This document shows positions 1 through 64,000 of a stretch of 64,000 nucleotides of DNA, piece after piece. The translations under genes were made by a program, and so were the position numbers. Source of the DNA: Trigonopsis variabilis (Eukaryota; Ascomycota; Trigonopsidomycetes; Trigonopsidales; Trigonopsidaceae); the NCBI GenBank assembly GCA_003707065.3, contig PPXM03000001.1:682001-746000 (forward strand), in the 5' to 3' direction. The notes under the pieces were generated by a model. It worked only from the letters and a program-made list of their open reading frames with translations. It did not search any database and had not been told where the DNA came from. Position 1 is the first letter of the stretch. Every line of letters starts with the position of its first letter.

Positions 1-784
1 GTTTTGTTTGACTTGGAGCGGGGGTAGGGATTGCAGCAGGAGGTAAAGGTTGAGGAGGAACGTTCTGAGGAATACTTGTAGCCAGATGAGGAGGTGTGTT
101 AGTAGGCTTTGTAGGCGCTAGATCAGGATCAACCATTTCACTAATTTCGACTGTGCTAGATAGGCCAAAGAGCAGCAAGCACTGCACCATGGCATACGCA
201 AGTTGCGGGCATTCCAACAGAAGTTCTCGAGCTTGATTCGGGCTTTTTATACACATATTTTTCAATTCGCTCATCACTCTAAGAGCCTCCTCAGCGGTCA
301 TATCAAAGACAGCCGACGAAATTGCTTCCGCAGTGGTCACTCCATCAGCAGGAACGACTCCTGGAGGTAAAGGAGGTAAGATGCTCGACGTGGGTTCGGG
401 AGCGGAATCTTCACGTTAGATTATGCAAGTCCTGATTACTTACTTTTCACCGCAGCGACTGTTGGTTCGTGAGAGAAATCGATTTTCAGCTTGCGATTGT
501 CGATTTCGAAATTATTCAAATTTCGATAAGCAGATTGAGCAGTTTCCGAATCTAGAACGTTAGCTAAGATAGCGAGCAATCCTACCTTGATAAGCCACGA
601 AACCATATCCTTTTGATCTACCTGTACTTTTATCCAGCACTAACCGGAAACTGACAACAGGTCCAGCAGATGCGAGAATATCTGATTTTAGCCACAGTCA
701 GGCAGCCATCATACCTGTAATTTGTTCTTCCGTATAATCATAAGGAATGTTGCCTACAAACAATAGAGTGTCTGTATTGTTCAT
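1..784 (-). CDS. RNA15: Cleavage stimulation factor CstF-64 / Rna15, 3' end beyond window
   Basis: RNA-binding subunit of the nuclear pre-mRNA 3'-end processing complex; it binds U/GU-rich downstream elements. Exons on the minus strand: 784-715, 681-586, 551-444, and 408 running off the left edge. The introns are 33, 34 and 35 nt, all GT-AG. The spliced protein starts MNNTDTLLFVGNIPYDYTEE, an RRM with RNP2 (LFVGNIP) and RNP1 (GYGFVAY) at about residues 7-85. A CstF hinge-like helical stretch follows (around MTAEEALRVMSELKNM... ARELLLECPQLAYAMVQCLLL), then a proline-rich segment reaching the edge. The C-terminal Pcf11/Rna14-binding helix bundle is outside the window. The start is chosen because it sits directly before RNP2, as in orthologues. 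The identification is by RRM plus hinge order; exon joins are inferred from frame and splice consensus. Confidence 0.9.
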
Positions 785-1800
785 GGATTCTCTCCAAGTG
801 ACCTAGTCAAACCGTCAAGAGCTGGTGGTGATGATGGGGAAGCGTCAGCGCTAGGCAACCTCCAAATGACTAGTCTACCATTAATTTCCCAGTTAACTTT
901 CTTAACATTTATACAAAAGAGATCTTTTTAATAAGTTTAGACATCTTGGTGTAGGTGACGAGCAGTTTCCAACTTGGTTTTTTGGGTCTTGTCTAGCATA
1001 GGCAGGCTGTAATTGGGAATGTGCACTATTATCTATACCCTCTCATCTTATCATGTCTGGCAGATTGAAAAATGGCAGCAACATGTAATTCATATTAATT
1101 GCTGCATGGTTATGCTGTATCTATTCAATTGCAAAGCGATCTATTTTATTTCATTTATTGCTGTGTTGACCCGTTTGTTCCTTATGATGACAATTACTGC
1201 GGTTTTATTTGATTGCCTTATTATATTTGACAGCTGTGGCTTGATCCAGTGTCTTGCGATAGCTAATCGATAATAATAATGACCGATAAATCCTCCTTTG
1301 CTAAGTCAAGTACTTGCCGAGTCACCACTCTTTATCATAAAAAACAATTCTTTCGGGTTATTCGGGTGGGCCATCTAATAATATGGGATTCGCTTTGGCT
1401 AATTAATGTTCAAGGAAATAGAGGACCTATGTATACCTACCACCTTACTACTTTTACAAGATTCCATTAGTCGTGGTCATTACCGGTATTACAGGCTAGC
1501 GAAAGAAAGCTATGAGACACTTATGTAGATGGCCTAGAAGAATAGATCATGCAAGAAATTTCCATGAACCCCTATAATGCGAGGGCGATACTCTTTGCAT
1601 CTAAAGTGGATATCTGCCGAGCCAATGTTGGTTATAGACTGTCCACGGTACCTATCGCGCATATCGGTCAACCAAAATTGACAAGTCAATCCTAAATCAA
1701 AGGCTTTGAGGTGACTCCCTGGAAGAATCGTTGCCATGGGCCTCTGGTCGAGGGATGGCTCAGACAATGCTATAAGATGAACATATCAGAGAAGTCTTCT
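785..1800. other. Intergenic: CstF-64 upstream region and ALKBH1 3' flank
   Basis: This AT-rich stretch of about 1 kb lies between two minus-strand genes, so it should hold the CstF-64 promoter on its left and the ALKBH1 3' UTR on its right. Three short ORFs (1013-1273 +, 1279-1470 +, 1534-1767 -) show no family resemblance that I recognise. The last is discussed separately under findings. No tRNA or repeat is visible. Confidence 0.5.
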
Positions 1801-2748
1801 TTACATAACTGAGGAATGATTCAGAACTTGACGAATGTTGAGATTGATGCGCTTTTTTCTGATCCATGAATTCATTTCAGGATAAGGCCACGAGTAGTCA
1901 GACAAATAACTAGGGCAGGAAGAATCAAATACTCTACTTAAAGCATGCAGAGCAAATCTGTTAGGTTCACGCATGATCAAGGCATCGCCAGAATGTAACA
2001 CCAATTGTAGAGGTGGATAGTCGATATTGGTACCACACAGAAAGATGGAGTCAAGGCCAAGACTAAAGCTGATCAGATCAGCCTCGCACTGCTCGGCCAC
2101 ATCTCTGTGAGGAGAAAGCGTATCTCCGGGAGAGTAGAAGTTAATAATAGCAGCTTCAGGTACTATATGAAACGGTCTCAGCAATGCCGCCAATGATACC
2201 GGAAAGCTTGTGAAGAATTCACTTCCAGGCTTGAACGAAGGGTATACCTTTTCTGTCCAGTTATATTGCGCGCCCAATGTGACCCACCGTAGCTTGGAGT
2301 CTGCGATCGCCTGAAAATTCAGTGCCTGTTGTTTTATTTTGAGGGTCCTGGCTTTGATGATCCGCTGAGGATCTTCGAATAGTTTAAATGGCCTCGGAAG
2401 CGTATAGTGCAAATCAAGGTTAGATAATTCCCTTTCCGGTAGGATATAGTCGTCTATAATCCTCACAATCAAGTCTTGCTGTACTTTTCGAGGCAAATAG
2501 TCCGGTAGAAGAAGAACTCCTGGCATTGAATCAAAAAGTAGAACTTTCTGATCCCCGCAAGAGTATGTTCCTCCAGAGAAGTTTTCAAATGATTCGGTTA
2601 TTTCATCCACATTTTTCACCGATTCGATCCGCACTCCCTTTAACGACTCTGGAACTTTCCAGTCAACAAGAGATAGACTGTGATCATGCAAGGATCGTCT
2701 CAAGGTATCATGTTTCCTATATCTCTTATGAGAGGACTTGAAGTCCAT
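1801..2748 (-). CDS. ALKBH1: AlkB homologue 1 (ALKBH1-type 2OG-Fe(II) dioxygenase)
   Basis: Single-exon gene of 315 residues. The jelly-roll 2-oxoglutarate/Fe(II) core lies at about residues 150-308. Visible catalytic residues are the iron ligands H214 and D216 (in SPHRDVAEQ) and H268 (in FALHALSRV), with the 2OG-binding R300 and R306 in RINLNIRQV. The long N-terminal extension and the PRPFKLFEDPQRI stretch resemble the ALKBH1 branch rather than the short bacterial AlkB type. ALKBH1 enzymes in other eukaryotes demethylate or oxidise tRNA bases (m1A, m5C) and have also been tied to DNA and mitochondrial roles; the substrate here cannot be read from sequence. All catalytic residues are present, so it should be active. 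The first in-frame ATG is used, and no intron is needed. Confidence 0.9.
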   Translation of the reverse strand: MDFKSSHKRYRKHDTLRRSLHDHSLSLVDWKVPESLKGVRIESVKNVDEITESFENFSGGTYSCGDQKVLLFDSMPGVLLLPDYLPRKVQQDLIVRIIDDYILPERELSNLDLHYTLPRPFKLFEDPQRIIKARTLKIKQQALNFQAIADSKLRWVTLGAQYNWTEKVYPSFKPGSEFFTSFPVSLAALLRPFHIVPEAAIINFYSPGDTLSPHRDVAEQCEADLISFSLGLDSIFLCGTNIDYPPLQLVLHSGDALIMREPNRFALHALSRVFDSSCPSYLSDYSWPYPEMNSWIRKKRINLNIRQVLNHSSVM

Positions 2749-3743
2749 TGAAAGCTTTGGACGTTACATTGTCTTTTTCCCAAGTTCAATACACACCACC
2801 CTACACAACCATTAATCGACAGCTATGCATTCGTATCCCATTCCCAGTTGAATGAGTCAGGTGGACCACTTCAGCAAGCTAGTATATTTTTTGATATCTT
2901 ATACTGCTAGCAGCTTGATCAAACTGCAAGTGGGCCATAGTGCTGATTGATCATTTTATGAGGCTTCTCTCCTTAATAACTTACATCCTCTAAAGATAAT
3001 GGCGATGATTTTTTTTGTTCACTCAAACCTTAAACCATCGTGAAGACTTAATCCTCCTTTAGGCCATTCTCTCTTAAACCCGCAGTCACCTGACTGCGTG
3101 AATCCTTGTAAGGTGCCCATGAATAATACTTTGGGCGCGCCTCCTCTTCTTCTGTTGGCGTCATTCTCAGGGATTATTGATTTCATGAATTGATATAAGC
3201 TCTGTGTTTGAAAAAAAAAATATCCATGAGAAGGGATAACAATGGAACTTATAGACTATGCGGAGCCCAGAGATCATTCATTATCTTCACAGTTTCTCGT
3301 CATGTACACTATGTCGATAAAACTTAATAGAATGACACCCTTTGGTTAACTTAAAAACACCTTCAATCTTTATTCCGCGACAACTTTCTGATATACCCCG
3401 TTCTGAACGACATTCGATAGGCACATATACATCTTCAAGTGCTTTAGCTTTCTTCTTTAGCTTTCTTCTTCAGTATAAGCTAAATCGGGTCAAATCAAGA
3501 TACTCATGGTCTGAAGTCAGCGTATATGCGAAATAGAGTTGATCTTGTATTATGGCAATTAGTTCCTAGACAAGACAGCTCATACGGAGCACCTTAATAA
3601 TATGAGCTTAGATGTATAATACAGTGAATAAACACCAGTAAACGTTCATTTCGTTACTTAGTGCTAATAGTACGTCTTAGAAATTAGGGAAATATTGCAG
3701 TAACTCTGTGAATGATACTTGAGCGCTTCACTCGGCCTTGAAA
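2749..3743. other. Intergenic: divergent promoter region ALKBH1 / MED1
   Basis: About 1 kb between two divergently transcribed genes. It is AT-rich with only short ORFs, of which 3342-3536 is not recognisable. The only structure I see is a 13-nt perfect tandem duplication at 3442-3467. Both promoters must lie here. Confidence 0.5.
3442..3467. repeat. 13-nt tandem duplication
   Basis: Two perfect adjacent copies of CTTTAGCTTTCTT lie in the intergenic region upstream of MED1. It is a simple pyrimidine-rich tandem repeat with no evident function. Confidence 0.7.
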
Positions 3744-5201
3744 ATGGAGGAGACTTTGAAGACAGTCGAATCTCGGCCTGGAAGGGTCAGCATTGAAGGC
3801 ATATCATTATTATGTAGTAAATATGGGTAATTGAGCAAGTTGACTAAACTAACGAAAGGCTTGAGCTCTACAAGGACCCTATAGGAAGTGATGTGATCCG
3901 TTTGAGTTTGGGAGGAAAGGTTATGCTGTTGGATGTGAGAGAACTGCAAATACGAATGAAAATTAATAAAAGATTGATCTTAAAATAAAAGAGGAGGCGG
4001 TCGAACAGGTTGCACTATCGTTGGCTAATGATCTCCACGAGAACTCCGAGTATCAGATGCAGATACAGAAAGAGCTATTATCCAGCCTCAGACAGGCTTC
4101 ATTGGCATATTTTGAAATACTTCTACAAGAAATAGCACGGTTGGACTTATTTTGTTCCAAGGGTGTGGATGCTTTCTTGGCTTTATATCAAGTTAGCGAG
4201 GTCTTGGATCATATTTTTCGAGGTATGCCTTTGGATAAGGATGAACGAACTAGCCCTTGGGGGAAAGGAAATGGATTTAAGCGGCTTGTTTGCCCTGTGA
4301 TTACGTATTGGCGCGAATATTTCCCTCAGGATCAGAGTTATGAGTTTTTGATTGATTTGGAGAAAATCCCAAATACAAGGAACCCACAGCCTCTAAGAAA
4401 TGGATCGTGGTTGAGCTCAGAAAGGTCTTATCCAAAGTATGGCTGTTAATGATTATCATCTAACCTATCTAGTCTCGAATGGCAGGACCTACCTCGAACG
4501 GAACTTTGGCCTGAGGAATCTACTCCAGGCTTAGTCTTAAGACTAGACCCTCCTGTTATGATGGATACCGATCAGCTATCATACTGGTGGGAAGAGAGTG
4601 AGCAGAAATATTCTGGTGTTTGGGTAAGTTGAGTGACTTCTTGAGTTTTTTTCTCACTATTGAGAAATCAATATTCGACGACAGTTCCTTGAAGCTTGGG
4701 AGATTATTAAGTGACCGCACAGGACATCAGCATCAGCTGGAATTTAACTTTTTCTTGTCTATGTCTGAGCCGCTACACCATGTCTCCAAAATCCATATCT
4801 CCAGTCCAATTGAAATCCCTCAGGTGATTTTGGTATGTCCCGTCCCAGATTTGTACTGACTGAAGCAATTACGGCGAGCTGTGCGCTTCAATCACTTGTT
4901 ACAAAGTGTCTATCAAGGCGCGCGAATTATGTCTACCTCTCTTAGGCCCATATCTCCAGTTGTTGACTTGAAAGCTTTTTTGTCGGATAGCGACAAGATC
5001 AAAAGATTCTCGCTATCTATAAACGTGGCTGAAACATCTAGCCTCAAAGTCTTCTGTCCAGGAAATGTTGTTTTGGACGTACTTATAACTGATGATGGAG
5101 TCCGCTTACACTCGAGAACTCTCAATAATATTCCCCAATTACAAACTATACTAGACTACACCGGGCATCTACCTACATTCTTGGCCTTACTCTGGGAATA
5201 A
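3744..5201 (+). CDS. MED1: Mediator subunit 1 (MED1)
   Basis: Middle-module subunit of Mediator, the nuclear bridge between transcription factors and RNA polymerase II. Six exons: 3744-3826, 3859-3934, 3973-4436, 4473-4623, 4665-4832, 4866-5201, with introns of 32-41 nt. They splice in frame to 425 residues. Family marks in order are an N-terminal RVSIEGISLLCSKYGLELYKD segment (GLE motif), LSLGGKVMLLDIDLKIKEEAVEQVALS (the conserved 'slaGk.lliDid' strand), LVLRLDPPVMM (the 'LkLdPP' motif), and IEIPQVILQLRRAVRFNHLLQSV followed by the C-terminal domain. The first exons lie on the strand opposite a 73-residue antisense ORF that should be ignored. The gene is easily missed because no exon exceeds 155 codons. 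It ends with LLWE; no metazoan-style LXXLL tail is present. Confidence 0.85.
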
Positions 5202-5625
5202 AATATTGCACAATGCATAGCGCCTTCAGTGCTCGTTGTTTAATCTTGTCTTTTAAGTACAGGCTCGTTTGATCTCAGTATAGGCACTCACCGAGACGCC
5301 ACTACGACTTCAGTCAGCTGCGAGTTTACGCCCGGCTTCAATAATCAGGCGGATCGACGCGTGTAGATCTTAGGGCCATAAAGGCAGACATCAGAACCAA
5401 TAAGAAACATAGCCTGCGCTTGTTATATTCAAATTATGTAAACTATAAATCATTAATAAATAGCGGGGTAAGAGAAGTATTATGATGCATCTTCACATTC
5501 TATTTCGAGTAACAGAGAGGCTTAGCTGGTACCGTTACAAGGAACGATAGCATCAAGAACCACCACCGTGGCAACGCCCCCATTGACTAGGGGTTTCAAC
5601 ACCAACAGCTCGACAAGTTTCAAGG
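5202..5625. other. Intergenic between MED1 and ORM
   Basis: About 420 bp between two plus-strand genes, expected to contain the MED1 3' UTR and the ORM promoter. I see no ORF, repeat or RNA gene. Confidence 0.5.
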
Positions 5626-6242
5626 ATGAAGGAAGAGAGGAGGAGGCGATCGTCGTCGATTATTTCTCATATTGAGCCAGAAAGTATCGAAGAACAAAGT
5701 GATCAGACAGCACTACCGAATTTGAATGCGACATGGGTGAACACAAAGGGTGCGCTGTCGAGATAGATAGAGTAAGCTAACCAGTTAGGCGCCTGGGTAA
5801 TCCATATTGTGATAATTATCATATTAAAGTTATTTTACGATTCATTACCTGGAGTATCTACTGAACTGAGCTGGACGTTGACGAATATTTCGTATGTGAC
5901 GGGATCTTATCTAATGTTTCACTATGTGACTGGTATACCATTTGAATTCAATGGAGGGGCATATGATAATTTAAATATGTGGGAGCAGATAGACGATGGG
6001 GACCAATATACGCCTGCAAAGAAATTTTTACTCGGCGTTCCGATTGGCTTGTAAGTTATCGCTTGATTTGAAACAATGGTCTAACATGCAGATTCTTGAT
6101 ATCGACCCATTATACTCATTATGATCTGAGTATGTTTATTTTGAATTGTTTAGCGTGTCTTTTAGTCGTTCTCCCGAAACTCCCCACTAGTCATCGTCTT
6201 CGGATTTCTGTTACCGGAGCTTCTACCAAGCCTTCCCAATAA
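5626..6242 (+). CDS. ORM1: ORMDL family protein (Orm1/Orm2)
   Basis: ER membrane regulator that binds and inhibits serine palmitoyltransferase, the first enzyme of sphingolipid synthesis. Exons 5626-5749, 5789-6050 and 6092-6242 (introns 39 and 41 nt) give 178 residues, typical for fungal Orm. The core matches the family almost word for word: NATWVNTKGAWVIHI, LFYDSLPGVSTELSWTLTN, VTGIPFEFNGGAYDNLNMWEQ and QIDDGDQYTPAKKFLLGVP. Four hydrophobic segments follow this pattern. The N-terminus has an RRRRSSSIISH cluster; in yeast, serines in the equivalent place are phosphorylated by Ypk1 to release the brake on sphingolipid synthesis, so the same control is likely here. Paralogue assignment (ORM1 versus ORM2) is not meaningful outside Saccharomyces. 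Confidence 0.95.
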
Positions 6243-6747
6243 GCAATGGGCACCAAACCTTCTGGAAAGCCTATCAATTTATAATCTTGTACGGTTTTGT
6301 CAAAGTTTCGGCTTTTACCCATTTGCCTCTGGTGAGTAACCAGAGACCTTCCGTGGTGTTCTAATCTTAATAATATATTGACTATGGAGTGAACTCAGGT
6401 AGGCTAGATGAAGATGCGGGAAGGCATTAAAGGGCTTGGACATTATCGATGAGAGAGTGAAAATCTAGAATGAAATAAAATATGAGTCCATTTAAAACTG
6501 CCAAAGCTCTGATATATCATGATCAGACAAATCATTCCTCATAATTTCGTCGCCTTGTGGCAAAATGTGAGTCAATGCTCAATTATAGCGTAGTCTTAAC
6601 TCTTGTGGCAAGCTCTTCGGAATTGATCACCTTCAGATGCTACAAGACGCCACAAAAAGCTGTTATACAAATATACAGAAACACGTTCCCATGAAACAGA
6701 AAGACCAAAGCATTCTCCTGCGCCTTCGAGAGCCATCCAATGCAAGA
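6243..6747. other. Intergenic: convergent ORM / FES1 tails
   Basis: About 500 bp between two convergent genes, so it should be mainly 3' UTR and termination sequence. No ORF or RNA gene is recognised. Confidence 0.5.
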
Positions 6748-7763
6748 TCATAATACAGGTAAAACTTTTTCCAGACCCTGGATATCCTGGGAGTGTTTTC
6801 GGTGTTCATTCAGCAAATTACCCATGATTTCTCGGTAGAATGACCGTTGAACTTTTTCTTTATCATCATCATTCAAATAATCCCGGATCGCAGCAATAGC
6901 AAACAATGTTTTCTCAACAACCACTGGTGACTCCGAAAATAGAATCGTATGTAGTAGGCAATCGATTAGGTGGTTTTGGCGAAGGAGAATGACTTTTTCA
7001 TCCAGGGGTTCAGTTGATAGAACTGCAGAAGTCAAAGAAATCAGTCTTGAGAGCGTCGATTCTTCAAGTTAGACACATAAAGCCAAGTGGTCTCACAAAC
7101 CTTCATTAAGATTGTCAGGCATTGCCATTAATATCGCCCAGCCCTCGGCTTCAACAAATAATGGATAAGCTGGTTCATTGTGTTGCAATTCAAAGGCAAG
7201 GCAAGAGATGCCTTTGAGACGACAAGCAAGATTGGAATCTTTAAGGGCTATTTCAACACATTTTTTGAAGAAAGGGGAATACTTTTTGACAAACTATCGG
7301 TTAATTTCAAGAGAACAGGATGTAAACTCACCAATTGTTGACAGGTTGGATTATTCTGAAGAGCCGAAGCAATGACACTCAACGCGGAGCAGCGCAAAGA
7401 GGCTTCGACATCGCTGAGGTGCACCAGTACATATGGCCACAGGTTCATACCTTCCATTCCATTAGCGTTATCAATATTCTCTACAAGCACTTGTAGATTG
7501 TCAAACGCTTCTTTCTTGTCCTCAAGACAGGACTCTGATTTTTTTATAACTTCCATACTCGATGCCATCATTTGAGCATCATTTGGAGAACCAAAGAGCT
7601 GCGCTAAAAATTTTGGATCCTACCGTTAGTCTTTGTAATAAATCAAAAAGGAACAAAGGCGTATAATTAAAACTCAAGTAGATTAAAAAACGAAAGCACT
7701 TACAGGATTATCCACCTTCTTTCCTTGTGAAACCGCTGTCGACCAACTCAATAATTTATCCAT
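6748..7763 (-). CDS. FES1: Hsp70 nucleotide exchange factor Fes1 / HspBP1
   Basis: Cytosolic (or cytosolic/nuclear) armadillo-repeat protein that binds the Hsp70 ATPase lobe and speeds ADP release. Exons 7763-7704, 7619-7332, 7293-7101 and 7022-6748 splice in frame to 271 residues, close to yeast Fes1. The protein starts MDKLLSWSTAVSQGKK, matching the Fes1 N-terminus, then armadillo helices (LQVLVENIDNANGMEGMNLWPYVLVHLSD, CSALSVIASALQNNPTCQQL, CRLKGISCLAFELQHNEPAYPLFVEAEGW). Two of the three introns are 84 and 78 nt, about double the size of every other intron in the window. The gene is divergent from the AIR-like gene. Confidence 0.92.
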
Positions 7764-8454
7764 GAGGTAGTTGTGAAGTTACGGCGTTGGGACAAGGAAC
7801 GTAATGGAAACTCGATGTCATTGAGATGGAACCGCAAAACCTTTTATCGGAATAGATCGCTGTTACTGATCCTGAAAGCGGAATTAATCAAATAGTTTCG
7901 TTGACTTCTATTACGGTTATTGTCTAGAGCAAAGTCCATTGATCGTAATGCTGGGGGAATCTTTGAAGCTAAGATCCCATAAAAGAGGATGAGGCCATTA
8001 CTGCGATATCTTCTATGTGTTACTAGTTTCACAGAGGAAACCGATTATTAGTCAGTAGATGATATAAAGAGTTGTTAAGCCTAATAATAGTTCACAATAG
8101 TGGTTCTTATCAAAAATCAGCCTGTTCATGTGCCAGATAAATCAGGATAACTTGGCACCACCGAAGACAATATTGGGCCTGTTATTATTAGGCTATTAAT
8201 TAATGATATATAGTTGGTTCTGAATATCAAAACTAATGCATTCGCTGTGATCTTTCCTATCAGATCGTGTCCCATTTTTCGGTTCCGGGTAACTAAACAT
8301 AGCAGCGAAGACGTTACAATAATTTTAAACTAGCTTATGCTCACAGCCTCATAGTTCATGGTGAACGAACGAGAAATGTAAGCCAGACGCTTTTCGGTAT
8401 TAACAGTGAAGAAGTCCTCCGCGTGATGTAAGCGAGAATGATAAAATAAGTTTT
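7764..8454. other. Intergenic: divergent promoter FES1 / AIR-like
   Basis: About 690 bp between divergent genes. It holds a TTACCCGG-type site at 8285-8292 (listed separately). The upstream part near 8360-8454 has several GTAAG strings, so an additional short 5' exon of the AIR-like gene is possible, but I could not find a version that stays in frame. Confidence 0.45.
8285..8292 (-). promoter_or_regulatory. Reb1-like TTACCCGG site
   Basis: The plus strand reads CCGGGTAA, that is TTACCCGG on the minus strand. This matches the binding consensus of Saccharomyces Reb1. A Reb1-like factor is encoded at 18238-20103, but its specificity in this species is unknown, so the site is only a candidate. 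Confidence 0.3.
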
Positions 8455-9345
8455 ATGAATGAAGGTCTCGTGAATGCGGTAAGTCACCTTGAGATAAAGC
8501 TGACCTTTGTCAAGAGAGGGCAAGGAAGATATTTTGGAGAAGCCGAGAACGAAAAACAGGATAGACAGCACTTCCAGGTTTGCATGAATTGTTTGAAACC
8601 TGGGCACATGGCTGCAAAGTGCCCAAATCTGGTGGTATGTCTACGCTCGTGTCTGCTCTTATTGACCCAACAGTGCCAGCATTGCGGCGTATCTGGTCAG
8701 CATGAAAGCCGACTATGTCCCCAAGTGCGGAGATGCGGTAAATGTGGTAGCCTTGGTCACATAAGGGCCCAGTGTCCGTTGCAGAATGATCGTGTTGTTT
8801 GTTACATTTGCGGATCTCGTTCTCATCTAGGAGAAAATTGTCCTGAAATATGGAGATATTACCATATAAGTCGGAAAAATAAACCGTTGATTCCTCCTGG
8901 ATCCGTACCCATCTATTGCTACAACTGTGGTCAAAGAGACCACTACGGTGACGACTGCCCTATCCCTAAACCTCCATATACCCCCATCTTGAGATCTGCG
9001 TTTGGTAAATATAACTTGAATCCTAGTTCACGAGGAGACCCTAGTCCCGAAAAACGGCCCTGGCGAAATTCTCACTCTTCTCCTTCCTATCAGCCTTATT
9101 CCCGTTCAAGATCTCGCCACGAGCCCCGAGACAACTATTCTGCTGAAAAGAATAACTATAACCAATATAGTCAACCGCACCGAGAATTTGATCCCGAGTC
9201 AGGTCGTGAGAGGTCTCCACGGTCATCAAAAGACCGAAGATCTTCTCGACAGAAACCAAAAAAAAGAAAAAAGCGATCCAATAAAGCAGCAATGGATACG
9301 AACACATCTCGAGGCACTAGAATGCCTCTTAAGCGGATAAGATGA
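8455..9345 (+). CDS. AIR1: Zinc-knuckle protein, AIR1/AIR2-like (TRAMP RNA-binding subunit)
   Basis: CCHC zinc-knuckle protein like the Air subunits that present nuclear RNAs to the poly(A) polymerase of the TRAMP complex for exosome decay. Two introns of 36 nt (8479-8514) and 39 nt (8635-8673) are inferred. Both are stop-free and a multiple of three, so the reading frame stays open across them. Spliced length is 271 residues. Four or five knuckles are visible: CMNCLKPGHMAAKC, CQHCGVSGQHESRLC, CGKCGSLGHIRAQC, CYICGSRSHLGENC, CYNCGQRDHYGDDC. The N-terminal RGQGRYFG motif and the knuckle spacing fit Air proteins. The C-terminus is rich in RS/SR dipeptides and ends in a basic KPKKRKKRSNK tract, a likely nuclear signal. 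A different knuckle protein (CNBP-like) is possible but less likely. The exact start is uncertain. Confidence 0.75.
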   Translation: MNEGLVNAVSHLEIKLTFVKRGQGRYFGEAENEKQDRQHFQVCMNCLKPGHMAAKCPNLVVCLRSCLLLLTQQCQHCGVSGQHESRLCPQVRRCGKCGSLGHIRAQCPLQNDRVVCYICGSRSHLGENCPEIWRYYHISRKNKPLIPPGSVPIYCYNCGQRDHYGDDCPIPKPPYTPILRSAFGKYNLNPSSRGDPSPEKRPWRNSHSSPSYQPYSRSRSRHEPRDNYSAEKNNYNQYSQPHREFDPESGRERSPRSSKDRRSSRQKPKKRKKRSNKAAMDTNTSRGTRMPLKRIR

Positions 9346-9543
9346 GAATCGGATGCGTTCTCTAATGGCTACTTAACGAATATGTATATTATGTTTATTG
9401 GACACCTTACCACAATCATCACTATATTACAAAACCAATGAACCTTCTAAATACAAACTTCCTCTCTAAACCAACATAAGTCATAACGAAACCAGAAATA
9501 GAGAAGTTTTAGAAGACACATATGAAGCCCAAAAACCACCCTT

Positions 9544-10095
9544 CTAATGCTGATGTGATTGACCGCCTCCCGGATATGACTGAGCTTGTAATCCTGGCTG
9601 ACCATAGGGAAAGGCGCCTGGTGAAACTCCGAGAGGAGGAAGCGCTCCCGGTGGCGGGAGAGTACCCGGAGGCGGGAGAGCGCCTGGGGGAGGGAGAGAG
9701 CTTGGAGGAGGTAGTGAGCCAAGAGGAGGCGTATAGCTAGGAGGCGGTAGATTTGTAGCAGACTGTCGATGTGCTGCTGCAGTTGGTAGAGGTTTCTGTT
9801 GGTATTGTTGTTGCTCTGCGTACGAGCGAGTAATCGAGTCTATGATCCGTTGATGTTTCTCTTGTCCCAATTCTGGAGTCAGTACTTGATATTTCTTGGG
9901 ACTCACGCTGGTAGTATTCAACTACATTGCGAATATGGTTTCGGCCTGCGTTATGGGCCTTGCGGACACTTCTCGAGTCGTGAGTGAGATATACTGAGCG
10001 TTAGGATAGGAATCAGATATCAGCTACCATCACAGTAGTCGCAAAAATAGTAAATGGTTAGTAATGTGATCGAAAAGGGGACTTATCTTAGGCAT
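9544..10095 (-). CDS. YHC1: U1 snRNP protein C (U1-C / Yhc1)
   Basis: U1-C stabilises pairing of U1 snRNA with the 5' splice site. Exons: 10095-10087 (ATGCCTAAG, MPK), 10049-10028, 9993-9907 and 9872-9544. They join to 447 nt (148 residues) in frame. The mature N-terminus is [31 protein letters not shown], an almost perfect match to the family zinc finger (C6, C9, H24, H30). The first intron (10086-10050, 37 nt) has AT...AC ends; introns 2 and 3 (34 nt each) are GT-AG. The tail is a proline-rich repeat of [17 protein letters not shown] type, as in other U1-C proteins. Without removal of the AT-AC intron the frame shifts and stops after 21 codons. The gene is tail-to-tail with the AIR-like gene. 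Confidence 0.93.
10050..10086 (-). other. AT-AC intron in U1-C
   Basis: This 37-nt intron begins ATAAGT, has a perfect TACTAAC branch site (plus-strand 10057-10063) and ends CATTTAC. It separates codon 3 (AAG) from codon 4 (TAT) of U1-C. No GT donor and AG acceptor in the region can produce the conserved MPKYFCDYCD start. The donor resembles a U2-type site with A at +1 rather than the U12-type ATATCCTT. Confidence 0.85.
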
Positions 10096-10722
10096 CCTTG
10101 GACGAAAGAGAACTTGCAGAGTTCTAGTGAACTTGTCGCAGTAACGTTTTTATCACCTGGCGAGAAAGCGAAGAGTAGATTCCACAGTAGCCCAGGAAAA
10201 ATCAGAAAGCTCACGAGCAAATTTCGAGAAACCGTACTTATTGAATGCACGATTGAGGAAACTATGTAACGTTGAGAAGATTCTGAGTAGAGTTTGCCTA
10301 CGCGGACAATATTTGTCATCCTGATGCTAATATTACTATTTCTCTAGTTAGAGCGACGAATTGTAAGCAGAAAATAAGAAAGGGTGTCTTATCCTAATCT
10401 CTCTAAAGTCCGGAGCCTAGAAAAGGAGAACGATATGAGAATATCAACGGGAGATTGTCAGTCAACTTTCTCGTAATCTCAATGAAAACTTCAATGAATG
10501 ATTTACGTAACAGAAACCTCTCAGATAACTGCATTTTTATCTAACAACTTCCTTCCTAGCTCTCCCAGAAGATTGTGTTTACGTAGCGTTGACGGGCAAA
10601 TAGATCCAAGTAACACATTCTTCTAGTATTAATAGACGGTTACAAGGAAGAACAAGTATATATTTATTATACCAAGATACTAGTTGAGAAGTATTTTTCT
10701 TTAGGGATTCTTCTTTTGGATA
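10096..10722. other. Intergenic: divergent promoter U1-C / SAK-HAD
   Basis: About 630 bp separating two divergent start codons. Short ORFs at 10083-10319 (-) and 10054-10269 (+) overlap the U1-C start and look like chance. No RNA gene was recognised. Confidence 0.5.
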
Positions 10723-12123
10723 ATGAGCACCGGAAATATAGGACGATTTGACATTCGAGGAAAGACTGCTGTCGATCCAGCGAGTATTACAAGGATCCAT
10801 ATTTTTGACTTTGATAATACCTGTAAGTGTAGATCGACAACATCAGAATAACATGTTAGTGTTCTGTACTCCAGCTCCGAATCCTCAGTTGTTCTTGTCA
10901 CAGTCTATCTCGCTAATCACAAGTGATACCCACCTTAGTGGCGGAGGATGGTGGAGAGAACCAAAAATCTTACGAGCATGCGGTGAAGGGTTTGAGAAAG
11001 AATCGAAGAGAGCATGGAAAGGATGGTGGAATGAGAGTGTGGTAAAAGCTGCGCGTTTGGCTATATCAGATCCCAATTGTCTAGCGGTGATGCTTACCGG
11101 TAGGCAGCGAGATTCCTTTTCGGATACAATTTCCGAAATATGTCGATCAAAAAATCTAGACTTTGATCTCATCTGCTTGAATTCAAGTCGCTTGTTTGGT
11201 AAGGAGCGTCTAGCCACCTTGGAATTCAAAAACTCCTTTATGGAAGAATTACTAAATGTCTATTCTAATACCAAGACTATCTCCGTTTTTGAAGACCGTC
11301 CCAAACATGCTTATCAATTTCGTCAAAATCTGATGCACTATGCCTCTGCTCATCGACCTGAGCTTTCAGTAATCGTGATCGATGTCTACCCGCTCATTCG
11401 TTATCTTCCGCCAATGACTGAGCGTAATATTGTACAGCAAATGCTTGATGAGAGCTATGCAATGAAGACACAGTCAGGTGTTTTCGATGATGGCCTCTAT
11501 CGACCTTTAGTAATGAAACGCTTGGTCCAGATGACTGGTTACGTCGTTCCTATAAGTACGTCTAATAAACTGATAAAGGAATTCATACCCACTTCCCATT
11601 ATGACCAGGTAGCTTCTAAACCTCTTGTGCCTGAAGGTTCCGATCACGGGCTCGCTCCGCCCGCTCCGGGTAGCACCGTCCAGCGATTCAGATATTTCGC
11701 AGACTGTGTTCCAATCGCCTACGGTAGAATACCGCAACATGTAACTAAGCACCTGGGCGGCTTTGGAAAGAAAAAGACGTTTGTCGTGGAGAAATTTGGA
11801 TTTATCGAAGGCAAAATCTACGCTCTTCAAGTTAAACCAAATGATGCTGAGAAGAATACGTTTCGCTACACTCTGCTACTAGCAAAAAAGAGATCCGCTA
11901 CTATGCGAGATCTCAACAGCATCACAAATTGGACTGCGGTTGAAGAGAATCAGCGAATGGTCATCAACACTACTCTAGATGTAAGTTCTACAACCACATT
12001 TATATACTAACATCACAGGAGATTGCACTAATCAAGATCGAGCCCGATATTGTCACCAATCTCACTCGCAACCAAAAACGGATGCGAGGCAGAAAGAGAA
12101 ACAACTTGACGACTGTGAACTAA
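10723..12123 (+). CDS. HAD-superfamily 'Swiss Army Knife RNA repair'-like protein
   Basis: Fungal protein of the SAK HAD family, a predicted phosphatase-fold enzyme proposed to act in RNA repair; its real substrate is not established. Exons 10723-10822, 10860-11980 and 12019-12123 (introns 37 and 38 nt) give 441 residues. HAD motif I is IHIFDFDNTLF at about residues 27-37, with the intron falling inside the DNT-LF string. Motif II is VMLTGR and the acidic motif is VFEDRPKH. The family-typical GGWWREPKIL follows motif I. The C-terminal half contains a VTKHLGGFGKKKTFVVEKFG segment. The protein ends in a basic tail (TRNQKRMRGRKRNN) that could bind RNA or be a nuclear signal. It converges on FIG1 with 31 bp between the two stop codons. 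Confidence 0.8.
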
Positions 12124-12154
12124 ATGTCCTTTCTTTGCATAATATTCTTTACAT

Positions 12155-13055
12155 TCAGTGCACAACGTGGTCACCTAGTCGTCGAAACTTCTCTTCACAT
12201 TCGACGATCGTTATCACTTTATGAAGAAGGTACGTGCCAGCAACGGTGCCGACATTAAGGCCTACCGAAGCCCACACCAACCCCATCGCGATGGGCCCTA
12301 TTGCCACATGAACTGTGTCATCAAGAGTGGTCTTAGCCAGTATTTGAATGACATGTGAGCAGAATTGCTCCCGTTAATAGTTCATTCAATGGATAGCTTA
12401 CCTGATTGAGTGCTGAAACCAAGACCAAGACTGAAGCGACCACTCCCACAACTAGCGCCATGGTCATTGCCATTGGAGGATTGGGATTTAGAAGAATAAA
12501 GAAGACCAATAAGAGCAGTGTTGCCACTAGACTTCAGTTTTAGCTCCTTTCCGACCATATTCGCTACTTACACGGTCCAGGGCACAAAAACGCGTCTTCT
12601 GATTTCGTCTGAAAAGGCCAGTAGATTCAGCGGGTCGACGGTTTGGAAGCTCGGAGAAGAGAGGTCTATATATGAAGTATTGGAAGTACATGTCCATTGA
12701 TCTGAGCGTCCTTGGACGCAAAAACCGAAATACCCGATACGGATAGAAAAGTTAGCAGATTGCACAATATCCGGCATAGTTATATTCGATAGCATGACTG
12801 ATCCGTTGTCGCCAGAGATATGACTTGTGGGAATATATTCAAGGGATAGAATATAAACTGCATTCAAATGAGCTGATGATGTAGAACATCCAGATAGAAG
12901 GATAGCTATGATAAGATTGAAACGAGAGCACAACTTACATTGGCAAATTGCGGCGACCACTATACTGACCAAGAAAAGATGTCTTGGCCTTGGCCAAGGA
13001 AAAGCTGCATATTAGTTTGAACACAAGAAAATTTACGTTCTACTTCATATATCAT
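12155..13055 (-). CDS. FIG1: Fig1-family membrane protein (Ca2+ regulator / mating membrane fusion)
   Basis: Fig1 proteins are four-pass, claudin-like membrane proteins needed for mating-induced calcium influx and cell fusion in fungi. Five exons: 13055-13037, 13004-12939, 12905-12572, 12531-12402, 12367-12155, with introns of 32, 33, 40 and 34 nt; 253 residues. The first membrane segment (LFLVSIVVAAICQ...ILLSGCS) ends with the family's 'LLaGC' motif. The signature IGYFGFCVQG...WTCTSN follows, then DPLNLLAFSDEIRRRVFVPW and three further hydrophobic segments (TLLLLVFFILL, MALVVGVVASVLVLVSAL, IAMGLVWASVGLNVGTVAGTYLL). The 33-nt second intron is stop-free and in frame. The presence of a mating-fusion gene suggests a sexual cycle, though asexual fungi keep it too. 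Confidence 0.85.
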
Positions 13056-13871
13056 GATTGTGAGCTAAAGAATGGTGGCCTTTTATGTTCGAGCCATCAA
13101 ATGATATAGCCCACCTTAGATGTGTGACCGGACTGATCATCTGGATATTCGTGTAACATATCAAATTACTAGCAAAATATTGTACAAAGACTCCTGACTC
13201 ATGCTCTTCTAGAATTCTTTTCTACTATAGTCTTTGAAGGAAACTAGAGTGTTAAGAGTTCTTAGATGAAGTCTTACTGGCGATTATCCGATAAACTAAA
13301 TAAAAATTTGAAATAGTCTCTTGAAGATCATAAGGGCGTTAGTAGCAAAAATTAGTGGTTAGAATTAGTGTCCATGCTGAAGGACTCTTTAACCGGAGAT
13401 CATCGCCGTCGGGTATCTCAGCGGCCCTCGGATCTTCCCTACTAACTCGCGTTTACTGTCTTACTGTAGGATTGGAAAAGCACATTAATTGTCATAGATG
13501 GTCATTTAAATGAACACCACTAGTCACAAGAAGTTTTAAGATCCGTGCGGGTAGTCCCGGAGAAGGCAGACAAAAAGTAACATCCGGTACATCTCCGACA
13601 ATGTGGGGTAAGAAGAGCAGGCTTGTAGTGAGATATTAGTCGGATATAGCGATTCACATATCAGTTAAATAGATTTGTAGAACAATTAATGAATAAGTAG
13701 TACCTTTTGTCAAGGAGCTTTGCCGCGTTTCTTCGGATTACCCCATAATCATGTGACCGGGGTGAATTTCCCAGTAGGGAATTAGGAGCGGGGGGGGGAA
13801 GTATGCGATACCTATCCGGTGGGAAAGTTTTAAACATCCTAACTGCTCTCTAAACACTTTTATTTGGAAAA
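13056..13871. other. Intergenic: divergent promoter FIG1 / glutaryl-CoA dehydrogenase
   Basis: About 820 bp with no gene. Near the right end there is an imperfect inverted repeat (TTCCC AGTA GGGAA, about 13769-13782) followed by a run of nine or ten G bases around 13790. These may be promoter elements, but nothing identifies the factor. Confidence 0.45.
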
Positions 13872-15131
13872 ATGATGAATGGATCTTTAAGACGTGCCGT
13901 TTTGAGCCAGAGAGTTCTCGAGCTTACCGGAATGCGATATTCATCAAAGATTGCTCCTTATAACTGGGAAGATCCCCTCGATTTAGAGAGCCAGTTGACC
14001 GATGTGGAGTCAGGCATCGCCAGAGCAGCTAGAGAGTTCTGCCAGGAGCGACTCCTGCCTCGAGTAATTGAAGGATATAGAAATGAACACTTTGATAAGA
14101 AGATCATGAATGAATTAGGAGAGATGGGTTTTTTGGGAGCTACCATTAAAGGCTACGGTGGATCAGAGGTCAACGCGGTGTCTTATGGCTTAATTGCACG
14201 AGAAGTTGAGCGTGTCGATTCTGGTTATCGATCAGCCATGTCCGTTCAATCTTCATTGGTGATGTTACCTATTTCTGAGTTTGGTACTCAGGAACAGAAA
14301 GACCGATATTTACCGAAACTGTTATCGGGTGAACTAATCGGCTGTTTTGGCTTAACTGAGCCCAATCATGGGTCTGATCCCGGATCAATGCAAACTATTG
14401 CTCGACCACATCCTTCTAAGAAAGGTGTCTACTTGTTATCGGGCGCTAAAAACTGGATAACCAACTCTCCAATTGCCGATATCTGCATTGTCTGGGCTAA
14501 ATTGGACGGTAAGATTCGTGGTTTCATCGTCGATAGAAGCATTGCTGGGCCTGGATTGGCTACTCCGGCTATTAAGGGCAAGACTGGTCTTCGGGCGTCC
14601 ATCACCGGTATGATTCAAATGGATGATGTCGAAGTACCTGAGGAAAACATGTTCCCCGATGTCACTGGCCTTAAGGGTCCCTTCACTTGTTTGAACAGCG
14701 CTCGTTATGGTATCTCTTGGGGTGTCATGGGTGCCTTGGAATCCGCTTTGGATTACACCAGGCAATACGCCTTGGAACGAATTCAATTCAATAAGCCCAT
14801 TGCCTCTTTTCAGCTTATTCAAAAGAAGTTGGCCGATGCCTCTACGGATATTGCTTATGGACTACAGGCTTCTCTTCAAGCCGGTCGTCTAAAGGATCAA
14901 GACAAGCTCTCTCCTATCTCAATCTCCATGATCAAGCGTCACAACTGCGACCGTGCTTTGGCCAACGCCAGAACCTTGATGGAAGTTTTCGGAGGTAATG
15001 CCGCCAGTGACGAATATCATATTGGGCGAATTGCTGCCAACCTGTGGGTCGCGCAGACCTATGAAGGACAATCTGATATCCACGCTTTGGTTTTGGGTCG
15101 TGCCATCACTGGCATTGCCTCTTTTGCCTAA
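13872..15131 (+). CDS. GCDH: Glutaryl-CoA dehydrogenase, mitochondrial
   Basis: FAD-dependent acyl-CoA dehydrogenase that oxidises and decarboxylates glutaryl-CoA to crotonyl-CoA in lysine and tryptophan catabolism in the mitochondrial matrix. Single exon, 419 residues. The N-terminal 25 or so residues ([26 protein letters not shown]) look like a cleavable mitochondrial presequence. The ACAD signatures are [16 protein letters not shown] and the C-terminal [20 protein letters not shown], where E398 is the expected catalytic base. [14 protein letters not shown] and the arginine in [14 protein letters not shown] fit glutaryl-CoA dehydrogenase better than short-chain ACADs. Saccharomyces lacks this enzyme, so it helps exclude a Saccharomyces-type yeast. 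Codon usage looks like highly expressed genes. Confidence 0.92.
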
Positions 15132-15420
15132 GCTCCAAAAGTGTATATAATCCAGAAACTCGCTTACTTTATAGAACCATATGAGATCTAAGAAGGATTG
15201 AACTGTAACCCATTTTATATGTGTAAATACGTATACCACCCAAATACGATCGTTTACCTGTTACAGGAAAGTATTGATGCCATGTCCCGGAAATCATTAA
15301 ACTTCTAGTCTATGAATAAGATACCGTATTTCTATTTTGTCGGTCAAGAAGTCTTGCTCCTAATTTAAGACTAGCGTTAATATTATTGTCGTCGTCATTG
15401 AAGTTCGTTACTTATCTCTA

Positions 15421-15459
15421 ATGGCTCGTTGCCAATCCAACGACCACTGGACATCATGA
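15421..15459 (+). promoter_or_regulatory. Upstream ORF of RPN12
   Basis: A 12-codon uORF begins ATGGCTCGT and ends TGA. Its stop shares the string ATGA with the RPN12 start codon at 15456. This termination-reinitiation layout could set translation of the proteasome subunit if the mRNA leader includes it. Confidence 0.5.
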
Positions 15460-16271
15460 CCGTACCGAGTGGAGCCCAAGTGAATGAATTCGTGAACGAA
15501 TTGAATCAGAAGTTCTCGAATGGGGATTATGAATCAGCTTCTAAACTCCTGCCCTCGTTGAAAATCGCCTTCACCTCGGCAGGAATGATTGTTCCTCCTA
15601 GTACGCCACCATCGAATGTCGATCAGGTTGCGGATTATCGTCTTGTTAGGGATGTCTTAGAGGTCGGAGCATTCACGAGTATATACTTACATGATGGGGA
15701 TGCATTTTCTCGATATTTGGCCCAACTAGAGCCATTCTATGGCGCTGAGAACGCTGGCTGGCTGCAACCTAAGAGTGCCAACCATAAAAAACTAATTGGT
15801 TTACATCTTCTGTTTCTATTGGCTCAGAGTGACATAGCAGGGTTTCACATCAGGTTAGAGACGTTGGATATTATGGATCCCGATGAGTTTATTCAGTACC
15901 CTATCCGCTTGGAGCAATGGTTGATGGAGGGATCATATGATAGAGTTTATAAAGCCATGTCGGAACGAAATCAAGTGCCATCGAAGGAGTTTGCCCTATT
16001 TTCGGATGTATTGATTGCTAGCATACGGAATGAGGTTGGTCTTTGCGTCGAGAAAGCCTACACGTCCCTGCCTGTGTCAAATGCTAAACATCTTCTATTC
16101 TTCGACTCTGATAAGAAGATTTTAGATTTTGCCCAAGATCATGGATGGACCGTGAGTGATGGTCGAGTCACCTTCCCGGAGGCTCAAACGGAAGAGAACA
16201 AGACCATAGCTACGGAAAATACCATTGAGAATGTCATCTCCTATGCCAAAGAGCTTGAGAGCATTGTCTAA
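15456..16271 (+). CDS. RPN12: 26S proteasome lid subunit Rpn12 (PSMD8)
   Basis: Non-ATPase subunit of the 19S lid; in yeast it is the last subunit to join and triggers lid docking onto the base. Single exon, 271 residues from the ATG in the string CATCATGACC. Family marks: LPSLKIAFTSAGMIVPPSTPP, ADYRLVRDVLEVGAFTSIYLHDGDAFSRYLAQLEPFY, LIGLHLLFLLAQSDIAGFHIRLETL and the C-terminal PCI winged helix (LCVEKAYTSLPVSNAKHLLFFDSDKKILDFAQDHGW). An earlier in-frame start would have to be non-AUG. The nearest upstream ATG opens a separate uORF. RPN6, another lid subunit, is encoded 45 kb away in the same window, but the two are not adjacent. Confidence 0.92.
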   Translation: MTVPSGAQVNEFVNELNQKFSNGDYESASKLLPSLKIAFTSAGMIVPPSTPPSNVDQVADYRLVRDVLEVGAFTSIYLHDGDAFSRYLAQLEPFYGAENAGWLQPKSANHKKLIGLHLLFLLAQSDIAGFHIRLETLDIMDPDEFIQYPIRLEQWLMEGSYDRVYKAMSERNQVPSKEFALFSDVLIASIRNEVGLCVEKAYTSLPVSNAKHLLFFDSDKKILDFAQDHGWTVSDGRVTFPEAQTEENKTIATENTIENVISYAKELESIV

Positions 16272-16379
16272 TCCCTTGTGTCTCACTGACCGTCAGGCTC
16301 CCATATCTCGCAGGCTGAATTCTGTAACTATAACTATGATCTCTTGAAATGTATCGAGTCTTGAGGCGACTCTGGGAAG

Positions 16380-17460
16380 TCATTTAGGCCATGGCCAAGG
16401 GGTTCCTTTGGCAGACCACACGCATAGGCTTCGATCGTAGAAGCTACAGGTAACGACTATTTGTTCACCGTTAATTGTCGTCCAATCCCCTCCGTAGCAC
16501 ATACTCTCATGTCCTTCTTTGAAGCAATTCGTGACCTCGAACGATTTATCTCCGTGCAGACCAGTTCTGATGATCCTCGCACCGTCATAAGCACAGCAAG
16601 CTAATAATTGCTCTTTATTAGGGATCAGTCGCCATACGCCTCCCCCTAAATTCTCCTTGTCTAGTTCAACAAACGCCTTTCCTCCGTCACTCATTCCGTA
16701 CTGAGTGCCTCTCCAGTCCAAAGACCGGATGCAGTCATCATAAGAGCCCGTCCAGAGTTTGTTTGGATCTTGCCATTGATTAATAATTGCAGTGACTCCG
16801 GCCGAATGAGTCGTCTGATCTTTCCAAATCACATCCATTTCCTGAACTCGGCAATCCATAGCACAGATTCGTTTGTCATCCCCACCAGAGAAGATGATCT
16901 CAGGATTTGGTGAATGGAACCGCGGGATCCAAGCCTCGCAGCGATGAGGAGCAAACTCCCGTAGTACTGTAGGTTGATCTCCTTCAAGAGAGATCAGGGC
17001 CACCTGCCCTGAAGACAGTGTAGCAGCGATCATTGCGGAGGTGTGTGGATGAATGTCCAGCGCAGTCACGACCAGGTTGTCGTCGAATAAACAATAGTTT
17101 CCAATTTCCTTTACATCAGCGGTAGTTGGGATATCATCTTCATCGGTGTTTCCCAGAGAAACGCTCCAGAGCATAATGTTACCGCAAGAGTGTGCTGAAA
17201 CATAGGAAGAATCTGATCCGGGAAGAGACTTGAGGTCAAGAAGAGCAGACGAGGTGGGATGCTTAGTAAGAAGCTTACTTGAGTTAGGCAACACCGAGAG
17301 GTTGAGTTTCTTACAGATTCCGTCGACCAATGGTATAAACATCTAGAGAGCCATTGCGAGAGCCATCGGTCTCCAATTTATACGTTCCTGCCAAAAAGGT
17401 CCCCGGGGATAGGGGAGAAAAGAGTATGACACAAGGAGGGAGATCAATAGTGAGTTTCAT
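16380..17460 (-). CDS. DPH7: Diphthine methylesterase Dph7 (WD-repeat)
   Basis: WD40 protein that removes the methyl ester from methylated diphthine on eEF2, allowing the final amidation to diphthamide. Exons 17460-17315 and 17277-16380 with a 37-nt intron, 347 residues. The start MKLTIDLPPCVILFSP...FLAGTYKLE matches the Dph7 N-terminus ('f.PP..v.f.p......vGTY.Le'). WD-like blades follow: FSGGDDKRICAMDCR, KLWTGSYDDCIRSLDWRG, LGGGVWRLIPN, LLACCAYDGARII and CSFYDRSLCVWS. An upstream in-frame start at 17523 is also open, but the shorter form fits the family. A poly-A/T tract around 17560-17585 lies in the leader. The gene converges on RPN12. Confidence 0.88.
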
Positions 17461-18237
17461 AGACAGTCTCTTGAGCGGCTTTGTGCCACGGTGCTTGCTG
17501 TAACCAGAGAGAAACGTGAGCAAGACATGAAGATCCTTCAGAATGACCGATCCTTAAGCCAAAAATAAAAAAAAAAAAGAAAAAGAAGCAAGTTCCGTTA
17601 AAGCTACGAATACAGTACACCGACATAAACGGAAGCAGTTCGTGTAGATAAATAATCGCCCCCCAGTTTCAACAAATAGAATCAAGGCATCAAAAGTTGT
17701 GGACTGAAAAATGTCCAATTTAGATAAATGTAAGTCCTCATAAAAACATTAATAGCAGAGGTCTATCTGGAAAGATTCTACTATTTGTATGATGTGTTAT
17801 GCTGTAATTCCAGAATTAGCAATTACGATTCAGAGGCGAGAATGACAGGGAAAACAGCACCGGTCATAGGCAAAGGCGCTTCTAGCAGAATTTAGCTATC
17901 GGCCTTTCCAGTCAAGGCATGAGTGACTGTTCTTATTCGCTCATTTGCCCCTTAGCAACGCTTCCTCAAGACTCGGAAGGCCAAAGTGTTTCTTATTCAA
18001 AACACATCTTGACTGAACGAACATCTTATCGTCATCTGTTGATCTGGTTCAGTTTACAGTCCAAGCAAGAAGTCGTCTTCTGGTGGTCAGTCTTACCCTC
18101 CTCTAATTGTTTACCCTACTGAGACGGGTCCGCGAGCCCATCACCTGACGAGCGCTGGATGGTAATTAAATCAAGCAGATTTTAATTTATAAAGCAAGTT
18201 GAACATTTCTATCCAATTGTTTCTGCCCTAGGCAATC
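17461..18237. other. Intergenic: divergent promoter DPH7 / REB1-like
   Basis: About 780 bp containing an A-rich tract near 17565 and one unconvincing short ORF (17919-18122 +). No RNA gene or repeat seen. Confidence 0.5.
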
Positions 18238-20103
18238 ATGCAGAGGCCTTACTCTTCTCTGTCGCGCTGGGTCAAGGGCGACAATGAGCGTTTGCATCAT
18301 CAACAATCAGTGGAGCCTACTTCACCTCAGCCAAGTTTGAGTTCCTCAAATTTGGATGCTTCAGCCAAACCGTTCAAGGCTTCCACTAGCCGTAAAGTGA
18401 GAAACCCAAAAAATGGAGCCATGGAAGAAGAATTAGGTGCCCAAGCGCTATTACAATTAGGAACTAGGTCGACGCCTTCCGGCAAGGATTCCGACAACAA
18501 TACTAATAAACATGATCAAGCTATTTTCAGCCTTAGCGGGGATCATGCCTCCTTCTCCGACGACAATCATTCCCCTGACGATGCTGCTGCCGAGCAGCTG
18601 CGATTGACTGCGGCAGCCGTGGAAGCTCATAAAAAGCTGAATTTATTCGAAACAGAAGCAGAATCTAGTCTTCATAGCATGGATGATGCTACGACTGCAG
18701 CTTTGATTCAACAAGCAAACGCGGTTGCTGATAGCGGTTCCAAAAAGCGCAAATATGACGTCGACACCTCTATTCCTCAGGAATTCGAAGGGCATTGGGA
18801 AAACTATATTCCGTCAATGGGTGAATTGAACGATGGATCTTCCTCAGTGGACTACAGAGGAATGCAGTTTGGTTCTGTGGTAGATCCTATATCTCAGCAA
18901 ACTTCTTCTTCCCAGCAACATCCTGACCAATCTCAATCTCAACCTCAATTACCTATGCAAGTCAAACGAAGACGTGTCCCTTCTGGCCTTTCAACTGAGC
19001 CGGCTCTTGATCCCCAACTGGCTCATTTGGGTATCACTGGAGATCCCTCGATAATCGACCAACACTATGCAATTCAGGAGCTCCCCTCTAATGCTCTGAA
19101 AGCAAGTTCTCGCTCCCAAATGGATTCTTCCACTGCGCAGCCCCGTCGATCAGGACGGTGGTCGGAAGCAGGGCTGGAAAATGGCGGCTCATTCTCTGTC
19201 GAGGAAAAGGAAATCCTGGAGCAGTTTATGCAGCGATATATGCAACGCCATCAAATGACTCATGCAGACATCTGTGCTAGAGTTTGGTCAAGTGAGCGAA
19301 AAAAGGATAACTTCTGGGACGAAGTATCGCAGATGTTCCCTCATAGAACAAGAGCAAGCGTATATAAACATGTCCGTCGGACTTACCACTTATATGAGCA
19401 ACGCGGAAAGTGGACTCCGGAAGAAGATGAGGAGCTTGGTCGTTTAGCGGAAGAGAAAGGGCGGCAGTGGAAGGAAATCGGGCGAATAATAGGCCGCATG
19501 CCGGAAGATTGTCGAGATCGGTGGAGAAACTACGTGAAATGTGGCCATAACCGGGCGTCAAACAAATGGACAGAAGCACAAGAAGAGCAGCTCAAGGCTG
19601 TTGTCCAGGAGCTCATGGCGGAGACCGACGGAGCCGAAGTGAACTGGACTGTAGTAAGCGAGCGAATGGGTGGGATTCGATCGAGAATTCAATGTCGTTA
19701 CAAATGGAACAAGCTTGCCAAGCGGGACGCCAAATCTCGGACAGAGGCAATGACTCCTGGGGAAAAACTATGGCTAGTTGCCGAGCTACGGGCGCGCCAT
19801 TATGCTGACGAAAGCCACGTACCTTGGGACGAGCTGGCCGATGTCTTCGCTAGTGCCAGTGGTCGGGTATGGAGAGGAAGTGATTTCCAAGCGGCGTTTG
19901 CAAGATTGCAGATGCGGGTCCCGAATCATAAACAGCTTGATTTCAATGCAATTGTTGACTCGATATGTACGGAATTACAGGCCTTGCCAGAGTCTAGAAA
20001 AATCGTGGGACGATTTCCCATGAGTGATCAAGCTATGGTGCCTGGAACATCAGGGGGAAATGGTCAAATGTTTATGCCGTTTTCTGATCTCATGCAGAGC
20101 TAG
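18238..20103 (+). CDS. REB1: Reb1/TTF-I-like Myb DNA-binding protein
   Basis: Single-exon 621-residue protein. The N-terminal half is low-complexity, with Gln/Ser runs and a KSRKVRNPKN-type basic patch. The C-terminal half holds Myb/SANT repeats: an MybAD-like helix region (FSVEEKEILEQFMQRYMQRHQMTHADICARVW, about 320-350), then VSQMFPHRTRASVYKHVRRTYH, GKWTPEEDEELGRLAEEKGRQWKEIGRIIGRMPEDCRDRWRNYVKCG (about 390-435), and NKWTEAQEEQL...VNWTVVSERMGGIRSRIQCRYKW (about 441-500). This order is that of Reb1 and the rDNA terminator factors TTF-I/Rib2, which stop RNA polymerase I and act as general regulatory factors. An independent Myb regulator cannot be excluded. The window also carries the Pol I largest subunit. 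Confidence 0.8.
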   Translation: MQRPYSSLSRWVKGDNERLHHQQSVEPTSPQPSLSSSNLDASAKPFKASTSRKVRNPKNGAMEEELGAQALLQLGTRSTPSGKDSDNNTNKHDQAIFSLSGDHASFSDDNHSPDDAAAEQLRLTAAAVEAHKKLNLFETEAESSLHSMDDATTAALIQQANAVADSGSKKRKYDVDTSIPQEFEGHWENYIPSMGELNDGSSSVDYRGMQFGSVVDPISQQTSSSQQHPDQSQSQPQLPMQVKRRRVPSGLSTEPALDPQLAHLGITGDPSIIDQHYAIQELPSNALKASSRSQMDSSTAQPRRSGRWSEAGLENGGSFSVEEKEILEQFMQRYMQRHQMTHADICARVWSSERKKDNFWDEVSQMFPHRTRASVYKHVRRTYHLYEQRGKWTPEEDEELGRLAEEKGRQWKEIGRIIGRMPEDCRDRWRNYVKCGHNRASNKWTEAQEEQLKAVVQELMAETDGAEVNWTVVSERMGGIRSRIQCRYKWNKLAKRDAKSRTEAMTPGEKLWLVAELRARHYADESHVPWDELADVFASASGRVWRGSDFQAAFARLQMRVPNHKQLDFNAIVDSICTELQALPESRKIVGRFPMSDQAMVPGTSGGNGQMFMPFSDLMQS

Positions 20104-20311
20104 TTGCGTGTATATTATAAAGAAAAGGAACGCGTATTGTGTACCAGACGAGTATTGTTAGATCGTAAGCATGGACCTTAGTCGAAGTTGAGCGTTAATA
20201 TTTACAATGAAGAGGTGAACTTCAGATCTCTGGTAGTGAGGGCTGACACACCAACCATATATCTATCCCATCAGCAAGCGCGCTACACTTCCCACCTATC
20301 GCTACAAGTTT

Positions 20312-21781
20312 ATGTTTGCACGTCTTTCTAGGGCAAGAAGATTTTGTAGCCTATATGACATTCGGCAAGGGCTGTTCAGGTATAACTCGATAAAAAAGCA
20401 ATACCCTCTACCTAGCAGCATACGAGAGCTGTTGAAAGAACCCGAGGAAGGTAGGCTAGTGACAGTTTACGGCTGGATTCGGACCATTCGAGTACAGAAG
20501 TCTGTCATATTCGCCAATGTCGTGGATGGATCATGTGGTTCAATGGTTCAAGTTGTGTCAACCCCAACCGATTGGCCAGATCAATGCAGTATAGGGTGTG
20601 CTATCAAGATTGAAGGGTCATGGACCAAAAGCCGGGGAAATCAACCATGGGAAGTTATCAGTAAACATGTCAAAGTCCTAGCGACTTCCGATCCTGGGAC
20701 TTCTCCGATACAAAATAAAAACCAGACCGTTGATTATCTTCGAACCCAGCCGGGTCTACGTTGGAGAACGGGGATGATGGCCTCCATTCTTAGAGCCCGA
20801 TCTAAGATTCTTATGGATTTTTGTGGATTTTATAATGAAAATGGCTTTTTCTTCATCAATCCTCCTCTAATAACCTCTTCAGACTGCGAAGGAGGAGGAC
20901 AAGTTTTCACGGTGAACGCAGGGTCGGAACTATTCTTTGATAAACCTGCTTATTTGACAGTCTCAACCCAGCTACATTTGGAAAGCGCAATGGCAGCATT
21001 GTCACGAGTTTGGACTTTAACTCCAGCTTTCAGAGCGGAGCCAAGTGTGACTAGTAGACATTTGAGTGAGTTCTGGATGATTGAAGCGGAGATGGCTTTT
21101 GTCGAAGACATGAATCAGGTGATGGAGATAGCAGAAAATAGTTTGCGCACTATTGCGTCAAGTATAAGAAATGAAAGTCATGGAATAGATCTCCTTCAAT
21201 CACGGGATCTTTATGCCAAGTATTCAAAGGGGAAGCAGTTTTTCTCAATGACCGGAGCAGAGCTTGAGAAGCGATGGGAATCACTATTAACCCCTCAATC
21301 CTATTCCCGTATGACTTATTCCCAGGCCATTGATGAGCTGATTTGTGCATATTCTGATAATCCTGATTTGTTCGACCTCCCACCTCTGTCGGGCGGTGAT
21401 ATTGCCACTGAGCATGAGAAATGGCTCGCCAGAAATGGTCCTGTCTTTATTACTGATTATCCGAGGCTGCAGAAAGCTTTCTATATGAAGCATAATCAGG
21501 ATGCCCAAGATACTGTTGCATGTTTTGATCTTCTTCTGCCTGGAATAGGCGAGATTGCCGGAGGAAGCTTACGCGAGCACCAGGTAAATATACTCGAACA
21601 AGAAATTCGAAACCGTGACTTGGAGCTATCCTCCCTTGCTTGGTATATTGACAACTCTCGCTGGGGGGCTGTACCTCATGGTGGGTTTGGCATGGGAGTC
21701 GAACGGCTGGTTGAGTATCTGTGCGGAACCGACAACATAAGAGAGACCATTCTCTATCCAAGATGGATCAAACATTTGTAA
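20312..21781 (+). CDS. SLM5: Asparaginyl-tRNA synthetase, mitochondrial
   Basis: Class II aminoacyl-tRNA synthetase charging mitochondrial tRNA-Asn. Single exon, 489 residues. An Arg-rich, acid-poor N-terminus (MFARLSRARRFCSLYDIRQGLF) looks like a mitochondrial presequence. An OB-fold anticodon-binding domain follows (VTVYGWIRTIRVQKSVIFANVVDGSC), then the catalytic core with motif 2 (FRAEPSVTSRHLSEFWMIEAEMAF) and motif 3 (GGFGMGVERLVEYLCG) near residue 457. The VFTVNAGSELFFDKPAYLTVSTQLHLE string is typical of AsnRS rather than AspRS. Length fits yeast Slm5 and human NARS2. Confidence 0.93.
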   Translation: MFARLSRARRFCSLYDIRQGLFRYNSIKKQYPLPSSIRELLKEPEEGRLVTVYGWIRTIRVQKSVIFANVVDGSCGSMVQVVSTPTDWPDQCSIGCAIKIEGSWTKSRGNQPWEVISKHVKVLATSDPGTSPIQNKNQTVDYLRTQPGLRWRTGMMASILRARSKILMDFCGFYNENGFFFINPPLITSSDCEGGGQVFTVNAGSELFFDKPAYLTVSTQLHLESAMAALSRVWTLTPAFRAEPSVTSRHLSEFWMIEAEMAFVEDMNQVMEIAENSLRTIASSIRNESHGIDLLQSRDLYAKYSKGKQFFSMTGAELEKRWESLLTPQSYSRMTYSQAIDELICAYSDNPDLFDLPPLSGGDIATEHEKWLARNGPVFITDYPRLQKAFYMKHNQDAQDTVACFDLLLPGIGEIAGGSLREHQVNILEQEIRNRDLELSSLAWYIDNSRWGAVPHGGFGMGVERLVEYLCGTDNIRETILYPRWIKHL

Positions 21782-22067
21782 ATAAGACATATTTACTGGA
21801 CATTCTGGTTACTGGGGGGAAGGCACAAATGACTCGTGTTGGTAGAGTAGTAAGCTACGAAGTAGGACAGGAAGTCCACATGGGCCGAGAAACGATCTCG
21901 TGATGCATAAAAGAAGCCTTTGATGAGCTTACCGCTGCGCTGGACTCTTTGGTGAAAAACCCCTAATTGTTTCCCGGGCCGATGAGATGTATCATTTTCA
22001 ATCTTAACCCCGATAAGCTATTCTGTCTGACATGCATAACTTAACGATCTAGCCAAGATCAGCACAT

Positions 22068-22079
22068 CACGTGACTGTA
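22068..22079 (+). promoter_or_regulatory. CACGTGAC box, copy 1
   Basis: The 12-mer CACGTGACTGTA contains the core E-box/CDEI motif CACGTGAC bound by Cbf1-type bHLH factors. An identical 12-mer occurs 198 bp downstream. Confidence 0.5.
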
Positions 22080-22090
22080 GAACCGATTAT

Positions 22091-22106
22091 TCTCCCAATT
22101 GGGAGA
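22091..22106. promoter_or_regulatory. 16-nt perfect palindrome
   Basis: TCTCCCAATTGGGAGA is its own reverse complement. It lies 11 bp after the first CACGTGAC box and upstream of the WOPR gene. A dimeric factor could bind it; none can be named. Confidence 0.4.
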
Positions 22107-22265
22107 TCATTATCGGGTTTAAAATAATAAAGCCGATGAGTTACAAGATAGGAATAAAACTATGACAAAACAAGCTTCCTCGTACAGATGTAATTGGGCA
22201 TGAACGGTTACAAACTTTGCTTATTTCCGTAGCCTTACGGGTCACAAGCAAGACGCGTAGGCCTC

Positions 22266-22277
22266 CACGTGACTGTA
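22266..22277 (+). promoter_or_regulatory. CACGTGAC box, copy 2
   Basis: Second identical copy of CACGTGACTGTA, about 450 bp before the WOPR start codon. Confidence 0.5.
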
Positions 22278-22728
22278 CACCACTTGAGTCAATTTTCAAT
22301 GTCTCTCAGCCTCTCGAAAAAGCCCCAAGGTGGGATTTACGTAATCCCTATTGTGCTCAGAGCCGGTTTTGAACATCAAAGAGGGTCAATTCGTTCTAGG
22401 CTGTACGTGCGTTAAGAAAGGAAAAACCCTCACCGGCCCCGGCTGTACGAAGAACTTCGCGGTTAGAGAATTTGGGCAAGGATGGTGGCATGATGTGGAC
22501 GACAAAGAGCGTAAGAAGTGGGGAAGACGATGATCATGATGGATGGGTAAGGTTAGTGAGAGTTAAAGCGTAATGCCAAGCTTTCTCTTGGCTCTAAAGT
22601 ACAGCCAAGGATTTGGTGATCTAGCTCAGGTTTATCAGTTACGACACAAAGCGTTGCAAGCAAGCTACATCGCACATCCCATCACGATTTCTCGATTGTG
22701 AGCCAAAAGAGATCTAGATTGAGCCCAG

Positions 22729-23745
22729 ATGGAGGAAAGATTTATGGAGACATATCATGGTGCCATCCGAACACCTATAGACGCCTTAATAGTGATTGAG
22801 GCCTGTCGACAGCATGTCTTAAAGCCGGTCACCCGCCGATTGAGCGATTGGGAACGAGGGCTGATAAGACCAGGTTCTATATTTGTATGGGATGAATCAT
22901 TAGCGGGAATGAGAAGGTGGACTGATGGGCGATCGTGGTCAGCGTCACGAGTGTACGGGCCTTTTCTGACTTATCGCGAGATGGAGTCATCTCGCGGGGA
23001 TGATCGGTCTAATGCAGACGGTTATAGTTATAAAGCTCAAGGTCTAGTCAAACAGTCGTTTTCGGTCACGACGACCCAAGGATCAAGGCTACACTTGATC
23101 TCCTATATCGACAAGTCACCTGCTTCCTCCAGATTGCCTCAACCTTCTTCAGACCCTATCTTAGCCCGCATCGTGATTCCTCAAGGTACATATCCTTCTT
23201 CATGTTTGGACACTTCTAAATCGTTTTCTTCTACAAACATTGCTCAGCCTTCGATAAATACTCAGCCGGATGCTCAGATGATGTTCCCAAGACCGCTTGC
23301 ACATCCCTATCCTCCTGCTTCTCAACCTCCGCCTTTGCAACCAATCTACAACCGTTCTCACAATTATCCAAACTCTGCACCAGTTCCTACAATAACTATC
23401 AAATCCTACTTTGGCCAACCCTTCCACTCCAACACCGTCCCACCGGAGGCGTCATCTGCCCCACGGCAATATCTTGATCCAGGTCTGCCAAGTCCTCGAG
23501 ATGCACGCAGAGGCAGTGCCACCTCGTTTTCCTCTTCAATATTTTGTGACCGGTCTCCTTCATTATCTCCTCAGTGTCCCTCTCCAACTAGCAAGAGTCC
23601 TATCTTGGGCCCTATAAAAGACTCAAGTAAATTGAGCCTGCCATTGCCTAGTGAAATGGACATCCAGCGAGAACGAAAGCCGTCGGGGCTCAGTTTCGAG
23701 GATCAACAAGCTATACGTGTTTTGGATAAAAGCTTTATCTCTTGA
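22729..23745 (+). CDS. WOPR-domain transcription regulator (Gti1/Pac2 family)
   Basis: Fungus-specific DNA-binding regulator. Relatives include Wor1, Ryp1, Sge1, Gti1 and Pac2, which control morphological switching, virulence genes, gluconate uptake or sexual entry. Single exon, 338 residues. The WOPR domain covers about residues 5-150. Its first half is TYHGAIRTPIDALIVIEACR...VTRRLSDWERGLIRPGSIFVWDESLAGMRRWTDGRSWSASRVYGPFLTYREM; the second half is YKAQGLVKQSFSVTTTQGSRLHLISYI. The rest is Pro/Ser-rich and probably disordered. The WTDGRSWSASR string is the DNA-contacting signature. Which branch (Wor1-like or Pac2-like) it belongs to needs a tree. It is the only clear dedicated regulator of cell fate in the window. 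Confidence 0.92.
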   Translation: MEERFMETYHGAIRTPIDALIVIEACRQHVLKPVTRRLSDWERGLIRPGSIFVWDESLAGMRRWTDGRSWSASRVYGPFLTYREMESSRGDDRSNADGYSYKAQGLVKQSFSVTTTQGSRLHLISYIDKSPASSRLPQPSSDPILARIVIPQGTYPSSCLDTSKSFSSTNIAQPSINTQPDAQMMFPRPLAHPYPPASQPPPLQPIYNRSHNYPNSAPVPTITIKSYFGQPFHSNTVPPEASSAPRQYLDPGLPSPRDARRGSATSFSSSIFCDRSPSLSPQCPSPTSKSPILGPIKDSSKLSLPLPSEMDIQRERKPSGLSFEDQQAIRVLDKSFIS

Positions 23746-23750
23746 GTACG

Positions 23751-23774
23751 TTATTAAGTGTCTTATTAAGTGTC
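23751..23774. repeat. 12-nt tandem duplication
   Basis: Two perfect copies of TTATTAAGTGTC lie immediately after the WOPR stop codon, in the 3' region shared with convergent COA6. Confidence 0.6.
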
Positions 23775-23827
23775 TTCTGTCTTCTTTTCTCTTGCCATAT
23801 TTACAAACCCATCCTCATCTGCCGTAG

Positions 23828-24145
23828 TTAAAAGTACTTCACTTCAACCTCCTCGGCTCCTTTGGCCTTTAGTTGGTTCAATCGTCTCTCTTTCGCTATG
23901 TCCATCACCCGCTTCTTTTTGTAATAAGCCACCCATGTCTCAATGCATCGTTGATTTAGCTCTTCATCCTCCTTACCGCAAAGCTGAGAAACTTTGTCTT
24001 TGTCTTTGGTCGCTGATATTATGCCGTGCTTATCTAGGCACGCCGACCATGCATCTCGCGCAGCAAAACATATATCACGTTTCCCTTTATCCAGCATATC
24101 CTCTGAATCCAGTTTAGGTTTCTTACCCCGAATCCAGTCAAACAT
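23828..24145 (-). CDS. COA6: Cytochrome c oxidase assembly factor 6 (COA6)
   Basis: Small twin-cysteine protein of the mitochondrial intermembrane space that helps insert copper into the Cox2 CuA site. 105 residues, single exon. The twin motifs are C26-x9-C36 (CFAARDAWSAC) and C56-x10-C67 (CGKEDEELNQRC), the CX9C/CX10C signature of Coa6/Cox6b-like assembly factors. LDKHGI follows the second cysteine, as in Coa6. It has no cleavable presequence, in line with import by the Mia40 disulfide relay. It is convergent with the WOPR gene (82 bp between stops) and divergent from RPC9. Confidence 0.9.
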   Translation of the reverse strand: MFDWIRGKKPKLDSEDMLDKGKRDICFAARDAWSACLDKHGIISATKDKDKVSQLCGKEDEELNQRCIETWVAYYKKKRVMDIAKERRLNQLKAKGAEEVEVKYF

Positions 24146-24965
24146 CTCCGAGGTGCTCGTTGTCCGATTGAATCACCTGTAGCGCTCGCCCCTTGTTTTT
24201 CAGCGCTGCTTACTGCCTACAGCTTTACCATGCTACCTACCTACGGACACAATGTTACGCCCACGTCGCAGCAGTGATTCATTTCAGTACAATACCTTTT
24301 CAAGTCTAATATCCTCGTATTTGAGAAAGCCTGTCTCTAGTTTATCTTCTCTCATAAGCATTCGGTGAACGCCTCCCAACGAGCCGCTTTACTCTAATGA
24401 GAGATCTACATCTGATATCCAAGCCTGGTGTCACATTCGGATACGATGAACTCCGCGCTGCATCTGATTTTCTTGGCATTTTGACTAAACTTGAATCGCC
24501 AATCCTTGGATTCTGCCCAATGCACTATTGCTTAATAAACCACGCTAATGATCGGATTTGAGGAGATGTTCATCATTTCCTCGCATTTTCTAGGACGTTT
24601 AACGGGCGTTCGACTGTCCTAAATGGTATAAGTGTCCTTTATTGCATCATTCTTGTGCTAACTCTGTTCGTGGATAATCAAGCTTAAATTGGTATTTATT
24701 AGTGTCACTTTATAAACCCTATCTGTACATCGATAAATATGGCTCTTTTCTACGATCCAGGTGACGGATTGCTATACAATAACATTAGAAGTAGATTAGC
24801 TTTGATTAATTTATGTGGAGTAAAGACTCGTAAATACCACTGTCCGGTTGATATCTCGCTGTGGTGAATGTCATTCCAATTCTCTCACCTAGTCGCTGCC
24901 GCTTCCGGACGGTTGCTACTTGCTTCTTAACCGCGCCTGTTCTTTTCTTCGGTGCTACAGCGTCC
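24146..24965. other. Intergenic: divergent promoter COA6 / RPC9
   Basis: About 820 bp without any supportable gene. I looked for tRNA B boxes and snRNA cores and found none. Confidence 0.45.
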
Positions 24966-25395
24966 ATGAAGGTATGATTTATGCTGATATCGGTCTAAGA
25001 GACTTACTGAATAGATCCTCGAGCCGCGGGAAAAACTACTGACGAATTATGAAGTGACTTCATTCATCCAAGAGAAGTCTGCGAAGAATGCAAAAAGTCA
25101 CAAATCGTCATATTCACAGCTCAAGTCTGAGAATTTGGCGTCCATTTTCTACGAGATTCCAAGATCAGAAGCCATGCAGCCTGCTCTACAACAGAGCCCC
25201 GAGCGAATAATGAAACTAATGAAGGATCTAGCACCCTATGGACTAGAAAAAGCCGAAGTTCTCCAGATCATCAATCTTAGCCCCACCTCACTGGTGGCTC
25301 TCTACGCCGTAATTGAGGAATGCGACATCCGATTTACAGAGCAGCAAACTCAGAATATGTTGACTACCGTTCAACAGTATCTTGGGACTCTTTAA
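24966..25395 (+). CDS. RPC17: RNA polymerase III subunit RPC9 (C17)
   Basis: Stalk subunit of RNA polymerase III, partner of C25, needed for initiation with TFIIIB. Two exons: a 6-nt first coding exon 24966-24971 (ATGAAG), a 43-nt intron, and 25015-25395. Product 128 residues. It begins MKILEPREKLLTNYEVTSFIQE, the conserved C17 N-terminus, then an HRDC-like helical region (SPERIMKLMKDLAPYGLEKAEVLQIINLSPTSLVALYAVIEECDIRFTEQQTQNMLTTVQQYL). The spliced start is preferred because it restores 'MK(I/V)L...REALLSNYEV' seen in orthologues. It converges on CCT3. Confidence 0.9.
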
Positions 25396-25481
25396 CCAAT
25401 CACAATACCGTCTTTTGCCGTATATTAATGTTTACGTCTTTAACGCGCTTGAGTCTAGCAATAGTGTACATTAAGATGTTC

Positions 25482-27281
25482 TTATTCTGGCATAACGGGC
25501 TCCTGCTGGGCCTGAGCTGTTCCACTAGGACCTTCATCGTTTTGTCGGCGCACCCCGCTCACTATATCATCCACTCGTAGGAGGAGGCAGGCACTCTCGA
25601 TTGCTGTCTTCACGGATTGTAGCTTAATCGCCTCTGGTTCCCATACTCCGTATTCAATCATATCTGTGATCTTGCCGGTCTCCCCATTGATTCCCCAGCT
25701 ATGACGGCCTTCAGCGTGTTTGGCTCTTAAATCACTAAGCACCTTGATTGGATTCGCTCCACAGTTTTGCACTAGTGTTCGAGGGATAACTTCCATGGCA
25801 TCTGCGACAGATTTGTACGGCCACTGGGCCACACCGTCGATCCCCTTTGCTTTTTCACCCAATCGAACAGCAACTGCCATTTCCGTAGCACCTCCTCCAG
25901 GAGACAGTCTGGGTTCAAACATCACGTTCCTAGCAACACCCATAGCATCGTGAAGGTTCCTTTCGATCTCGTTAAGGATATCTTTGCTAGGTCCTCGGAG
26001 TAGAACAGTACAAGCATGAGGATCTTTGCACTCGTCTAAGAAAGAGAAATACTCATCTCCAGTGAGTTCCACGTGGAACATTCCACACTGAGTTCCGACG
26101 TCAGACTCCTTCAAATCCTCAACGCGGTTGACAATGGTGGCTCCAGTCGCTCTGGCGATTCGATTGTTATCAGACTTCTTCACGCGGCGCAAAGCAGTAC
26201 AATTCCCTTTCAAAAGATAGTGTTGAGCCAAATCTGACACGCCCTTTTCAGTGATGACGACATCAGGCTTGACAGACAGGATATGCTCACATAGTTCTTT
26301 GACCTGTTCCTCTTCAATCTCAAGAATCCGGTTCCAGTCGGTGTCTTTACTAATTTCTATGTCGGTTTGAGATTCACCCTTTTTATATTCAAGCGGACAG
26401 TCAAGAAGAACAATTCTTGGGTTCTCGATTCGCCGTCTCATTTTTGGGTGAGTGATATCTTTGTTAATCATTATACCATCAATAACATAAGAATCCTCAA
26501 TTTCTCCACCAGGCACTTTTTCGATTCTAGCATATCGCTTAACATCAACCTCTCGTCGCCCGTTAGATTCCACGGTGACCGTACGAACCGCTTTCAAGGC
26601 AAGACCGCACATCAACTCAGACCAGCGGCTAACATACTTAGTTCCGATTGAGGAGGAAATGATTTTCTTCATTTGATCGTCATCAGCGGTATCAACTTGT
26701 GTAGAGATCTCTTCAATGACTTGAAGGGCGTCAGATAACGCCTGTCGGAGTGCAGAAATAATAATCACTGGATGAATATTTCGTTCGATATGAGGATAGG
26801 TTTGTGCCAAGATCTCACCAGCAAGAATAATAACTGTCGTCGTGCCGTCGCCGACTTCCTCATCCTGAACTGTTAGCATCATGCCATCTTAGTAGGGCTT
26901 ACCTGAGTCCTACTGAGTTCAATCATACTCTTCGCAGCAGGGTGAGTAACATCTATTTCTCGCAAAATGGCGTGGCCATCATTGGTCAGTACAATGCCTA
27001 CAATCTTAGCACCTTGCAGGAAACTGATAGATCTAACCTCCCATGGGATCAAGTAGCATTTTCAGCATTGCTTTAGGTCCAAGACAGGTCCGAACAATAT
27101 CGGCAACCCTGAGCGTTAATATTAGGCTGGATCAAGGGCCATACGCTTTAGCAGCAGTGATATTTGAGAGCTGAGCCTTCCGACCGATTTCACGGTCGGC
27201 GTTGGTATCTGACACTGTTAGATAGACTGTTTCTATATCTGATCAGGGAGGCTTACTCATAACAATGACCGGAGCTTGCAT
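25482..27281 (-). CDS. CCT3: T-complex protein 1 subunit gamma (CCT3)
   Basis: One of eight subunits of the cytosolic chaperonin TRiC/CCT, which folds actin and tubulin. Five exons: 27281-27257, 27214-27145, 27108-27038, 26997-26903 and 26864-25482; introns 42, 36, 40 and 38 nt; 547 residues. The start MQAPVIVM is the gamma-subunit signature. Chaperonin motifs are seen across the exon joins: [59 protein letters not shown] (ATP site with GDGTT), later [13 protein letters not shown] and the terminal [28 protein letters not shown]. All essential residues appear intact. Four of the five exons fall in the first 90 residues, a 5'-biased intron pattern shared with several neighbours. Confidence 0.95.
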
Positions 27282-27713
27282 GGTTGATGGAAGGAAAAGT
27301 GGTGATGTTCGACCACATTCTAGCGGGAAGCAACGTAATCGTCATACCGAAAGAATTTTAGAGAGGCCTAAGATGTATATTTCAGACCGACCTGTCTTCT
27401 CCTTACTACAAGTGCTCTGTACTGGAAACCTGGAATGCTCGATTACTTACAGGGAGTTCCCGTACATATTCTATTTATTTTTCCTGTTTCTTGGGAGTAG
27501 CTATTGTTTTCGGTTTTCCCTAAAACTGCCCTGTCTTCTATTGTTCTTATGTTCAAGTAGATTAAAGCAATTTTTCCTCCTTTTATATAGCCTAACTGCT
27601 TTGTCTTCGTAGTTAATGACAAATTTTGTGCTGGAGCTCCAACTGTCGCTAAGAATCCCCTTCTAGATCGAGTAACAGTGTGTAGCATCTTAGCGACGGT
27701 GACTCTTATCATC
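27282..27713. other. Intergenic: divergent promoter CCT3 / HIS5
   Basis: About 430 bp between divergent start codons. A minus-strand 93-residue ORF (27443-27724) overlaps the HIS5 start codon and contains a TATA-like element, so I regard it as promoter sequence rather than a gene. Confidence 0.5.
27581..27589 (-). promoter_or_regulatory. TATA-like box for CCT3
   Basis: The minus strand reads CTATATAAAAGG, a strong match to the TATA consensus, about 300 bp before the CCT3 start codon. Its distance implies a long leader or an additional non-coding exon. Confidence 0.4.
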
Positions 27714-28919
27714 ATGACCAACAACGTCTTTGATATTTCGACCTGTGCTCGGGCAAATATACTCAGTCTTTTACCTTATAGATGTGCGAGAGAGTAGGTT
27801 ACCCTATAGCTTAAGGTTCTGACTTGTAGCGATTACCAAGAAGGGATCTTGTTGGATGCCAATGAAAATGCCTTTGGACCTGCTCTAGCTGTTGATGATG
27901 ATATCGAAGAACTAAAATTGAACCGTTATCCTGATCCTTATCAATCAGAGCTTAAGAATTTAGTATGTGACTTTCGGAATTCTGAGAAGCTTTCGTCAGC
28001 GTCTGAATTGAAGCCAGAGAATATCTTTGTCGGTGTCGGTTCCGATGAAGCTATAGATACTTTGATCCGATGTTTCTGTATTCCTGGTAAAGATAAGATC
28101 CTGATCTGTCCTCCTACGTATGGAATGTACACTGTCTCTGCTCAAGTTAATGATGTCGCTGTCGTCAAGGTTCCTTTGGATCCGTCGACTTTTCAACCTG
28201 TCCCGGAAAAAATCTCTGCTGCTCTTCAAGCTGATCCTCTTATTAAAATTGTCTACTTGTGCTCTCCCGGTAACCCTACCGGCGCTTTGATTGGCAAATC
28301 TCTCATCTTTCAACTTTTAGATCTCAACTTTAATGGTCTTGTGATCGTCGATGAAGCCTATATAGATTTCAGTCCTCCTGGTAGTTCTATGGCCACATAT
28401 GTTAATGAATATCCAAACCTAGTCGTTTTGCAAACCTTGTCTAAATCGTTTGGTCTCGCCGGTGTCCGCTGCGGGCTCGCTTTCTCTAGTCCGCCTGTCA
28501 TTCAGTTGATGAACAATATCAAGGCGCCTTATAATATGTCTTCAGTAGCCTCTCAATTGGCCCAAAAAGCGGTCAGACCGGAAGGAATCGCCATAATGCG
28601 ACGAAAGGTGGACTCCTTGATCCAACAACGTGATCATCTCGTCCATGAGCTGGCTAGGATCCAGTACGTCGGAGAGATAATTGGAGGCCTTGACTCGAAT
28701 TTTGTTCTAGTCCAGATCTTGAACAAATCGGGCCATCCAGACTCTGACATCGCTAACAAACTGTATACTTCACTGGCGACGGACAAAGGAGTAGTTGTCA
28801 GGTTTCGTGGAAAGGAGCCTGGCTGTCAGGGTGCCCTTAGAATCACTGTTGGGACGGAGCAGGAAAATACTCATCTTTTGGAAAGGCTGAGAACTACTTT
28901 GACAGATCTAAATAAATAA
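27714..28919 (+). CDS. HIS5: Histidinol-phosphate aminotransferase
   Basis: PLP enzyme converting imidazole acetol-phosphate to histidinol-phosphate in histidine synthesis. Exons 27714-27793 and 27830-28919 (36-nt intron), 389 residues. The N-terminus MTNNVFDISTCARANILSLLPYRCARDDYQEGILLDANENAFGP matches the fungal enzyme ('ARDDFEEGVLLDANENA'). PLP-fold features are VGVGSDEAIDTLIRCF, YLCSPGNPTGALI, VIVDEAYIDF and TLSKSFGLAGVRCG with the Schiff-base lysine at about K232, plus VRFRGKEPGCQGALRITVGT near the C-terminus. The gene is convergent with the J-protein gene (45 bp between stops). Confidence 0.95.
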
Positions 28920-28964
28920 CTATAGCCCCAAATCAAGTTTTATTCTAACTTATCGTACATTACT

Positions 28965-31133
28965 TCATATACCTTCAATTTTAGCCATTACTCCATGGAC
29001 TTGACCCAGGAAATGTCGATGTCGTTCCACTGCGTTATTCCATACTCTCCGGGCCTGTTCATCCAGTGCCATAGCCTGAATGTAATGTTTCATACTCCCA
29101 GAGTGACTTAAAACATTAAACAGATATCTTACATTGGCCTCATGCCGCTCCCGATGGTAAATGGTCATCTTCTCTTCATACTCGTTCCACTTAACCAGAT
29201 AGCCATGTATGTGCCGCTGAAATTGGCTGATGGTCTTGATGTCATTCACTTCAAAGTCCAAGCTGGGAATATCAGGTGGCAAGATCGATAGCACAAGGTT
29301 GGAATCATGTAAGTCAATCGTCGGAGGAAGAGGCTGTGCACTTTTAGCACTCTCATTTGAGACTGTCCCACTTGGTTTCTGAGGCGCATGGTAAGGTCTC
29401 TCAATCTTGATTTCATAATCGCTATCGTCATCCTCTAGCGTCGGTTGTCTCGAAGCAGAAGATGCAGCCGCTTTTGAGGATTTGGAGGCCTCTGAGGCTG
29501 TTGAGGGATCCTGGTTGATGGTTGGAAAAGAAAATTGAGATTGTGAGGTCGCTTTCGGGGGGGTTCCATGGTTGTTAAGCACGCCCTTCATATCTTTGAA
29601 GTCAAACACGTCAGTTTTGCTCAATGGTGGAATGCTCGTGAGATCATCGAGATCTTCAAAGAGGGAAGCGTCATCATTAACGGTCTTCTCCTGTCGCTTC
29701 TTTGACGGAATAGGAGATATGCCACTCGCAAGAGGATTCCCTCGAGAGAAAAGATCATTCCATTTACTAGTATCAAACTGGGTCGTCTTTTTCTCCTTTG
29801 TGTTAGGGCCTGTCCCCGTAGCGTCATCATTAGAGTGCATCTTGTTGCTGGTCCTGGAATCATTGAAGTTTACAGGCTTTGGCCGACGGAGGGGCCGAGT
29901 TCGAGAATTAGGTTTAGCCGAAGGTGTAGGGTTAACTTTGGAAGGGCTCGCATCCATAGCTTGGACAAATTCTTCAAATGTAAACTTGAATCCATTGACC
30001 GTAAAAGGGATATCGGGAGAGCCTTTAGTCTTCTGGGCAGGCGTGCCTGGTTCATCTTTCGGTTGGGAATCTTTCGCACTTGGCGACGAGAAAGAAAATG
30101 AAAAATTAGATGGAATAGAAGAAGGAGAACGCTTGCGATTTTCATGAGACTGACTAAGAGGAGAGCGTCCACCCTTGAATTCGCGAGGTTCGAACATATT
30201 GAAGTAATTCCAAGATGTTTTAGGGTCGTTATTAGATGAAAAATTAAACGTTGATGAAGAAGATCCTTGGTGCCGATTTGGGGAAGAGAATGTTTGTTCG
30301 TTACTAGACCGAGGCTGAGTAGGTTCCCCTTGCCTGGATTCTTGTTGAGCCGTCTTAGATTCTTTCTGTTGTTGCTGATCATGTTTTTGCCGCTGTCGCT
30401 GTTGTTGCGTTTGTTCTTGCTGGGGATTATTCTTCATTGATGCCTGGTCTTCTGATTTTGGATAAGGTTTGGAAACGTCATCTTGCTGTCGACGATAATT
30501 ATGATTGTTGGTCGTTCTTTCCTTAATATCCGCTGCTCCTGATATATCAAACGGATACGCCTTGGTATTGCGCTGCTGAGTGCTAGCAAATGGTCCCTTC
30601 CGGGCTTCCGCCTTCGGCTTCGCTTTTGGCATCGGCTGCTGAGGTTGTTGAGGATTCTTGGCGCTTCTAAACACGTTCGGTTTAGTTTTAGGTCCATAGG
30701 TAGTTTTCTTGGTCTTGTGTTTGGCTTGAGCATAGGCGCTATTTCCAAAAGAATAAGAATTGGTCCATTGTGGTTTGTTAGGGTAAAAGCTGAAGTGGTT
30801 TGGCTCATTGCTCGTGCCCCAAGAAGCAGGGCGCCCTTTTCCTCCGGAAAAGCCAGGTCGCCTGATCTGGTCATGTACACGGAGCTTCTTATCATACTCA
30901 GCTCGTTTTGTAGCATCGCTGAGTACTTCGTAAGCTGCTGATATTACTTTGAATTGCTCTGCCGATGCCTGATCAGGGTTCTTATCCGGGTGATATTTCA
31001 ACGCTGGAGTCAGATCTGTAAATCTGTCTTTTCTCAACATACCAAGAGACCGAAATGCTTTCTTGATCTCATCAACACTACATGAATACGATGAAAGACC
31101 AAGACTAGCGTAATGGTCCACCGTGGTTGACAT
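28965..31133 (-). CDS. J-domain protein (fungal, class III type)
   Basis: Hsp70 co-chaperone with an N-terminal J-domain (about residues 5-75). A 39-nt, stop-free intron at 31042-31004 splits helix II. Removing it gives [18 protein letters not shown] with the HPD motif intact; retaining it inserts 13 residues just before HPD. Spliced length is 709. There is no Gly/Phe zinc-finger module, so it is not Ydj1-type. The middle is a long low-complexity region rich in Gln, Ser, Pro and Lys. The C-terminal 90 residues ([39 protein letters not shown]...[28 protein letters not shown]) form a predicted helical domain that I recognise only as typical of fungal J-proteins of unknown client. The start is ATG at 31133; an earlier open codon is TTG. 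Confidence 0.82.
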
Positions 31134-31563
31134 AGCCGGCAAGCCGTTGTCGACTGAAGAGAAAGAAAAGTAAACAGTGAAATGTCAAGCGTTACATTGC
31201 CTCTGAACTTTTTATCTGTTTTTGTAGATAGCTCAGGTATAATTAGAAATAAACAAACTTGTTATCTACAACTGCCCAATCCAAGATCAAAGAGTTAGAA
31301 CGTCAATATTACAAATTAAACGTGAGCTGAACGAGAATCAGCTGCGAGACTTGTGCTAGGTCTGTATCTGAACCCGCACGTCCCAAGCCACAGTACTCGC
31401 TGAAATATTGAAGGTCTGCATAGTGAGATGAGAAATGTCAATTTTTCATGAGCACAGGCGTCTATCTGATTTAAGATAAATGGACACTCTGCTGACTCTG
31501 GACCGTCGTGATCATCAATTGTGTCGTCGAGTATATTATGTTTAAATATGAAAGGAAGAGTAA
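31134..31563. other. Intergenic between J-protein and SS18-like genes
   Basis: About 430 bp between two minus-strand genes: the promoter of the J-protein gene and the 3' region of the SS18-like gene. The 99-residue antisense-frame ORF at 31316-31615 overlaps the SS18-like last exon and is not credible. Confidence 0.5.
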
Positions 31564-32421
31564 TCAAGAGAACATTTGACGGAGTCGCTGATATAAGAGA
31601 TCCAGTTCTGGACAATCAGGAGGGGCCACTAAAATTTGAGGAGATGCAACCTGTTGTATAGCAGCGGAAGGCTTATTTTCTTTATCTGCTACAGATGCTA
31701 GATATGTCAGATTACTCAGAATCCGTTTCATGCATCTATAGTTAGTCATTTAATTAGATATATCTTCTTACTCTGAAAACTGGAAATCGCCTTTGCGCTG
31801 TTCGATTGGAACATTAGTCTGGTCAAAAAAGCTTGTCTTTTCAATTGTTTTCTGTAGCAAGATAGTATTGATCTCAAGAACCAGGGACACTCGAGCCTGC
31901 TCGAGTTCACCTTGCTTCGTTAGAGCTCCTCCTGCTCCTTTGCTCTCGCTCTCTCTCCACCCAGGTACCATACCTATGACTGGATTTACCTGATCCGTAG
32001 CTTGATCTATAGACGAGTTCCTTGCACCTGCTTGGTTCATAGGATGGACACCTTGAGGGGTCGGAAACCCTGCAGACGCCGTTCCTGAAAGATTCGCTCC
32101 AATCTGGTTTGGTTCGTTCATATCTGAGTAATTATAAGGTACACCACCTCCTTGGCCTATTGGCTGACTGAAAACTCCTCCATTAGCAATGTTCCCACTA
32201 TAGCCCTGTGTCATCCCTCCGTTTTGATCATTGAAGGCTTGCTGCTGGGGATAGAAGTAATTTCCAGTTGTATTTAATCCTGCTCCTATTGCATTCATAT
32301 CGTCTCCCAGACCGAGACCGTTATATTCTCCTTGTCCCGTGGTCGCTTGGTGCATCATAATGAAGGATCTCAGTCTCGCTTGACGACAGCGTCGTGACTT
32401 CGAGAAAGGGATACCCAACAT
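31564..32421 (-). CDS. SSXT/SS18-like protein (putative SWI/SNF-associated subunit)
   Basis: Exons 32421-31772 and 31735-31564 (36-nt intron), up to 273 residues; a start at 32358 (MMHQATTGQG) is equally plausible. The N-terminal two thirds is low-complexity, rich in Gly, Asn and Gln. The C-terminal segment reads LEQARVSLVLEINTILLQKTIEKTSF...FQFSECMKRILSNLTYLASVADKENKP once spliced. The 'Ec...i..NL.YLA.vAD' pattern is the SSXT (SNH) motif of human SS18 and plant GIF proteins, which join SWI/SNF complexes. The splice restores the conserved Glu-Cys pair. The role is inferred from the motif only; fungal members are poorly described. A SMARCD-type SWI/SNF subunit is encoded at the right edge of the window. 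Confidence 0.6.
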
Positions 32422-32674
32422 GATGCGAAGATCTCCAGGACTTTGTAAAAGATACGAGTCTTTCTCTCCAAGCTCTATTCTTTTTATATTTTATTTAGAG
32501 ACCCAGTTGCACTTAAGCTTTACGTCAGGACTGCTCTGCAATAGAGCATGCGATAGCCAACTATAGAACATTTACTAGCACTGAACATAGATGATGACGT
32601 TTTTGAAAGCCTACGCTTCTTAATTGTTATTCTCACTATTTTTTTTGTACCCATGATGATGCCCTATCAATTTT

Positions 32675-34647
32675 TTACTCCTCGTCTTCCTTCATGCTAG
32701 TAGAGCTTTGAGACTGCCGAGACAGTCGGTAAGAAGCACGTCTTCCCAAAGAGAATTCTCGTAATCCAGAACCTGAGAGACGTTGTGAGCGCGTCCGGCT
32801 TAAAGGCATCGACTCTTCTTCAGCACCTCCCAACCGTCGCTCAAGATGTAGAATGGTCTCTTGAGCGGTATTATATCTCGCCCGTGCTTCTTCTAATTGT
32901 CCTCTTAGAAATTTAATCTCTCCGTCTTTCTCTGTGATCGTTTGTTTGAATTCTCCATTTTCCTGACGGATCTCGGCAGAAGAGATTTGGACCTCTTCTA
33001 GATCTCTGAGGAGATCAGAATAGAGAGACTTTCCTTTATCTTCGAGGTTGATGTGCTTCGTTAATCTGATTCGCAGATGCTCAAAGTGTTGTGCTGCAGA
33101 ATCATCTTTCGGAAGAAAATTGCTTGCTGTATTAAGAAACTCTACCATCAAACTGCAATCTGCCACTCGTGCATGTTTTATATCTTCTAATTCCTTCTCT
33201 TGTTGACAGTTAGTCTTCTGCACTGCCTTCAAAGCTTCTATCAAGGACTCCACTTGACCTTCTAGGTCCTTAACTTCTGGCAGTCCTGTGCGTCTTGTAT
33301 TTGTCAGCACAACACTAGAATGAGAAGATCGCCTGGAAATCGATCTAGAAGATTTCTCGCTTGGATCCTGTGACTTTGCTGTTAAATCCTCCCTTGATCC
33401 CGAAAGTGATCGTATTCTACCTAGAAAGCGGTTTACAGCACTACCGAGGTCAAAGGACCGAGATTCGTCTCCTTTTGCTAAACCGCTTGACACTTCTCTT
33501 CGACCTAACTCTTTGAATGTTCCCTCGAGCTCGCTTAATTCTTGTGGGGTAGCAACTGATTCCAGTGCTGCAATTGCTGCTGTGAGCGAGATAGGATCAT
33601 CTTTTAGGCACTGCCATGGTTGTTTACTTAATAGGAATTGCATGACTTCATCTTCATCTTGAATTTTAAGCAGCGCTTTTTGATTTTTATCCAGCAGAAC
33701 AATAGCGGTTCTCATCATAGTCTCAACTGCTCCTTCTGCGAAAATGAGATCATAGATTCGGTCCAACAGATTCAGAGGACATGTGACAGCAAAGAGCGAT
33801 AAGAACCACTGACTGGAATATAGAGGATGAATTCCTAGATCGACAAAATGCACATAAAGATCAGGAAGAGTCTGAGCAAATATATTCTCAAACTGGAACA
33901 TTCGAAGCCTTAAACCAATCAGGTCAGGAGCATACATGGTTCGAAGATCATATCGTTCCATTAGCCGTACGACTAACGTAAAGGTATCGTGCTCTTTTAG
34001 ATGGAGTAATAATGGCCCAACAATGAATGAAAGTCCTTGGCAATATCCGACTTGCGAATCATAGATGCTGAAAGCTTTCAAGATTCTTCCCATTGCTACA
34101 ATATTGTCGCTATTCTTCTTGAACTCGTCTAAAGCTGGAAATGTCCTCGGCAAATCTCTCTCAATAATTTGCTCATAAGGAGAGCACTCACTGAGTAAGA
34201 GATCATATAACGTTCCTAACTCATCTTCGAGTCCTCCTGACATGGATTTCCACACAAGCCCTCGTATAGGATCGGGAATACCTTGTCGAACTTTGTATGC
34301 CACTAAATGAGGAACCTTCAATACACATTCGCGATAGTTGTCGACCAAAACTGACCAAAATTTCAGATCAGTCAATGCTTCGGGATCCTCATGACGGACA
34401 ACTTCAGACATCTCGGATAACATGGACTGCCTTGGAGTGGAGAATGTTCCTGATGATCTCGGACTGTCATTCTCACTATCAATCATACTATCACGCTTCA
34501 TTCTTGCTAACAGAAATGCAGTCTTTATAATCAGCTTTCATCCCTCTTTTAACTTACGCTTGAGCCTTTGTGCTGACATGCTTCATTGGTGTACTCTAAC
34601 GATGCCCAATCCACAGACTCGAGATACCCCTCGCCAGCATCCTCCAT
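32675..34647 (-). CDS. TBC-domain Rab GTPase-activating protein (Gyp5/EVI5-like)
   Basis: Stimulates GTP hydrolysis by a Rab/Ypt GTPase in membrane traffic. Exons 34647-34558 and 34522-32675 (35-nt intron), 645 residues. The TBC domain lies at about residues 95-310. Catalytic fingers are visible: IERDLPRTFP (IxxDxxR arginine finger) and VGYCQGLSFI (YxQ glutamine finger). Other marks are VRQGIPDPIRGLVWKSMSG, HPLYSSQWFLSLF and LDRIYDLIFAEG. A Ser/Arg-rich linker and a C-terminal coiled coil (about residues 440-600) follow, which is the layout of Gyp5/Gyl1 and EVI5/RabGAP1L. In yeast, Gyp5 acts on Ypt1/Sec4 at Golgi and bud sites. The 5' exon (MEDAGEGYLESVDWASLEY) was added because it joins in frame. 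Confidence 0.85.
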
Positions 34648-35102
34648 GGTCCCGTACAACCGAAATTTCAAAAGGGATGGAGATGTCTAAACAAAGGCCT
34701 TGGCCAAGCGGACCCCTCGCGATGCGTTACATGCTTTCATCGTTACAGTTATTAATAGATTGGTTTCTTCACGTGTCGTCAGTCTTTAATCCATCCCAGA
34801 TTGCAATTTTCTATAAGAAATACGCGTTTTTCTTCTTCAATAGCATGGTGGCTTGTTTTAAAGCTCATATAACGTTCGTCTGGCTAGCTTTAAAGCTCTG
34901 CCCTCCACCTGTTGCACGTGTCGTCTCCGTATTACGACAACAATTCATTTACCCATTACATTGAACATATTGTATCTTATTCAAAATGCTTTCTGGCTAG
35001 TAGTTCGCTAACTCTTTATTTCAAGTCGAACCATGCTCTCTTTCGCTTCGGCCGTTACACCGCATACTTTCCCTGGTAACCATGTAAACATAACAACAAC
35101 AC
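34648..35102. other. Intergenic: divergent promoter TBC / BIR1
   Basis: About 455 bp between divergent starts. No ORF that is not a continuation of antisense frames, and no repeat or RNA gene seen. Confidence 0.5.
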
Positions 35103-36540
35103 ATGCCTTCATATACTGATTATGCGTCCCGGCTGAGCTCGTTCACAGCGTCTCGCATAAAGAAAAGACGATGGCCTCATCCATCGCCTTCTCCAGATCA
35201 GGTACGTCATGCACGAAGCTCGGTTAACATCCTAGATGGCTCAGGCTGGCTTCTACTATAAATACAACAGTTCAAATCCAGATGAAGCTTCGTGCTTTCT
35301 ATGCCACCACACGCTCTCAGATTGGGATCCTGATGATAATCCCATGACTGAGCATGCATCACATTGTCCGGATTGTCCTTGGGTTGCGGCCATTCTGTCA
35401 GAGGATCATTTATCAGAGGCGGCTTATAAGGCCCGTCTAGCCACTTTTGAAGAATGGCCTCATTCCAACAAGAAAGGTTGGCTGGCAACTCCAGAATCTA
35501 TGGCTGCTGCAGGATTCTATTATCGATCATCAGAACCGGAAGACGATACCGCTTGCTGCCCTGTTTGCGATCTGATCTTAGACGGATGGGAACCAAAAGA
35601 CGACCCGAAACAGGAACATGCATCTCGCAGTCCCAATTGCTATCTCATAACCTCTATGAGACCTAAACGGGCATCACGAAGAATATCAAGAGCAGTAAAA
35701 CGATCTTCGTCGGAAGCTTTAGAGAATACTGATTATCAACAACGGCCGAAGCGCAGATCATCTCGTCAAGTAGATTCCAATATGGTCAAACCAGCTCGAA
35801 GAACTCAGAGAGCTGAAAGAAAATCATCGACTGTTCCTCAACAGGGTTTACGCAGAAGCCGCCGACTAACAAGATTAAGATCATTATCAACAGCCAATTC
35901 ATATGGGACGATTTCAGACACAACGACTATCACTGATATCACATCTCAAAGCGAAAAATTCGAAGATGGTTCGATTGATATGCTACCGAAAAAACAGTCA
36001 CCAAGGGCTGTCCCGAAAGCACATATATCTGAAACTGCCAAAGAGCATAATCGACCACTATCGCCTGCCAAAAGCCCTCTCCCTAGAGACAAGGCCATTC
36101 GTAACTTACACGAATTGGTCTCTAAATCTACAAGAGCTAATCCTCTAGATTTCAAAGTGCATGAAGACGATCCAATCAAGGGTATCGAAGAAGATGTGAT
36201 ACAACCCGACGCCAATAATTCAAATACAGCCCTTAGTGCAATTGAAGTTAATGTATCGTCACCATTGATAAACAAGAAAGAGACGAGGTGGCCAGACCTT
36301 GCAGTCTTTGATCTAGAACAAGTATTCGACGATTCAGCAGTGCCCAAAAAACTACAACTGTTTGTCAAGGGAGTATCTGAAGAGCATATGGATAAGACAG
36401 TGTCTGAATGGGTTAAATACTTGGCGGAAATAGCTGAACAGGAAATCGTACAAGAAGGCGAAAGACTTATCAAGATCCTCGAAAATGAGCATGCACGGTG
36501 CCGGGCGCATATTATGCAATTACCAGAAAATGTACAATGA
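35103..36540 (+). CDS. BIR1: Survivin-like chromosomal passenger protein Bir1 (two BIR domains)
   Basis: Part of the Aurora B/Ipl1 chromosomal passenger complex that corrects kinetochore attachment. Exons 35103-35201 and 35236-36540 (34-nt intron), 467 residues. Two BIR zinc folds are complete: BIR1 around residues 8-85 (CFLCHHTLSDWDPDDNPMTEHASHCPDC) and BIR2 around 105-185 (CPVCDLILDGWEPKDDPKQEHASRSPNC), both with CxxC...H...C ligands. The spliced first exon SRLSSFTASRIKKRRWPHPSPSPDQMAQAGFYY restores the conserved 'R..tF..WP......mA.AGFyy' start. The middle is basic and Ser-rich, with RRSRRLTRLRS-like and SPAK-type candidate phosphosites. The last 90 residues form helices expected to bind the Borealin/INCENP partners. 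S. pombe Bir1 also has two BIRs. Confidence 0.92.
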
Positions 36541-36569
36541 CCAACTCCAAAAACCTTTATGATCTTTTT

Positions 36570-37813
36570 TCATATAAAACGGAGACTCCAATCGAAGAGC
36601 ACATCCTGCGCACGTCCTCGAAGCATTTCTTCTCTCGTGATTTGATCCGTGAAGGACTCGCCTTCTGAATTGACAAGGGAAAGTCTCTGGCCGAATAAAC
36701 TGGCACCTTGCCAAGCCCCAAGAGATTCAAAGCAACCAATGTGCTTGTCCGGACTGAATTGTAATGTCGCAGCAGCTTTAGCAGCAACTGTCCTTTCGCC
36801 AGCAGGCGTGGAACGAGCGGCACGTGACCACGCGTCGGTAAAATGCTCTGAGAGTTTCGAGCGAATGGATTTCATTATGCAAGATTTGAGCCCTGGAATT
36901 TTTGAACATCCTCCAGTAAATATTATTGAGCCTGATAGAGCACCCCGAACTTCCAAAGGAAGGCTTAAGAGACACTGGACAATAAGGGAAGGAATGGAGA
37001 GAGAATCTGAATCATCGTAACCATCATGGTCATTGAGAAAGGTGTCATGTATAGGTATGAATCTGTCGGAAGAATCTATCGAGAGCGAGGATCCGTTCAA
37101 GAGAGGAACACAATAAGGAGACTGATCTCGAGAGGGGTCATCGGCACAAAATGCAGCTTGAATAATGAAGGATTCTATGTCGTTGAACTTCGCCGAGATC
37201 GAATATTTTTCTTCAAAAAGCGAAGTGAGATTGCTATGTAGCCTTGATCCCGCCCTTGAGGATGTTGAGATGGAGGATAAAAAAGCTCGCAGATCGTATA
37301 CAGGTGTCACAATTGTTTCATGCCATCCAACATCTACTACTAGGCCATAGTCATTCCCAGACGCTAACGTGGTCATTAAAGGTGAACCTAGGAAGGTTAT
37401 CGCAGGCACCTGAGAGTCAACCAGGTATATCAAACTCTTACCTCTAAGAAGTAGAAGAGAGATTTTGCAATGAAATACTTCACACTGACGGGAATCAACG
37501 GAGATTCAATCATGAATATACGGAATCTGCGGGGATCGACCAAGAGCCACCTAGAACAGTTAGATAGATTGACCGACTTCACGTGCTTGGAGTAAATTTC
37601 CCGGAAGACGTAATCCACCGATCCCATCAAGTTATAATTTATTTCACTAGAAGGCTCTAAGCTCCAAAAAGTATAGGTTTGTAACCGTCTCCCGGACAGA
37701 TCAGGTTCTATGGGGTACACACATCTTGGGTTTTCCTCTCCAGATATACCAGCTCTGATATATCGAACACCCAACTCAATTATGACAAATTTATTCGAGA
37801 CTATATTCTCCAT
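36570..37813 (-). CDS. ARP10: Actin-related protein 10 (Arp10/Arp11), dynactin pointed end
   Basis: Caps the pointed end of the dynactin Arp1 filament, used by dynein in nuclear and vesicle transport. Exons 37813-37442 and 37409-36570 (32-nt intron), 403 residues. The N-terminus VIIELGVRYIRAGISGEENPRCVYPIEP is the Arp10/ACTR10 version of the actin phosphate-1 loop. The middle strand VDVGWHETIVTPVYDLRAF and the C-terminal SIIFTGGCSKIPGLKSCIMKSIRSKLSE correspond to actin phosphate-2 and adenosine regions. Divergence from actin is strong, as usual for Arp10. Presence of Arp10 implies full dynactin, which fits a hyphal or hyphal-derived fungus. The stop codons of this gene and BIR1 are about 30 bp apart. 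Confidence 0.85.
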
Positions 37814-38171
37814 TGGAGATGGCCGTTATAGTCACCGGCTAGATTAAGGCGTTACTACGTCTAGCTACGGCAGCGCTTTGGGATTAGATCTCCTCTACCT
37901 TCTAGTAACACATTCCGTCCGCTGCCCGTTCTCTCCGTAAGTCTTAACATGTCAATACTTCGTTCGAATTTGGGTTATACCTCTTATACAAATGTCAACG
38001 TCCATAAATGCGGAAATGCTGTTCGATTTGGTTAAACGACATACGTCTATATTGTATATATAAGCATTTCCTCTCATCTCTATGTTCGGTGGTATATCTC
38101 TGACTTTCCGTAAAACTGTTATATCCAGCTTTACAAACGTAAAGTTATTTACCATCATCGTTTTTGAAATT
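37814..38171. other. Intergenic between ARP10 and ZIP transporter
   Basis: About 360 bp, both neighbours on the minus strand: ARP10 promoter plus ZIP 3' UTR. Only short AT-rich ORFs. Confidence 0.5.
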
Positions 38172-39551
38172 TTACTCAGTCCACGCAATAACAAACATGA
38201 TCAGGGCGCCAAACAGCAGCGCAAGAACCTGTGCACCCATATGGCGGAGCTCTTTAAAGGTTGAATTATTGTGGTTGACGGTAAGGATCTCAGGAACGGC
38301 GCCGACAGTGGCAATGTAAAGAAACCCTCCAGCAGTAAAGGGGAGAATCAAATCTTCGGTCGTGACAGTTGTGCCGAGTATACCGGAAAACGAATCCTCA
38401 CCTGGAGTTGCAGGTCCGGTAGCCAACTCGTTAATGAAGATTCCAATCAAAGTGCCAAGATACGCTCCAATTGCTGTTACGAACTGGGCACCCATGGCCT
38501 TGGACTTTGAAAATCCACCTTGGATAAGCAACGCAAAATCTCCTACTTCATGAGGGATTTCGTGAAAGAATACGGCCAGAGCAGTTGTGGCCCCGACCCC
38601 TTGACTGACATAAAAAGACGCAGAAATGGCTAGCCCATCAGTAATATTGTGAGAAAAGTCTGCAATCAAGTTCAAATAAGCTGAAAGTTTGGCAGAATTA
38701 TTGATCTCAGGGTTCCCAACGTTCTGAACGGTTTCATTCGCCGGTTTGGAGCGTGATTTTCTGCTCGTAGCACTAGTCTCAAACGTGTGAACGGAAGTCG
38801 ATAATGCATATGACTTTTCATCAACTTCTGAATGTGTGTGGGAATGAGAGTGGCCATGAGAATCTTCACTATCGCCAGAGAATATTCTCATTAATTTATC
38901 AAGCAAAATGAAAGTCTGCTGGTAAGAAAAATGGAATGAAAATGGGCATACTCCAAATCCTAACAAAATACTGAATCCTAAGACACTGTTTCGTTTCGTG
39001 TCCACGAGAACGAAGCGCAAGCTCTCATCGTGATGCTCACCAACAAACGTCTGGGGCATCAAATGGAAGAAAACATCACCTAATAGACCGCCAACTGCAA
39101 ATGCGACCAACGTCGAGAGACTTGATGGGTCAATGTCGGCAGGGATCTGGGTCAGCATCTAAGAACGATGAATCCCTTACCAATGCAAGTATAAGATTTG
39201 GCGGACCGGAAATGTATGTAGTTGCTAGCAATGCGTTCCCTGCAGGGCCTTAGAGAGTTAATCATGAGTTCCCAGTTTTTATTACCAAAGGGAAACAGGA
39301 TATCGAATAACTTTTTCGCAAAACTGGTCTTTTCCAGATCATGGTGATCATGAGGATAGACAAGAGAAGCCAATTCTTTATAGAAAGGGCAAGACTAGCG
39401 AGTCAGGCCGAAAATTCCGCTTCGTTTCACTAACCTCAAGTCCCGCAGTGATGGCCTCGAGATTCAAGATCCCGGAAGGATAGAAAATCTCACTCTGATT
39501 CAAAGCAAATACTATTGTAATTGATGCCAAAAAAGCCAAGATCAACCGCAT
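38172..39551 (-). CDS. YKE4: ZIP zinc transporter, KE4/SLC39A7 type (Yke4-like)
   Basis: ER/Golgi zinc transporter of the LIV-1/KE4 branch. Five exons: 39551-39435, 39394-39286, 39248-39181, 39146-38952 and 38918-38172; introns 40, 37, 34 and 33 nt; 411 residues. The first exon encodes a signal peptide (MRLILAFLASITIVFALNQ). Then come LVYPHDHHDLEKTSF, a PNLILALIPAD segment, and FAVGGLLGDVFFHLMPQTF (TM2 HLxP). A His-rich cytosolic loop (SHGHSHSHTHSE) lies between TM3 and TM4. Metal-site motifs are HNITDGLAISASFY in TM4 and HEIPHEVGDFALL in TM5. The fourth intron (38951-38919) is stop-free and a multiple of three, so the frame remains open across it. Confidence 0.9.
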
Positions 39552-40035
39552 TTTGACAGAAAACACTAAACTATTGTAGAAGAGATCTGATAAATAATGA
39601 GCTCCCTGTAACGATCAATCTAATCACCTGGTTGGATTTGAGCTCTCACGAACTGCTTCTCCCAAGAACGTGCCTGCTACGCTAATTATAAGTCTGTTCA
39701 GACGAATCTTAAAATCCTTCATGATCAAGTCTTAAATAAAAGTTAACTAATAAACCAATAAATATAGAAGATGCACTCATTTGGTGGAGGGCTCTCATAT
39801 CCTAAGGGCTGGATCAATGTCTTGGGGCACGATGAAGAACCTAAAAGATACTAGACCGGCCAGTTTGTCTATTAGCGAGGTCGTCACTATGTAGTCCTGC
39901 AAGCAAAAATGGCATCTCAAAATAAATATTAAACAAACATTGCAGCAGGGTAGCTTCTCCCATCACTGTCAACCACAGTCAGCCTGACACACCTGGTCCA
40001 CACTCCTTGACCATTTGGGTCTGCACCACTGAATC
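39552..40035. other. Intergenic: divergent promoter ZIP / USO1
   Basis: About 480 bp between divergent genes, both of the secretory pathway. No ORF, repeat or RNA gene recognised. Confidence 0.5.
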
Positions 40036-43000
40036 ATGGACTTTGTCTCGGGCCTTATATCACAGGCCCAACCCAAGCCTCAATTAGCATCGGAAACAAT
40101 CCCTCGGCTATGTGATCGTCTCCTTCATTCGACTCTGTTGGAAGACCGACGTGCAGCCGTTTTAGGACTTAAAGGATTTAGTCGGGATTACAGAGAACAA
40201 GTAGTTGCAGGAGGTCTTAAGGGATTAATATCTGAGCTTCATCGTGACCGAGATGATCCAGATACTGTGAAGGCTACATTGGAATGTCTTTTAGTCTTAT
40301 TTTCTGGCGCGACTCGAGACGTAAGTATTGAGCTAGATGGTCTGACCCACTTACCAAGTCTAGGGATCTGGAGAGATCGATGGAATTTCGCTTTGGTTAA
40401 CTGATGAATTTGCCCAGGTAAGCCATTTTGTGCAATCCCATTGACAGGATAGAAAGAGGAGAACTTGACTGTCTTATTAGAGTTACTGGAATCGTCCGAA
40501 TTTTATATCAAGCTTTACATCCTTCAATTACTTGAAGCTATAATCATTAATCGACCTGCACGATCCCAAGAATGCATTTTGTTGGCACCGCGTGGTATCT
40601 CAAAGCTTGTCTCTGGTTTAGAGGATCGACGAGAAGCTATACGAAATCAGGCCGTCGTCGTCTTATTAAGGCTGTCTCCTGGTAATGTCGATATTCAAAA
40701 ACTGATAGTGTTTGAAAATATCTTTGATAGATTATTTGACATTATCGAAGTAGAAGATGGAATAGAAGGAGGGATTGTCGTGGATGATTCATTGACTTTA
40801 TTATCATATCTAGTGCAAAATAACCCTTCAAACCAACAGTTTTTTCGCGAAACTAATTGTATTTCACGTTTAGCTGAAGTGGTCAACATTTCAAAGGACG
40901 AGTGGACAAGAAGCAGCCAGACGACTGTGGTTAAACTGTTAGACTTTTGCGGATTATTTGTTGTCCCAGGCGCTCAGGAGACTGTAACGAACCAGCCTGT
41001 CTTATGCGCAGCAGGAGTTCTGTTTAATATTCTTCGGTTAGCCTTTGCCGATTCTTCTCCAAGCACCATTAGAGCTAATGCTTTAGCCACTAGTGCCGAT
41101 ATCATTAGAGCCAATCATGAACTCCAAACCCAATTTGCGTCTATCGATGTGCCAGATATCAACATTTCTTTTTCCTCGGATAGGGCCCTAGCTGCTGACG
41201 GTGAAGATTTAATCCCAGTGGTTCAGGCATTAATTAATTGGAGTCTAAATAGTGCTTCTATCCATGTATTTAATCTCCGGGTGGGCGCTATCACTTGCCT
41301 CGAGGCCTTTTTCGCAAATAACGAAGAAGGTGGTAGCCTCTTTCTTGATCAGTCTTTATCGACTTTTAATGCTCTTCGAAAAGGTGACCAAGTGCCTCCT
41401 AGATTTGTTCGGAATGTTTTGAGCTCAGTCTTGGATTACGATACGGACGCTCGAAGCGACCCATATCTTGTGTGGTTTTCTTGTCAACTATTAATTCGCC
41501 TTCTATCATTTCCTGTCATAAAGGGGCAATTATCTGCTATACAAGTTGGCAATGCTGACCTGGGAGAAGAAGTCATGACCGCTGTTCAAGCTTTATCGGG
41601 AAATCTGGTTACAGCTTTTCAGACACAACGCGATAGTAGAATCATAATTGCATATGCTATGTTGTTGAGCATGTGGCTTTACGAGGATACCAATGCTGTG
41701 AACGATATATTGAGAGAAGGATCGACCATCCAGTCTCTGATTACTTCCATAGCGCGGCCATCTACCAGTAATATCCTCGTCCATGGCACCTGTGCCGTTT
41801 TGTTGGCTATCATTTTTGATTTTAGTAGCAAGAACTCGGCCATTCCTCGACCTACTCTTTTCAAATACCTAACGAGTCTTGTTGGGAAAGACCATTATAT
41901 ATATAACATTCAGCGACTACGGGAAAGCACTTTTATCAAAGATTTCAACCCTGCGGATTCTCTTTCGCCTACTTTTGAAAAATCTTCCGGTCTTCCCGAG
42001 GTCTATTTTGACAGCCACTACGTGGAGTTCTTCAAAGAATACTACCCTCGAATAGTTAGTGCTTTTAACCGCAGTTTGGATCAAGAGCCAATAATTTATG
42101 GGGCTCAAGCGAAGACTGAGATGTCGGTACAGCTTATCGAGACGCTGCAATCACAGTTACAAGACCAAGAAAGACGGACCCAAAACTTAGAAATAGAATT
42201 GGAAGACTGTAAGACCAGGTACGAAGCTCAAGTGAAAGATTTAGCGCACCAAATAAATGAAATGACACTGGAGCTCGACCAGCTTTCGACGGCTCATTCC
42301 GATGCTCAAAGTGCTTCTAATGATACTTTAAAACAACTGAAAGAGTCAAGGAGTCTGTTAGATGCTAAAACTGACCAACTTTTGAGCCTTCAAAGTGCTT
42401 TGACTCAGATGAAAGAAGAGTTGGCGTCTACGACACAAGAAAAAGAGCGATTAGCACATGAACGGCGGAATATAATGAGTACTCATGAACAATTGAAGAC
42501 ATCACTGGAAAAACAGTTACAGGATCTGAAGACCGAATATGATAATGCACTCAGAGATCTGCAAACATCTCGACAGATATCGAAAGATTTTCAGAGCAGA
42601 GCAGAGCTGTCATCAAGAGAAGTAAAGTCTTTAAATAAGAAACTATCTACAGTGAACAACGACTATCATTCTTTACAGTCAAATGTCAAGACTTTGAGTG
42701 AACAGCTGGCTAGCAAAGATCGAGAGATTCGAGATCTTGGTCTTTCTCATGAACAGCGAGTCTCCGAGTTGAATGCCAAAAACATTGAGATCCAGGAATT
42801 GGCTGCGAATAGAGATGAGAAGATATCTGATCTTGAATCTGAGTTAATGGAAGCCCATAAGGAGATCAAGACTCTTGAGGAAAAGTCTGTCAACTTTCAA
42901 AAAGAGATTGAAACCTACCGAGATCAACTAAAAGAGAAAGATTTAAAAGTTGAAGAACTGAGCCAAGAAGTTAGTGCCCACAAGCAGCAAGATGGGCAGC

Positions 43001-43707
43001 AAGAGCAAGAACTGGCTACGTTGAAGCGGCAATATGAGGAAAACCTAGAAGCTCTCAAACGAACACAGAATGAAGATCTTGAATCTATCAGGCAACAATC
43101 AGAGGAGGATCTTGCTTCTCTAAAGAAACAACATGAACAAGAACTCAAATTCCTACAAAAAAAACACGAGCAAGATGTCAGTGTGATGAACGAGGATGAT
43201 CATGGAGAGAAAGAAATAGATAATATGATATCTTCTGCCCTACTCGACGCTCAAGAGAAGCATTCTAAAGATCTTCGGGCCCACATCAAGCAGCTAGAGG
43301 ATGAGCAAAACAAGAAATATGATGAAATGGTGAAACATTATAAAGAGAAGCTAGTTCAGGTTGAGGATCATATGAAGGTATCTATGGCCTCTCAAGCGAA
43401 AGATCATAAATTTCAGGTTGAAAAACTATGGAGTGCACATCAGAAGGAATTGAATGATCGCCAGGCACACATTGAAGGCACGAAGGATGCTCACAACAAG
43501 GAATTAGAACGATTAAAGGCCGAGATAGCAGGGAGAGGTGATGAAATAAAGGAGATGTCGAAGAAGTCTGCCATTCTCCAATCGGAACTAGATGATCTGC
43601 TATTAATTTTATCAGAACTAGAAACGAAGTATGCCCAGGCTAAAGAAAAGCTCAAGTCCCATGGTGAGCAAGTGTCTGACAGTGAGGAGGACGACGAGGA
43701 AGAGTAA
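40036..43707 (+). CDS. USO1: Vesicle tethering factor Uso1 / p115
   Basis: Golgi-type long coiled-coil tether that links COPII vesicles to the cis-Golgi with Rab1/Ypt1. Exons 40036-40320, 40364-40417 and 40453-43707 (introns 43 and 35 nt); 1197 residues. The globular armadillo head occupies about residues 1-640: RLLHSTLLEDRRAAVLGLKGFSRDYREQV, the splice-restored ISLWLTDEFAQKEENLTVLLELLES, RVGAITCLEAFFANNE, and the Uso1 head C-terminus with LTSLVGKDHYIYNIQRLRESTFIKDF. A continuous coiled coil runs from about 690 to 1180 (heptads such as LQSQLQDQERRTQNLEIELEDC). It ends with an acidic tail (DSEEDDEEE), as in p115. The last-exon acceptor at 40452 is chosen because the one five bases earlier gives a stop. 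Confidence 0.93.
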
Positions 43708-43857
43708 ATCATGTATTTATAGAATTGCATTGAAGGACGGAAAGTTATCTATCTAATATACAGTTCAAGCGTAAGCAAGAGTATTAACATCCCGTTTCAT
43801 AATATTAAGCTAGGCGTTCAACTAGGAAGGCTACACCATTTCAAGGTCTATTCTGAC

Positions 43858-45446
43858 CTAAGTACTTCCACTGGTTTTTGCCAATAGCCAGAAGTTATCA
43901 GCATGGTTGAAAGAAAGAAGCTCTTTCGCTTCTGAGTCAGAATTGGTGGAATTGGTTGTCCATTTCTTGAAATTATGGCTCCTCAGAATACCTTCCCACA
44001 CAAGTACACAGGCATTGGAGCCTAGGTCTTCCGGCGGCGGGGTGTCGACAGCAGCATGCGGTTGAGGGTGTTCATTCCATTTAATGCGATTAAGCATTAG
44101 TTTTTTGTAAAATTTGATACTTTTAGCTCCTCCTTCGACAATGACAAGATTGAAATCGGGATTCAAAACAGTCATGCCGTTGAGATGAAGTTGCTGGGCA
44201 TTTATATTAATTTTATAGCGCTGCTGAGGATGCCAAAGAGAATTGATACGGAAAACACAACAGTGGATCCCATGAGCCTCATCAAGCTGAGCCTTTTCCA
44301 GCTCTTTTTGGTGCCGTTGCTCCGGAGTCAACTTTCGAGCTTCATTATCTTCCTCGTGCTTGATACGTCGTTCTTCAACTTCTTTTCTGACCTTTGTTTC
44401 GACCATGGTAGGATCTTGTATAGCCTCGTTGGCCAAGACGCTCATCAAGTTACTTAGTTTTACTTTAGGGGGTGGTGCAGGATCTAGACCTAAACGAATT
44501 CGATCCTGCTTTTCTTTATGTCGTTCAGCACGGTCTGTTTTCCTAATTCGTTTCATCTCTCTCTTAGTTAAATATAATGGTTTGCTATCTGGGAGATTGC
44601 TGAGCCAAGGGGCAGGAATGGGAATAGGATGAAGGATATATTGTGTGATTGGGCTATCAGCGGAATCAATTTTCAGTAATTTCAGGTCATCAAGATCATC
44701 ATATGTCTTGTTAGTCACTAGCGGTTCGTCCCACCATTCTATCGACGGGGGAGCAGGGACCTTAAAGGCCTTTTCGGTATTGTTAAACTCGCTGTCGATT
44801 CCTGCAGTACGACTAGCGGCTTCAATTTTCTTTTTAAGTTCCTCCAGCCGTGCTTGCTGTCTCATCTTACTTGCCTGAGCAATATATTTCCCTTTCTCAT
44901 TAAATACCAAGGCTCGGGGTTTCCTTTCAAGAGCAGTTTCAGAAGGATCAAAATAAGGGTTCTTTGGCGCTATTTGTTCTTCCTTTTCTGGCTTAGGTTC
45001 CTCTTTTCGCTCGTGGCTTGCTGTCCTTTCTGGAGTAGCCAATCGTCCTTCCTGGCCCCGCGAATAATCTGTCTTCGACCGCGTAGGAGTCTTGAGCGCC
45101 AAATCAGACAACAATGGGTGTACATTGACATTTAATCCACCTCCTTTGAGTCTCTCCGATCCGTTTTGATCTTGGCCTTGTAATTTCGCCTTTCTCTCTC
45201 TTATTCTAGCCAGTAAGTCATCTGCTGCGAGTTTCGTTTTCTTCTGCTCTCCTTCTGGCTGTTTGGACTTCATTCTATTAGCTAGAGCAGCCACTCTCCT
45301 CTTAGCGTCCTCTATCTGCCGCTGCTTGTCCGCATCGCTGTGATCCTAGATATTTAGTACTCTTTACTAGCAATTATATCTACCTCGACTCTCGATTTCT
45401 TCCACTTTGGATCTTCCGCCATCCCTTCATGCCTCCTCTTCGACAT
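43858..45446 (-). CDS. PRP3: U4/U6 small nuclear ribonucleoprotein Prp3
   Basis: Binds the U4/U6 duplex in the tri-snRNP. Exons 45446-45384 and 45345-43858 (38-nt intron), 516 residues. The N-terminus MSKRRHEGMAEDPKWKKSRVEDHSD is short. The PRP3 domain spans about residues 150-370 (NPYFDPSETALERKPRALVFNEKGKYIAQASKMRQQARLEELKKKI; VPAPPSIEWWDEPLVTNKTYDDLDDL; YLTKREMKRIRKTDRAERHKEKQDRIRLGLDPAPPPKVKLSNLMSVL). A C-terminal DUF1115 ferredoxin-like domain follows (LNGMTVLNPDFNLVIVEGGAKSIKFYKKLMLNRIKW...CVLVWEGILRSHNFKKW). All parts are in normal order. It lacks the N-terminal PWI domain found in animal Prp3. The gene converges with USO1. Confidence 0.93.
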
Positions 45447-45466
45447 GGTGCGTGCAAGACGAGAGG

Positions 45467-45474
45467 TTACCCGG
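45467..45474 (+). promoter_or_regulatory. Reb1-like TTACCCGG site near PRP3
   Basis: TTACCCGG sits 20 bp upstream of the PRP3 start codon. It matches the Saccharomyces Reb1 consensus; function in this species is inferred only. Confidence 0.3.
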
Positions 45475-46181
45475 CCATGTCCATCCTAAGTACGCCGTTA
45501 CAGTGTGAAAATTTCTTTCTCTATACACTCCCGATCACGGTAAGTCAATAACTAATGAAGGGGGAATAATGATGACTAGAGTGCATTTGGCTCGAGACGT
45601 TCCGTCGGTGTGGAAAAACACAAGCTACCTATCTTAATTTTTCTGATATTCCTTCAATTGAGTGATTGTGCCTTGCTAACTCTTTAGTGTAACTAACTTT
45701 TGATAATGCGTCTGTGTATAGTTTTCTAATCCATTATATAGTTTTATAAAAGCGTAGTTCAAGAGTGAATTGAATACGTATGATTATTCGTTGCTTTAAC
45801 AGCATCTTCGGGATAATTCAATCTAGAAATACTGAAAATCTGCGGAGAAAAACAAGCAACAGTGAATCTCTCGTTTCTTGTCACTCAGATAGAACTAGCG
45901 GAATGAATAATCGTGTAATTGGATATGTTCGATTTTGTAAGATTTCAGACGACTACGGAATAAACTTTGCGTGAAAAGGTCGACATAAATGTCAAGCCCG
46001 TTCCTATTGTATTAGTATTTTCGTTAGGAGTTTCAACTATGGAAAAACTATCTTTAGCCATGATATCTGTAAATCTTCTTGAATATTAAATTTATTCTGG
46101 GTATCCTAAGAGTTACAAGGTCATCAACGAAGTCTCGTTTTTTTTATTAAAAAGGAAACAAGTCAGACACAACCCACTAGA

Positions 46182-46191
46182 TCACGTGATT
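46182..46191. promoter_or_regulatory. ATCACGTGAT palindrome
   Basis: A perfect 10-nt palindrome centred on CACGTG, the bHLH (Cbf1/Pho4-type) core. It lies about 1.6 kb before the permease gene; the link is speculative. Confidence 0.3.
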
Positions 46192-47774
46192 ACAAAGCCG
46201 TGACAAACTAAGCCAAGCTAAATGGCAGAAAAGTGAAATTATCTCTAGTCCGAACCAAAACATGTAGTCATAATGATTAAAAAGAGAGAAGACAAGTTGG
46301 CCATGGATAAAAACGGTCGAAGCCTCTTTGCATGCTGAACCCTTGTGTCGAACGCATTGAAACAACTTAGTGGTCCTGAGCTACAGTTACAAGAAAACCA
46401 TACTTGCAGTTCTCTAAAAGTATGAGGTTGAAATTATGCTTGGTGGTAGGGGCTACTTAGTGCCAGTTCATGTTTTGTACCTGGTTTTTGCTCCCTCTGA
46501 GTTTGCGTAGATACGGTGGAACAAGGTTCCTGACCTGTGCAATTTAAGTGCTCCTTCATTCTTCAATGCATAAATCACTAGTATATTTAAGCATTTGTAG
46601 GTACGCTTCTCAAGATTTTCACGACTATAAGTAGAGCTAGAGAGCTACAGTATCTCAAGCTTCTTTTACAAAATAATAAGATCAGACTTGGCAATATCGA
46701 TACCCAGTCAAGACTGGCTTCATGGTTAAGCGCATCGTCCTCACATAAGAAGAGACAACATCGGTTAGTAACTATGAATTTACCATACTAGTAATCTTTT
46801 CCGATTCCGGTATTGTTCCCTTGGGCTGGCAAGCTGTCACCATAACAGTTATCGTCCCGCGACAGCCGAAACAGGCTATAATGTTCACATTACTAAATAG
46901 TCGATGAGACATTAATAAGAAAGTTTAGTGTGCCAGCAACGGAAATTGTAGATGAGCAACCCAAAGGCCTAGTCTCTGAATGATTTGAACCTTTTTTATC
47001 TTATAGAGATTGTATACACTTATTGAGATCTTAAACAGCTAGTGCTGAGTGATAATTGCTATCACCAATTTTTTCTAGCGAACTAGCGTGAAGTGGCATC
47101 CGAGGTGGATCTTTCAAAAATGAGAGCTTACTAAGCCCAATAAGGATATAGAACTGCTACCACTAGTGCTTCGACGTCAAATGTCCACGGCAGTCGGTGA
47201 CTGGTAGAAGATCCTTTCAAGGTACTTTTCTGGATTTAAAACTATAAAGGTAGAAAAGATTACGAGTTCTTTTGTACAATCTTTTTTTTTCACCCCCCAT
47301 GCTTGAACTTTCTCTTTGCAATCATTAAGAATCATGGATTCGCCGATTTCGGAAAGATCTCTCAAGGCCCCCAAACGGGCTTCGCTCGAAATGCATCCTC
47401 GATGGTGACAAAAACGGTGCCTTCAATCCAATATTGCAAAAATTATAAAGGAAGGAAAAGAGATCAATGCAAGAAAGGCGAAGTTCCGCTATAAAAAGTT
47501 AGTATACTGTAAGATTCTTGGTTGACCTGCAGCCAAAGGCATTCTGGAATTCTTCATAGAGATTCACAGTGTAACGTTTTGTTCCGGGATTTCGTGAGGC
47601 AGTTGCAGGTCAGCGGAAATGACGCCTACGCCCCATTTGATTGTCTATTCTATTTCGAGCCCCCAAGTCTTCTGATAACGTTGACTTAAGTCTCTACTTG
47701 ATATGAAATCAAACACACTGTTATACATTTAGCGGAAGCATTTTCTAGCAGACGTCGGGTGGACTGAAAGCGGA

Positions 47775-49411
47775 ATGCTGGAGGAGAAAGGAACAGAGTT
47801 GCAATCTCACCTAAGTCACCAAAGTGATGGAGACTCGTCCTCTTCGATTTCGACGAATGAGGGCCTTCATCAAACGCTCCTACCTAGACATTTGCTAATG
47901 ATATCTCTAGGGACTTCCATAGGCCTCGGTTTATGGTTAGGATCCGGCGAGATTCTAGTGTTTGGAGGCCCCGTGGCGATGTTCTTAGGATTTCTGATAG
48001 CCTCTTCGCTCGCATGGACTTCTAATCAAGTGATTGCCGAGTTAGCTATTATGTATCCTGTTCCGTCAGCCTTTGTCAGGTGGATGGATAAACTCGTCGA
48101 TCCTGCTTCGGCCTTTACCTTGGGTATCACTTCTTGGTTCGCAGCAGTGGTTTCTTTGGTAAATGAACTACAAGGTTTGTAGTAATGTGCTCGGATTGGC
48201 TAACAGAAGGCATTGTGACGTCCCTGCAATATTGGACTAGTGCTGTTCCTATAGCAGGCTGGCTATCAATTTTTATTGTTGTCATTTTTTTCATCAACAT
48301 CTTACCTGTGAGAGTATTTGGCGATAGCGAGTTTGTCATTTCCTTTGTCAAGTTCATCTGGATCTTTGTTGTGACGATTGCTTGTATAGTGATATCGGCG
48401 GGCGGTGCACCTAATCATAAGACGACAGGATTCCATTATTGGAGAACCGAGCCATTTACTTACGGCTTTCGAAGTTTCATAAATGTGATTCCAACCTGTA
48501 TTTTTTCGGTAGCAGGTTCAGAAATGATTGGACTTGTCGCTGCCGAGTCAAAATATCCTCTGACTGCCGTCAGTATAGCTGCCTCTTCAGTGTGGATTCG
48601 GCTTGCTGTGTTCTATATCCTGGGCACCTTTGCAGTTACAATCACTGTATCACCGCAGAACCCTCTGCTTTTTGGAACCGAAGGAATTATAAACGCTTCG
48701 CCTTTTGTCATTGCTTTTAAAGAAGCTCTTCTTCCCGGATTGGCAAATGCCATGAATGCAATCCTTTTCCTTTCTGTCCTTTCTTCCGCAAATGCTCAAG
48801 CTTACGCCGGCTCCCGTATTCCTCAAGGTCTTGCTAAAGTCGGGATGGCACCTAAGATCTTCCTCAAAGTTGACCGCTATGGTCGTCCTTGGGCTGGAAT
48901 TATCATCACTTTTCTTGTAGGAGGAGGGCTTTCCTATCTAAACGTTTCCACAAAGGGGTCTACCATCTTCAGTTGGTTCAGTAATCTTGCATCCTTATGT
49001 ATAATATGGTTTTGGGGATCCATCTTTATAGCACATATGCGGTTTCGGCGCGCTTGGGTTCGCCAAGGCCGTGATCTTAATGATATACCTTGGAAAACGT
49101 GGACGTACCCGCTTGGATCTTGGTGGGGTCTGCTTTGGTGTCTTCTGGTTGTGATAATTGTGTTCTATTTCAGTATCTGGCCTCTCTCAGGGGAACAATC
49201 GGCGAAAACCTTCTTTGCGAATTTTATTTCAATGATTGCTTTAGTCTTTATTTATATAGCTGCCAGGATATATTATCGTGGTCCGATGTGGATTAAGCTC
49301 GAGGACATTGATTTAGACACTGGCCGTCGATACTATGAGGTCTATCATAAAAAGGCACGAAGCCTTAAGAAAAAGGTCGTCGATGTTCTTCTTGGTGATT
49401 CTGCGTTTTGA
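47775..49411 (+). CDS. Amino-acid permease, APC superfamily (YAT family)
   Basis: Plasma-membrane amino-acid/proton symporter. Exons 47775-48174 and 48207-49411 (32-nt intron), 534 residues with about 12 hydrophobic segments. TM1 carries LMISLGTSIGLGLWLGSGEIL, the AAP/YAT 'GGtIGtGLflGsG' motif. Further marks are VFGGPVAMFLGFLIASSLAW, MYPVPSAFVRWMDKLVDPASAFTLGITSWF, VRVFGDSEFVISFVKFIWI and a long intracellular SRIPQGLAKVGMAPKIFLKVDRYGRPWAGI segment. The intron falls within TM3 to TM4, at SLVNELQ/EGIVTSLQYW. Substrate cannot be read from sequence. A Ser/Glu-rich N-terminal cytosolic tail is usual for nitrogen-regulated permeases. The 2.3-kb upstream region may carry its control elements. Confidence 0.88.
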
Positions 49412-50274
49412 ATTATGTGTTCGGCTATTGGTATTCGGTTTGTTTTGGTATAATGTTTTGACGATTAGAAGGCGCGTGGAGTGACTGGAGAATGAAGATA
49501 TCTAAGGGGATTAGGAACTGGCCCTTTTTGTACAGTAATTCAAATGACCTGATTTCAGTAGAGTTCTTCAATGCGAAAAAGATGAATAACCAGTAATATT
49601 CCAAGAAAATAATCCAGATCTGAATTAAAAATAGTGGAACATTTCTACCTTGGTTGCGAAAAAGGCAAAAGAATATAGTAGTTTAAGAATGTACGATCTT
49701 TTGGACTCCTGAAAATCTCTTTATTCAACCCTTGTATGATTGTGGAGCTGGAGAGACAGTGATCGTATGGTTAGTAAACGAAGATCGCACACGATCTGCT
49801 ACCAACAATACATTCTCGTGGTTTTCAAGTGTCTCTCTGCGATTATATACGAAAAAATCCCCTTTTCTTATACATATGCGGTCATCACTCGGGATTATCG
49901 TTCTAATCACTGATATTATACACTGTCGACCCATCCACCTGGCCAGTATCGACTGCTGCTACACACGTAGTGCGTGTTACGATTCCATCTGTCCAGCCGG
50001 CCTTCAAGGATGGCACTACGATTGTGGGTCAGGTCGTTCGTCAGAGGTCAGACCATCAATCGGATCATCAATCAGACCATTAATCGGACTACTTTGAATA
50101 TGATCCATTATCAAGTCTATATAAAGCATGTACTTAGAGTAATAGGGACAAGCTTCTTTTGGATTACATTCGCTGGTAGCAACCGCTGTAGAGATTGTTA
50201 CAGTGCGGTCCTCACCGCTACCTGAAACTTCTTCACTTACTTATTTAAAATCATTTGGACGAACCTTGTTAGGC
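49412..50274. other. Intergenic between permease and RAT1
   Basis: About 860 bp between plus-strand genes. It has a short tandem repeat near 50051 and an AT-rich left half. A 121-codon ORF at 49732-50097 overlaps the repeat and shows no family features; I consider it chance. Confidence 0.5.
50051..50086. repeat. 12-nt imperfect tandem repeat, three units
   Basis: Three adjacent units, GACCATCAATCG, GATCATCAATCA and GACCATTAATCG, lie about 190 bp upstream of the RAT1 start. Confidence 0.7.
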
Positions 50275-53200
50275 ATGGGGTGAGAATCTTTGATGATATG
50301 TATTAACTATAGTGTTCCAGCATTATTTCGGTGGTTATCGAGAAAGTATCCGAAGATCATCACCGATGTGGTTGAAGACCCTAATCAAGTTATAGACGGG
50401 ATTGAATACCCAGCTGCTTATACGAATCCTAACCCGAACGGGGAGCTTGATAACTTATACCTTGATATGAATGGTATCGTGCATCCGTGCTATCATCCTG
50501 AGAATAAGCCTCCACCAGAAAATGAGGCTGAGCTGATGCTTGAAATCTTTAAATATACAGACAGGGTCGTCAATATGGCCAGACCGAGAAAAGTTCTTCT
50601 GATAGCTGTCGATGGCGTTGCTCCTCGAGCAAAGATGAACCAGCAGAGGTCACGACGATTTCGATCGGCTCAAGATGCTCGAATTAAAGAAGAAGCCAAT
50701 GAGCAACTTTTGAGAGAAATGCAAGAAAAGGGGCATATGATTGATCAAGCCATTAAGAAAAAGAGGGTGTGGGACAATAACTCGATTACTCCAGGAACCC
50801 CATTTATGGATATTCTGGCGATTTCTCTTCGTTATTGGGTGTCTTATAAACTTAATACAGACCCAGGCTGGACTGATCTGAATGTTATTATCTCTGATGC
50901 TTCGGTGCCTGGAGAAGGAGAACACAAGATTATGGAATTCATCAGATCTCAGCGAAGTTCCCCGCGCTATGATCCAAACACCAGTCATGCAATCTACGGT
51001 CTTGACGCTGATTTGATTATGCTTGGATTAGCTACTCATGAGCCCAATTTTAGAGTCCTTCGAGAGGACGTTTTTGCTCAGGACACCAGAACGAGATTCT
51101 GTGATCTTTGTGGCCAAGTAGGCCATAAGAGCAACGAGTGTACTGGCCAAATGGCGGGCTATGATAAAAGTAAATCAAGCTCTTCCGAGAGTAAGAAGCC
51201 ATTCATTTGGCTTCATGTTCGCATACTTCGAGAGTATCTTGAAGCCGAGCTATCGGTGCCGAACTTGCTCTTCAAAATGGATCTTGAGCGAGCTATCGAT
51301 GACTGGGTTTTCATGTGTTTTTTTGTTGGTAATGATTTCTTGCCTCATTTGCCAACCTTAGATATTCGTGATAATGGCATCGATACTCTCATCACCATCT
51401 GGAAGGCAGTCGTACCTAAGCTTGGTGGATTCTTAACTAAAGATGGGGTGGTGAACCTTGAGCGAACTCAGTTCCTATTGGCGGCCTTGGGAACACAAGA
51501 AGACGGAATCCTTCGTAGGCGCAGACAGCAAGAGGTCCGCCGGGAAGAGAATCAGCGGCGGCGTGAGATGGAACAACAACAGTATGTCGATGCTCAAAAT
51601 CAATATTCCTCTCCGTCGGCTCCTGTTCACGCACGCCCAGACAATAGGAGAACGGCACCTGTTCCCAAAAAAGCAACTGAACCTACTGCTCCTGTCGACA
51701 ATATACCTCTGTATAGTACCTCAGGAGAATCTGTTGGCAAGACCCATCTCTCGAATCGTGAACTTGTCGCGAAACGCAATGAAATAACAGTTGCCAATTT
51801 GGCTAATAAGAGCGCAGCTGCAGTTCTTCGATCCCAGTTATTAGCAAAAGAGAACGGGAAGAAAAGACTCAGTAAAGAGGAACCGTCTCCTAAGAGGATA
51901 AAAGTCGATGAAGGGTCAGAATGCGCGGAGAAGCGAGAAGATGACATCGTTGAAAGCTCTCAAGATATTCAAGAAATAGAAATTACGCGGAAAATTGAGT
52001 CTGATGAAACTGGAAGCTCCGTCCCAGAACAAAAAGCTGATCAAGAAGCTGACGGTGGAACCGAGTCTTCCCAAGTAGGAAAAGCGCGAACTAAAGAGGA
52101 CACAGATGAAAATAGTGAGTCAAACTCCATATCTCAGCAAGAAGACAATGAGACTGAAATTGCGCGAAATAGCGAGGATCTAGAAGCAACTCGGGATGAT
52201 GTGGAAGAATACGATGACGACAATGACAATGACAACGAGGATGAGTCTGAAAAAGAAGAAGAAATGCAGGAAGTGGTAGATATGGAGACTATCCGCCTTT
52301 GGGAACCTGGTTATCGTGAACGATACTACAAAATGAAGTTCCACGTGAAAGATGATGAAGTTGATGAAATGAGGAAGAAAGTCGTCCAAAGTTACATAGA
52401 GGGTATTTGCTGGGTCCTTCTATATTACTATCAAGGATGTCCCTCGTGGACGTGGTTTTATCCCTATCACTACGCACCGTTTGCTGCTGATTGTATTGAT
52501 TTAAAAGACCTAGAGGTCAAATTTGATCTGGGTAAGCCTTTCCGACCGTTTGAGCAACTGATGGGAGTCTTACCGGCTGATAGTAAGAACAACTTGCCTT
52601 CCTTGTTTTGGCCTCTAATGACCGACAAATCTTCGGAGATCATAGATTTTTATCCGGAAGACTTTGCCATTGACATGAATGGGAAGAAGATGGCATGGCA
52701 GGGTATAGCATTGCTGCCGTTCATCGATGAGACACGACTTCTGACGGCTGTTAAAAAGATCTATCCAAAATTGAGCGATATTGACAAAAGAAGAAACAGC
52801 TTTGGTAAACCCACTCTGTATGTGTCTGGATCGAGCAAGGTATCTGATGTCGTCATGCCTGGACTATATCCTGAGTCTGGAGAGTCAGTGAATGAAGTTC
52901 AGCTGAAATCGAGAAAGCTAGGTATCTTCGGAATGGTAGCACGTGATCCCAATTATGAGCTCGATAAACCGCTTAATTTTCCCTTCTCTGAAGGAGGTAT
53001 GCCCAATTTGAAAGACAATAAAGCCCTCGCGGTTTTCTTCCAGGAGCCGCAATTGAAGTCGCCTAATAAGTCGATGATATTAAATGGATATAAAGCTCCG
53101 CCTAAGACACTGACGGAAGCGGATTTCGACACGGTCAAGAGTGGGGGACGATATGGTAACGGGTACTACAGGAATGGTCATCGATCGGGAGCCAATACTC

Positions 53201-53649
53201 CGTATTATCCCAATCCGAGGTATCGTGGTAATTTCGGATACAATGAGAGGATGAATCAAAATTATCATGGTGGGCAACCAGGTAATCAGTATCGTCAAGG
53301 AATATCTGTCAAGGGATATAATCAGGACCCGCAGGCATGGCAAAATCCATTATATAATCGCCAAAGCTGGGGAGCACCGGCAAATCAGGCTCACGCCTGG
53401 CAGGGTCAAGGTCATCAGGCCCAAGGCCACTCTGGTGGATGGGATACGCTACTAGGGCAAAATAATAATGCCTCAAGTCCGACTGTAATGGCTCCACAGT
53501 CTCAATGGGGAGCTCCCCCTCCACCTCATATGGCTCCCTTCCCACCTGGATGGGATGGAGAAGCTCCTCTGAACATACCTCAAAACGCCCCTCAAAACAA
53601 TCATTCAACTTCTTGGACTGCTTATTTTGCTCAGCAACAACAAAAATAA
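50275..53649 (+). CDS. RAT1: Nuclear 5'-3' exoribonuclease Rat1/Xrn2
   Basis: Degrades nascent RNA after cleavage to terminate RNA polymerase II and processes rRNA. The first coding exon is only 5 nt (50275-50279, ATGGG). A 33-nt intron (50280-50312) is followed by 50313-53649. Joining gives MGVPALFRWLSRKYPKII, the invariant start of the family; a start read at 50290 would lose it. 1113 residues. Active-site features: LYLDMNGIVHPC, VLLIAVDGVAPRAKMNQQRSRRF, ISDASVPGEGEHKIMEFIR, YGLDADLIMLGLATHEPNF and FFVGNDFLPHLP. A CCHC knuckle (CDLCGQVGHKSNEC) is typical of Rat1 and absent from Xrn1. An acidic linker, the conserved XRN C-terminal region (YYYQGCPSWTWFYPYHYAPFAADC) and a Gly/Asn/Tyr-rich tail follow. 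Confidence 0.96.
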
Positions 53650-53768
53650 TGTACATTAGACTGTAAAATAGTATCGAGTCGTGGGTTCGGAAAAGCAATT
53701 GTAGCAGTGACTAGAATCTCGAAGCGCTACATCGCATCTTCGAGGCAAGGTTTGTCGACTGCATAACC

Positions 53769-54560
53769 ATGGGTGGTAAAACATATATTGTTGAACATAT
53801 GGAAGAGGGTTTTTCTGACTGGGTACGCCTTGAATATGCACAGATTCAAAAAGATGTTTCCAAACCTGGGATAGGCCCAGGATCTTCAACCTTTGTTCTG
53901 TCGTCAGTGAACTCCAATCTGATTAGCGATATCCCTGATGAGTTAGAAGGGATTAAAGTGACTACAGACGAGGTAAATATAATGACTATTAATGGAGAGA
54001 AGATCGATCCTGCTCGGACAGTATTGCTGGATCCTCAAGCAGACCTTGCGATGAGTCCTGAAGACGGGGAGAAGTTTGACTTCTTTCTTTTCGGAGGCAT
54101 TTTAGGTATATATGATAACCTGATGATCTGATGATTAACCCCAGGTGATCATCCTCCACGAGGTATGCAAGAGATCGAGGCGGAATAGATACTAAAAATG
54201 TCTAGACCGAACGGGAGAATTACGAGCTTATGGTGATGAACCTAGATGATCTGTGCTAACGCCTAGGCTACGTCGGCAGGAACTTGGGCAAGACTCAAAT
54301 GACGACAGATACAGCCGTTCGCGTGACCAGAATGGTTGTAGAAGGGAAAAGTAAAAAGTTTGGGTACATGACTCTGACGGATAGAACTGCTGGATCAGAT
54401 TGACTATGTTGACTTTCCAGAATTGGTGTTTAGTAAATATGAGAGGACAGAAATGCCGTTCCGATACGTGAAGGATTCAAAAGGACAACCGATCATGCCA
54501 GAGGGAATGTTTGAACTAATAAAAAAGGACTCCGAGAAGAGCTTGGATGATTTTCTGTGA
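53769..54560 (+). CDS. SFM1: SPOUT-fold protein arginine methyltransferase Sfm1
   Basis: In yeast, Sfm1 monomethylates an arginine of ribosomal protein Rps3. Five exons: 53769-54105, 54145-54162 (18 nt), 54206-54232 (27 nt), 54267-54350 and 54385-54560; introns 39, 43, 34 and 34 nt; 213 residues. Family signatures appear only after splicing: YIVEHMEEGFSDWVRLEYAQI, FFLFGGILGDHPPRDRTGELRAYGYVGRNLGKTQMTTDTAVRVTRMVVE (the SPOUT knot and SAM loop) and MPFRYVKDSKGQPIMPEGMFELIKKD. The two tiny exons encode the catalytic-loop string GDHPPRDRTGELRAY. An unspliced reading ends at 54131 and loses the whole knot. The gene converges with SDS3, leaving 24 bp between the stop codons. Confidence 0.93.
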
Positions 54561-54584
54561 GGTGTTAAAAAAGAAATGCTAGTT

Positions 54585-55412
54585 TCACGGTCTTTTTCGA
54601 ATAGATCGACGAAGCAACGCAATGTCTTCAAGAGCTTCTTCGGCTTTCAAATTCGTAACTCCAGCGAACGATTTATTGGAATGTCGCGCGTCTTCTCTAT
54701 GGATAGGCAGATTGTCCCTGTCACTCCAAAACGCTGCGATCTCGTCATAGTTCCGACTTGGTCGATCCACTCCACTTCCTGTGCCACTTCCACCACTGTG
54801 ATACTTTCTCTTTCGTTTATCTATCCCAGTAGCATCATCTGACGTGTAATTCGCTTCGCCCCGGCGTCTCAAACTTCGCCGGTCATTGGCGTTATCCAAG
54901 CCAGGGCTGTTTGTATGATAACCTCCCACTAACAGTAGAGAATGATCATTAGCGATATCCAACAAATCTTTATCTTCCTTGAGTTTCTTGCGTTGATTTT
55001 CCAGCCGCGCCAAAAGCTTCTCTCTGAAAGCTTGGACCATATTATCATGCTCCTCTTGAATTGTCTTCATATCTCGCTCGTATTCTCGCTCACACCGTTC
55101 CAATAAAAATCTCTGCCAAAGATCTAACTGGACGAGGCTTCGATCCCGCTCTTCTTCTAAATCTAAGAGAACTTCACTATATTCGGTCACAGACGAATCG
55201 TTATATAAGCCTGTCAGTTCCGCTTGTAATCTGTGGATCATTTCTCGATAGTAGCGGTCACGGCCTTGTTCAAAGGAGTATTCTAGGTTATTTAACCTAT
55301 CTTGAAGGTGATGCCGTCGTTTTTCTCGCCGACTCGGTTCGGCTGCGTAAAACATCTCGGCCTGCTGGGGAACAGGTGACACTGACCCTGGAGAAGGCGA
55401 CTTATAATCCAT
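54585..55412 (-). CDS. SDS3: Sds3-family subunit of a Sin3 histone deacetylase complex
   Basis: Structural subunit of the Rpd3/Sin3 corepressor. Single exon, 275 residues. The Sds3 domain lies at about residues 25-190: REKRRHHLQDRLNNLEYSFEQGRDRYYREMIHRLQAELTGLYNDSSVTEYSEVLLDLEEERDRSLVQLDLWQRFLLERCEREYERDMKTIQEEHDNM, with long charged coiled-coil helices. The short N-terminus is Ser/Pro-rich. The C-terminal basic tail (IDKRKRKYHSGG) may be a nuclear signal. Rxt3/Dep1-like paralogues share this domain, so the exact family member is likely but not certain. It is divergent from RPA190 (256 bp). Confidence 0.8.
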   Translation of the reverse strand: MDYKSPSPGSVSPVPQQAEMFYAAEPSRREKRRHHLQDRLNNLEYSFEQGRDRYYREMIHRLQAELTGLYNDSSVTEYSEVLLDLEEERDRSLVQLDLWQRFLLERCEREYERDMKTIQEEHDNMVQAFREKLLARLENQRKKLKEDKDLLDIANDHSLLLVGGYHTNSPGLDNANDRRSLRRRGEANYTSDDATGIDKRKRKYHSGGSGTGSGVDRPSRNYDEIAAFWSDRDNLPIHREDARHSNKSFAGVTNLKAEEALEDIALLRRSIRKRP

Positions 55413-55668
55413 TCCTACTCTATTCCTCTCAATAATTCTTGGTGAGTTTTGAGATCTTCTCCAATTTCAATTTCTTTGCGTCGTGACAAGACCCTTTACT
55501 TGCAGGCGTGCTGAGATTACCATCCCCCACTGCACTTGGAGACGACTGCCTTCGGAAGTGCAGGCCGGGTAATTCCCACTGCATCGTCTACCTGACCGAG
55601 TAAAAACGCTACAAATTTTTTTCTTCAAAACGTCCCAATAAGTCTCGGAGCAAGAAAGCCAAAGAAGG
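55413..55668. other. Short divergent promoter SDS3 / RPA190
   Basis: Only 256 bp separate two divergent start codons, so the two genes must share a promoter. No core element stands out. Confidence 0.5.
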
Positions 55669-58600
55669 ATGAATATATCCAAACCAGTTGGATCCGAAGT
55701 GGTCCAGGTTGATTTTGGGTTTTTCAACACTCATGATATCAAGAGATTAAGTGTCAAGCAGATCACAAATCCACAAATCTTGGATTCTTTTGGTCATCCT
55801 ATCTCCGGTGGCTTGTATGATTTAGCCTTAGGTGCCTTTCTACGCCACCCGTAAGAGACTCATTGGAATTCTTTCTAACGTTATATAGATGTGCTACCTG
55901 TCGATTAGATGATCGTTTCTGCCCAGGTCATTTGGGTCATATCGAGCTACCTCTGCCAGCTTACAATCCTCTATTTTTCTCTCAGATGTATACGCTATTA
56001 CGGTCGACTTGTTTATTCTGTCACCATTTTCGTCTTAAGGCCTCAGAAGTTCATCGATATATCTGTAAATTGCGACTCTTACAGCATGGTCTCATTGTGG
56101 AGTCAGATGAGATTGACGAAATGCACATGAAAGCAAGCAGTGAAATATCTGATGCCCAAGAGGAGGAAGAAAATGAAGATTCTAACTCCTCGGACAAAAA
56201 TCTAGACGAATTAATTCGACGTCGGGAAAAATTCGTCAAAGAGGCCATCAAATCTCGGTCCGGAGATCCTTATAGTGCCCATGTGCGAGAACGGAGACGA
56301 GAAGCCATATATGATTTTATGAAACGACTGAGTTCAAGACCGAAATGCGATAACTGCGGGGCTTTCTCACCTCCATTCCGAAAGGATGGCTTCGTCAAGA
56401 TTTTCATGGGATCTTTATCTGACCGCCAACAAGCTAGCAATCGAATTAAAGGTGCCTCATCTGATGCATTACATCGCTCAGCAATCAAGGCGAGATCTTC
56501 TTCTTATGTACCTAGCTCCATGGATGAATCAATGGCCAAGTCTTCTTCGAGATATATGCTGTCGAGTGAAATTCGAAATCATTTGAGGGATCTTTTTAGA
56601 GTTGAACACGAGATATTGAATCTGGTGTTCTCTTTCCGTGAAACTAAACATAGGCCGATTGCTGATATGTTTTTCATTGACCACCTTGTCGTTCCTCCCA
56701 CCAGGTTTAGACCTCCTTCTAAGCTCGGAGATGAAATCCATGAGAATGTCCAGAATGAGCTTCTTTCTCATGTTCTATCATCTTGCATTCGCATTAGAGA
56801 TCTTAATGATCAGCTTGTAGATTTGAATTTGATCAAAGATCCCTCAAAAGCGGATTCAAGGACTGTCATATTCACCCAGCTGATGAATTCCTTTTCTTCT
56901 CTCCAAAATGATGTCAACGTCTTGATCGACAGCACCAAAAACGCCCAGAGTACTGGAGGCAGGGCTCCACCGCCAGGAATAAAGCAATTATTAGAGAAAA
57001 AGGAGGGTCTTTTCAGAAAGCATATGATGGGAAAACGTGTTAATTATGCCGCTAGGTCTGTCATTTCTCCTGATCCTAACTTAGAGACATATGAAATCGG
57101 TCTTCCCCCTGTCTTTGCTATCAAATTGACCTATCCTGAGCCTGTCACTCCTTTCAACGCTCAGGAAATGAGACGAGCAGTTATGAACGGTCCCAATATT
57201 TGGCCAGGAGCTACTCATATCCAAAAAGAAGATGGCAGCTTAGTCTCACTGCACAATATGTCACCCGAGCAGCGTCAAGCATTGGCTAATCAACTACAGA
57301 CACCCAGCAGTGGTGAGGAAATTATCAATAAAAAAGTATTTAGGCATATTAGAAATGGCGACGTTGTTCTTATGAACCGTCAGCCTACCCTCCATAAGGC
57401 GTCAATGATGGGTCACCGAATTCGCGTTTTGCCAGGCGAAAAGACGCTAAGAATGCATTATGCCAATACAGGAGCTTACAATGCAGATTTTGATGGTGAT
57501 GAGATGAATCTTCACTTTCCTCAAAATGAAGCTGCTAGAGCAGAAGCAATGTGGCTGGCTAATACGGACTCTCAGTATCTCACACCGACTTCGGGCAAAC
57601 CATTGCGTGGTCTGATTCAAGATCATATTTCCACTGGTGTTTGGTTGACTAACAAGGACACAATGTTGACACAAGAGCAATATCAGCAGTTAGTCTACGG
57701 AAGCATTCGCCCTGAAGATGGCCATACTACCTCGGTAAAGATTGTCACTCTTCCCCCAACTGTGTTCAAGCCTGTTCCTTTGTGGACCGGTAAGCAAGTC
57801 ATCTCAACCCTTTTGGCCAACATCAAGCCACGCGATCGTGCAGGCTTGAACATGCTAGGAAAAAACAAAATTAAAAATGAATATTGGGGACCAGGAAGTC
57901 AAGAAAATACAGTTTTAATTGATAATGGAGAGCTTCTGATTGGAATTCTAGATAAATCGCAGTTTGGTGCCACCGATCACGGCATGATTCATGCTATCCA
58001 GGAAATTTACGGAGCTGAGACAGCAGGGCGGTGTCTATCAGCCCTTGGACGCCTGTTTACCAAATATGTTCAGTCTATTGGCTTCACGTGTGGAATGGAT
58101 GATTTGCATTTGGATATAAATGGAGATCGCTGGCGTCGGGAGATCCTTGATGATAACGCGGACGTTGGTCTTAAGGCAGCTTTAGCTACCGTCAGCCTGG
58201 AGGATACCGGACATCTTCGTTCAGATGACCCAGAGCTTCTCCAAAGGTTAGAAGAAGTTTACAGAGATGACGAAAAACTAGCAATTTTGGATATGATAAC
58301 TCAATCAAGAGTAAATGCGGTCACTTCTCAGGTAGTCTCCAAGACTATTCCCGATGGAGCTCTCAAGAAGTTCCCCAAAAACTCAATGCAGGCCATGGCA
58401 CTATCAGGAGCTAAAGGTTCTAACGTCAACGTATCACAGATCATGTGTATGTTGGGTCAGCAAGCATTGGAAGGTCGTCGTGTACCAAACATGATCAGCG
58501 GTAAGACTTTACCTTCATTTAAAGCCTATGACACGGATGCAAGAGCAGGCGGATACATTGCTCAACGTTTCTTTTCAGGCATCAAACCCCAAGAATATTA

Positions 58601-60609
58601 CTTCCATTGTATGGCTGGTAGGGAAGGGTTGATCGATACAGCCGTCAAGACAAGTCGCTCAGGGTATCTACAACGTTGTTTAATCAAGCAGTTAGAAGGA
58701 GTCAAAGTGAATTACGATGGAACCGTTCGTGATAGTGACGGGGCAATTATTGAAGTGAGTGATTGGAGTATCATAAGAAAAATAAACTAACGGCTTCTAG
58801 TTCCTTTACGGAGGTGACTCGGTTGATGTTACTAAGCAAAGCTATCTCGAAGACTTCAAGTTTTGTTTGGATAATTTTGAATCGCTTGTTGCGAAACATA
58901 ATTTAGCTGGAATTGACACAAGTCTTGATGCTGAGACTGCAATTTCATACGCTAAAAAGGCTCGGAAACGAAATAACAAGGATGCCGCTCTTCCCTTATA
59001 TGCTCGTTCTGAAAAATATGACCCTGTCATCTCAAGATTTTCTCCTACCAGATATTTGGGATCGGTCTCCGAACCCTTCCAGGCTCATTTGGAGAGCTTT
59101 TTGGAAAGCGAATTTCCCAAATATCTCGACGAATCTAAATCCAAGAATGTTAGCGCCAAGAAGTTCCGAGCTTTGATGCAGTTGAAGTATATGCAATCAA
59201 CTGTCGACCCTGGCGAGGCAGTCGGAATTATTGCAAGTCAATCGATTGGTGAGCCTTCCACTCAAATGACTCTAAATACTTTCCATTTTGCCGGACATGG
59301 CGCTGCTAATGTCACTCTAGGTATTCCTCGAATGAGAGAAATCATCATGACTGCTTCTACTCACATTAAGACTCCTCAGATGACACTTCCCTTGTTGGAT
59401 GATGTGAACGACGCCCAAGCTGATAACTTCTGTAAAAGCGTTGCTCGAGTCGGTCTGTCAGAACTAGTGGACACAGTGTCTGTCGAAGAGTCAACCACAG
59501 TCGACCCCGACAACGCCTCTGTTGCTCGAACTTATAAGATTCGGCTTACCTTCTTTACCGAAAAGGAATATCTTGAGGCTTTTGATGTTTCAAAAGATTA
59601 TTTGGAAACAGTTGCTGGTTCCAAGTTCCTTGCTACCCTTCATGCCCTTATAACCAAAGAGCTTCGCCGTCAAAAGAGACTACTTGTCGGCAAAGGCGAA
59701 AGTGCCCCCGAAATAGGTAAAAAATCCAGGTCAGAGTCTCAGATCAAGCCTTCCATGGTGGACGACGAGGCTGAAGAAGGAGGAGATTCTTCTGCGTCTA
59801 GTGATAGTGACGCCGAATCCGACGACTCAGACAGTAGCGAAGATGAGTCTGAGTCTGAGGCTGAAGAAGATAATTCTGCTCATACTGAACATCCTAGCGA
59901 TAGTGGTGAAGATGAGGAACAAGATTTCAAATTTCCCAAGTTATCGAAACGCTCGAAGCATCGTCAGCAAGAGATCCAGACGGTGTTTCCAAATGTTACA
60001 AGATATGATTTTGACTACGAATCTGGTGAATGGTGTGACTTTACGTTGCAATTTGATGGTTCTATAAAGAAACTGTTAATGGTCAACCTTGCCGAGGAAG
60101 CCGCTCGTCAAACCGTTGTTCGTGAAGTTCCCAAGATCGGACGATGCTTGCGGTCACCGGCCAAATCAGGTCAACCACGCACACTTACCACCGAAGGTGT
60201 CAATTTCCAGGCTATGTGGGAGCAAGATGACTTCCTTGATGTTGACGCAATTCGAGCTAATGATGTAGCAGAAGTCCTTCGAATCTACGGGGTTGAGGCT
60301 GCTCGAAATACAATTGTAAATGAGATTAATGCTGTCTTTGGAACCTACGCCATTGCAGTCGACAGCCGCCATCTTGATCTTATCGCAGACCTGATGACCC
60401 GTGAAGGCACTTATCTACCGTTTAACCGTCAAGGCATTGAGACTTTCTCCTCTCCCTTCCTCAAGATGAGTTTCGAGACCACGTGCGGGTTCTTGCAAAA
60501 GGCTGTTCTCGACGGTGACTCCGACACTCTCTCGAGTCCTTCTGCTGCCATTGTGCTGGGCAAGGTAGCGCCCGTAGGCACCGGCTCGTTTGATGTGTTG
60601 TGGGCATGA
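55669..60609 (+). CDS. RPA190: RNA polymerase I largest subunit (RPA190/RPA1)
   Basis: Catalytic subunit of RNA polymerase I, which makes pre-rRNA in the nucleolus. Exons 55669-55850, 55889-58754 and 58801-60609 (introns 38 and 46 nt); 1618 residues. Landmarks: clamp zinc site (splice-restored [29 protein letters not shown]), [38 protein letters not shown], the active-site [15 protein letters not shown] with three Mg-binding aspartates, the trigger-loop region [43 protein letters not shown], and an acidic, Ser-rich insertion (about [20 protein letters not shown]) typical of Pol I jaw. It ends GSFDVLWA. In the second intron, GTGAGT is the donor and TTCTAG the acceptor. A Reb1-type factor is also encoded here. 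Confidence 0.97.
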
Positions 60610-60652
60610 TCCTACGTTATTGTTTCATAGAGTTTGTAAGGTATATAATTGG

Positions 60653-61948
60653 TCAGTTTAGTGTTGCAGCCTTGTCGTAGAGAAGGTCTACCACATCTGA
60701 CATGTACTTGATAGTATCCAGAGCGGCCCCATATGTCTGATCTGGTCGCGGCTCATTAAAAACGATCAGCCACCCGTTTCCTTGATCCAATACTCCATAA
60801 AAGACTTTATCTAAGATCATCTGACTAAGCTTTCCTTCAACCTGTCGAACATCCAATCCAACTACCTCGGCCACATGAGCAATTTCGACGACGGAGAAGG
60901 GCTCGATGACCTTGACGAGATTCTGTTCGAGAAGGTTATCGTACAGTCCTGAGAAGTGAGATCTGATGACGGGGTCGGACGATAATTCATCCTTGTATGT
61001 TTCCAGGGCTTCTTCAAACTCTTTGAGACTTCGGTGAGAATGAGCGGCAGCAATCGCTTTCATTGCCTCTACACTCCGGCCTGCGAATTTTTGGGCCAAT
61101 TTTCCATTAATTATAGATTGAATATCGTCGGATAGGTTAAGCATGATCTTGCAGAGAAGCATGTATTTGAACACAGCGGCCGCCTTGGCCTCTGCGTCTG
61201 CGTTTGCGATTTCTTCATGAATGGTCAACGGTCGGGCAATCCCTGTGGCAGAAGTCCTGTGAATGACGGCGTTCTGAAACCCTTCGAGTGCCTCTAAGAA
61301 GTAAGAATATGCAGTTTTGTAATCATTGTCCTCGGCATGCAAGATACCGGATTGAAGATCGAGCTCAGCCTGTGTCAATGAGGCCGTGTACACGGAATTT
61401 GCGCTTGTCCGTGCACTCGTCAATGCTGCCTTTGATTTTGGAAGGTTTCGGAGAGCATGGTAAATTTTGCTCTCCAGTAATTGGATTTCTAGCAGAACCG
61501 ACTTGTCGTCTAACCTCTTCAATTCGACCGTCAAACCATTGATTAGATCTAGTGCCTTTGTATATGCTCCATTTTCGTAATAGGCAGTTGCCAGACGAGT
61601 CTGTAAACTCTGACGCAGGAAGTTCCGTTTCTCTTTGATCGTCCAAGCGATGAATTCTTCGCACACTGCGATTTGAGCCTCGATGCCTTCTGAGCTTGAA
61701 GGAAACAAATCAATCAACCGCCTAATCGTTTTTGCAGTTTTAGATTTTGCAAACCCCGACATGATGAACCGATTTGATCGAATGAGATCAGCCAAGTCTT
61801 TGACCCGTCCCTGAGATCGATATAACGACCCTAACGCAACAAGAGCATCCTCCTGAGCTGCAATGATCTTATCATCGTGATGAGCTGGCTCGCTTAATAT
61901 TTCTTTATAATGAGCTTCTTTTTTGACGGGATCTTGGGTGTCGGTCAT
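60653..61948 (-). CDS. RPN6: 26S proteasome lid subunit Rpn6 (PSMD11)
   Basis: Lid subunit that clamps the 20S core to the 19S particle. Single exon, 431 residues. TPR-like helices, then the PCI domain near the C-terminus (LVKVIEPFSVVEIAHVAEVVGLDVRQVEGKLSQMILDKVFYGVLDQGNGWLIVF). Other family strings are LGSLYRSQGRVKDLADLIRSNR, FAKSKTAKTIRRLIDLFP, RQSLQTRLATAYYENGAYTKAL and FKYMLLCKIMLN. At about residues 228-257 there is a stretch (VIHRTSATGIARPLTIHEEIANADAEAKAA) longer than the short loop in yeast or human Rpn6 as I recall them. RPA190 converges on it with 43 bp between stop codons. Confidence 0.93.
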   Translation of the reverse strand: MTDTQDPVKKEAHYKEILSEPAHHDDKIIAAQEDALVALGSLYRSQGRVKDLADLIRSNRFIMSGFAKSKTAKTIRRLIDLFPSSSEGIEAQIAVCEEFIAWTIKEKRNFLRQSLQTRLATAYYENGAYTKALDLINGLTVELKRLDDKSVLLEIQLLESKIYHALRNLPKSKAALTSARTSANSVYTASLTQAELDLQSGILHAEDNDYKTAYSYFLEALEGFQNAVIHRTSATGIARPLTIHEEIANADAEAKAAAVFKYMLLCKIMLNLSDDIQSIINGKLAQKFAGRSVEAMKAIAAAHSHRSLKEFEEALETYKDELSSDPVIRSHFSGLYDNLLEQNLVKVIEPFSVVEIAHVAEVVGLDVRQVEGKLSQMILDKVFYGVLDQGNGWLIVFNEPRPDQTYGAALDTIKYMSDVVDLLYDKAATLN

Positions 61949-62790
61949 GGATGTATTAAAGAGAGAAGAGGTGTGGCGGTTGGCTTTGACGACGGTGAGA
62001 CGTCGAGCTCATCAGACTATCACTGAGTGTGTGCGCAAACGCCGTCGAAAAAATAGGCTGGAAAAAACTCAGATTGAAAAACTCAGATTGAGCTCGGTTG
62101 AGTTGATATTTTGTTCTTTACTGTGTCATAGGATAACATCAAGAGGCTTTTTTTTGAGGGAGGTTTCTTGGACAATATCGCCTAATTATTGTGATAACGG
62201 GGCATTGTAGCATTATTTTCTAAAAATTGTATAGTCTCGAAGCCTCTGATATCCTGAAATGCTCGACAATTAAATTGTGAGAATGTAAGATGGGTGATGG
62301 CCTCGAGCCTCGGTGTATCTTTATGCACTACTTAAGATTATCAAGACCTCTCTGTAACGTGCTCTTATGGATAACACGTATTTTAGTCTGGTATGAATAA
62401 TTGGCTTGTCATGACTCCTCATATGAGTGTCAGTATAGTATTTGCTGAAAGACTTGGCCCGTTTAAAGGCATACGTATTTTATTTGCCCTATTTTTTTAT
62501 CAGATAAGGACAATTCTCGATCCAATCAATTACCCTAGCAGTCCAAGAATTTTTTTCCGTGGTTAAGGAAATTATTCGGCTGAAAAATACAAGCTCAGAG
62601 CGCAGTACGATTTACATTTCTATGTTTATTACACCGAAACAAATTTCATCATATCCATTATCAAGGCTGCTCTTAACCTTCACAATTGCTTTATAAAATA
62701 ACGGACGATATGATGTTCAAACTATATGAAATTGCTAGCAGCCTATAGAGGTTCAGAGATATATCAACTTAACATTAGACCCAGGTTGTC
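61949..62790. other. Intergenic: RPN6 promoter side
   Basis: About 840 bp between RPN6 and the hypothetical ORF before SNF12. It contains a 14-nt-period duplication at 62064-62090 and no gene that I can support. I looked for a PACE element (GGTGGCAAA, the Rpn4 site) near RPN6 and did not see one. Confidence 0.45.
62064..62090. repeat. 14-nt-period tandem duplication
   Basis: AAAACTCAGATTG occurs twice with a 14-base period in the RPN6 upstream region. Confidence 0.6.
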
Positions 62791-63165
62791 ATGTCAACGC
62801 CCATCTTCAATCCATCACTTTACAACAACGCTCACAAGCTCTGTTCGTGCTATCTCGAGACTTCGATTGATCTTATCAGCGGGAAACTAGAAGCTTACTT
62901 CGTCTTTAAGGAATCAAGAGAAATTGTCTTTTCGTTGTTCAACTGGCATTCGATTTTTCAAGTCAGCCTTCTCGAGCTCGCGATACTTCAAAGTTTGTAT
63001 ACTGACTATCTTTTCTTGATCGAGAACAGTGAAATAAAATTCGGTCTGTTTATTTCATATCTTGCTTTTGTATTCTATACTCATTGGTACGACTTCTATC
63101 GAGGCGATAGACTACTCACGACCTGGCCATCTATTTGTTTATACATCCCTTTGATTTCTATTTGA
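62791..63165 (+). CDS. Hypothetical 124-residue hydrophobic protein
   Basis: Not recognised. ATG start at 62791, TGA stop at 63163-63165. Codon third positions favour C and T much like neighbouring genes, so it may be real. Hydrophobic stretches (VFSLFNWHSIFQVSLLELAILQSLY; FGLFISYLAFVFY; WPSICLYIPLISI) suggest a membrane protein or simply AT-rich frame. Its stop overlaps the start of the SNF12 frame (TGATG). It could also be the 5' leader of the SNF12 mRNA containing a long uORF. I cannot tell which from sequence alone. Confidence 0.3.
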   Translation: MSTPIFNPSLYNNAHKLCSCYLETSIDLISGKLEAYFVFKESREIVFSLFNWHSIFQVSLLELAILQSLYTDYLFLIENSEIKFGLFISYLAFVFYTHWYDFYRGDRLLTTWPSICLYIPLISI

Positions 63166-64000
63166 TGAATTATAAAGCTGCTGCTCTTCCAAATACAGGG
63201 GCTGCCACTGGAACACGACCTGCGAAAAGTGCTGTTCCTGCTATCCCTCCAGCGCCTTTTGTCAAACGTCCAACTGACAAGGCTTTACCGAGTTCCTTAG
63301 AAGCTCTTATACCGAATGCCCAGGCGTATAGGGAATTATGTGAGATCGAAAAAAGCTTGGACGCGCTCATAAGTCGCAAGAAATTGGACCTCCAGGATTC
63401 GTTATCATCTAATGCAAAAAAGACTAAAAAGCTTCGAATCTTTGTTTCCAGTACTTGCTCGGATCAACCATGGCAAGCGATGGATACCAATCTCCAAGAG
63501 CCGCCGAGTTTTTATGACTTCGACAATGGTCTCGTACCCTCATGGAACTTGAGGATCGAAGGGCGACTGGTGGACGATGACGAGCCCACAGACTCGCCTA
63601 ATCGGCGCCGGTTTTCGACTTTTTTCTCATCAATCGCAGTGGAATTGGACCGTCCGGCTGCCTTGTACCCTGAAGGTAACGTGGTTGAATGGCGAAGACC
63701 CAAGGCAGTCGCTGCTGTGAAGCCTGTCGAATTTGATGGATTAGATGTCAAAAGAAAAGGGGATACAAATGTGCAGGCACGAATTCTTCTTCAAGTTGCC
63801 GAATTCCCAGACAAGTATAAGCTGTCCCCTCAACTGTCGCAGGTCCTTGCTCTCAACGAAGCCACCAAGCCCACGGTGGTAATGGCCATGTGGCAGTATA
63901 TCAAGTTCAATAATCTCCAAGATGTAGAAGAGAAAAGGACAATAAACTGTGATGATAATTTGCGGGCGCTCTTTGGGGTCGAGAGATTGGCTTTCCCTCA
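63165..64000 (+). CDS. SNF12: SWI/SNF subunit Snf12/SMARCD (SWIB domain), 3' end beyond window
   Basis: Core subunit of SWI/SNF or RSC chromatin remodellers (Snf12, Rsc6, S. pombe Ssr3). ATG at 63165; about 278 codons are inside the window and the frame is open to the edge. Order: Pro/Ala-rich N-terminus, PNAQAYRELCEIEKSLDALISRKKLDLQDSL (coiled coil of the family, about residues 45-80), KKLRIFVSSTCSDQPWQ and WNLRIEGRLVDD (the SMARCD strand region), FFSSIAVELDR, VEWRR, then the SWIB/MDM2-like fold from about residue 218 (KYKLSPQLSQVLALNEATKPTVVMAMWQYIKFNNLQDVEEKRTINCDDNLRALFGVERLAF). This is a strong family match. The start is the only ATG before the coiled coil, but an upstream exon cannot be excluded. 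Confidence 0.9.
   Translation, partial: MNYKAAALPNTGAATGTRPAKSAVPAIPPAPFVKRPTDKALPSSLEALIPNAQAYRELCEIEKSLDALISRKKLDLQDSLSSNAKKTKKLRIFVSSTCSDQPWQAMDTNLQEPPSFYDFDNGLVPSWNLRIEGRLVDDDEPTDSPNRRRFSTFFSSIAVELDRPAALYPEGNVVEWRRPKAVAAVKPVEFDGLDVKRKGDTNVQARILLQVAEFPDKYKLSPQLSQVLALNEATKPTVVMAMWQYIKFNNLQDVEEKRTINCDDNLRALFGVERLAFP

Follow-up and report, generated by a model that had tools for sequence, protein, structure and literature searches.

A candidate U2-type AT-AC intron in the gene for the U1 snRNP protein U1-C of Trigonopsis variabilis

The window analysed here, the whole stretch of 64,000 nt, carries on its minus strand a small gene whose features are listed in Table 1. The product matched the Pfam family zf-U1 over residues 1-38 (E=1.8e-21), and its residues 1-58 aligned with the human U1-C chain 2vrd_A of the PDB (E=2.6e-18); the MPK encoded by exon 1 corresponds to residues 1-3 of that chain, and an N-terminal zf-U1 zinc finger with MPK..CDYCD..YLTHDS is present. 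Judged by these sequence matches, the product is U1-C. The coordinates and sequence that the original prediction gave for an AT-AC intron near the start of this gene, and for its flanks, were exact on the minus strand, and the in-frame CDS of 447 nt that it claimed was obtained once introns 1, 2 and 3 were removed. The first two zinc cysteines, the ligands Cys6 and Cys9, are carried by exon 2, a microexon of 22 nt that sits between introns of 37 and 34 nt.

Table 1. Features of the U1-C gene and the splicing signals of its first intron
Feature	Position	Strand	Description
U1-C gene	10095..9544	minus	4 exons, CDS 447 nt, product 148 aa
Exon 1, coding part	10087..10095	minus	ATGCCTAAG, ATG CCT AAG (M P K), 9 coding nt
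Intron 1, AT-AC	10050..10086	minus	37 nt, phase 0
Donor ATAAGT of intron 1	10081..10086	minus	With exon AG, 7 Watson-Crick pairs to the U1 5' end, A-C mismatch at +1
Branch site TACTAAC of intron 1	10057..10063	minus	Branch point A at 10058, 8 nt upstream of the final base of the intron
Acceptor AC of intron 1	10050..10051	minus	
Exon 2, microexon	10028..10049	minus	TATTTTTGCGACTACTGTGATG, 22 nt, codes YFCDYCD + 1 base
Intron 2, GT-AG	9994..10027	minus	34 nt, phase 1
Exon 3	9907..9993	minus	
Intron 3, GT-AG	9873..9906	minus	34 nt, phase 1
Exon 4, through stop codon	9544..9872	minus	C terminus proline-rich

The gene lying 3' of and convergent to U1-C (8410-9345) encodes CCHC zinc knuckles (zf-CCHC, 2.6e-14) and showed a weak AIR2-like match below the cut-off; it perhaps encodes an Air1/2-like RNA surveillance factor, arranged tail to tail with U1-C. 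On the other side lies a divergent gene (10742-12010) with a HAD_SAK_1 domain (1.2e-56), which is found in Swiss Army Knife RNA repair proteins; it and U1-C may have a promoter region in common. PRP3, the second splicing gene of the window, was located at 43858-45345 (1.2e-78 and 4.8e-42).

Intron 1 runs ATAAGT...TACTAAC...TTTAC, and its exact removal joins ATG CCT AAG to TAT TTT TGC. Its boundaries are fixed by the protein, as the AT and AC ends cannot slide without altering MPKYF. The signals of the intron were compared with those of 27 GT-AG introns of the window, which were hand-picked by motif and include introns 2 and 3 of U1-C, the others being taken from gene-finder and intron lists made for the same window; because the set was picked for GT-AG ends, it cannot prove that other non-GT-AG exceptions are absent, and it does not reproduce the original count of one such intron among 51. 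At a median of 36 nt these 27 introns are very short, and their branch sites lie 3-9 nt ahead of the acceptor, which makes for a compact intron grammar in an ascomycete-like genome. Intron 1 fell within their range both in length (37 nt; range 32-49 nt) and in branch-to-end spacing (7). With position +1 left out, its donor scored 7.1 against a maximum of 6.0 in the comparison set (27 of 27 lower), and its branch score of 7.04 was level with the best of the 27 (7.0). An exon AG, GTAAGT and TACTAAC were found all together in none of the 27 GT-AG introns, and singly in 10, 4 and 1 of them, respectively. The predicted U1 duplex of intron 1 was weak: 26 of the 27 donors paired more strongly under free duplex folding, and 17 of the 27 in a fixed register.

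Within the window, the strict pattern ATAAGT..TACTAAC..AC occurred once, against 0.07 times per shuffle in 30 dinucleotide shuffles (at most 1 in any of them), and a relaxed AT-AC pattern was not enriched (5 observed vs 7.6 expected); as the relaxed motif is no commoner than chance, the case for the intron is carried by the protein and not by the motif alone. The first version of a home-made gene finder ran away, with 628 introns at its last pass; on the window, the second version predicted 24 genes and the strict version 25 genes and 19 introns, with U1-C predicted by neither. When the strict run was allowed 15 further end-pair classes as a control, the count was 0 for every one of them, AT-AC included; this is uninformative because the U1-C gene itself was missed. 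In a local coding-flank test intron 1 scored -8.1, its flanks of 9 and 22 nt being without measurable coding signal. The test was passed by 0/10 AT..AC, 3/27 GT..AG, 3/26 TT..AT, 2/17 GT..AA, 1/19 GT..AT, 1/14 CT..AT and 1/19 CT..AG candidates; since non-canonical classes pass too, it does not discriminate and was counted neither way.

The assignment of the intron to the U2 type, made in the original prediction, was supported by its length, its branch spacing, the TACTAAC branch site and the donor outside +1 (TAAGT, with G at +5). To the U12 donor consensus ATATCCTTT the donor matched at 3 of 9 positions, and without +1 at 2 of 8, the corresponding values in the 27 GT-AG introns ranging from 1 to 5. 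For the U12 branch consensus TTCCTTAAC, the best match in intron 1 was 6 of 9, with 6 or 7 reached in 10 of the 27 GT-AG introns, and the segment ending in TACTAAC matched at 5 of 9. The U12 donor consensus has been given as RTATCCTT (PMC2846911). The 64-kb window gave no Rfam hit at the gathering threshold, which is weak evidence against minor snRNA genes in the genome. For two other proteins of the window, RPA190 (residues 1-660 of a predicted 1606; 870.8 bits to 4c2m of S. cerevisiae vs 725.7 to 7aoc of S. pombe) and CCT gamma (best match 5gw4 of S. cerevisiae, 881.2 bits), the budding-yeast chains were nearer than any from fission yeast or elsewhere among the matches listed. Intron 1 thus looks like a U2-type AT-AC intron of the major spliceosome, with a likeness to U12 introns no greater than that of the 27 GT-AG introns.

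We consider it quite probable that intron 1, between codons 3 and 4 of U1-C, is a U2-type AT-AC intron that is removed by the major spliceosome, with its other signals compensating for the mismatch at +1. U1 would pair with the exon AG and with positions +2 to +6 (TAAGT) around the one A-C mismatch; the first step would be supported by the perfect TACTAAC, 8 nt from the intron end, and in the second step the first A and the last C would form the non-Watson-Crick contact usually made by G and G. The near-optimal branch site and other donor positions would compensate for the base at +1, so that splicing is probably constitutive and efficient; optimal signals around a single non-standard base suggest efficient splicing and not deliberate leakiness. 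The sequence, frame, protein family and relative scores are observed; that the intron is spliced in vivo, by this route and with this compensation, we infer. Among end pairs in yeast, AT-AC is second in efficiency only to GT-AG and is used by some introns of the major spliceosome, and the same source describes yeast as having no minor spliceosome (PMC6726248).

As to its origin, intron 1 may be a trapped relic, a U12-type AT-AC intron that became U2-type as the lineage lost its minor spliceosome; this is a claim about ancestry, compatible with the U2-type reading, and it appears rather unlikely to us. Sodium-channel introns have been suggested to follow a route from U12 to U2 that keeps the AT-AC ends, with a G gained at +5 and then an A at +4 or a T at +6 (PMC2831892), and the donor of intron 1 has all of +4A, +5G and +6T. 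However, the intron lies in phase 0, which minor introns usually disfavour (PMC10639083), no orthologous U12 intron was seen, and a direct change of both ends from GT-AG is just as possible. Relatives of U1-C were not found with short peptide patterns in viral_contigs and genome_contigs, both collections of non-eukaryotes; one of these patterns, MPKYFCDY, would be interrupted by the intron in a gene of this kind. Human and plant U1-C genes are said to share a splice position between exons 1 and 2 (PMC8458698), which may or may not be that of intron 1.

The presence of an A at +1 had been thought to suggest autoregulation. Retention of intron 1 does lead to the claimed peptide of 21 codons, followed by TGA at 10030..10032 of the minus strand; such a premature stop is not specific, as most introns would give one. 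Autoregulation through intron 1 is not supported and stands as a guess only: in the rest of its donor and in its branch site, intron 1 equals or exceeds the best of the 27 introns, and the expected sign is that of positive feedback. Published structural work describes U1-C as hydrogen-bonding the RNA backbone alone, with no base-specific contacts, and as stabilising in vitro several donors with mismatches, including +1C, +1A being absent from the oligonucleotide table consulted (PMC4383343). Because U1-C helps several mismatched donors, low U1-C would lower U1-C further, a positive loop and not homeostasis. The intron could then be self-sensing, in that a donor with A at +1 needs a U1 snRNP bearing U1-C and falling U1-C yields less U1-C, a competence switch; this we judge unlikely. 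The stabilisation of mismatched donors in vitro, the weak predicted U1 duplex and the 21-codon dead end upon retention speak for such a switch, but +1A is not among the oligonucleotides of that table (PMC4383343), the donor is otherwise optimal, as is the branch site, and the loop would probably be destabilising for an essential factor. Similarly speculative, and improbable to the same degree, is the idea that selection maintains the AT-AC intron of U1-C because it lets the U1 snRNP test its own competence, in which only an intact U1 bearing U1-C would seat the mismatched donor and synthesis would follow a switch-like positive loop; such an intron may descend from a trapped intron of the minor spliceosome. 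Recurrence of this AT-AC intron in the U1-C genes of related fungi would imply selection and not accident, and with the intron conserved, the dependence of U1-C on its own splicing would become directly testable.

A sequence error or a wrong gene model, with the true intron being GT-AG or the N terminus coming from elsewhere, is very unlikely. The gene model comes from a single sequence, but independent errors would be needed at both ends of the intron, and its opposite strand reads GT..AT and not GT-AG, by which an antisense GT-AG intron was also ruled out. As canonical 5' alternatives we counted GT..AG or GC..AG introns whose acceptor lies no further downstream than the TATTTTTGC codon and whose donor lies at most 600 nt upstream of it, with an ATG at most 150 nt from the donor and a frame open into YFCDYCD. 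Twelve were found, all sharing one acceptor inside the putative intron 1, and in none of the 12 did PK or PR precede YFCDYCD. MPK is thus given by 0 of 12 alternatives at the 5' end. The statement that no GT or AG is available is nevertheless not strictly correct, as one open, in-frame canonical choice exists downstream: splicing from the GT inside ATAAGT to the acceptor AG of intron 2 yields MPKIIYLTHDS..., skipping exon 2 and deleting Cys6 and Cys9. The donor of this exon-2-skipping form, taaGTCCCC, scored -3.9, compared with 3.2 to 7.4 in the 27 GT-AG introns, and changing Cys6 to alanine in yeast Yhc1 is lethal (PMC3985668); both points, with the loss of the two cysteines, argue against it as the true model. 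RNA editing of the A at +1 was dropped by reasoning only, because the AC end needs no such help.

We know of no mechanism here whereby more U1-C would cause retention of intron 1, and homeostatic autoregulation, in which an excess of U1-C leads to retention, is highly improbable. The levels of vertebrate U1 proteins are kept in homeostasis by splicing, the known loop acting at a 3' splice site of U1-70K that depends on U1-C and by which U1-C promotes a non-productive form (PMC3798272), but the mismatched donor of intron 1 predicts the opposite sign (PMC4383343). Removal by the minor spliceosome as a U12-type intron is extremely unlikely, for although the ends are AT-AC, the donor match of 3 of 9, the G at +5, the exact U2-type branch site and phase 0 all oppose it, the donor (without +1) and branch matches lie inside the range of the 27 GT-AG introns, and minor introns are without convincing support in Ascomycota or Basidiomycota (PMC10639083).

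AT-AC introns make up 0.019% of annotated fungal introns (PMC7072748), so that finding one in a set of a few tens is unusual; that it sits in a U1 protein gene is striking, though this was noticed after the fact. No report of an AT-AC intron in U1-C was present among the literature matches listed, most subscription journals lying outside the search. Intron 1 belongs to a known and very rare class, the U2-type AT-AC introns, and its address is suggestive. It resembles the U2-type AT-AC introns of sodium-channel genes (AT-AC type II) in its ends, in a major-type donor with G at +5 and in having no U12 donor consensus, and differs from them in being a fungal intron of 37 nt with a perfect TACTAAC in the gene of a U1 snRNP protein (PMC2831892). 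Like the AT-AC protointron of yeast SUT635 and an alternative AT-AC junction of RPL30, it would be handled by a fungal major spliceosome, here on the evidence of sequence; unlike the former, which is non-coding, and the latter, which is an alternative junction, the U1-C intron appears to be required for an essential protein (PMC6726248). No standard intron of Saccharomyces normally has AT-AC ends, according to the same source (PMC6726248). The cross-regulation of U1-C and U1-70K in vertebrates likewise ties U1 protein levels to splicing, a tie that is conjectural for U1-C here, whereas the vertebrate loop employs an alternative 3' splice site of U1-70K and downstream cryptic 5' splice sites, and no AT-AC intron in U1-C (PMC3798272).

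If intron 1 is required for an essential protein of the U1 snRNP, this fungus, which probably has a single spliceosome, can rely on an AT-AC intron to make it, and the intron would offer a natural substrate for the contact between the first and last intron nucleotides.
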